Source: Fidelibacterota bacterium
GTDB taxonomy: Bacteria; Fidelibacterota; Marinisomatia; Marinisomatales; TCS56
Assembly: GCA_013203115.1 (NCBI GenBank)
Contig: JABMQW010000078.1
Location: 1 to 36,749, forward strand
Direction of reading: 5' to 3'
DNA length: 36,749 nucleotides
Positions 1 to 36,749 of the stretch are shown here, one piece after another (positions within the stretch are counted from its first letter, which is position 1; every line of letters begins with the position of its first letter). The notes below the pieces were generated by a model. That model was not told where the DNA came from and did no database searches. It saw only the letters and a list, made by a program, of their open reading frames with translations. The translations under genes and the position numbers were made by a program.

Positions 1-140
1 AAATGAAGGAGTGTTGCTACCTGCCTGCGCTGCGACGTCGGCAGACAGGCGGTGGATGTCGCTAGTTGCGGATAATCCTCCGAAGCTATGCCGACGCACT
101 AATTGTGCTTTGGCAGACAAGCCTTGGCGTAGGAGTGTAT
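1..140. repeat. GC-rich intergenic segment with nested inverted repeats
   Basis: No convincing coding frame is seen here. The segment is visibly richer in G and C than the other intergenic DNA in the window. It folds into at least two dyads. Positions 20-28 pair with 41-49 (9 bp, one mismatch) around the palindrome CGACGTCG at 33-40. Positions 86-92 (CTATGCC) pair with 126-132 (GGCGTAG, one G-T pair), enclosing GCAC/GTGC at 96-99 and 105-108. The string GGCAGACA occurs in both halves. It most resembles a dispersed intergenic repeat or the 3' part of an upstream structured RNA. Copy number cannot be seen from one window. Confidence 0.4.
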
Positions 141-146
141 TCTATA

Positions 147-182
147 GAGGTACCATGGGCTCTGCCCTTGGCCTCCATTTTT
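147..182 (+). terminator. Rho-independent terminator-like hairpin
   Basis: GAGG (147-150) pairs with CCTC (172-175) and GGGC (157-160) with GCCC (164-167). CCA/TGG pairs lie between them, with a small bulge and one T-T mismatch, and the loop is three bases. A run of five T follows at 178-182. This is the form of an intrinsic terminator for a + strand transcript entering from the left, such as an upstream gene or the structured element at 1-140. The mismatch and bulge lower certainty. Confidence 0.45.
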
Positions 183-353
183 ACTGATCAAAGCAGGATA
201 GTGCTTTCATAAGCGTTCTATTCAGTTTTGACCAATGGGACCATATGCCTTAGTGCTTTTCCAATTTCACTGGTTTTGGTTAGGCTATTGAATGAATTAC
301 ATATTAATTTCCAAGTTAATATTCAGTAAAATTAGAAATTAGTCAGTCACATA
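183..353. other. Leader region upstream of the mreB cluster
   Basis: This is 171 bases without a gene between the terminator-like hairpin and the mreB start codon, becoming very AT-rich after about 285. It must hold the promoter of the mre cluster if transcription restarts here. Candidates such as TTGACC at 228-233 or TTGGTT at 276-281 followed by CATATT at 300-305 are weak, and I do not commit to one. No Shine-Dalgarno sequence is visible before the ATG at 354. Confidence 0.35.
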
Positions 354-1382
354 ATGAGCATTATAAATTCTTTTAAAAATATGTTTTCCTGGGTTTCCGG
401 TGATATTGCAATCGATTTAGGTACTGCCAATACGTTAATTTGGTTAAAGGGCCGCGGAATTGTTGTTAATGAACCTTCGATTATTACCCGCTCGGTACAT
501 GATGGTAAAATTATCGCGGTTGGAAACGATGCTAAAGTAATGATGGGAAGAACACATCGCGAGCTTGAAACAATTCGGCCGCTTCAGGATGGTGTTATTG
601 CTGATTTTAATATGACAGATGGAATGTTGCAGGGCTTTATTCGCAAAATGAACCTGAATCGCTTGGCCCGGCCCCGGATGGTTATATGTGTACCATCAGG
701 TGTGACGGAAGTAGAACGCCGTGCCGTAAAGGATAGTGGAGATCGATCAAATGCCCGTGAAGTGTACCTTATTGAAGAACCAGTAGCAGCAGCGATAGGT
801 ATTGGTCTTGATATAAGTCAACCGGTGGGGAATATGATTGTCGATATTGGTGGCGGAACAACCGAAATCGCCGTGATTGCTTTGAATGGTGTTGTTGCCA
901 AAGAAACAATTCGCATTGCCGGCGATGAAATGGACGACGCGATTGTAAAATGGTTTCGAAACGAACATAAACTTGATATCGGGATAGCTACCGGTGAACG
1001 TATCAAAAAAACCGTTGGTTCGGCGATGCGGATGAAATCGGAACCGATTTTTGTTAAGGGTAGGGATCTGGTCTCCGGGATTCCCAAGACTGCCGAAGTT
1101 TCATCTGATGAAATTAGACATGCCCTAAAAGATCCGATAAATAATATAGTTGAAGCGGTTAAACGGGCTCTGGAGCAGACACCCCCTGAACTGGCATCTG
1201 ATATATTAGATCGGGGTATAATTATGACCGGTGGCGGAAGTCTATTGAGAGGAATTGATCAAATAATTCGTGAACGTACAAATATCCCCGTCAACGTTGC
1301 TGAAGATCCATTGTTATCGGTAGTACGGGGTACCGGAATTGTATTAGAGGATGTGAAGAAATACGAAGCTGTATTGATGTAG
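354..1382 (+). CDS. mreB: Rod-shape determining actin homologue MreB
   Basis: MreB forms ATP-dependent filaments under the inner membrane that guide the elongasome during lateral wall synthesis. The 342-residue product is full length for the family. The actin-fold nucleotide motifs are present: phosphate-1 loop DLGTANTL at residues 21-28, phosphate-2 loop VDIGGGTTE at about 163-171, and adenosine motif GGGSLLRG at about 293-300. The N-terminal dozen residues could form the membrane-binding amphipathic helix known in MreB. It heads a co-directional run mreB-mreC-mreD-mrdA-rodA, the standard order, with mreC starting only 4 bases downstream. The ATG at 354 gives the normal family N-terminus; no strong ribosome site precedes it. 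Confidence 0.98.
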   Translation: MSIINSFKNMFSWVSGDIAIDLGTANTLIWLKGRGIVVNEPSIITRSVHDGKIIAVGNDAKVMMGRTHRELETIRPLQDGVIADFNMTDGMLQGFIRKMNLNRLARPRMVICVPSGVTEVERRAVKDSGDRSNAREVYLIEEPVAAAIGIGLDISQPVGNMIVDIGGGTTEIAVIALNGVVAKETIRIAGDEMDDAIVKWFRNEHKLDIGIATGERIKKTVGSAMRMKSEPIFVKGRDLVSGIPKTAEVSSDEIRHALKDPINNIVEAVKRALEQTPPELASDILDRGIIMTGGGSLLRGIDQIIRERTNIPVNVAEDPLLSVVRGTGIVLEDVKKYEAVLM

Positions 1383-1386
1383 ATTA

Positions 1387-2181
1387 ATGCGTTCATTATA
1401 TTTTGTCATTCTGCGTCGTAAAGATCATCTGACTTTTATTATTGCTGTTGTGCTCTCTACAATTATTTTATTTTCCGGTACTACAAGTGAAATTCAGAAT
1501 CTACGGATAAAAGTTAACCGTTTTTTTTCCTTTACACGTTTTCCCATTATCTGGATGGAATCTAAACGAGCATTGGAAGGCCAGAATAGCGAACTGCGAG
1601 AAAGGAATATTCAATTAAAATTATTATTAGAATCTATGCGACATTTGGAAGAAGAAAATCAGCAAATAAGAGCGCTGCTGGATTTTCAAAGAGAGTCACA
1701 TTTTACTTTGGTCCCGGCAACAATACATGGCAAAGGGATCACAACTACATTATCTTCATTTACAATTGATGTCGGGTACCAGGACGGGATAGATATCAAT
1801 GATCCTGTGGTAATTTCTGAAGGAGTTGTTGGGAAAACTGTATTAGTTGGTGAACATTCCAGTATTGTACAGCTTATCAGTGATCCAGATTTCCGTTTAA
1901 GCGTTCGCGTTGTCCCCTACGGTGCGGTCGGGATACTAAGTTGGTCAGGGAATAATAAATGTGATGTTCGTGAGGTTCCTAAGAGTGCCCGGATAAATAT
2001 TGGTGATTTAGTTTATACTTCGTCCTATAGCGATATTTATCCACCTAAACTGCCGGTTGGAAAAGTGACTGCAATTTATGATGAACGGGGTAGTTTTCAA
2101 AAACGCTTAACTGTGGAAACTTTTTATAATATAGGAACCCTTCAGTACGTATTCGTAATTATTGAAAATAATGTTAAATAG
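1387..2181 (+). CDS. mreC: Rod-shape determining protein MreC
   Basis: MreC is a bitopic inner-membrane protein whose periplasmic part scaffolds PBP2 and RodA. The 264 residues show a short cytoplasmic start, one membrane segment at about residues 16-33, a charged coiled-coil stretch at about 58-100, then the beta-rich MreC domain. That domain includes the typical DGI...PVVISEGVVGKTVLVGEHSS pattern around residues 130-160. Length is normal. It begins 4 bases after mreB and overlaps mreD by 11 bases, consistent with translational coupling in one operon. Confidence 0.95.
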   Translation: MRSLYFVILRRKDHLTFIIAVVLSTIILFSGTTSEIQNLRIKVNRFFSFTRFPIIWMESKRALEGQNSELRERNIQLKLLLESMRHLEEENQQIRALLDFQRESHFTLVPATIHGKGITTTLSSFTIDVGYQDGIDINDPVVISEGVVGKTVLVGEHSSIVQLISDPDFRLSVRVVPYGAVGILSWSGNNKCDVREVPKSARINIGDLVYTSSYSDIYPPKLPVGKVTAIYDERGSFQKRLTVETFYNIGTLQYVFVIIENNVK

Positions 2182-2650
2182 GAAAAAATATCTGATTTCC
2201 GCAGTAGTTGTAATTATTTTACAATTGGTTATTGCAGATTTACTAACTGTGCGGTTGGTACGTCCTGATTTTATTTTAATTTATATTTTGTATATCTCAG
2301 TTTGGGAAGGACGATTATGGGGCATCATCGTAGGTTTTGTGCTGGGTTTATTTATGGACTTTGTGGGTGTTGCGACATATTTTGGCTTAAGCTCTCTGTC
2401 ATACTCGATCTTTGCCTATCTGGCAGGTTATTTACATGGTCGCTACAGTAAATGGCCACCGATTGGTTTCCACCTGTATGGGGCCGGAGTCATTGTAATC
2501 CATTTTTTATTTCAATTGTTAATCACTTCCCAGCATATATTGACTTCCAATCCGCAAGTATTCTGGGCGCGGGTATTCTTTACTGCTGTTTACTCATTAT
2601 CATTTGTTATTATAACAAATTTATTTCTCCCGCTGGGAACTGAGGATTAA
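2171..2650 (+). CDS. mreD: Rod-shape determining protein MreD
   Basis: MreD is a small polytopic inner-membrane partner of MreC. The product is about 159 residues, mostly hydrophobic, with roughly five membrane segments. It carries the family-like stretch RLVRPDFILIYILYIS and a G-x-x-x-G-rich second half (VGFVLGLFMDF). I place the start at ATG 2171; a TTG at 2162 would add three residues. The stop codon overlaps the mrdA start as TAATG, so the two are probably coupled. MreD is poorly conserved, so position in the operon carries much of the call. Confidence 0.92.
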   Translation: MLNRKKYLISAVVVIILQLVIADLLTVRLVRPDFILIYILYISVWEGRLWGIIVGFVLGLFMDFVGVATYFGLSSLSYSIFAYLAGYLHGRYSKWPPIGFHLYGAGVIVIHFLFQLLITSQHILTSNPQVFWARVFFTAVYSLSFVIITNLFLPLGTED

Positions 2651-4422
2651 TGTTAAAAACCGAGAATCTGGTTTCACGCCAGAGATTAGTGATACTCAGC
2701 AGCTTGGTTTCAGTATTACTTTTTGCGTTGATAGGGCGCTTCTTTCAGTTACAAATCTATAATTATGAACAGTATAAAGTAAAATCTGAAGCAAATATTA
2801 TTCGTGCCCAAAGTATTCCTGCTCCACGTGGATTGATCTATGATCGTGAAGGTAATATTCTGGTGGATAATTATCCCACCTATTTATTGACTGCAATTCC
2901 GATTGAAATGGGTAACGTTGATACGGTGTTACATAAAATCAGCGGTTATATTGATGTAGATGCGGCAATGCTGATGAAGAACTATAAAAAGTATTATCAG
3001 GGTCGATTTAACCCTACACGATTGGCCAAGGACTTAAGTATCGAGCAATTAAGTTGTATTGCCGAACATAAATTGGAATTGCCGGGAATTAATTATAAAC
3101 AAATGCCGGAACGGTATTATCCCGGACTTATTAATGCTTCCCATATTATAGGTTATATTCGTGAGGTTGACCGACGTTTTCTGGAAACGGGAAATGAATC
3201 AGGTCAGTATCGTCTGGGAGATATGATTGGATGGCGCGGATTGGAAAAAACTTATGAATCCAGATTACGTGGAATTGATGGTGTTCGATATCTCCAGGTA
3301 GATGCACTGGGACGTGAAGTGGGAACTGTTGCTGGTCACCAGATAATTAAGCCAATTCCAGGTGAGGATTTATTTCTAAGTTTGGATAGGGACCTACAGA
3401 TTCTGATTGAAAGAGAAATGATTGATAGATCCGGTGCCATCATTGTTTCGCGACCCCAAACCGGCGAAATCCTTGCGATTGCTAGTTTTCCTGATTATCC
3501 ACCTGATTTATTTACCGGAATAACTTTAGATGAGGAATGGAATTTCTATGCTCAAAGCATTACAAAACCATTAGTAAACCGAATAACCAATGGATTATAC
3601 CCTCCTGGCTCAACATTTAAACCACTAGTGTTATTGGGTTTATTAAGCCATAATTTGATTGATACCAATAAAACAATAATCTGCAATGGTAAATATAGAT
3701 TAGGACACGGGGTTTTTGAATGCTGGAAACCTGGGGGACACAACAAAGTTAATCTGCGTAAAGCAATTGAACAATCCTGCAATGTCTATTTCTATAATAT
3801 GATTCTATTACTGGATTTAGATGACTGGGCCGAGATATGCTATAGTTTTAATTTTGGCGAAAAGAGTGGAATAGACCTTCCATCGGAATTGACCGGAACG
3901 ATCCCTACTACCGAATTTATGGATAACAAGTATGGAAAACGTCGTTGGTCCAAAGGAAATCTACTAAATATTGCCATTGGTCAAGGAGATATATTAGTTA
4001 CTCCCATACAAATGCTTTTATATATTAATCAAATTGCTACCCACGGAAATGCCATAACACCGCACTTAATTTTAACGGGCAACGAATCTGTTGATAATAA
4101 ACCGGATATTAGTGATGAGATTTGGGATATTTTGCATGATTTTATGCATGGCGTAACGAATAGCGCCCATGGCACCGGGCGACTCGCACAACCCAAATTA
4201 CCGGGTGTAATTACTTATGGAAAAACAGGAACGGCTGAAAATCCGCACGGCGATGCCCATGCCTGGTATATAGGTTGGGGGGAAAAAGATGATCAAATGT
4301 TATCGGTAGTAATATTAATTGAAAACGCCGGCCACGGTGGTGATGTTGCAGCTCCGGTTGCAAGAAAAATCTTTGAATTGTATTTCCCTAAATATCATAC
4401 ATTAGTTTCAGTTGAAACTTAA
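2650..4422 (+). CDS. mrdA: Penicillin-binding protein 2, elongasome transpeptidase
   Basis: This is the class B PBP that cross-links peptidoglycan during elongation, partnered with RodA. The 590 residues contain one N-terminal membrane anchor (about 13-33), the PBP dimerisation domain with the RGLIYDREG motif near residue 60, and a C-terminal transpeptidase domain. All three active-site motifs are intact: STFK at 321-324 (catalytic Ser321), SCN at 376-378, and KTGT at 525-528. Length is close to the E. coli protein. It overlaps mreD by one base and lies directly before rodA, the usual arrangement. Confidence 0.97.
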   Translation: MLKTENLVSRQRLVILSSLVSVLLFALIGRFFQLQIYNYEQYKVKSEANIIRAQSIPAPRGLIYDREGNILVDNYPTYLLTAIPIEMGNVDTVLHKISGYIDVDAAMLMKNYKKYYQGRFNPTRLAKDLSIEQLSCIAEHKLELPGINYKQMPERYYPGLINASHIIGYIREVDRRFLETGNESGQYRLGDMIGWRGLEKTYESRLRGIDGVRYLQVDALGREVGTVAGHQIIKPIPGEDLFLSLDRDLQILIEREMIDRSGAIIVSRPQTGEILAIASFPDYPPDLFTGITLDEEWNFYAQSITKPLVNRITNGLYPPGSTFKPLVLLGLLSHNLIDTNKTIICNGKYRLGHGVFECWKPGGHNKVNLRKAIEQSCNVYFYNMILLLDLDDWAEICYSFNFGEKSGIDLPSELTGTIPTTEFMDNKYGKRRWSKGNLLNIAIGQGDILVTPIQMLLYINQIATHGNAITPHLILTGNESVDNKPDISDEIWDILHDFMHGVTNSAHGTGRLAQPKLPGVITYGKTGTAENPHGDAHAWYIGWGEKDDQMLSVVILIENAGHGGDVAAPVARKIFELYFPKYHTLVSVET

Positions 4423-4423
4423 G

Positions 4424-5650
4424 ATGCCGCCATTCATAACAACAAAAATCAAAGAAGCACCGTTACTACTTTTTGTGACCTCATTAGTACTCACAATAAT
4501 TGGTATAGTGACTATCGGTAGTGTCTCGCGTAATCAAGCTTTGGCATTTACTTCCACATCGTTTTTTCGTCAACTGATTTGGGTACTGCCGGCCCTGGTA
4601 CTATTTTTCGTATCATTTTCCATATCCAAGAAAAATATTTATAAATTCACTCCTTATGTTTATATATTTATTATTTTGCTGCTTTTTGTACCATATTTCG
4701 GAAAACCAATTGCCGGAACTTACCGGTGGATTAGTTTTGGATCGCTCCATTTGCAACCATCTGAATATGCAAAATTCATTATTGTTTTAGTGTTAGCGAG
4801 GTATTTATCAAAACCCAACAAGCATCTGGAAAAAATCCGGATAGTGGTTATGCCAATTATCTTGACTGTTATTCCCACAATGATTGTTTTACGACAACCT
4901 GATTTAGGCAGTGCGATTATTATGACATCTCCAGTCATTGTGATGATGTTCTGGGCCGGTGTGCGACCTTACCACCTTTTTCTGATTCTGGCGCCTTTCT
5001 TATCGGTTCTTACGGCATTTCATTCCATTTCATTTTGGCTTTGGGCAATTATTCTGTTAATTATACTTTACATATCGCGACCCACATTGATGAAGGGTGT
5101 AATAATATATTTCGCTAACATATTTCTTGGTTTACTCTCACCGACAATATGGAATATGTTAAAACCATATCAACAACGGCGAGTTATGGCTGTACTGGAT
5201 CCATCGCTGGATCCGCTGGGTGCTGGTTATCAAATAATTCAAAGTCAAACTGCCATCGGTTCAGGTGGTTTTTTTGGAAAAGGTTGGGGGCAGGGAACAC
5301 AGACCCAACTAAAATATCTCCCGGTTCAGGAAACTGATTTCATAGTATCTGTCATCGGTGAAGAATTCGGTTTTATTACGATATTCATAATATTGATTCT
5401 TTTTGGGTGGATGATTTTGCGAATGTTAAAGTTGGCCCATGAAACAGATAACAGATTTTCCGGTTTGGTAATCATAGGAATTGCAGTATTGTTCTTAACG
5501 CACGTTTTTGTGAACGTTGCCATGGCGGCCGGGATGATACCGGTAAAAGGATTGCCATTACCATTCCTGTCATATGGAGGTTCTTTTCTGATTTCTTGCT
5601 TCATGATGGTTGGATTAGTGATGAATTTGAGTATTAATTATTCCGAATAA
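4424..5650 (+). CDS. rodA: Rod-shape SEDS glycosyltransferase RodA
   Basis: RodA is the SEDS-family peptidoglycan polymerase that works with PBP2. The 408-residue product is polytopic (about ten membrane helices) and has the SEDS signatures: GTYRWISFG with LQPSEYAKF in the first half, RQPDLGSA near the middle, QETDF containing the conserved Asp (about residue 305), and LPFLSYGGS near the C-terminus. I prefer ATG 4424 just after the mrdA stop; TTG 4412 would overlap mrdA and add four residues. The stop overlaps the next gene as TAATG. Confidence 0.96.
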   Translation: MPPFITTKIKEAPLLLFVTSLVLTIIGIVTIGSVSRNQALAFTSTSFFRQLIWVLPALVLFFVSFSISKKNIYKFTPYVYIFIILLLFVPYFGKPIAGTYRWISFGSLHLQPSEYAKFIIVLVLARYLSKPNKHLEKIRIVVMPIILTVIPTMIVLRQPDLGSAIIMTSPVIVMMFWAGVRPYHLFLILAPFLSVLTAFHSISFWLWAIILLIILYISRPTLMKGVIIYFANIFLGLLSPTIWNMLKPYQQRRVMAVLDPSLDPLGAGYQIIQSQTAIGSGGFFGKGWGQGTQTQLKYLPVQETDFIVSVIGEEFGFITIFIILILFGWMILRMLKLAHETDNRFSGLVIIGIAVLFLTHVFVNVAMAAGMIPVKGLPLPFLSYGGSFLISCFMMVGLVMNLSINYSE

Positions 5651-6552
5651 TGAAAACATTGCTGGTTCGGAAAGGTAAAAGTAAATTTGTAATGGGCATA
5701 AAACCATTTTTTACTAAAAAGGTATACGTGATGGAACGGTTTTTATCATTATTACTCTCAATCATTTTAGGTTGCGGCGCAATGGCTTCAACATTAAAGG
5801 CGCAAACTACTGTCGAACGTGAACTACGTCGTTTGAATGCTAAAATCGAACGAGAAAAGGTACGGACAGATTCGCTGGAAACTCAAATTCGAATACTATT
5901 ACCAGAATTAAAAAATGCTCTTGAGGCAACGGTACACGCCAAAAAGCAAACTGATTCTATCGCTATTTTACTGGTTAATCGGATCAATACACTGCACAAT
6001 AAAATTAGAATTCTGGAAGATAAGGCTGAATATACTGATAGTACTAACTTTGAGATTTTATCTCAACTGGTTATGATTGAAAATAAAATCATAACTTTAA
6101 CTAACAGTTTTACGGAAATGTATAATCTTAAGAAGGAGGATCTGTACACCGTAAAAAATGCAAAATTATCGGCGATTGAATATAAAAAATTGTATCTTGA
6201 ATATTTGGGATATTATCAAAATAGTGATTATAACAAAGCCATAAAAGGTTTCGCTGATCTTGTTCTGACTAATCCTACCCATGATTTGGCCGATAATTGT
6301 CAATACTGGCTGGCCGAATGCTATTATGCTTCGAAAAATTTTAAACGATCGATTATTGAATTTGAAAAAGTGTTTTCATTCCCTGGTACGGATAAAGATG
6401 ATGATGCGCAACTTAAATTAGGATTGGCTTACCAGAGTATGGGAAACATTGAAAAAGCGCGAGCTGAATACACACGCTTATTGGATTATTTTCCTAATAG
6501 CGAGTATTACCAAAGAGCGAAAGAAGCATTAAAAAAATTGAGTGTACAATAA
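5650..6552 (+). CDS. Periplasmic coiled-coil/TPR protein, CpoB (YbgF)-like
   Basis: This 300-residue protein has a long charged helical stretch at about 55-165, then TPR repeats near the C-terminus (NSDYNKAIKGFADLV..., then SKNFKRSIIEFEKVF..., then GNIEKARAEYTRLL...). That is the layout of the Tol-Pal associated protein CpoB/YbgF, which links outer-membrane constriction to wall synthesis. The first ATG overlaps the rodA stop, but an internal ATG at 5731 (residue 28) would start directly on a good signal peptide (MERFLSLLLSIILGCG), so either may be the true start. No tolA, tolB or pal gene is adjacent, so the functional name is an analogy. It probably belongs to the mre-rodA transcript. Confidence 0.75.
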   Translation: MKTLLVRKGKSKFVMGIKPFFTKKVYVMERFLSLLLSIILGCGAMASTLKAQTTVERELRRLNAKIEREKVRTDSLETQIRILLPELKNALEATVHAKKQTDSIAILLVNRINTLHNKIRILEDKAEYTDSTNFEILSQLVMIENKIITLTNSFTEMYNLKKEDLYTVKNAKLSAIEYKKLYLEYLGYYQNSDYNKAIKGFADLVLTNPTHDLADNCQYWLAECYYASKNFKRSIIEFEKVFSFPGTDKDDDAQLKLGLAYQSMGNIEKARAEYTRLLDYFPNSEYYQRAKEALKKLSVQ

Positions 6553-6554
6553 TA

Positions 6555-7379
6555 ATGGATAAGAAACTGTTTTATCTTACAACGGAAATATTCCCCTTTG
6601 CCAATACATCTGATTTGGGAGTATTCTCTGCAAAAGTGCCGCTTAATCTTCAGGAAAAAGGACATGATATTCGGACAATAATTCCTAAATATGGTTTTGT
6701 AAGCGAGCGTAAATATATTTTGAGAGAAGTAATTCGTCTTCGTGAAATCCCCTTTGATTATAACAACCAACCACAAATGGTTTCTGCAAAAAGTGCCTTT
6801 ATACCAAAAACCAGAGTTCAGGTTTATTTTCTTGAGCATAGTGAATGGTTTAAACCTTTATCCAATTTATTATATAAATCAAAGAATGGACGCCCCTATA
6901 GTGATAATGACGAAAGATATGCATTTTTCAGCAAAGCTTCGATTACAATTTTACCGCATCTATTTTGGAAGCCTGATATCATTTTATGTAACGATTGGCC
7001 GTCGGCGTTAGTACCACTATTCTACAAACAACAATTTGCCGATGATGAATTCTACCAGGGGATTAAAACAGTATTGATGATCCATTCTTTGGCTGAATAT
7101 GTTCATTTTAGTCGGGAGACCTTTGAAAAAGCAGGACTAAAATTGCCAGAATCGATAAAAGGTGATAAGATTAATGTCTATGAAGCAGCGGCAGAATCCG
7201 CAGATATTATCATTGTGATCGAGGGTAAGGAAAACCTGGTCTCTTCGGAATTAATGAAACTTCCCGGTATCAAGGACGTAGAGTCGAAAGTAAAGACGAT
7301 TATACAGGATGACAGTACACCGGAATCCTATTTGAAAGTTGCCGATTCAATAGATCAAATACTGCAAGAAGACATCTAA
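6555..7379 (+). CDS. Orphan GT5 glycogen/starch synthase N-domain-like protein
   Basis: The 274 residues match only the N-terminal (starch-synthase catalytic) half of GT5 glycogen synthases; the C-terminal GT-B domain present in about 480-residue GlgA is absent. It closely resembles the short glycogen/starch-synthase-like proteins I recall from Bacteroidota, sharing stretches such as LQEKGHDIRTIIPKYG, YSDNDERYAFF and DWPSALVPLFYK. The ADP-glucose-binding KTGGL motif of true GlgA is replaced by NTSDL at residues 17-21, so polysaccharide synthesis is doubtful. It starts two bases after the previous stop and lies 24 bases before a lipoprotein gene. Function unknown; a regulatory or non-catalytic sugar-binding role is possible. 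Confidence 0.75.
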   Translation: MDKKLFYLTTEIFPFANTSDLGVFSAKVPLNLQEKGHDIRTIIPKYGFVSERKYILREVIRLREIPFDYNNQPQMVSAKSAFIPKTRVQVYFLEHSEWFKPLSNLLYKSKNGRPYSDNDERYAFFSKASITILPHLFWKPDIILCNDWPSALVPLFYKQQFADDEFYQGIKTVLMIHSLAEYVHFSRETFEKAGLKLPESIKGDKINVYEAAAESADIIIVIEGKENLVSSELMKLPGIKDVESKVKTIIQDDSTPESYLKVADSIDQILQEDI

Positions 7380-7403
7380 GCCTTAAACCGGAAATATTAT
7401 TTA

Positions 7404-8684
7404 ATGACCTTACCCCAAGCTGTAAGACTACTTATCGCAATGTATATTCTGTTGCTGATAAATAGTTGTACCAGGGATCCGATTGTTACTCCGATCACTA
7501 ACACTGAGCTGAATATTGATACGGTTTTGTACAATATAGATTCATTTACCTATCAGATCCCACCCGATGTTGGAACTTTACCAAACCTTTATTTCGGATC
7601 TGACTCGGGTTATAATTGTCGCTTTACACTTGTTAATATTTCATCACGTTCGACTGACAATTCTACCACCTTCCAATCCTTAATTGATACCACCATAGTA
7701 GGTATTGATAGCGTGTTTTTTATTATGACTTCCCCTGATACTTCTCTAACTGATGAAGCTGGCACATATCACATGATTATACATCCGGATGCCGATTTAG
7801 ATTCCGTATTCAGTGAAGGATCAAGTAATTACCTGAATATTGATACCAGCACTATTGTGGTAGAACTCGGTGATCCACTGGTCACGGCCCTGATGACCAA
7901 AATCGAAGATACAGTGGCGACCCATCCATTTATCAAGTTTGATTTAACCGATTCCAAAGATATCATAATTCCGCAGTTTGCTGATACGATTGGTGGCGTA
8001 AAAAATCGTAGTCTGGTCATTTGGCATGATGAAACTAATATTGGTATCAACGAATTTTACAGTCGTAATGCAAATAGCTATCTACCACGATTAATAGTAC
8101 AATTCAGAAAAATTATCGATATCGATTCACTTCAAAATGATATAATAGATACTTTAGTGAAATCATTCTATCCTGATAAAGATGTAAGTATCATTTATCC
8201 ACCGCCCCTAATACCAGCGGATACAACCATGATTTCCATCGGACGAGCCAAAGGATTACAGGCGATTTTATCGATAGTACTAAATGCCCAAACCCTGCCG
8301 AAGGAAGCGGTAATTAGTTCGGCGGAATTAACCTTGTATCAAGATTCTTTATACAGTGATATCAATGGTTTTACAGCCGGTGTGTACTCCATTGATACTG
8401 CCTATGCTGATGTCTTACCATATCCAATTCCCTACCCAATTCACGATGATCCTATTGATCAACAAATTGATTTGCCTGATCCTGTTGTAAGTGCAAATCA
8501 AGTTGTATTTGAATTGCGGAATTTATTGGGAGCAGTCGCACTGGGACAGTTAAATAATTATGGTGTAAAATTATTCAGTACTTCGGCCAATGACCCATTT
8601 GAAATAGCGCATTTTGAAAAAGATACTACCATCAACAATGCTTTCCGCCCCAGTTTAAGAGTTATCTATGTATCACCACTGTAA
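7404..8684 (+). CDS. Surface lipoprotein, probably DUF4270-like
   Basis: The 426-residue protein starts with a hydrophobic signal ending in INSC (Cys about residue 22), a plausible lipobox. The mature part is rich in Asp, Thr and Ser, with repeated beta-strand patterns and no catalytic motif I recognise. It ends in RPSLRVIYVSPL, like the closing strand of DUF4270 proteins. In Bacteroidota, DUF4270 lipoproteins commonly sit beside the short GT5-like gene, as here, so synteny supports the name more than the sequence I can see. An internal ATG at 7440 is an alternative start but would shorten the signal. It overlaps the next gene by 17 bases. Confidence 0.6.
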   Translation: MTLPQAVRLLIAMYILLLINSCTRDPIVTPITNTELNIDTVLYNIDSFTYQIPPDVGTLPNLYFGSDSGYNCRFTLVNISSRSTDNSTTFQSLIDTTIVGIDSVFFIMTSPDTSLTDEAGTYHMIIHPDADLDSVFSEGSSNYLNIDTSTIVVELGDPLVTALMTKIEDTVATHPFIKFDLTDSKDIIIPQFADTIGGVKNRSLVIWHDETNIGINEFYSRNANSYLPRLIVQFRKIIDIDSLQNDIIDTLVKSFYPDKDVSIIYPPPLIPADTTMISIGRAKGLQAILSIVLNAQTLPKEAVISSAELTLYQDSLYSDINGFTAGVYSIDTAYADVLPYPIPYPIHDDPIDQQIDLPDPVVSANQVVFELRNLLGAVALGQLNNYGVKLFSTSANDPFEIAHFEKDTTINNAFRPSLRVIYVSPL

Positions 8685-9942
8685 GTTTTTCTTATTATTG
8701 TTCTTGTTGCAACTGCTTGGTGGGCAAAGTATCAATAACGCAATTGGTCTGGGTGCTCCGCGTGATTTAACCAGCGCTTCGGCCTTTGGTGTTGGTTCAA
8801 GTGGGTTGATACCAAGTTTTTCAGAGGGAATCGCACTCGAAAATCCGGTCACTTGGTCCAATGGAAAATTTGCTTTATTATCCGGTGGTTTCAGCGGTGA
8901 ACAGATAAGTCTGGGTAATGATGCCGGTGGAAATGGATTTTCTGATTTGAACCGTGTTCAACTAATACTACCAATAAAAAATATCTATGCTCTGGGAATA
9001 GCGGTAGTGCCACTCACAAATAGTAATTATTGGCTAAAAAATGAACCAACTTCTTTAACGGTAAATGATGATACTTTGTCTATTCTTCAAGAAATAAAGG
9101 GCTCAGGTGGTATTAATGCACTTCGTGTGGCTTTTGGTTTCCCAATAACCGATCATGAAAAGAATGCCATAACATTGCAGATCTTGTTTGGATCATCCAG
9201 ACACAATTCAATACTTGATATTGAAGGCACTAAGTACATCTATAGCCGGCATGACAGTTATTCCGGTGTTTATCTGAAATACTATATTTATACCAACCGT
9301 TTTAATGTTTCAAATTTACCGATATCCTTGTATGGCTCAATTGGATTGACTTTACAGTCACTTGCTTTGAAATCTGATCAATATCATTTATTTGAAGATT
9401 TAAATAATAATGGTTATTATGATTACTTGTTTGATTATCCTTATATGACTGAAACTGAAACCAAAACAGAAAAATTATATAGCCGTATTCAAAAACCATT
9501 TAGCGTAGAACTTGGATATGATATGGAATTGAAATCACATTTTCATATCTTGGGAGAAATTTCTGGCCAGACGTTCAATAATGAATTACCTTACCGCCTT
9601 AGTCCTCTGGCGGGGTCGGCCTATAATTCCAGTATACATTTTAATCTGGGGGCGATTAAATTCGCCAGAACAATTCCCCGTGCGTGGTATCAAAATTTTC
9701 ATTATCGGATGGGATTTTACTTCGATAGCAAAGATCTACAGCGTTATCAAGATAATCTCATCGAGACCGGGTTGTCATTAGGAATTGGTTTGAAATTTGG
9801 TGTAACAAATAACCAGATAGACTTGGCTTATTCTTATGCAAAACGACAGGGGCCATTAACAACTGCAAATGAAATAATAGAGAGATTCAAGATCCAGATG
9901 ACCATAGGGGATATCTGGTTTGTGAAAAGGAGAGCTCGTTAA
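8668..9942 (+). CDS. Hypothetical outer-membrane beta-barrel protein
   Basis: The 424 residues begin with a signal peptide (hydrophobic core about residues 7-18, likely cleaved near GGQS). They continue in alternating hydrophobic/polar strands rich in Gly, Asn, Tyr and Phe, typical of an outer-membrane barrel. The N-terminal pattern (LTSASAFGVGSSGL...EGIALENPVTWSNG) recalls PorV/FadL-type proteins, where a similar 'NPA' turn occurs, but similarity is weak. An Asn/Asp-rich loop lies near residues 248-255. It overlaps the upstream lipoprotein gene and ends one base before a TPR lipoprotein gene, so the three are probably co-expressed envelope proteins. Ligand unknown. Confidence 0.55.
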   Translation: MYHHCKFFLLLFLLQLLGGQSINNAIGLGAPRDLTSASAFGVGSSGLIPSFSEGIALENPVTWSNGKFALLSGGFSGEQISLGNDAGGNGFSDLNRVQLILPIKNIYALGIAVVPLTNSNYWLKNEPTSLTVNDDTLSILQEIKGSGGINALRVAFGFPITDHEKNAITLQILFGSSRHNSILDIEGTKYIYSRHDSYSGVYLKYYIYTNRFNVSNLPISLYGSIGLTLQSLALKSDQYHLFEDLNNNGYYDYLFDYPYMTETETKTEKLYSRIQKPFSVELGYDMELKSHFHILGEISGQTFNNELPYRLSPLAGSAYNSSIHFNLGAIKFARTIPRAWYQNFHYRMGFYFDSKDLQRYQDNLIETGLSLGIGLKFGVTNNQIDLAYSYAKRQGPLTTANEIIERFKIQMTIGDIWFVKRRAR

Positions 9943-9943
9943 A

Positions 9944-11212
9944 ATGACTAAGATAATCTTAAGATTTATTTTAATTACTGTTGGGATAGCACTATTTTCG
10001 ATGTGTGTTCCTCCTTCCGATGAACCGGATGCCGCGGCGTTAGCTGAGGAAAGACGGCTGGATTCTTTACGACAGATTCGCTGCCCACGGTTATTGAGTA
10101 GTGCGGCTGAATATTATAAAAATCGTGATTGGGCATCAACCACACGGATATATAATGAAATTGTCGAGTTGGGTTGTGACCGTGGCGAAGAAGAGGAAGT
10201 TTACCTTTATTATGCTATTGCCTATGAGGCTTTAGGTAAATACGATAGTTCCAAATATGTTTTATTAAAAGGTCTTCAAAAATTACCTGATAATCTAGCC
10301 TTAAGAAAACGGCTTGCATATGCGTATAAGAAACAAGGTAAGGTTGAATATGAAATGATTGAATACGAAAAAATCATTGATTTGGATTCTACTGATACGG
10401 TTACAATGTCTGAATTGGCCGGATTATATGAAAAGCAGGGGGATTTTAGAAGTCAAATTTCCGTATTAAGAAAATTACTCGTTATTGATCCCGGGAATGA
10501 AAATGCTCAGAGTGAAATTGCTTTGGCTATGGAAAACGCTGGTGAAGATCCCTTGGATTTCAAAATTCAACGAGTTAAAGATTATCCGGATAATATATCC
10601 TATAAAATCAATTTAGCAAGATTGCTGTTAGACAATGGCCGAGCGGATGAAGCTATTGATAATATCAATGATGGTATTCGACTTGAATCGGATAGTAAAC
10701 CGTTATATCGGCTGTTGGGTGAGGCATACTTTGACGCTAATGATTTGCCGAAATCCTCGGACGCTTATGAAAAATTATTCACATTAGATCCCAGGGATGC
10801 TCAACTGTCAATTAAAATTTCCGAAGTTAATGTATTGGAAATGAATTATGTGAAAGCCATCCGCTGGGCTAATAAAGCAATTTCTATTGATCAGAATAAT
10901 GGTAATGCTCATGGGCAGAAAGGGAATGTATACTACAAAGTGTTTTCTAATTGTCGAACTTCTTCAATCACCAACGACGACCGGATAGTCGCTTCGTTAG
11001 CCTTACTCCATTTTGGGAAAGCTGATGAGCTTGGTTCAAGGAAATTTAACGGTAATAAACGTTGGTTAGAAGAAAATGGCAAAGATGTATTATTTAGGAA
11101 ACAGGAATGGTTTATGCTCACCCCGGAGCAGCAAAACAAAGGTTTTGTGATGCCTGGTAGTGAATGTTATAATTGGATTGAAGAAAAACTGATGAAAGAC
11201 CGATCCTGGTAG
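9944..11212 (+). CDS. TPR-repeat lipoprotein
   Basis: This 422-residue protein has a signal ending in LFSMC (Cys about residue 21), giving a lipobox, followed by a short acidic linker. Successive TPR helices run from about residue 50 to 350, for example DWASTTRIYNEIVEL, GKYDSSKYVLLKGL, GDFRSQISVLRKLL, DLPKSSDAYEKLF and NYVKAIRWANKAI. Such proteins scaffold envelope complexes; no enzyme domain is seen. An AAGGAG-type ribosome site lies about 11 bases before the ATG. It is the last of the 6555-11212 envelope gene group, with a 24-base gap before glyA. The partner is unknown. Confidence 0.7.
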   Translation: MTKIILRFILITVGIALFSMCVPPSDEPDAAALAEERRLDSLRQIRCPRLLSSAAEYYKNRDWASTTRIYNEIVELGCDRGEEEEVYLYYAIAYEALGKYDSSKYVLLKGLQKLPDNLALRKRLAYAYKKQGKVEYEMIEYEKIIDLDSTDTVTMSELAGLYEKQGDFRSQISVLRKLLVIDPGNENAQSEIALAMENAGEDPLDFKIQRVKDYPDNISYKINLARLLLDNGRADEAIDNINDGIRLESDSKPLYRLLGEAYFDANDLPKSSDAYEKLFTLDPRDAQLSIKISEVNVLEMNYVKAIRWANKAISIDQNNGNAHGQKGNVYYKVFSNCRTSSITNDDRIVASLALLHFGKADELGSRKFNGNKRWLEENGKDVLFRKQEWFMLTPEQQNKGFVMPGSECYNWIEEKLMKDRSW

Positions 11213-11236
11213 CAACTTGTTGACATGGGGGTGTAG

Positions 11237-12550
11237 ATGAAAGATACAACTGCATATTTACATTTGAAAGAGCATGATCCCGACATGTATGCCATCTTGG
11301 AGCGGGAAATAACTCGTGAGGATGATACGCTCGAGCTGATAGCTTCGGAAAATTTTGTGAGTTATCCGGTGTTGGAGATGGCGGGCGGAGTTATGACCAA
11401 TAAATATGCCGAAGGGTACCCGGGTAAACGGTATTACGGGGGTTGTGAACATGTTGATGAAGCGGAAAATTTAGCGCGTAACAGAGCCAAAGAATTATTT
11501 AATGCCGAATATACTAACGTCCAGCCGCATTCGGGCTCACAGGCCAATATGGCTGCTTTGCTCACCTTTGTGGATGTTGGTGATACTATCATGGGTCTTG
11601 ATTTATCACATGGGGGGCATCTGACGCATGGCAGCCCGGTAAACTTCTCCGGACGATTGTTCAATGTAATTTCTTATCATGTCACTAAAGAAACCGGTCG
11701 AGTCGATTTTGATGAAGTATTTCAGCTTGCTCGTGAGCATAAGCCAAAGCTAATAATCTGTGGTGGATCGGCCTATCCCCGTTTTATTGAATTTGAGCAA
11801 TTCCGTGAAGTTGCAGATTCGGTTGGAGCTTATCTGATGGCTGATATCGCGCATCCCGCCGGGTTAGTCGCAACGGGTATACATCCTTCTCCCATGGGAT
11901 TCTGCGATGTGGTTACTACCACTACCCATAAAACGCTACGCGGGCCACGAGGCGGAATGATCATGATGGGAAAAGACAGCGAAAATCCCTGGGGGAAAGT
12001 GGCGCCAAAATCCGGTCGCGTTAAAATGATTTCCGAATTATTAGATTCCATGGTAATGCCCGGAATTCAAGGTGGTCCATTGATGCATATAATCGCGGCT
12101 AAGGCTGTGGCATTTGGAGAAGCTTTAAACCCGGAATTCAAATTATACACTAGACATATTGTGGATAATGCCAAAGCTATGGCAGATGAATTCTTAACAC
12201 AGGATTACCAGTTGATCTCCGGCGGTACTGACACGCATTTGGTTTTGATTGATTTATCGAACAAAGGTATTTCTGGTAAAAAGGCCGAGAATGCATTGGA
12301 GCGGGCGGGAATAACCGTTAATAAAAATATGGTTCCATTTGATACTCGCAGCCCGTTTATTACCAGTGGAATAAGAGTCGGAACGCCGGCCGTTACGTCA
12401 CGCGGTATGGGTACGGATGATATTCGTCAAATTTGTAAATTAATCGATAAAGTGATTTCAAACCACGATGACGAGGCTATCATTGTTGGAGTTCGACGGG
12501 AAGTGAAAGAATTATGTCGATTATATCCGCTATATAAGGAAATTCACTGA
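11237..12550 (+). CDS. glyA: Serine hydroxymethyltransferase
   Basis: GlyA interconverts serine plus tetrahydrofolate with glycine plus methylene-tetrahydrofolate, using PLP, in the cytoplasm. The 437-residue product has the family N-terminus (ERQ-like [19 protein letters not shown]), the glycine-rich [10 protein letters not shown] motif, and the PLP-lysine motif [10 protein letters not shown] with Lys232. Length is slightly above E. coli GlyA (417). It is followed 8 bases later by a TRAP transporter operon; glyA may simply share the transcript. Nothing suggests loss of activity. Confidence 0.97.
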
Positions 12551-12558
12551 AGCGATCT

Positions 12559-13524
12559 TTGTATTTTAATATCTATGCACTGAAATCATTTAACCGATTG
12601 AGTGATATAGTATCGTCACGACCATTAATCGTCTTTTTGCTGATTTGTCAATTGTTTTTATTCATTGGTTGTTCACCTAAGCATTATATTATTGACCGCT
12701 TAAGTAGATCCATGGGATCTGCCACAGACGTATATTTATCAGAAAACGATCCTCAACTCGTCCGTGAGGCTTTTCCCTTCAATTTAAAAACAATCGAGAT
12801 GCTGGTTCAGCAGTCCCCGGATAATCCTGATTTACTAACTGCCGCGGCGTCCGGGTTCGCTCTTTACAGTTATGCCTTTATCCTTGAAGATGCCGAACGA
12901 ATGGCTGTAAAAAATGTCAGCTTAAGCCGACCGATTTTTAAACGTGCCCGAAAATTATTTGAGCGCAGTCGCGATTACGGTCTACGTGCCCTTGAAGCAA
13001 ATCATGCTGGTTTTATTAAACAATTTGAAAAAGATCCTGCAATGGCAGTTAATGTGCTCTCGGTGAAAGATATTTCGGCAATTTATTGGACAGCCGCTTC
13101 CATAGCAGGAGCTGTTACCACCAGTCAGGGTGACCCAATTTTGTTAATTGATCTTCCCAAGGTTGGCTATCTTTTTGAAAAAGCCTTCGAATTGAACCCT
13201 AATTGGAATGATGGAGCACTCTACAGCGCAATGATGAAGTATGAATTAAGCCGCCCGGATGCCAGCGCCCAATCAGTGGATATTGCTCGTGGTTATTATC
13301 AAAAAGCATTGGAATTGTCGGGGGGAATGGATTGCTCTTTATATGTTTCATATGCTGAAGCATTTTCAGTTAGAAATCAAAACCGTGAGGAATTTACTAC
13401 TTATATTAATTATGCTCTGGATGTGGATGTAGATGCGGTTCCTCAGAAAAGACTCTCTAATATTCTTGCACAAGACCGGGCCAATTGGCTGCTTCAACGG
13501 ATTGATGAACTTTTTTACTATTGA
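12559..13524 (+). CDS. TRAP transporter TatT-type TPR lipoprotein
   Basis: The 321-residue product has a hydrophobic signal ending in LFIGC (Cys about residue 38), then a helical domain resembling the TatT component of TPR-protein-associated TRAP transporters described in Treponema. Visible features are the long N-terminal helices with LTAAASGFALYSYAF and the later DAERMAVKNVSLSRPIFKRARKLFERSRDYGLRALE segment. TatT is thought to form a periplasmic trimer binding the substrate protein. The next two genes encode the binding protein and permease, completing the set. The start is uncertain: TTG 12559 opens the frame, but TTG 12598 would give a tidier signal peptide. It overlaps the next open frame at the stop codon. 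Confidence 0.85.
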   Translation: MYFNIYALKSFNRLSDIVSSRPLIVFLLICQLFLFIGCSPKHYIIDRLSRSMGSATDVYLSENDPQLVREAFPFNLKTIEMLVQQSPDNPDLLTAAASGFALYSYAFILEDAERMAVKNVSLSRPIFKRARKLFERSRDYGLRALEANHAGFIKQFEKDPAMAVNVLSVKDISAIYWTAASIAGAVTTSQGDPILLIDLPKVGYLFEKAFELNPNWNDGALYSAMMKYELSRPDASAQSVDIARGYYQKALELSGGMDCSLYVSYAEAFSVRNQNREEFTTYINYALDVDVDAVPQKRLSNILAQDRANWLLQRIDELFYY

Positions 13525-13532
13525 GCAATAAC

Positions 13533-14537
13533 ATGAAGAAAATTCGACCCTTATTGATACTTATTTTATCCGTTTTACTGCCGGCTAAGAAAACAATAAT
13601 CAAACTGGCAACTCTGGCCCCGCAAGGTTCCGATATGCATTCATTGATGGTAGAAATGGGACAACGCTGGACTGCAGCCACCGCTGGAGAAATAATTTTA
13701 AGAATTTATCCGAATGGTGTGGTTGGTGATGAAAGGGATATGATACGAAAAATTCGGATTGGCCAAATTCATGCTGCCGCTGTTAGCACCGAGGGATTAT
13801 CTGTTATTTCAACTGATGTTTATGGATTTTTAATACCGCTGTTATTTGAAGATTTTGATGATGTGGATTGGGTAAGAGATCGTATTACTCCTGAACTTGA
13901 AAAGGATTTTTACGAGAATGGATTTGTTATCCTCAACTGGGGTGATGTTGGTTGGGCTTATTGGTTTACCAGGGAACCATTGCGAACTCCAAATGACCTG
14001 AAAGGTATGCGAATATTTACTTGGGCCGGTGATTATGAGACTCCGGAATTATGGCGAAATGCCGGATATAAATCGGCGCAATTGGCTTACCTGGATGTAT
14101 TATCTGGGTTGCAAACCGGATTAATCGATGCTATAGCTACTCCACCGATAATTACCCTGGCCAATCAGTATTTTGGACCGGCAAACCATATGTTGGACAT
14201 GAAATGGGGGCTGGTAACGGGTGGTACTGTAATATATCGATCGGTGTGGGAAAAAATAAAACCCGAATACCGCGAAGCTATGATGACAATTGCTGAAGAA
14301 ATTGGACTTAAGCAGCAAAAGGTAAATCGTGAAATTGATGGTAAAGCGATTGAAACCATGCGGGAATACGGTTTAGAGATATATCATCCTAGTGTCAGTG
14401 AAAAGCAAGCCTGGATAGAGTTAACACGTTCCTTCTATCCTGATATACGCGGAAGTTTAATACCAACTGAAATTTTTGACCGTGTGATAAATTTGAAAGC
14501 GCTTAAAGATTCATTGGAAGCTGAGTCTGCGCAGTAA
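13533..14537 (+). CDS. TRAP transporter substrate-binding protein, DctP family (TatP-like)
   Basis: The 334-residue periplasmic binding protein has a short signal (about residues 1-18), then the DctP fold: KLATLAPQGSDMH at the start, IYPNGVVGDERDMIRKIRIGQIH, and LKGMRIFTWAGD. That last motif carries the Arg (about residue 160) which in many DctP proteins contacts a carboxylate ligand. No lipobox is evident. ATG 13533 is preferred over TTG 13521. It lies between a TatT-like lipoprotein and a fused QM permease, so it is the substrate-capture unit of a TPAT-type transporter. The ligand cannot be told from sequence; in Treponema a hydrophobic ligand has been proposed. Confidence 0.92.
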   Translation: MKKIRPLLILILSVLLPAKKTIIKLATLAPQGSDMHSLMVEMGQRWTAATAGEIILRIYPNGVVGDERDMIRKIRIGQIHAAAVSTEGLSVISTDVYGFLIPLLFEDFDDVDWVRDRITPELEKDFYENGFVILNWGDVGWAYWFTREPLRTPNDLKGMRIFTWAGDYETPELWRNAGYKSAQLAYLDVLSGLQTGLIDAIATPPIITLANQYFGPANHMLDMKWGLVTGGTVIYRSVWEKIKPEYREAMMTIAEEIGLKQQKVNREIDGKAIETMREYGLEIYHPSVSEKQAWIELTRSFYPDIRGSLIPTEIFDRVINLKALKDSLEAESAQ

Positions 14538-14548
14538 TCTCTGTTCGG

Positions 14549-16366
14549 ATGGTCGCCCCAAAAAAAATACATCTGCATTTTGCTGATCGATTGCGTTGGG
14601 GTGAAGATACCCTGGCATTATTAGTATTTTTTACGATCACTTTTTTGCCAGCCTTCGAGACTTTTTTACGTGCTGTACAGTTGCCAGGAATCCCATCCTC
14701 GGCAATTATAGTTCAGCATTTAACATTATGGATCGGATTTATTGGCGCCGTTTTGGCAACCCGTCAAAATAAATTATTATCCTTAACAACTCAACCACTT
14801 TTTAAGAAGGAAAAAAAGATCAAGCTAGGTCGCTGGTTGGCGAAAACCATTTCCTTCATGGTGGTCTTGGCACTTACTTGGGGTAGTTGGAAGCTTGTCC
14901 AAATTGAATTTCAATTTCCACGTAATTTAGCACCGGGTATTCCGATCTGGCTCGGTCAGGCAATCATGCCGCTTGGTTTTGGTTTGATCGCATTGCAGAT
15001 TTATATAAGCAGTTACAAAGATAGGTTGTTGCGTGCGACAATGGTGATGGTTCCTATTTTATTAATCGCGCTGGGGATGACGGGTTATTTCCAGGATAAT
15101 GTGTTGGTTATCATTGCCGGATTAACATTAATAATTACAGCTTTGATCTATGGTGCACCAATATTTGTTGGTCTTGGTGGAGCAGCGGTTCTGTTATTCT
15201 GGAGCTCCTATGTTCCTGTTTCTGCAATTCCTGCGGAAACCTATCGCATTGTTGTTTCTCCTACTTTACCAACCATTCCATTATTTACACTGGCAGGATA
15301 TCTACTGGCAGAAGGGGGAGCCTCCAAACGAATGCTTAAGCTCTTTAGAGCCTGTTTTGGATGGATTCCCGGTGGTACACCTGTAATGGTAGTGATTTTA
15401 TGTGGCTTTTTTACAACTTTGACCGGAGGATCGGGTGTTACAATCCTGGCCTTAGGTGCAATATTGGCACCATTATTAATTCAGGAAGGATACTCAAAAG
15501 TATTTGCCATCGGGCTGGTTACAGTCTCGGGATCATTGGGGTTATTATTTCCACCAAGTCTTCCGGCGATAATCTATGGAGTTACTGCAGGTGTTTCAGT
15601 AAAAAGTATTTTTATTGCCGGCTTAATCCCCGGCATTCTACTGGTTACGGCCATTGCTTTATGGGCTATCCGGCAGGGAAAAATCGATCATATTAAGCGC
15701 CGGCCGTTTGAAATAAAAAAAGTTCTGACAGTGTTGTGGGCTACAAAATGGGAAGCTATCATACCTATTGGTGTTCTTTTTGGAATATTTGGTGGTTTCA
15801 CGACACTTGTAGAAACGGCGGCGATGACGACAGTATATGTCTTATTTGTCGAAGTGTTTATTTACAGAGATTTAAAATTCAAGCAGATACCAAAGATAAT
15901 TATTAATTGTTCGACTCTAATCGGTGGAGTATTGATCATCTTGGGTGTTGCTATGGGCTTTACCAGCTATCTGGTGGATGCGCAAATTCCAATGCTATTA
16001 ATGGAATGGGTACAGGCGGTCGTATCGTCAAAATATGTATTTTTAATAATGCTTAATATATTTCTGCTGTTGGTGGGATGTCTGATGGATATTTTCTCGG
16101 CAATTATTGTGGTTGTACCATTAATTGCTCCCCTGGGTCTTTATTTCGGTATCGATCCGGTTCACCTCGGAATTATATTCATCGCCAACCTGGAATTAGG
16201 TTTTTTAACACCACCTGTTGGAATGAATTTATTTTTATCAGCATATAGATTTAATGAACCAATGCCAGTGATTTATAAAGCAACATTGCCCTTTTTTCTG
16301 GTAAGGTTAGCGGTGGTTATTGCGATTACCTATTTACCGATTCTTTCGCTGGGATTACTGCACTAA
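14549..16366 (+). CDS. TRAP transporter fused small and large permease (DctQM)
   Basis: The 605 residues are almost entirely membrane helices. The first about 190 residues are the DctQ-type small subunit, with the EDTLALLVFFTITFLPAFE helix and further helices. The remainder is the 12-helix DctM subunit, with GAPIFVGLGGAAVLLFW, PLFTLAGYLLAEGG, GGSGVTILALGAILAPLL, LFPPSLPAIIYG and the C-terminal NLELGFLTPPVGMNLFL. DctM symports sodium with the ligand delivered by the binding protein. The gene begins 11 bases after the binding-protein stop and closes the transporter operon. Q-M fusion is known in the TRAP family and is not a sign of error. Confidence 0.93.
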   Translation: MVAPKKIHLHFADRLRWGEDTLALLVFFTITFLPAFETFLRAVQLPGIPSSAIIVQHLTLWIGFIGAVLATRQNKLLSLTTQPLFKKEKKIKLGRWLAKTISFMVVLALTWGSWKLVQIEFQFPRNLAPGIPIWLGQAIMPLGFGLIALQIYISSYKDRLLRATMVMVPILLIALGMTGYFQDNVLVIIAGLTLIITALIYGAPIFVGLGGAAVLLFWSSYVPVSAIPAETYRIVVSPTLPTIPLFTLAGYLLAEGGASKRMLKLFRACFGWIPGGTPVMVVILCGFFTTLTGGSGVTILALGAILAPLLIQEGYSKVFAIGLVTVSGSLGLLFPPSLPAIIYGVTAGVSVKSIFIAGLIPGILLVTAIALWAIRQGKIDHIKRRPFEIKKVLTVLWATKWEAIIPIGVLFGIFGGFTTLVETAAMTTVYVLFVEVFIYRDLKFKQIPKIIINCSTLIGGVLIILGVAMGFTSYLVDAQIPMLLMEWVQAVVSSKYVFLIMLNIFLLLVGCLMDIFSAIIVVVPLIAPLGLYFGIDPVHLGIIFIANLELGFLTPPVGMNLFLSAYRFNEPMPVIYKATLPFFLVRLAVVIAITYLPILSLGLLH

Positions 16367-16568
16367 AGTACGGTTTGATTTGTGTTACTTTATATGCTGG
16401 GAACAAAAGTAATTAGAAAACATATCTTGACTGGTAAGAAAAGCTCAAAATAACTTCTACGTCTTTATTTAGAGGTGCTAATAGAACAACGTTAACAGTA
16501 ATTGAATAATAGTAGTCAATATTTCGTGATTACCTATGTAGGTATGTCGCAAATTCGGAGGTCAAACC
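16367..16568. promoter_or_regulatory. Intergenic promoter region of the surface module
   Basis: These 202 AT-rich bases separate the TRAP operon from the PorV-like gene, one of the few real gaps in the window, so a promoter is likely here. TTGACT at 16427-16432 could be a -35 element with a weak -10 around 16450-16456, but the match is poor. A short dyad ACCTA-TG-TAGGT lies at 16532-16543. The motif TTTCGTGATTACCTATG at 16522-16538 recurs almost unchanged after 32622. Confidence 0.35.
16557..16561 (+). promoter_or_regulatory. Strong Shine-Dalgarno site fixing a TTG start
   Basis: GGAGG lies 7 bases before the TTG at 16569. Few genes in this window have so clear a site, and it supports initiation at this non-ATG codon. 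The resulting protein begins directly with a normal signal peptide. Confidence 0.7.
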
Positions 16569-17927
16569 TTGAAGAATAAAACGTTCATGTTGTTCTTGTC
16601 AGCAATTATTTTTGTACTGTCCACAGTAGCAGCGCAAAGTGAAGCCGGAGCCATATTTCTTTTAATCTCACCAGGAGCCAGAGCAGGGGGTATGGGTGAG
16701 GCTCAGGTTGCCGTGGCCAATGACGCCTATGCCAGTTACTGGAATCCGGCCGGACTCGGTTTTCTGAAAGGATCAGAGTTAGCCTTGATGCACGTTAACT
16801 GGTTACCAAACCTGGCTGATGACCTTTATTATGAATTCATAGCCTATCGCAAACACATTCCCTATCTTGGTACACTGGGTGGCCATATTATTTATTTGAA
16901 TTTGGGTGAACAGAACCGCACCGGCGAACTGGCGGAGGATCTCGGTACTTTTACTACCTATATGTTAGCCTTTGCAGTTAGCTACAGTTCACTGCTTTCC
17001 TCGAACTCATCCCTGGGACTCAATGCTAAGATTTCCTATCAGCACTTAGCGGAAATAGGGACCGGCAGTGAAAGAGGAAAAGGTACTTCAACCGATATTG
17101 GATTTGATATAGGTTATATGCGTAAGGGTTTGTTTACACCCCGTTTGGATCTTGGAATAACTGTTACTAATATTGGGCCAAAAGTCGCTTTCATTGATGT
17201 TGCTCAGGCCGATCCCCAACCAACCAACTTTACTATTGGGTTTCAGTATCGTCTGGTCGATTCACCATATAATCGTCTGAGCCTGGTTTATGATGTGGAT
17301 AAAATGCTGGTGGCTTCCTACCCGGACATGGATTGGGATGGAGATGGGTTTGTCGGAAGATATGATAAGGATGGACATTCTTCGAAGGATTCGGAATATA
17401 ACCGGAATGGACAGCGGGAAACCGCTCACACCGATCCGATTTACCTGGCTATTTTTACTTCTTGGGTAGATGATTGGCTATTGGGGGGTGATGTAGACAT
17501 TGCCCCGTCTGGTCCGGATTCTGATGGTAAAATCGGTGGCTGGGAATGGACTGAAGACAAAGATGGAGACGGAATTGTTGATCCGGCAACTGAACTAAAA
17601 CCGACACCCGAGGGAATTGCTTATGGGGATGATGGGTATGGTATATATAATCAATACGGCCAGATAGAAGTCGGTACCGGTGATGAGCGGACAATAATGA
17701 ACGAGTTTGACAAACTGGTTCATAATATTGGAGTCGAATACTGGTATGCCAATAATTTTGCTTTAAGATTTGGTTATTATTATGACAAAACCGGTAAAAT
17801 CGGAAACTTTACACTTGGATTCGGTTTAAGGTTTGCCGGTTACGGCTTTGATTTCGGCTATATTGCCGGTAAGCCGGAGGACGCCTTATCCAACACGATG
17901 CGTTTCTCGATGAACATGGAATTTTAA
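16569..17927 (+). CDS. PorV/PorQ-family outer-membrane beta-barrel protein
   Basis: The 452 residues start with a signal peptide (cleavage likely after VAAQ, about residue 22). The family hallmark follows: FLLISPGARAGGMGEAQVAVANDAYASYWNPAGLGF, beginning at about residue 30. The remainder is beta-barrel-like and ends in aromatic strands (MRFSMNMEF). In Bacteroidota, PorV is the outer-membrane shuttle that takes cargo from the type IX translocon to the attachment complex. Unusual are Asp-rich calcium-loop-like inserts: DMDWDGDGFVGRYDKDG at about 253-270 and DKDGDGIVDP at about 329-338. Start is TTG with a strong GGAGG. The next gene encodes a protein with a T9SS-type tail, which fits a secretion role. 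Confidence 0.85.
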   Translation: MKNKTFMLFLSAIIFVLSTVAAQSEAGAIFLLISPGARAGGMGEAQVAVANDAYASYWNPAGLGFLKGSELALMHVNWLPNLADDLYYEFIAYRKHIPYLGTLGGHIIYLNLGEQNRTGELAEDLGTFTTYMLAFAVSYSSLLSSNSSLGLNAKISYQHLAEIGTGSERGKGTSTDIGFDIGYMRKGLFTPRLDLGITVTNIGPKVAFIDVAQADPQPTNFTIGFQYRLVDSPYNRLSLVYDVDKMLVASYPDMDWDGDGFVGRYDKDGHSSKDSEYNRNGQRETAHTDPIYLAIFTSWVDDWLLGGDVDIAPSGPDSDGKIGGWEWTEDKDGDGIVDPATELKPTPEGIAYGDDGYGIYNQYGQIEVGTGDERTIMNEFDKLVHNIGVEYWYANNFALRFGYYYDKTGKIGNFTLGFGLRFAGYGFDFGYIAGKPEDALSNTMRFSMNMEF

Positions 17928-17966
17928 TTCCATAATCTTTAATCATTAACTTCAGCAATTGAATTT

Positions 17967-20819
17967 ATGAAAAGCAGGATTATGTTCCTGTTATTAGCGT
18001 CAGTAGTGTGTCTGCTGCAGGGACAAGTTACCGGCGACCTGAAAATTGCCGCACTCCGGGTTTCATTTCATCCTGATCAGCACTCCGGAACAACCGGTAA
18101 TGGCCAATTCCTGATTGCTGCCGAATACGATACATGCGGTAATTATACAATCGATCCGCCACCGCATGACTCGCTCTATTTCCAAGCCCAACTAACAGCC
18201 ATCAATAATTACTACCGGCAGGTATCCTACAGCCATTTCGGTTTGGATATGATCAATTCAATCATTTTTCCCAAAGGGATCAATGCCAGTTATCAATTAT
18301 CCAATTCGATGTCATATTATCATCGTTATGGTGAGGAAGATAATCATGAACGACGACTAACGGAATTGCTGCGAGATGCCGTATCTAAAGCCTTTGAAAC
18401 TGATTCTATTGATTTCTCCGCTTTTGACCTGATTGTTGTCTTCCATGCCGGAATCGGGCAGGATTTTTCGTTACCCTATATTGATCCCACACCGGAGGAT
18501 ATTCCGTCCACCTATATTGATCCGGCCATGGTATATACGCATATCGGGAGTGAAGGTATTGTTGTCGGGGATTGTATAATTGAGAAGGGGATTATTTTAC
18601 CTGAGACACAGAATCATCTTTTATACGAGGACGCGGAAGATATATTTTATGGTGCCGCGGAACCCTGCGATTATCAATATGGATTGACCGGCACATTTGC
18701 TTTAATGCTGGGCTTTGCCACCGGATTGCCACCATTATGGAATATTGAAACCGGAAAAAGTGGTATTGGTGTTTTTGGTTTGATGGATCAGGGATCAAAT
18801 AATGGACGGGGGTTAATACCGGCGCCACCGGATGCCTGGACGCGTGTCTTAGCCGGTTGGGAGGAGCCGATTACTATTAACTCCGATTCTACGGTTGCCT
18901 TACCGGCACGAAGTTACAATAATATTTTAAAGGTGATAATAAATCAGGATGAGTATTTCCTGATTGAAAATCGTACCAACTGGATTCACGGCAATGTTAG
19001 TATTGATTCCCTGCGCAGGAAATTATATAACGAGGAAAAACAAATCCATCCCGATGATGCGCACGATCCACCGCTGGTGGAAATATTAATCGATTCGGTT
19101 GATGTTGTCATTGATGATTCGACCGGTGTGATTATATCCGTACCCGATTACGATCTCGGTTTGCCGGCCTCCGGTTTATTAATCTGGCACATCGATGAAC
19201 AAATAATCAGGAGCAAGCGGGCCGATTATGCCATTAATGCCGATCCTGATCTTAAAGGTGTTGATCTGGAAGAAGCGGACGGGGCTCAGGATTTAGGCTT
19301 TGCATCTATATTTTTATTTATCGATCCCTCCTCGGGATTATTTGTGGACATGTGGTATCAGGGAAATCCGGAATATGAGCGTCTTTATCCTGAACGGTCC
19401 GGCCAGCCGCTTGTGTTTGGTCCCTATACTTATCCCGATACCAGGTCCAACAATGGTGCAGCAACCTATATTAGTATCAACGATATTGGGCTACCAGGTG
19501 ATACGATGATATTTCGTGTCGATAATATCTTAATAGCTGATGATTTTCCGGATACAACCCTGCATATTCAATTGCTGGCGGATTTCACCGGAGACGGAAT
19601 TGTGGAGATAATCGGTGGTGGAGATTCATTATGGTGGTCTCCAATCGACACCGTGCAGAAAACCAACTTCTGGCCCTTGAAATCCAATGATTTTGAAGTG
19701 GTTGTAACTAATTATGATGCCGCATTGCCAAATCTGATACTCGTCAGCGACATTGGCGATTTAATCAAGGTGCAATCTTTTCAATTTCAGTCCTTTGACA
19801 AGCAATTTATTAGAAGCTGGTCGCAGATAATTGTGCTGGCCGGTTTTGACCGGATCGAAGGTAATGAATCCGCAAATTCAGTTCGCATTCATTTTGGCGA
19901 ACAGATTTATACGGCTGATTCAACTGAGACAATGGTGGAGGTAAATCCTTCGCCAAGCCTATACACGGAAATTGGTTATAATGCTGAAAACGGCAATTTA
20001 CCGAACGGTGTCTATTACGATGAAAACGGTGGATTAACAGTACTTGATGAAAATGGTTCAATTGTAGCGCAATTATCGCAGCCGGGGTTAAAAAATATTT
20101 CCGTTATCGATCTGGATCTGGATGGAAGGGCGGAAATTTTGTTAGTTGCTGATGATGGGAGCGTTGCTTGCTACAATACTAATCTGACCCTAGAAGCGGG
20201 TTTCCCGGTCGCAGCGAATGCCCATGAATTTATTCTGGCGCGCAATTTAGTTGGCGATATACATCCGGAATTAATAGTCTTGAATTCAAATGGTGAAATT
20301 CTTGTTATTGATTGGCGCGGTCAAATAATCTACCGCTTGGCTAATTCAATTGATAACACTTTGCAAATGGTCACTGATTTTCGTGGTCGTTCATCAATCA
20401 TTACCGAGTCAACAATCTGGTCATTCGATTCATTGACGGTTACTGATGGTAACGAATGGAATCGGCAGAATGGAAATACACTGAATGACCGAAAAATCCA
20501 TCTGGCAACCCAGGCTCAAGCACTTTCGTCACGATTATTTAATCCTGCGGGTACCTATGCCTATCCCAATCCTTCACGTGCTAATTATGTCAAGTTGCGT
20601 GTTTTTGTGGAATCGGCCGAGGAAATAATAATTAAAATCTATGATCTGGCCGGTTTGCATATTATTGACTTTCACCTTTCTGATCTTGTCCCCCATGAGG
20701 TGAATGAAATATCCTGGGATGTAACTAACGTAGAGTCTGGTGTTTACTTTGGATATCTGGAAGCGCGCAAAGGCAATGAAATTGAATCCGAAATACTGAA
20801 AATCGGTATAATTCATTAA
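17967..20819 (+). CDS. M6-like pseudo-metalloprotease with FG-GAP repeats and T9SS-type sorting domain
   Basis: The 950-residue product has a signal peptide (about 1-20), then a region laid out like M6 (immune-inhibitor-A-like) metalloproteases. The segment at residues 239-258 aligns with the M6 zinc site GTYAHE..GH.LGLPD, but the HEXXH positions read Leu246, Met247 and Phe250. The surrounding scaffold (SGIGVFGLMDQGS, PDAWTRVLAGWEEP) is kept. Residues about 535-800 hold FG-GAP/VCBS-like propeller strands such as DFTGDGIVEIIGGGD and DLDLDGRAEILLVADDG. Residues 864-950 form a C-terminal sorting domain beginning YPNPS and containing SGVYFGYLEA. It is probably an exported, catalytically inactive surface protein. 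It overlaps the next gene as TAATG. Confidence 0.8.
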   Translation: MKSRIMFLLLASVVCLLQGQVTGDLKIAALRVSFHPDQHSGTTGNGQFLIAAEYDTCGNYTIDPPPHDSLYFQAQLTAINNYYRQVSYSHFGLDMINSIIFPKGINASYQLSNSMSYYHRYGEEDNHERRLTELLRDAVSKAFETDSIDFSAFDLIVVFHAGIGQDFSLPYIDPTPEDIPSTYIDPAMVYTHIGSEGIVVGDCIIEKGIILPETQNHLLYEDAEDIFYGAAEPCDYQYGLTGTFALMLGFATGLPPLWNIETGKSGIGVFGLMDQGSNNGRGLIPAPPDAWTRVLAGWEEPITINSDSTVALPARSYNNILKVIINQDEYFLIENRTNWIHGNVSIDSLRRKLYNEEKQIHPDDAHDPPLVEILIDSVDVVIDDSTGVIISVPDYDLGLPASGLLIWHIDEQIIRSKRADYAINADPDLKGVDLEEADGAQDLGFASIFLFIDPSSGLFVDMWYQGNPEYERLYPERSGQPLVFGPYTYPDTRSNNGAATYISINDIGLPGDTMIFRVDNILIADDFPDTTLHIQLLADFTGDGIVEIIGGGDSLWWSPIDTVQKTNFWPLKSNDFEVVVTNYDAALPNLILVSDIGDLIKVQSFQFQSFDKQFIRSWSQIIVLAGFDRIEGNESANSVRIHFGEQIYTADSTETMVEVNPSPSLYTEIGYNAENGNLPNGVYYDENGGLTVLDENGSIVAQLSQPGLKNISVIDLDLDGRAEILLVADDGSVACYNTNLTLEAGFPVAANAHEFILARNLVGDIHPELIVLNSNGEILVIDWRGQIIYRLANSIDNTLQMVTDFRGRSSIITESTIWSFDSLTVTDGNEWNRQNGNTLNDRKIHLATQAQALSSRLFNPAGTYAYPNPSRANYVKLRVFVESAEEIIIKIYDLAGLHIIDFHLSDLVPHEVNEISWDVTNVESGVYFGYLEARKGNEIESEILKIGIIH

Positions 20820-23785
20820 TGCGGGTTCCTTTTTTTAACTATATTATATTGCTTATTTTTATCGGGTGTCAGTTATACGGTCAGTTGGATTATAACCACC
20901 CCGAACTTGAATGGCAGACGTTGGAAACAGAACATTTCCAGATTCATTTTTACCAGGCCACTGAAGGTACGGCCCGTGAAGGAGCTATCGTCGCGGAGAG
21001 AATCTATCCCCATGTGACCGGTTTGTATAACCACGAACCAAAAGAAAAAACCGATCTGGTATTTCTGGATACGGACGATTTTTCTAACGGTATGGCCTTT
21101 TATTATGATAATAAAATCTATATCTGGGCGACACCATTGGATTTTATATTGCGTGGTAGTCATCGCTGGCTGCAAAATGTCATTACCCACGAGTTTACTC
21201 ATATTGTATCGCTCCAGGCCGCTATGAAAGCCGGACTGAAAATGCCGGCAGCCTATCTACAGTTTATGGGTTATGAAAAGGAAAAGCGAAAGGATGTGCT
21301 TTACGGTTACCCTAATCGAATTATAAGTTATCCTATCCCTGGAACGGTTGTACCACCCTGGCTGGCAGAAGGGACAGCGCAATTTATGTATGAAGGTGCT
21401 GATTGGGATTTGTGGGACTCCCATCGCGATATGATCCTGCGTGACCAGGTTTTAAATGCTAAAATGCTCAGCCTGACTGAGATGAATACTTTTGGTAAAA
21501 AGGGAGTAGGTAACGAATCTATCTATAATTCCGGCTATGCCTTGACGAAATATATAGCAGCTACTTACGGCCATGATAAACTGCGTGAACTAATGCAGGA
21601 GCTGAGTCGTCCGCTGCAGTTTTCGATCAATAAGGCCATTTCCAATATCCTTGATGTTTCAGCCGATACACTGTATAATGATTTTAAAACTGTCGTTGAA
21701 AAACGTTATCATATTCTGACCGAGTCGGTGCAGGAGAAAAAAATTGAGGGTCGGGTAATCTGCTCCGCAGGAAGTGCTAATATTTTTCCGGTGTGGAACC
21801 CGGCCGGTGATAAATTTGCCTACATTTCTAATCAGGGCAACGATTACATGTCCCAAACCAGTTTGTATGTCTATAATCTGGATAGCGGTTCGGAAAAGAA
21901 GATTAGCAATAGGGTCAGACATGCTGCATCCTGGCATAGTAGCGGTGAGGTGATATACTATAATAAACGGGGAGAATTGCCGAACCGTTATGGCTCCAGT
22001 TATTTTGATATCTATGAATACGATCTGAAAACCGAGCAGGAAACACGGTTGACGAAGGATACCCGGGCCTATTCTCCGGTATTTATTTCCGGCGACAGCG
22101 CTATCGCTTATATTTCTTCATATGATGGTACGCAAAATATCTTCTATATGAATTTGAAAGATCGCTCGGTCGAGCAAATGACCGATTTTCATGACCGGCG
22201 GTCGGTTTATAGCCTGCATTACGATGCAGCATCACACCGCTTATTATATGATTACTCTGTGAATCACTTCCGCGATCTGGGATATTTGAATCTGGCAGAT
22301 ACAACCTTGGGGAATTTCATTAATAATGCTCAGTGGGATGAGCGGGATATGACTATTTCACGTTCCGGCGAAATTATTTATGCCGATGATAGAAGTGGGA
22401 TTTACAATTTGTATTATATTGATCCGGATAATAATCGTCAGGGGTATCTTACTAATGTGTTGGGCGGTGCTTTTATGCCTGATATTTCATCCGCGGGAAA
22501 GATTGTGTATTCCCTTTATGATGAACTGGGTTATAAGATAGCCATATTAGATTCAGTTGCTCTGATAGATCAGTTCGTTGTGGGCTATGATCCGGAGTTT
22601 TATCGTCGCAATGCCGATTTGACTGATCCAATTTTGGAAATGGATGAAACCGAAGCCGTCCCGTACGAAGATAATTTTACAACCATGTTCATTCTTCCCA
22701 AATTGATGTTGGAATACGGTACGTTGAAGCCGGGCATCTATTTTTATTCTTCCGAAGTTATTGAACGTTTATCACTCTTCGGACAGGCTTCAATTAATAA
22801 ATCAGCGGATCTCGATTTATTCCTGCTGTTTGAATTCAGCCGGTTATATCCCACCATCTATACTGAAATCATTTACTTAACACGTAATAAACATGAACAA
22901 AATTATTATTCGGTCTATCCAATAAATGATAATTTACGATTTCGTCTAATTCAATTCAGAGGGGGAGTAAAATTCCCGCTACTTGGTTTTAATGCAGTTG
23001 ATATTTTTCTAACCTGGCAGAGATATCGTGCCTATGTGAAGCAGGAAGTTCTATCGGAGGGATTGGAAGTTGGCGTTGCGTATGATTATTATCGCGGTAG
23101 TTATCTTGGTTTTAATTGGAGTGGGGACCTGCTGAAACGGCGCGCGGACAGTAATATTAATCCTTCAAAGGGTTTTGCCTATAATCTCAATGTTACCCTT
23201 GAGAAAAATAAATTTCTTAATAATTTGGATCTCTCCGATGCCGGGACTCTGGTTGAGGAATTCAATAATAATGATTTAGTGCGAGTCGAATTCGATACAG
23301 ACTATCATTTGGAGATACCATACACGCGTCGTTGGACATTATCATTTGAGGCTTTGGCCGGGTGGCTTTCAAATACCGAGGCCGATTCATTCTTCAATTT
23401 TTTTGGCGGAGGACTTCCAGGCTTGCAAGGATATCCATTTTACAGTATTGAGGGAAACCGGGTACTGACGGGCGAGCTGGTCATTCGCATACCATTGCTG
23501 TATCTTAAGAATTATCCGATTGGCTGGTTTAGTCTAAGTAACAGTACAATCGGATTTGTCGCCCAGGCCGGTGATGCCTGGAGTACGCCTTTGGGCAATA
23601 TCGATCCTAAGCGATCGGTGGGTTTGGAATTGCGTTTCAACGGATTTTCGTTCTATAATTATCCCACCGCAATTGGTTTAGAAGTTCACTATGGATTGGA
23701 TAAATTCGTACGGACTATCCAGGGAAATAATTATCATTATGGAAAGGAGCCACGCTTTTATGCCAGCATTTTATTCGGATTTTAA
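20819..23785 (+). CDS. Outer-membrane fusion: HEXXH protease, beta-propeller and Omp85-like barrel
   Basis: The 988 residues form three parts. After a signal peptide (about 1-21), residues 30-290 resemble the peptidase-MA gluzincin family, with zinc motif HEFTH (His124, Glu125, His128) and the downstream ligand in AEGTAQF (Glu184). Residues about 310-600 are TolB/PD40-like propeller blades such as NIFPVWNPAGDKFAYISN and AYSPVFISGDSAIAYIS. Residues about 630-988 are a beta-barrel ending in the aromatic FYASILFGF, with GLPGLQGYPF resembling the Omp85 lid-loop motif. The Cys in FIGC could alternatively mark a lipobox. It is probably an outer-membrane protein with an external or periplasmic protease; substrate unknown. 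The neighbouring M6-like cargo may be a partner. Confidence 0.78.
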   Translation: MRVPFFNYIILLIFIGCQLYGQLDYNHPELEWQTLETEHFQIHFYQATEGTAREGAIVAERIYPHVTGLYNHEPKEKTDLVFLDTDDFSNGMAFYYDNKIYIWATPLDFILRGSHRWLQNVITHEFTHIVSLQAAMKAGLKMPAAYLQFMGYEKEKRKDVLYGYPNRIISYPIPGTVVPPWLAEGTAQFMYEGADWDLWDSHRDMILRDQVLNAKMLSLTEMNTFGKKGVGNESIYNSGYALTKYIAATYGHDKLRELMQELSRPLQFSINKAISNILDVSADTLYNDFKTVVEKRYHILTESVQEKKIEGRVICSAGSANIFPVWNPAGDKFAYISNQGNDYMSQTSLYVYNLDSGSEKKISNRVRHAASWHSSGEVIYYNKRGELPNRYGSSYFDIYEYDLKTEQETRLTKDTRAYSPVFISGDSAIAYISSYDGTQNIFYMNLKDRSVEQMTDFHDRRSVYSLHYDAASHRLLYDYSVNHFRDLGYLNLADTTLGNFINNAQWDERDMTISRSGEIIYADDRSGIYNLYYIDPDNNRQGYLTNVLGGAFMPDISSAGKIVYSLYDELGYKIAILDSVALIDQFVVGYDPEFYRRNADLTDPILEMDETEAVPYEDNFTTMFILPKLMLEYGTLKPGIYFYSSEVIERLSLFGQASINKSADLDLFLLFEFSRLYPTIYTEIIYLTRNKHEQNYYSVYPINDNLRFRLIQFRGGVKFPLLGFNAVDIFLTWQRYRAYVKQEVLSEGLEVGVAYDYYRGSYLGFNWSGDLLKRRADSNINPSKGFAYNLNVTLEKNKFLNNLDLSDAGTLVEEFNNNDLVRVEFDTDYHLEIPYTRRWTLSFEALAGWLSNTEADSFFNFFGGGLPGLQGYPFYSIEGNRVLTGELVIRIPLLYLKNYPIGWFSLSNSTIGFVAQAGDAWSTPLGNIDPKRSVGLELRFNGFSFYNYPTAIGLEVHYGLDKFVRTIQGNNYHYGKEPRFYASILFGF

Positions 23786-24704
23786 AAAGATCATGATTCT
23801 GGTTATACTTTTCTCTGTCAGCAATTTAATGGCCGACGGCTTATTTCACTATGATGCGCGCCTGCATTCACCTTTGACCAATCAACTGGTTAGAATTAAT
23901 GCCGGGTTAAGCAGTGCCCTGGCAGCATTAGAAACAGACTCAGCTGCTGTTACTGAAGAAATTGTGTTTCCCGCCCGACCCATGTTGATGTCTTTGATTG
24001 TTCCGGGATTAGGACAAGTTTACAATAAATCACCCTGGTGGAAAACGGCCATCTTCGCAGGCGTCGAAGTTGCTGGAATAGTGGGCTGGTGGTCATTCAC
24101 CAATAAAGCGGAAGATAAACGATTGGAGTATGAGGAATTTGCGGATCTGCACTGGGATCTGGAGCGTTGGTACAGTAATTCCCAATTAATATTTGGTGAT
24201 GATTGGGAGAGTGTTATTCGCGGTACTCATCACCTCACGCTTATTATTAATGATCAATATTGGAGTTCAGATACAATTGTTTACCTTCAGTCGGTATATA
24301 ATTTTAATGAAATTGATTGGGCGCATGATCGCGATTATTATGAAAATATCGGCAAGTATAACCAATTTGTTGGGGGCTGGGATGATCCTTTTGATGATCC
24401 TGATGATTCTGAAGGAAATTGGTATACGGTTGAGAAAGATGTCGGTGACAGCACCGAAAATATTATCATGACTGTTAATAAGGATAAATATCTGGATATG
24501 CGTCTTGAAAATAATGATTTACTGAAAATTGCCGGATATGCCGTAACGGCCGTGATGTTCAACCATGTAATCAGTGCAATAGAAGCCGTGTATTCATCTC
24601 AGTCGCAGGCCCGAAAAAGAAACACTGACACATCGGTGGGATTAATCTACGACCGTAATGCTCGTTACGGTGTGGGTGGTTTGGCTTTTTCAATGCGATT
24701 CTAA
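23760..24704 (+). CDS. DUF5683-type membrane protein
   Basis: The product is about 314 residues from ATG 23760, preceded by AAAGGAG about 11 bases upstream; the frame stays open back to 23691, inside the previous gene, but that start is unlikely. It has a signal or membrane segment near residues 12-28, then the DUF5683 hallmark PARPMLMSLIVPGLGQVYN followed by WWKTAIFAGVEVAGIVGWW (about 71-110). A long acidic Trp/Tyr/Asp-rich loop and a second hydrophobic segment (AGYAVTAVMFNHVISAIEAV) follow, and it ends FSMRF. DUF5683 proteins are common in the FCB group and have no settled function. Overlap with the fusion gene implies co-expression. Confidence 0.75.
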   Translation: MPAFYSDFKKIMILVILFSVSNLMADGLFHYDARLHSPLTNQLVRINAGLSSALAALETDSAAVTEEIVFPARPMLMSLIVPGLGQVYNKSPWWKTAIFAGVEVAGIVGWWSFTNKAEDKRLEYEEFADLHWDLERWYSNSQLIFGDDWESVIRGTHHLTLIINDQYWSSDTIVYLQSVYNFNEIDWAHDRDYYENIGKYNQFVGGWDDPFDDPDDSEGNWYTVEKDVGDSTENIIMTVNKDKYLDMRLENNDLLKIAGYAVTAVMFNHVISAIEAVYSSQSQARKRNTDTSVGLIYDRNARYGVGGLAFSMRF

Positions 24705-24749
24705 AAAATATTCCTGACACTGAAAAATATTGAAATTCGTGGAAAATTG

Positions 24750-25550
24750 ATGAAAAAAACTTTAATTAAGGTAATAATTAAACAGGTTATTGCAGCATTA
24801 TTAATTCTCTCGGTGGCTATGTTTTCTTTTCAATGTGCCTCTAATAAACCGGATATCGGTAATTTTGATGGAAAAGATAATTATGAAAAAGGGCTTAAAC
24901 TGCTGAAGAAAAAACGCTATTTGCGTGCCCAGGAGGAATTAAATCAGGCTGTGATAAGCGGAGCTCATACAGAATGGGGCGATACTGCCGCTTTTTATCT
25001 GTCGGAAGCTTATTATCTCAATAAGGAGTATCTACTGGCTATTTCAGAATATGAACGTATGATTCGGCGAATGCCTTTTACTACCTTTATGGAACGTGCC
25101 CGTTATCGGATTTGCGAGTGTTATCAAGCTGAATCGCCTGTTTATTATCACGATCAGACCTATACGTTAAAAGCAATCGATGAGATCCAGGAATTTTTAG
25201 ATGACTTTCCAGATTCGGAATTTAGGGCAGATGCCTTAGCGATGAATCGGCAATTACGTGAAAAACTGGGACGTAAAGCCTATGAGACAGGTATTCTTTA
25301 CCTGAAAATGGACGAACCGGAACCAGCCCGAATGGCTTTCCAGGAAGTCGTTAATAACTATTATGATACTAATTATAATGAATTGGCACATTTGGAAATT
25401 GTCCATTCTTTTTGCATTAATAATGATGTAGAATCAGCCCAAACGTATTTAGAAGAAGAATTTTCGGTATTCAAATCAGAAACGATTAGAAAAAAAGCTG
25501 AGAATTATATTGCGGATACTAAAAAAACTATACAAAAACGTGCCAAATGA
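24750..25550 (+). CDS. bamD: Outer-membrane assembly lipoprotein BamD
   Basis: BamD is the TPR lipoprotein of the BAM complex that inserts outer-membrane beta-barrels. The 266-residue product has a signal ending in SFQC (Cys about residue 28) and TPR pairs: NYEKGLKLLKKKRYLRAQEEL, AAFYLSEAYYLNKEYLLAISEYERMIRRMP, and the YfiO-like ARYRICECYQAESPVYYHDQTYTLKAIDEIQEFLDDFPDSEF pattern broken here by hydrophilic turns. That last pattern, with its DQ...A...F.......P...Y/F spacing, is diagnostic. Length is close to E. coli BamD (245). ATG 24750 is chosen over the TTG three bases earlier. It overlaps nadD by four bases (ATGA). Confidence 0.9.
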   Translation: MKKTLIKVIIKQVIAALLILSVAMFSFQCASNKPDIGNFDGKDNYEKGLKLLKKKRYLRAQEELNQAVISGAHTEWGDTAAFYLSEAYYLNKEYLLAISEYERMIRRMPFTTFMERARYRICECYQAESPVYYHDQTYTLKAIDEIQEFLDDFPDSEFRADALAMNRQLREKLGRKAYETGILYLKMDEPEPARMAFQEVVNNYYDTNYNELAHLEIVHSFCINNDVESAQTYLEEEFSVFKSETIRKKAENYIADTKKTIQKRAK

Positions 25551-26131
25551 AACTTTGCGTTTTTGGAGGTACTTTCGATCCACCGCATATCGGCCACCTG
25601 TTAATTGCCCAGACAATCTTTGAAGCAGAACAGTTTAATAAAATAGTTTTTATACCTGCTTATCAACCTCCTCATAAGGAATATGGAAAACTATCGAGTA
25701 TTGAATTACGCTTGAAAATGCTGGAGTTAGCAGTGGTTGAAAATCCGAATTTTATTATTTCTCACGTGGAAATTCGTCGTAAAGGAATTTCCTATTCAAT
25801 AGATACGGTAAAAGAAATCAGGAGTCAGTATAATCTGGAAACAGATGATTTATATTTCCTGATCGGAAGTGATACACTTGCGGATATTATTAACTGGAAA
25901 GACCCTCGCCGGTTAGTAAAAGAATGCCAGGTGATAGTTGCAATCAGACCTGGATTCCGACCCAGTGCTATACCTTCCTGGTTATTGGATAGTGTCCGTT
26001 TCGCCAATGTACCACGATTTGAAATATCTTCGACAGTAATCCGACAGCGCTGGCGGCAGAATAAAACCATCCGCTACATGGTTACGCAGCCGGTTTGGGA
26101 GTTTATTAACGAACAAAATCTTTATACTTGA
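25547..26131 (+). CDS. nadD: Nicotinate-nucleotide adenylyltransferase
   Basis: NadD transfers AMP from ATP to nicotinate mononucleotide, giving deamido-NAD in NAD synthesis. The 194 residues carry the nucleotidyltransferase motif GGTFDPPHIGH (residues 7-17, His14 and His17) and the second ATP motif ISSTVIRQRW near the C-terminus (about 163-172). The SYSIDTVKEIR and FLIGSDTLADIINWKDP segments are typical of NadD. Length is normal. It overlaps bamD by ATGA and the antiporter gene by TGATG, so it is expressed as part of a chain. Confidence 0.96.
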   Translation: MKLCVFGGTFDPPHIGHLLIAQTIFEAEQFNKIVFIPAYQPPHKEYGKLSSIELRLKMLELAVVENPNFIISHVEIRRKGISYSIDTVKEIRSQYNLETDDLYFLIGSDTLADIINWKDPRRLVKECQVIVAIRPGFRPSAIPSWLLDSVRFANVPRFEISSTVIRQRWRQNKTIRYMVTQPVWEFINEQNLYT

Positions 26132-27054
26132 TGCTGATTAGTATTTTCTTACTGATTTGTGGGGGCGGTTTACTGTATTGTGGAGCTAATTGGATGGTCC
26201 GTGGTGGGAGCAATTTGGCAGGCCGGTTGGGAGTCACGCCCCTTGTTATTGGATTAACGGTCGTTGCCTTTGGTACATCGCTTCCGGAATTAATGGTCAG
26301 TCTTGTGGCTGCTTTAAATGAAAAGGAGTCAATTGCGCTTGGGAATATAATTGGATCCAATATTGCCAATGTCGGCTTAGTGTTGGGTTTAAGTTCAATG
26401 ATTTTTCCGATAACCGTAAGTTATAAAGCAATATCCAGAGAGCTTAGGATATACTTTGTAGTAGCGATTGTTTTTATATTATTTTGTGCAAATGGTATTA
26501 TCGCCCGTTGGGAAGGGATTATCTTGTTTGCGGGAGTTATAGCATTTACCTGGATGCATCTAAAACATCCCCCAGCTGATCTCGAACAACTCAATCGTGA
26601 ATCAGAATCAATTCCAAAAAGCCTTATTTTACTTGTATTTGGGGTTGGATTTCTTACCTGGGGGGCTGATTTATTTGTCACTGGAGCAGTCGAATTGGCT
26701 ACTTTGTTGGGAATCCCGGAAGTGGTAATTGGCATGACTGTCGTTGCTTTAGGTACATCGCTACCGGAGTTGGCAACTTCAGTTGTGGCAGCTTTTCATA
26801 AGGAAAGTGGTATTTCAATTGGCAATATTATTGGTTCGAATATATTTAATATTTTATCTGTGATTGGATTGGTGTCTGTCATTAGACCAATGTCGGTTGA
26901 GCCAGGCATCCTGACCCTGGAATTGCCGATAATGCTGGCATTTGGTGTGATACTTTTTCCAATCGCAAAGATGAAGCAACCAATCCCTCGATTATCCGCG
27001 ATAATACTGTTTTCCAGTTATATTATTATAATGATATGGTTGTTTAACCAGTAA
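26131..27054 (+). CDS. CaCA-family calcium/sodium antiporter, YrbG-like
   Basis: The 307-residue inner-membrane protein has about ten helices and two inverted alpha-repeats that line the ion path. The first is GLTVVAFGTSLPELMVS with NIIGSNIANVGLVLGLS at about 41-90; the second is GMTVVALGTSLPELATS with NIIGSNIFNILSVIGL at about 201-250. Both keep the acidic Glu of SLPE, so exchange activity is expected, probably Na+ or K+ against Ca2+. The two repeats are still alike in DNA as well as protein. ATG 26131 overlaps the nadD stop; TTG 26128 is possible. A 67-base gap separates it from ftsE. Confidence 0.94.
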   Translation: MLISIFLLICGGGLLYCGANWMVRGGSNLAGRLGVTPLVIGLTVVAFGTSLPELMVSLVAALNEKESIALGNIIGSNIANVGLVLGLSSMIFPITVSYKAISRELRIYFVVAIVFILFCANGIIARWEGIILFAGVIAFTWMHLKHPPADLEQLNRESESIPKSLILLVFGVGFLTWGADLFVTGAVELATLLGIPEVVIGMTVVALGTSLPELATSVVAAFHKESGISIGNIIGSNIFNILSVIGLVSVIRPMSVEPGILTLELPIMLAFGVILFPIAKMKQPIPRLSAIILFSSYIIIMIWLFNQ

Positions 27055-27081
27055 GTCATTTTCGTTGTAAATTTCAGCCAA

Positions 27082-27100
27082 TTATTAATATGATTAATAA
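27082..27100. promoter_or_regulatory. Perfect AT-rich palindrome upstream of ftsE
   Basis: TTATTAAT and ATTAATAA form a perfect 8-bp inverted repeat around ATG, ending 21 bases before the ftsE start codon. It contains only A and T apart from one G in the loop. It could be an operator, or chance in AT-rich DNA. It is too AT-rich for a strong terminator although CTTTT follows. Confidence 0.3.
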
Positions 27101-27121
27101 CTTTTCATCCGCATCCCTAAT

Positions 27122-27772
27122 ATGATAGCCCTGGAAAACGTATCATTTTCATATAAAAAATGGGTCGGTGTTACCGATGTTAACTTAGTTGTTAAACGGG
27201 ATGAGTTTACTTATATCATCGGTCCCACCGGATCGGGGAAGACTACACTAATGCGTTTAATCTATATGGATTTGTTTCCTGATAATGGTAGAGTCCTGAT
27301 TAATGGTTACGATACCAGCCGGATAAAAAATCGTCATATTCCCAGGTTAAGGCAAAATATCGGAATGATTTTTCAAGAATACCATTTATTATCCGATCGT
27401 AATTTGTTTGCAAATGTTGCTTTACCGTTACACGTGATGGGTATAAAAAGAAATGAGATAAAAGAAACTGTCGCTGAAATACTAAATGAAGTAGGCTTGT
27501 ACGGAAAGGAAAGTCATTACCCTAATGAATTGTCCGGTGGGGAACAGCAGCGCGCCTGTATTGCCCGCGCTCTGGTCAAAAGACCCGAAATCATTTTAGC
27601 TGATGAACCGACCGGTAATCTTGATCCCATTACTGCATATGATCTGATGGAGCTATTGGATACTATCAACGGGGAAGGAACGGCAGTGTTTATGGCATCG
27701 CATAATTATACTCTGATTCGTGACCGCGGTCATCGCATAATCCAGATTCAGGAAGGGAAATTACGGGCCTGA
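27122..27772 (+). CDS. ftsE: Cell-division ATP-binding protein FtsE
   Basis: FtsE is the ABC ATPase which, with FtsX, activates cell-wall hydrolases at the division site. The 216 residues hold Walker A GPTGSGKTT (34-42, Lys40), the Q-loop region NIGMIFQEYHLL, ABC signature LSGGEQQR (137-144), Walker B IILADEP (157-163) with catalytic Glu162, and the H-loop His in MASHNYTLI. Length matches the E. coli protein (222). It is followed two bases later by ftsX, the conserved pair. No clear Shine-Dalgarno site precedes the ATG. Confidence 0.95.
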   Translation: MIALENVSFSYKKWVGVTDVNLVVKRDEFTYIIGPTGSGKTTLMRLIYMDLFPDNGRVLINGYDTSRIKNRHIPRLRQNIGMIFQEYHLLSDRNLFANVALPLHVMGIKRNEIKETVAEILNEVGLYGKESHYPNELSGGEQQRACIARALVKRPEIILADEPTGNLDPITAYDLMELLDTINGEGTAVFMASHNYTLIRDRGHRIIQIQEGKLRA

Positions 27773-27774
27773 TA

Positions 27775-28644
27775 ATGGATAAATTTCTTTTTCTAGTCGG
27801 AGAAGGTTTCAAGAATCTCTGGCGCTTTAAAATCACTACTATTACATCAATAATTTCGGTTTTTATGACTCTGTACCTGATCGGAATATTATTTACGATT
27901 GGTGATAATTCGCAGAAACTGATTGTGTATCTGCGGTCAAAATACAAGATTGAGGTATTTTTCAAACAGGAAATCTCGGATACGAAAGCTCAAAAATTAA
28001 CTCAGGAGATACAGAAAATCCCCGGAATTAGATCTGCCACCAATATAAACCGCGCTGATGCTGCTCGAATCTTTAAACAGCAATTTGGTGAAGACATACT
28101 AACTTTGCTGGAAACAAATCCGCTACCAGCCAGTTGCGTAGTTAATATTAGCCGAACACAGAGTTCAGCAATTGATATCGCACCGATTATCGCCGAGATT
28201 AAGAAGATTGATGGCGTTGATGAGATTACTTTTCAAGGACGTCTTATTAGTCGGATAGAGCGGTATTATGATCTATTATTCAAGACTCTTACCGGAGTCG
28301 CAATTGTAATTCTACTGGTGACGATATCAATTATTTCCAATACTATAAAACTCACTTTTTATATTCGGGCTGATCTGGTAAAAGCGCTCAAACTGGTAGG
28401 AGCCAGCAATATATTTATTAAAATTCCTTTTATTATTGATGGCATATTGCAAGGGTTGATTGGAGCTTTACTCGCTAGTGCAGCGTTGTACGGGACTATT
28501 TTCGCCGGAAATCATTTCATTGCTGCAATGACTAACAGGATTAGAATTTCCAGTGATTTGTTTATCGGGTTATGGCTGACAATAGTAGCTGTACTTATTG
28601 GTATGATCGGAGCCAGCCGGGCTACTGCCAAGTTGCTAAAATGA
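27775..28644 (+). CDS. ftsX: Cell-division permease-like protein FtsX
   Basis: FtsX is the membrane partner of FtsE; its extracytoplasmic domain passes the ATPase signal to peptidoglycan hydrolase activators. The 289 residues show a first helix (about 18-42), an extracytoplasmic domain with the FtsX-type FFKQEISDTKAQKLTQEI and PGIRSATNINR segments (about 60-155), then three helices near 168-190, 215-240 and 260-283. The family motif LVKALKLVGASNIFIKIPF follows the second helix. Length is typical. A 62-base gap with a possible promoter leads to hrcA. Confidence 0.94.
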   Translation: MDKFLFLVGEGFKNLWRFKITTITSIISVFMTLYLIGILFTIGDNSQKLIVYLRSKYKIEVFFKQEISDTKAQKLTQEIQKIPGIRSATNINRADAARIFKQQFGEDILTLLETNPLPASCVVNISRTQSSAIDIAPIIAEIKKIDGVDEITFQGRLISRIERYYDLLFKTLTGVAIVILLVTISIISNTIKLTFYIRADLVKALKLVGASNIFIKIPFIIDGILQGLIGALLASAALYGTIFAGNHFIAAMTNRIRISSDLFIGLWLTIVAVLIGMIGASRATAKLLK

Positions 28645-28669
28645 CTATTGCTCAAGCCATTTATTATTC

Positions 28670-28699
28670 TTGACTAATTTTTTTTACTCGGCCTAAAAT
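28670..28699 (+). promoter_or_regulatory. Candidate sigma-70-type promoter of hrcA
   Basis: TTGACT (28670-28675) and TAAAAT (28694-28699) are separated by 18 bases, a fair housekeeping-type promoter. Transcription would begin close to 28706, next to the hrcA ATG at 28707, so the messenger could have almost no leader. I looked for the CIRCE operator (TTAGCACTC with its inverted copy) that HrcA usually binds and did not find it here. Confidence 0.4.
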
Positions 28700-28706
28700 T
28701 AATGTT

Positions 28707-29738
28707 ATGATTCAGAGTATTAATATCTCTTTAAGTGAACGAGAACGGCTGATTCTGAAGGCGACGATTGAAGATTATATTGAAACGATGCATCCGATCG
28801 GTTCAAAATATTTAAAAACATGCCATCATTTTACTTTCAGTCCGGCTACTATCCGGAATACTTTAGCACAATTGGAGCAAAAAGGGTTGTTGACGCATCC
28901 GCATACATCTTCCGGCCGAATACCAACCGACTCCGGTTATCGATATTTTGTCGATGAATTATTGGACAAATCTAAAATTAATGTAGATGAATGTAGTGCA
29001 ATTGAGCAATCATTAGTGCAAGTAGCAGATAATGTCGATGAGCTTATGCAGGCTGCTGCAAGTATGCTGGCACAGGTCAGCCGCATGTTCGGTGTGGTAA
29101 TGATTAGGCATTACCAGGAAAGTATTCTGAAAGATATTGAATTAGTTGCACTGTCAGCTGAACGGGTTATGATGGTGTTAGCGATGAAGTCCGGCCTCAT
29201 ACGTTCCATCACTCTTAATTTAAAGGTGAGAGTGAGTCACAAAATTCTCGAATCTGTTACTGCAATCCTGAAAGAACGGTTATTGGATTTATCTTTAAAA
29301 GAAATCCAACAAACCATAAACGAGCGCTTAAGGGACACTGAAATTTATGAGCACGAAGTTGTGCAGATCTTAATTGATGATCCAATCCATCATTTCAGTA
29401 ACACCCAAAATAGCATCATTTATCAATCAGCACTTATACCATTACTTGAACAACCGGAATTTCAAGATTTGAGTATATTACAAAAAACTATTGTCGCTCT
29501 TGATTCCCAAAGAATGATGGAATATTTAAATGAACAAATAGGTGATGAAAGGAATAATATATTTATCGGAAATGAGATTGAAGATACCAATCTGGATCAT
29601 TGCTCATTAATATCATCACGATTTAATTCGAATGATTTATCGGGACAATTGATTATTTTAGGTCCAACACGTATATCATATCAGAATATTTTAATGATTT
29701 TAGAACAATTTACGGAGATTATGACTGATGTCTGCTGA
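28707..29738 (+). CDS. hrcA: Heat-inducible transcription repressor HrcA
   Basis: HrcA represses chaperone operons by binding CIRCE elements. The 343 residues show the N-terminal winged-helix region (ERERLILKATIEDYIETMHPIGSKYL, then SPATIRNTLAQLEQKGLLTHPHTSSGRIPT, interrupted by His-rich turn) and the characteristic GYRYFVDELL. The dimerisation domain contains VALSAERVMMVL and a C-terminal LIILGPTRISYQNILMILE. Full length. It starts the set hrcA-grpE-dnaJ and overlaps grpE by 11 bases. No CIRCE site is visible just upstream, so autoregulation at this spot is not evident. Confidence 0.96.
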   Translation: MIQSINISLSERERLILKATIEDYIETMHPIGSKYLKTCHHFTFSPATIRNTLAQLEQKGLLTHPHTSSGRIPTDSGYRYFVDELLDKSKINVDECSAIEQSLVQVADNVDELMQAAASMLAQVSRMFGVVMIRHYQESILKDIELVALSAERVMMVLAMKSGLIRSITLNLKVRVSHKILESVTAILKERLLDLSLKEIQQTINERLRDTEIYEHEVVQILIDDPIHHFSNTQNSIIYQSALIPLLEQPEFQDLSILQKTIVALDSQRMMEYLNEQIGDERNNIFIGNEIEDTNLDHCSLISSRFNSNDLSGQLIILGPTRISYQNILMILEQFTEIMTDVC

Positions 29739-30294
29739 TCCAAAGAGCTCGTCGGTACCAAGGAAAAGAGCTAGAAAAAAAAGTGCCCAGAAGACTGCTG
29801 AGCCGACCCCAAAAAGAAAAAAACCGCAAACAAATGCCAAACAGGTTGAAGAATTAAAAAACCAATACCAGAAATTGGAAGACAAATTTTTACGTTTAAG
29901 AGCCGAATTTGAAAATTATCGCCGCCGTAAGAGCAATGAAATACTAAAACTGATGGAATATGAAGGCGAAGATATATTCCGTTCTTTCCTGCCTATAATT
30001 GATGATTTGGAGCGAATGGTGTCTGCATTGGCGGATAACACATCCAATACTGATAAAGCTACCCGGGAAGGTATTGCATTGATAATTGCAAAATTCCATA
30101 AAGTTTTAACTGAACGAGGAGTGCAAGCTTTCAATTCAATAGGTGAAGTTTTAGACTCAGAACTACATGATGCTATGTTGGTGATGAATGATCAGAAAAA
30201 GCAGGATCACGTGATTCTCCAGGAACATGAAAAAGGCTACATGTATAAGGAAAAAGTCCTACGCCATGCAAAAGTGGTTGTGAATAAAAAATGA
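29728..30294 (+). CDS. grpE: Nucleotide exchange factor GrpE
   Basis: GrpE releases ADP from DnaK during the chaperone cycle. The 188 residues have a Lys/Arg-rich, disordered N-terminus (about 1-40), a long coiled-coil helix (about 42-85) with FLRLRAEFENYRRRK, and the C-terminal beta-wing region with RGVQAFNSIGEVLDSELHDAM and ending GYMYKEKVLRHAKVVVNKK. The basic alanine/lysine tail at the start is unusual in composition but common as low-complexity GrpE N-termini. It overlaps hrcA by 11 bases and dnaJ by four (ATGA). Confidence 0.95.
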   Translation: MSADPKSSSVPRKRARKKSAQKTAEPTPKRKKPQTNAKQVEELKNQYQKLEDKFLRLRAEFENYRRRKSNEILKLMEYEGEDIFRSFLPIIDDLERMVSALADNTSNTDKATREGIALIIAKFHKVLTERGVQAFNSIGEVLDSELHDAMLVMNDQKKQDHVILQEHEKGYMYKEKVLRHAKVVVNKK

Positions 30295-31427
30295 AAGATT
30301 TATATGAAATATTAGGTGTCGGCAAAGATTCTTCCAAAGATGAGATAAAAAAATCATATCGAAAAATAGCCATGAAATACCATCCGGATCGCAATCCGGG
30401 GGATACTGTGGCTGAGCAAAATTTTAAGGAAGCTGCCGAAGCATATGCGGTGTTAAAGGATGATCAAAAGCGTCAGCAATATGATCAATTTGGCCCTGCC
30501 GGAGTAGGATTGGGTGAACAAGGGGGAGGGGGATTTGGCTTTTCCGGCTTTGGTGGTGGTATTGACTTATCCGATGCATTACGTATCTTCATGGATGGCT
30601 TTGGTGGTGGTGGTTTTGGTGGCTTTGAAGATTTGTTTGGGGGTGGTCGCCAACGGCAAAGAGTACAAAAAGCTCGAGATATGCGTATTACTCTGGCATT
30701 GACCCTGTCAGAGATTCAGAATGGAGTTGAAAAAACAGTCAAAGTCAAACGTTATGAGCAGTGCTCTTCCTGTGGTGGTAGCGGTGCCAAACCAGGTACA
30801 CATCCCACTAGTTGTCGTCACTGCGGTGGTTCTGGCCAAGTCCGGCAAATGAGCCGTACTCTTTTTGGACAGTCGGTTGTGGTACGTGTGTGCCCGGTTT
30901 GTAGCGGTACTGGCGAGATGATTGAACAACGTTGTAATTCGTGTGGCGGTGAAGGTGTTGTCCCAAGTAAAGTATCGATTAAGATAAATGCACCAGCCGG
31001 TGTGGTCACCGGAAACTATATGACTCTCAGAGGTCAAGGAAATCAAGGTGGTAAGGGTGTATTGCCTGGTGATCTTTTGGTTTTCTTTGAAGAAAAGGAA
31101 CATCCCTATTTTGTTCGGCACGGAAACGATGTTTTTATTGAAGCCCTAATATCGTTTACACAAGCTTCTTTAGGAACTGTGGTTGAAGTTCCGACACTGG
31201 ATGGTCGTGCCAGTTTGAAAATACCAGCGGGCATTCAATCCGGTACCATCCTCCGCATGCGGCGTAAAGGATTACCGGAATTAAACAGCTCTTTTAAAGG
31301 TGATCAATTAGTTAGAATCCAGTTAGAAACTCCCTTACACATCTCTGCTCATGAGAAATCTTTACTAAAGGAACTCGATCAGTCTGGTGGCGAGCGCACG
31401 GTTAAATTTCAGAGAGTAAAATTATAA
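30291..31427 (+). CDS. dnaJ: Chaperone protein DnaJ
   Basis: DnaJ delivers clients to DnaK and stimulates its ATPase. The 378 residues have the J domain with HPD at 31-33, a Gly/Phe-rich linker at about 75-118, and four zinc-binding repeats at about 158-222 (CSSCGGSG, CRHCGGSG, CPVCSGTG, CNSCGGEG). The C-terminal substrate-binding domains follow. All eight zinc cysteines are present. Length is normal. The gene follows grpE directly; dnaK, often placed between them, is not in this window. Its stop overlaps the next start as TAATG. Confidence 0.97.
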   Translation: MKDLYEILGVGKDSSKDEIKKSYRKIAMKYHPDRNPGDTVAEQNFKEAAEAYAVLKDDQKRQQYDQFGPAGVGLGEQGGGGFGFSGFGGGIDLSDALRIFMDGFGGGGFGGFEDLFGGGRQRQRVQKARDMRITLALTLSEIQNGVEKTVKVKRYEQCSSCGGSGAKPGTHPTSCRHCGGSGQVRQMSRTLFGQSVVVRVCPVCSGTGEMIEQRCNSCGGEGVVPSKVSIKINAPAGVVTGNYMTLRGQGNQGGKGVLPGDLLVFFEEKEHPYFVRHGNDVFIEALISFTQASLGTVVEVPTLDGRASLKIPAGIQSGTILRMRRKGLPELNSSFKGDQLVRIQLETPLHISAHEKSLLKELDQSGGERTVKFQRVKL

Positions 31428-31852
31428 TGAATTCTTTAACAGCTCAGGAGAAATTAATTATTAAATTTCTGTCGGGAGCTATTGCTGTCGGCGCATTAGT
31501 AGGTATTATTCGTCACTATTTTTATTCTGATCAGGAATTAATTGAATCAGTAAATAACCAAATTGAAGAATTCTCAAAGATGTCTGAAGTTCCTATCAAC
31601 AATGTTGATTCCTTAATAGCTGAGGTTATCCCGGATGAAAGAAATTCCGGACAGGTCAATGAATTGATTAGTATTAATAATGCCTCTAAAGAAGAATTAA
31701 TGACGTTACCAAAAATTGGTCCTGTTACGGCAGAAAGGATTATACGTTTTCGCGAGGATTTTGGTAACTTCCAGAACATTGATGAGCTGAAAAATGTCAA
31801 AGGCATTGGTCCAAAGACGATGGAACAACTTCGATTACTAGTAACCCTGTGA
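31427..31852 (+). CDS. ComEA-like helix-hairpin-helix DNA-binding protein
   Basis: The 141-residue protein has one N-terminal membrane helix (about 14-30) and a linker. A tandem helix-hairpin-helix module follows at about 82-141, with INNASKEELMTLPKIGPVTAERIIRFRE and then FQNIDELKNVKGIGPKTMEQLR separated by a short turn. This matches ComEA-type proteins, which bind incoming DNA in the periplasm during natural transformation. With dprA at 35295 it is the second transformation-linked gene in the window, but no ComEC or pilus gene is present. It overlaps dnaJ by one base. Confidence 0.85.
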   Translation: MNSLTAQEKLIIKFLSGAIAVGALVGIIRHYFYSDQELIESVNNQIEEFSKMSEVPINNVDSLIAEVIPDERNSGQVNELISINNASKEELMTLPKIGPVTAERIIRFREDFGNFQNIDELKNVKGIGPKTMEQLRLLVTL

Positions 31853-31869
31853 TAACAAAGGTTTGAATC

Positions 31870-32613
31870 ATGAAGACTCGTAACAAACATTTATTAACTG
31901 ACGGTCTTGAGTTTGTCATTATTTTTGCAATGATTTTTTTGCTGGTTACAATCTATGTGCCGCAGGCAATCTGGGCTGAAGAGAAAGCTTTCGAAGAAAT
32001 GAGTCACTTTCGGATGGAAAATATCTTTGAAGTCGAAGATTTTTATCATCAATTAAGGAATGAGTTCTCTGAAGATGCCTTATGGGCCATGAATGTAGTG
32101 AATGCAATACGCGATTCATTAACAGCCGATTCAACTTTTCTAAATGAACAAGTACTATATCTTGATGGCCAAGTTGTGAATGTTACTATACTCCAAGGTT
32201 GGGATACAAACTACGATACGACCTTTGGGTTTCGAAGCAAACGTAAAGAGCTTATTGAATATACTCAATATGTTGTTGTTACTTTCTCAGAAAGCCGAAA
32301 TGCTTATGATACTTCTTACGTGGTTCAAAAAGATTTAGCTACTATTATGGAAGATCCTTCCTTTGTTGGTATTATAGCCGAAAACTTGGAAGAACGAGTA
32401 GAAATAATTACTTATTATGATACATATATGCCCGACTCTTCATTTTTTTACTGCCCTTTAACAAACGAATCATATGAAATTTCAATTGAAAACGGGATCA
32501 AAGTAAGCAGTCCGATTAAAGAGGAAATAATAGAGCGTCAGTATCTGGTGTTTTCTTTTCGTGGAGCTAATCACGGCTATATCGAAGATGGCGTACCGAG
32601 TTGGAAAATGTAA
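31870..32613 (+). CDS. Hypothetical single-pass membrane protein
   Basis: I do not recognise this 247-residue family. One hydrophobic helix lies at about residues 14-33 (LEFVIIFAMIFLLVTIYVP), leaving a large acidic extracytoplasmic part with many Glu, Asp and Tyr. Helix-like segments occupy about 40-85, and a beta-rich region about 90-235 includes QVLYLDGQVVNVTILQGWD. A lone CPLT motif holds the only Cys. There is no cleavage motif of a clear signal peptidase I site, so it is probably anchored. It lies 17 bases after the comEA-like gene, suggesting co-expression. Confidence 0.6.
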   Translation: MKTRNKHLLTDGLEFVIIFAMIFLLVTIYVPQAIWAEEKAFEEMSHFRMENIFEVEDFYHQLRNEFSEDALWAMNVVNAIRDSLTADSTFLNEQVLYLDGQVVNVTILQGWDTNYDTTFGFRSKRKELIEYTQYVVVTFSESRNAYDTSYVVQKDLATIMEDPSFVGIIAENLEERVEIITYYDTYMPDSSFFYCPLTNESYEISIENGIKVSSPIKEEIIERQYLVFSFRGANHGYIEDGVPSWKM

Positions 32614-32626
32614 TAGATGTTTTCTG

Positions 32627-32698
32627 ACTACCTATGATAAACAATTAGACTATACTTAATCAGATCAATGTTTATGTCATATCTAGTGGGTAGGTAGT
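32627..32698. repeat. Inverted repeat pair in the gap before rsmD
   Basis: ACTACCTA at 32627-32634 and TAGGTAGT at 32691-32698 are perfect 8-base inverted copies enclosing 56 AT-rich bases. They lie just after the stop at 32613 in a 180-base gap before rsmD. The left arm is part of a longer motif (TTTCTGACTACCTATG) also found near 16522. The pair could be a regulatory site, a weak terminator stem or the ends of a small repeat; chance is not excluded. Confidence 0.3.
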
Positions 32699-32793
32699 AC
32701 GGTCAATGGTTATTAAAGTATTTGGTTGCAGTCCCAATTCAACACTTACGTGCTTATTTTAATCCAAACTTTGTACAAAAAGATAACTAAAAT

Positions 32794-33309
32794 ATGGAGA
32801 TCATTACCGGCAAATACAAGGGTAAACGGGTCGAAACACTTTCAGGTAACTATTACCGTCCCACAACCTCCCGTATACGGAAAAGTATTTTTGATATTTT
32901 GGGTGACCTGGAATCTTCCAAAGTTCTGGATTTATTTGCCGGAAGCGGCATATTAGGATTTGAGGCTGCCAGCCGCGGTGCCTGCGAGGTTACATTCATT
33001 GAAAATAATTTTCAACTGCTGAAACTACTGCGATTTAATGGCGCTGAGTTTGATCAAACTGACATTATTGTAAAAAGAAGAGATGTCTTTTCCTTTTTAC
33101 TGCAAGCTGGTAAGTTTGACCTTATCTTTGCCGATCCTCCCTATGGAAAGGTTGATTTAGAAAAATTGATTGATTTATGTCGAAGGCATATTAGAAGAAG
33201 TGGAAAGTTCCTTTTGGAATCTTCGATCCGTGATAAGTTACCACCTGATTTTTGTCGTGAAAAAGTATATGGGGATACTCGAATAACTTTTTGGGAGAGT
33301 ATGAAATGA
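32794..33309 (+). CDS. rsmD: 16S rRNA (guanine(966)-N2)-methyltransferase RsmD
   Basis: RsmD methylates G966 of 16S rRNA using S-adenosylmethionine. The 171 residues carry the RPTTSRIRKSIFDIL segment (about 22-36), the SAM-binding VLDLFAGSGILGFEAASRG (about 44-62) and the catalytic DPPY motif (114-117). Length is slightly short of the E. coli protein but typical. It overlaps coaD by ATGA; the rsmD-coaD pair is widely conserved. Confidence 0.94.
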   Translation: MEIITGKYKGKRVETLSGNYYRPTTSRIRKSIFDILGDLESSKVLDLFAGSGILGFEAASRGACEVTFIENNFQLLKLLRFNGAEFDQTDIIVKRRDVFSFLLQAGKFDLIFADPPYGKVDLEKLIDLCRRHIRRSGKFLLESSIRDKLPPDFCREKVYGDTRITFWESMK

Positions 33310-33785
33310 AAAGAGTAATTTATCCGGGTACTTTTGATCCGGTGACATTTGGTCATCTGGATATTGCCAAACGTGCATCCAAATTATTTGACGAGGTAAT
33401 TTTTGTTGTAGCGGTTAATCCTGCCAAAACATCATTTTTTACCACTGAAGAAAGGGTGGACTTAATCAAAGCAGTCGCTATCGACATACCGAACATTGAA
33501 GTGACTTCAACTAAAAACCTGATCGCAGATTTCGCACACGAGGTATCGGCGATAGCTTTAATTCGCGGGTTACGCCATGTGAGCGATTTCGAATACGAAT
33601 TTCAAATGGCAATGATGAATTATCATTTAAATCCGGAAGTGTCGACCATCCTGCTGATCCCGGATGAAAAATATATTCACCTGAATTCAACTGTTATCAA
33701 AGATATTGTAAGATTGAATGGGGATGTGAGTGATTATGTGCCAGCTTTGGTACTTGATGCAATCAGACGAAAACAAAATTCCTGA
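33306..33785 (+). CDS. coaD: Phosphopantetheine adenylyltransferase
   Basis: CoaD adenylates 4'-phosphopantetheine in coenzyme A synthesis. From ATG 33306 the product is 159 residues, the usual length. It shows YPGTFDPVTFGHLDIAKRA (residues 6-24) with the TxGH ATP motif at 14-17, LIRGLRHVSDFEYEFQMA in the middle and the NSTVIKDIVRLNGDVSDYVP end. The frame extends to TTG 33291, but a GGGAGAG site at 33293-33299 and the ATGA overlap with rsmD support the ATG. Confidence 0.96.
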   Translation: MKRVIYPGTFDPVTFGHLDIAKRASKLFDEVIFVVAVNPAKTSFFTTEERVDLIKAVAIDIPNIEVTSTKNLIADFAHEVSAIALIRGLRHVSDFEYEFQMAMMNYHLNPEVSTILLIPDEKYIHLNSTVIKDIVRLNGDVSDYVPALVLDAIRRKQNS

Positions 33786-33825
33786 TTTGGTTTTTCCCGA
33801 CAAGAGGAATACCACGTCATTTAGG

Positions 33826-33958
33826 CGTAGATGAATTCCAAAATTCATCCCAGGATCGGGATGTTGCCCTACAGGGCGTAAATTTATGGTACCATGGCAC
33901 ATTCACTGCGTTCAGTACATAGTTTACCCGTGGTGATCCATAGTCAATTAATAATTGA
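33826..33958. repeat. Palindrome-rich intergenic element before the fmdB-type gene
   Basis: The 189-base gap 33786-33974 holds a chain of perfect dyads. GATGAATT pairs with AATTCATC (33830-33849), CATCCC with GGGATG (33846-33863) and GCCCT with AGGGC (33866-33877), each with a small loop. TCAATT/AATTGA follows at 33944-33958. The first two share bases, so they are alternative folds. The density of dyads suggests a dispersed repeat (REP/MITE-like) or a structured RNA. The element also holds GGTACCATGG (33888-33897), found again at 149-158. No coding frame here looks real. Confidence 0.45.
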
Positions 33959-33974
33959 AAGGTCTTAACTGCTA

Positions 33975-34262
33975 ATGCCTACTTATGATTATCGTTGCAC
34001 TGTTTGTGGAAATCAATTTGAGCATTTTCAATCCATGTTTGATGAACTGTTGAGTTCCTGCCCGCGCTGCAATTCCGCAGTTCGTAGAGTCATTAGTGGG
34101 GGAACAGGATTAATTTTTAAAGGATCAGGGTTTTATATCACTGATTATAAGAATAATAAGAATCCAAGTAATATTAAAAAGCCTGATAGTTCAGCCAAGC
34201 AAAGTGCAAATAAGAAACCTACAGATTCAGGTGCGAAAACCGTAAAATCCGATTCCAAGTGA
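33975..34262 (+). CDS. FmdB-family zinc-ribbon protein
   Basis: The 95-residue protein begins MPTYDYRCTVCG, the family start, with zinc-binding cysteine pairs at 8/11 and 29/32, then GGTGLIFKGSGFYITDY, the usual close of the conserved core at about residue 58. The rest is a Lys/Ser/Asn-rich disordered tail. These proteins are called putative regulatory proteins (FmdB); the true function is not settled. AAAGG lies upstream at 33958-33962. It stands alone between repeat-rich DNA and obgE. Confidence 0.88.
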   Translation: MPTYDYRCTVCGNQFEHFQSMFDELLSSCPRCNSAVRRVISGGTGLIFKGSGFYITDYKNNKNPSNIKKPDSSAKQSANKKPTDSGAKTVKSDSK

Positions 34263-34327
34263 ATTACAGCCTGCTGATGTAATTCAATATTTGTTAAAAT
34301 CTGAATAATGTCAAAATTTTTACAATC

Positions 34328-35305
34328 ATGTTTATTGATTTTACCCGAATTGAATTAATCGCTGGTAATGGCGGTCCCGGAGCCGTGAGCTTCCGTCGCG
34401 AAAAATATGTTTCTAAAGGAGGACCTGATGGTGGCGATGGAGGGCGTGGCGGGCATATTATATTTTATGTTGACCCCCACTTGAATACCCTGCAGGATAT
34501 TCGTTATCGTCGCATTTATAAAGCTGAAAAAGGTGCCGCCGGACGCTCTGCCATGAAAACCGGGCGCAACGGAGAAGATATTCGAATTGCCGTGCCGCAG
34601 GGTACGATGATTAAGAATGATCTAACCGGCGAAGTGCTTGCTGATCTGATCCAAGCAGGGCAGGAATTTACTGCTTGTAAAGGTGGGAAAGGTGGACGCG
34701 GTAATGTACATTTCAAATCATCCACGCACCAAACACCGCGCTATGCCCAGCCCGGTTTACCTGGTGAAAAGGGAATATTTGAAATTGAATTAAAAGTACT
34801 GGCGGATGTGGGGCTTGTAGGTTTACCAAATGCTGGAAAATCAACCCTGGTTTCCCGGCTATCGGCCGCGCGACCTAAAATTGCCGAATACCCTTTTACT
34901 ACCCTACAGCCCCATATTGGAATCGTCAAGTATGGTGATTTTGGTTCATTTGTCATTGCCGATATTCCCGGTTTGATCGAAGGAGCCAGCAAAGGCAAAG
35001 GTTTGGGGCACCAGTTTCTCAAGCATATCGAACGGACCAGGGTATTAATTTTCATGATCGAATCCCAAGAGGAAAACCCGGTCCAGGTATTTTATACTTT
35101 ACAAAATGAGCTGAATCAATTTAACCGTGATCTGGCATTGAAAAAATATTTCGTTGTACGCTCCAAGATTGATATGTTTCCAGGCGGACAGGGTTTATCC
35201 CAATGGGAGGATTTCCCCGAAAAATATTGTGATATTTCAGCCGTTTCGGGTGCTGGGATTAACATATTAATTAAATCTATCACTGAGATGTTAAATGGAG
35301 AATGA
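34328..35305 (+). CDS. obgE: GTPase ObgE/CgtA
   Basis: Obg is an essential GTPase of 50S ribosome assembly and stress control. The 325 residues show the glycine-rich Obg fold (about 1-158, with FRREKYVSKGGPDGGDGGRGG split over residues 23-43), then the G domain: G1 GLPNAGKST (165-173), G3 DIPGLIEG (212-219), G4 SKID (279-282) and G5-like ISAVSG. The G4 motif has Ser in place of the usual Asn. There is no C-terminal OCT domain, as in many Obg proteins. It overlaps dprA by 11 bases. Confidence 0.95.
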   Translation: MFIDFTRIELIAGNGGPGAVSFRREKYVSKGGPDGGDGGRGGHIIFYVDPHLNTLQDIRYRRIYKAEKGAAGRSAMKTGRNGEDIRIAVPQGTMIKNDLTGEVLADLIQAGQEFTACKGGKGGRGNVHFKSSTHQTPRYAQPGLPGEKGIFEIELKVLADVGLVGLPNAGKSTLVSRLSAARPKIAEYPFTTLQPHIGIVKYGDFGSFVIADIPGLIEGASKGKGLGHQFLKHIERTRVLIFMIESQEENPVQVFYTLQNELNQFNRDLALKKYFVVRSKIDMFPGGQGLSQWEDFPEKYCDISAVSGAGINILIKSITEMLNGE

Positions 35306-36389
35306 TCAACTAATTCCTCTGATCAACCTGTTGAATGCCAATGGGATCGGACCGCAAAAAGTTAACAGCCTGGTAGCATATTTTAAAGATCCAACCCTAA
35401 TTTTTCATCAATCCAAATCGGCATTATGCCAGGTAGAAGGGATTGATTTAAAATCAGCAGAGAAAATAATTGCTTATAATAATCATGAATTTGGCAGCTT
35501 AATTCTCGATAAAATGGACCGGATTGATGCAGACATTATTACTTTGTGGGACCCTAATTATCCTTTATTATTAAAAAAGATTTATGATCCGCCACCCGTA
35601 TTGTACTATCTTGGAAATGAGTTAAATAAACGGGAAGATTGCATCGCAATTGTCGGCAGTCGTACGACCACGGCATATGGCCGGACTTCTGCGGAAATGA
35701 TAACCCGTGAACTGGTTTCATACGGTTTGACCACAGTTAGCGGATTGGCCCGGGGTATTGATTCGGTAGTCCACCGGGAGACAGTTAAATCGGAAGGGCG
35801 AACGCTGGCAGTTCTGGGCAGCGGTATTGACATAATCTATCCGGCCGAAAATCGAAAACTGGCCGATGATATTTTAGAAAAAGGAACGGTTATCTCCGAA
35901 TTTCCACCGGGAACAAAACCTGATGCCGGCAATTTTCCGCAGCGCAATCGAATAATCAGTGGACTTAGTCATGCTACCGTTGTTGTTGAGGCTGGCAATC
36001 GCAGTGGTGCCATATTAACTGCCTTGAATGCGGTCGATCAGAATCGCGATGTATTTGCTGTACCTGGCCGTATATCTGATAAACAGAGTGTTGGCTGCCT
36101 GCGGTTAATCAGTCATGGTGCTGTGCCGGTCACTTCCCCGGCTAAAATTACTGAGTTAATTCAAAACAGGTTGTTTCAGCCGCGTGAGCAACAGCAGCAA
36201 ACTTTGGAATTGGAGTTAACCATTGAAGAGCGGATAGTAATTGAACAGCTCAGCCATGATCCGCTGCATATTGATAATCTGGCCAGCGCTACCGGTCTTG
36301 ATATTACTCGGTTGTTATCGCTTTTACTGCAATTAGAATTGAAAAATGCTGTGGTTCAAATGAGCGGGAAACAGTTTGTATTAGCCTGA
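35295..36389 (+). CDS. dprA: DNA-processing protein DprA
   Basis: DprA protects incoming single-stranded DNA and loads RecA during transformation. The 364 residues start with a helix-hairpin-helix-like region (about 1-70, GIGPQKVNSLVAYF). The Rossmann-like DprA core follows with VGSRTTTAYGR (120-130), GLARGIDSVVH, GSGIDIIYPAENRKLA, FPQRNRIISGLS and GNRSGAILTALNA. A C-terminal winged-helix domain (DML1-like) ends the protein at about 305-364. Length is typical. It overlaps obgE by 11 bases. Confidence 0.95.
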   Translation: MENDQLIPLINLLNANGIGPQKVNSLVAYFKDPTLIFHQSKSALCQVEGIDLKSAEKIIAYNNHEFGSLILDKMDRIDADIITLWDPNYPLLLKKIYDPPPVLYYLGNELNKREDCIAIVGSRTTTAYGRTSAEMITRELVSYGLTTVSGLARGIDSVVHRETVKSEGRTLAVLGSGIDIIYPAENRKLADDILEKGTVISEFPPGTKPDAGNFPQRNRIISGLSHATVVVEAGNRSGAILTALNAVDQNRDVFAVPGRISDKQSVGCLRLISHGAVPVTSPAKITELIQNRLFQPREQQQQTLELELTIEERIVIEQLSHDPLHIDNLASATGLDITRLLSLLLQLELKNAVVQMSGKQFVLA

Positions 36390-36414
36390 TCAATTTTCGG
36401 ATTGTATAAGCATT

Positions 36415-36444
36415 TTACCGGCGGTAATTTTGCCAGCGCAAAAT
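36415..36444 (+). terminator. Tandem hairpins after dprA
   Basis: TTACC-GGC-GGTAA (36415-36427) is followed by TTTT, and ATTTTGC-CAGC-GCAAAAT (36427-36444) comes directly after, both perfect. The first has the shape of a weak intrinsic terminator on the + strand. Together they probably separate the obgE-dprA transcript from the tRNA genes. Stems are short, so strength is uncertain. Confidence 0.4.
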
Positions 36445-36482
36445 GGTTATTTGCAATCATTTCGTTCATTTACACTGTGTTT

Positions 36483-36575
36483 GGAGAGGTGGCCGAGCTG
36501 GCTGAAGGCGCCCGCCTGCTAAGTGGGTATAGGCAGTGATCCTGTCTATCCAGGGTTCGAATCCCTGCCTCTCCG
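36483..36575 (+). tRNA. tRNA-Ser (anticodon GCU)
   Basis: A complete 93-base class II tRNA. The acceptor stem GGAGAGG pairs with CCTCTCC (36568-36574) and the discriminator base is G. The anticodon loop CTGCTAA has GCT at 36518-36520, and a long variable arm follows. The T arm CAGGG-TTCGAAT-CCCTG is intact. It reads AGC/AGU serine codons. No CCA is encoded, so it must be added after transcription. Confidence 0.95.
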
Positions 36576-36580
36576 CAACT

Positions 36581-36654
36581 GGCGTCGTACCCAAGCGGTC
36601 TAAGGGAGCGGTCTGCAAAACCGCGATTCATCGGTTCGAATCCGATCGACGCCT
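36581..36654 (+). tRNA. tRNA-Cys (anticodon GCA)
   Basis: A complete 74-base tRNA five bases after tRNA-Ser. GGCGTCG pairs with CGACGCC (36647-36653) and the discriminator is U, as usual for cysteine. The anticodon stem GCGGT/ACCGC encloses CTGCAAA with GCA at 36615-36617. The T arm ATCGG-TTCGAAT-CCGAT is intact. No CCA is encoded. Confidence 0.95.
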
Positions 36655-36672
36655 CAATTGTTTATTCAAGTC

Positions 36673-36749
36673 GCCCGGGTCGTCGAATTGGAAGACACAA
36701 GCGACTTAAAATCCCTCGCGCGAAGAGCTCGTGCCCCTTCAACTCCGGC
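36673..36749 (+). tRNA. tRNA-Leu (anticodon UAA), partial at window end
   Basis: The 5' acceptor strand GCCCGGG, a D arm, the loop CTTAAAA with TAA at 36707-36709 and a long variable arm identify a leucine tRNA reading UUA/UUG. The window ends inside or just after the T arm, before the 3' acceptor strand. Several stem positions do not pair: there is a C-C mismatch in the anticodon stem, and GCCCC faces CCGGC in the T stem. Either the end of this sequence is low quality or the gene is degenerate. Confidence 0.75.

Follow-up and report, generated by a model that had tools for sequence, protein, structure and literature searches.

Organization of the locus

The window is the whole stretch of DNA analysed, 36,749 nucleotides of contig JABMQW010000078.1, and the features described below between 16569 and 25550 lie on its forward strand. 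The gene under study (20819..23785) starts with ATG and encodes a protein of 988 residues, opposite to which only short unsupported open reading frames are found. The one-base overlap with the preceding gene (17967..20819), claimed in a preliminary description of this DNA, is real: the final base of the stop codon of that gene is the first base of the gene under study.

The preceding gene encodes a pseudoprotease of 950 residues, a T9SS (type IX secretion system)-dependent M6-like inactivated metalloprotease, here M6i. It was identified with NF052323 (1.4e-125, 420.6 bits, the curated cut-off of 600 not being reached), and by its sequence it appears to resemble this family, with a dead M6 domain and a T9SS tail, but as a divergent relative. 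The tail is a type A C-terminal sorting domain at residues 866-939 (20562..20783), above the cut-offs of PF18962 (1.3e-6) and TIGR04183 (1.3e-5). HExxH is absent in all 38 full-length M6i sequences, and the motif region is conserved in them as T-G-T-F-A-L-x-x-G. The inactive M6-like cargo proposed earlier as the neighbour of the protease is thus borne out.

The conserved cluster to which both genes belong is headed by a PorV/PorQ-family outer-membrane protein of the T9SS shuttle family (16569..17927; NF033709 3.9e-72, PF19572 1.1e-24). Downstream of the gene under study are a DUF5683 protein (23691..24704; PF18935 1.6e-7), with a mechanical start that overlaps the preceding gene and a true start probably further downstream, near 23780, and BamD/YfiO (24747..25550; TIGR03302 9e-31, above cut-off). 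A TRAP transporter cluster (TatT, DctP and a fused DctQM; 12559-16366) lies directly upstream of the PorV gene. This adjacency is found throughout the window's own order, including the genus g11 described below, and an obvious link of the transporter to the T9SS is absent.

Conservation of the gene pair

The window belongs to a genome of the phylum Marinimicrobia. Of 245 genomes of this phylum, 221 have a match to the 988-residue protein at 1e-10 or better, the majority at full length. The alignment comprises 67 distinct orthologues, most of them 35-65% identical to the query protein. A search of plasmids for homologues found none, and a scan of a genome collection with the single protein as query, which detects close relatives only, gave three relatives, all of them Marinimicrobia.

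The order PorV, M6i, peptidase/propeller/barrel gene (here the 20819-type gene), DUF5683, BamD and NadD was identified in 43 loci from 23 families, as far as the contigs reach, and four further loci of a divergent family (f30) have the same order. In two phylum-wide hit lists M6i and the 20819-type gene are adjacent on one strand in 96 pairs. In the remainder 16 pairs end at a contig end and 37 have the second hit unlisted or on another contig, 13 of the latter being adjacent in the retrieved loci. The sole pair with the two genes far apart is a joined or masked assembly. Gene splits in two genomes (G184 and G186; L105-L107) were rejected as counter-examples, since the breaks coincide with stretches of N and the assemblies are joined or masked; both are low-completeness single-contig assemblies with such stretches inside genes, the 20819-type gene among them, and their splits are untrustworthy. 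In another genome (G133) part of the locus is present twice, in very similar form, on two contigs (L075 on C44 and L076 on C51); a mixed bin or overlapping contigs are the probable cause. The two genes are therefore neighbours in essentially every informative genome examined, with no real counter-example, and the pairing put up for testing in the preliminary description is not refuted by the neighbourhood data. The spacing from M6i to the 20819-type gene is mostly between -4 and +11 bases, an overlap of 1-4 bases or a distance within about 10 being usual, and this tight spacing makes translational coupling likely.

Domain plan of the protein

The chain is formed, in this order, by a signal peptide, a gluzincin zinc-peptidase domain, a TolB-type propeller and a 16-stranded Omp85 barrel. 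The AlphaFold2 model, for which 55 orthologues were used, has a mean pLDDT of 91.4 and a pTM of 0.89. Together with domain and structure matches it bears out the earlier reading of three domains in one chain, and the sequence elements on which that reading was based (HEFTH at 124-128, AEG with Glu184 and the C-terminal FGF) are all present in the translation.

The signal peptide comprises about residues 1-21 (20819..20881) and was placed from the N-termini of the orthologues, where a hydrophobic leader, frequently ending in (S/G)Q, directly precedes the common N-terminal motif YNHPELxW. A lipoprotein was ruled out: Cys17 is not conserved and the orthologues have no conserved lipobox cysteine.

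The peptidase domain comprises residues 22-306 (20882..21736). Peptidase_MA_2 (PF13485) matches it above the Pfam cut-off and was seen in 45 of 47 members, and the NCBIfam flagellinolysin HExxH model also matches significantly, below its equivalog cut-off. Modelled alone, the domain has a pLDDT of 87.8 and its closest fold is that of M30 lugdulysin (Z 16.2, 236 aligned, rmsd 4.7); the next matches, likewise gluzincins, are the collagenases of family M9 at a Z of about 14 and the aminopeptidases of family M1 at about 13. By motif and fold, HExxH with a downstream Glu in a thermolysin-like fold, the domain belongs to the gluzincins of the Peptidase MA group. It is also the best conserved part of the chain, with a mean consensus fraction of 0.71-0.76 vs 0.44-0.62 in the rest.

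The zinc site is formed by the HEFTH motif (residues 124-128, 21188..21202) and by Glu184, the third ligand, in an invariant A-E-G (21368..21370). H124, E125, F126, H128, A183, E184 and G185 are identical in 67 of 67 orthologues, a conservation far above chance. The complete zinc site claimed before is in accordance with this, since HExxH and Glu184 never vary, and the protease is probably active. Tyr236 (21524..21526), invariant in alignments A1 and A2, is a candidate transition-state tyrosine; judging from the spacing and with the hairpin described next discounted, it presumably stands where M30 and M1 enzymes carry theirs. The hairpin is an insert of residues 144-174 (21248..21340) between HExxH and the Glu ligand, present in the DSSP assignments of both models and containing the invariant Q148, E153 and P165. 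Many of the BamA and TamA alignments of the model start at residue 140-144, in this hairpin. The hairpin might be situated close to the seam of the barrel; the alignment ranges give only the first and last aligned residues.

The propeller comprises residues 308-583 (21740..22567). TIGR02800, the NCBIfam model of TolB, matches residues 312-456 at 1.5e-15, below the equivalog cut-off, and a sequence-profile search of the protein family gave TolB at 3e-10. TolB structures were matched at Z of about 24-25, up to 24.9 (239 aligned, rmsd 2.7).

The barrel comprises residues 624-988 (22688..23782) and its 16 strands were assigned from the AlphaFold2 model, the DSSP count and structure matches, the best being BamA (Z 22.6) and TamA (Z 21.3). 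The sequence-profile search of the family also gave TamA, weakly (0.2) but collinearly. The barrel expected at the C-terminus is therefore predicted, and resembles BamA and TamA; the domain searches gave Peptidase_MA_2 in Pfam and TolB in NCBIfam, and Omp85 (PF01103) was not found in this protein at E<=1, whereas both paralogues of the same genome match it. There are no POTRA domains in the model, where residues 22-583 are peptidase domain and propeller and are followed by a linker to the barrel, and for this lack the protein is neither a BamA nor a TamA.

Most extracellular loops of the modelled barrel are short. The exception is a long loop (residues 851-880) between strands 11 and 12 with the Omp85 loop-6 motif, here GGLPGLQGY (23408..23434). 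The place is conserved in the orthologues as (L/I)(K/Q/R)GY, the canonical form being VRGF/Y. In 47 of 66 orthologues the canonical arginine has given way to Lys and in 10 to Gln, a replacement in 57, whereas 9 retain Arg, and the position of its aspartate partner in strand 13 (Gln916) is Gln in 59, Glu in 6 and Asp in none.

Paralogues and related systems

Two paralogues were identified in the same genome. The first (L091:3218-6400, 1060 residues, contig C218) has PD40, Omp85 and Peptidase_MA_2 above cut-offs; the second (L092:8546-11344, 932 residues, contig C120) exceeds the cut-offs for Omp85 and Peptidase_MA_2 and falls just short of that for PD40. Their PF01103 E-values are 1.7e-13 and 1.2e-9, respectively. 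Both share with the 988-residue protein the three domains and an active-looking HELVH...EG, and differ from it in having no M6i neighbour, a canonical VRG or LRG loop 6 with the strand-13 Asp of the 'DxG', a much shorter spacing from HExxH to Glu and no hairpin. The altered Arg/Asp pair and the inserted hairpin make the orthologue group a derived one, not merely another copy. One paralogue adjoins LpxH-like and RadA-like genes, and the other is next to a gene for a BamB-like propeller. Every tested genome of genus g11 keeps a paralogue of about 1040 residues, and this survivor may be the more essential member of the family.

The components are individually well known. M30 lugdulysin, M9 collagenase and M1 enzymes have the fold and the order of the zinc site in common with the 988-residue protein, at 8-15% identity, and none of them is anchored by a barrel. 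TolB of the Tol-Pal system has the same propeller but is a free periplasmic protein with an N-terminal domain of its own. BamA and TamA have the same 16-strand barrel, whereas here protease and propeller take the place of POTRA and other residues that of the Arg-Asp pair of loop 6. BepA is an M48 zinc protease with TPR that acts at the BAM complex on the periplasmic side of the outer membrane; the working principle proposed below is alike, but BepA belongs to another peptidase family, has TPR instead of a propeller and lacks a barrel of its own. T9SS genes have also been noted at the bamA locus of Bacteroidota, where the BAM complex has novel subunits, and the passages of that work on BAM describe no protease-propeller-barrel protein (PMC12611786).

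The closest precedent is the WD40-Omp85 subfamily of Heinz and Lithgow (2014; PMC4104836), in which a TolB-like propeller precedes an Omp85 barrel with no POTRA, a definition under which the 988-residue protein falls. The main text of that paper names no gluzincin domain, its 'Metallo' group being PF00149. Since this subfamily is known and the genome itself encodes two paralogues, the three-domain architecture is not unique; what sets the orthologue group apart from WD40-Omp85 is the altered loop-6/strand-13 pair and the fixed T9SS pseudoprotease neighbour. A literature search for peptidase-MA/Omp85 fusions or T9SS pseudoproteases found nothing pertinent besides PMC4104836.

Loss of the block in genus g11

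Genus g11, of family f9, comprises streamlined genomes of about 0.4-1.0 Mb, and M6i is absent from it. Among the 94 most complete genomes 11 lack M6i, and the same 11 lack any match to the 988-residue protein better than 1e-24. In eight of eight g11 loci the order is TRAP genes, PorV, BamD and NadD, with M6i, the 20819-type gene and DUF5683 cleanly missing as a block. A search for DUF5683 elsewhere in these genomes found none in 10 of 11 and one weak partial hit in the remaining one. With the peptidase-domain profile only one protein was identified in the tested g11 genomes, which belongs with the paralogues and is about 970-1067 residues long, and no 20819-type orthologue. Judged from these searches, the genus has kept one tripartite-type protein and has lost precisely the one linked to M6i. 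This loss belongs to one lineage and hence is one evolutionary event. The gene pair of protease and pseudoprotease put forward in the preliminary description is accordingly conserved, and one lineage has lost it as a whole, but the unit extends beyond these two genes to DUF5683.

The complement of T9SS elements differs between the two groups of genomes. Proteins with a T9SS tail number 2-4 per genome in g11, 10-30 in small or incomplete block-bearing genomes (1.0-1.6 Mb) and at least 73-81 in large block-bearing genomes; the genus has thus lost almost all of its T9SS cargo. The model of the PorU sortase matches little outside the tail region in the four g11 genomes tested, with no full match in any; it is above cut-off in eight of 10 block-bearing genomes tested, and those of 1.0-1.3 Mb also mostly contain PorU. 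Of 24 g11 genomes, all of them without the block, 19 retain SprA. BamD and a shortened PorV are also kept in the genus. The 988-residue protein would be tied to the T9SS by this genomic association.

Two roles were discarded on these grounds. That the protease stands in for a missing PorU was rejected, this sortase being present in most of the block-bearing genomes tested, so that the protease is not needed as a sortase. The block as core T9SS was also rejected: SprA and PorV persist without it, and therefore the block does not belong to the core channel. The type IX system of g11 is a minimal one (SprA, a short PorV, 2-4 tails and no full PorU in the four genomes tested) and may attach or release its cargo differently.

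Proposed function and alternatives

A chain with an export signal, a conserved gluzincin site and three domains, linked to M6i and lost jointly with it, is read here as a periplasm-facing zinc endopeptidase anchored in the outer membrane, which would form with M6i and DUF5683 a T9SS-linked module for processing or quality control; the chances that this is right are about even. Because the number of strands is even and the barrel is homologous to Omp85, both of its ends would be periplasmic, and the protease and the propeller would hang below the outer membrane on the periplasmic side. The propeller, by analogy with TolB and BamB, would recruit clients or partners, and the protease would trim or remove clients on their way to the surface via the type IX system. 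The exported M6i would be a dedicated partner of the protease, that is, a client, a regulator or a surface cap. The functional picture is that of a counterpart of the BAM-associated BepA that is linked to the T9SS and held in place by a barrel of its own. The fixed adjacency and the joint loss, both read from gene content, suggest that the two proteins work together, and the co-loss in g11 could also be general streamlining of surface functions, since this genus has lost much else.

A general role in outer-membrane biogenesis, in which the barrel is an Omp85 insertase or translocase, the propeller stands in for BamB, the protease degrades stalled barrels, M6i is mere operon company and BamD is the meaningful neighbour, is considered rather unlikely. 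The loop-6 motif of the barrel and the position of DUF5683 and BamD directly downstream are in its favour, as is the proposal that WD40-Omp85 proteins resemble a fusion of BamA and BamB (PMC4104836). However, g11 retains BamD while losing the 20819-type gene along with M6i, and retains another tripartite paralogue; furthermore, the canonical Arg-Asp pair is changed in this protein and intact in the paralogues, and POTRA domains are absent.

Two other alternatives concern the place and the activity of the protease, and both seem improbable. In one of them the barrel carries its own N-terminal part to the surface, as proposed for the patatin-Omp85 protein PlpD, and the protease meets M6i there. 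Enzyme-Omp85 fusions have precedent (PMC4104836) and M6i bears a surface-export signal, but the two folded domains ahead of the barrel are large (about 560 residues), the extracellular loops are mostly short, and 16 strands with Omp85 homology put both ends in the periplasm. In the other the zinc site is structural or serves another reaction, the chain being chiefly an anchor at which M6i docks; Peptidase_MA_2 is a superfamily broad enough to accommodate this, yet the invariance extends beyond the zinc ligands to the general base E125 and to Tyr236, and the closest folds are active peptidases.

The preferred reading of a periplasm-facing endopeptidase can be extended, as a tentative proposal, to a previously undescribed accessory module of the T9SS throughout the phylum. 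In it a remodelled barrel would carry its own zinc protease, which would be controlled by the co-translated M6i or would mature it, the two acting on either side of the outer membrane and DUF5683 being a third member.

On the sequence searches made, the pair is found across almost the whole phylum Marinimicrobia. The new part is the locus, with its fixed pairing of a protease and a pseudoprotease and the deletion of the block in one lineage. The fusion of propeller and barrel has been on record since 2014 with no function assigned to it, and one orthologue group now has a fixed partner, a locus and a natural deletion. The hypotheses that follow can be tested: some WD40-Omp85 proteins would be outer-membrane proteases, and one of them would serve type IX secretion and work with a secreted pseudoprotease.
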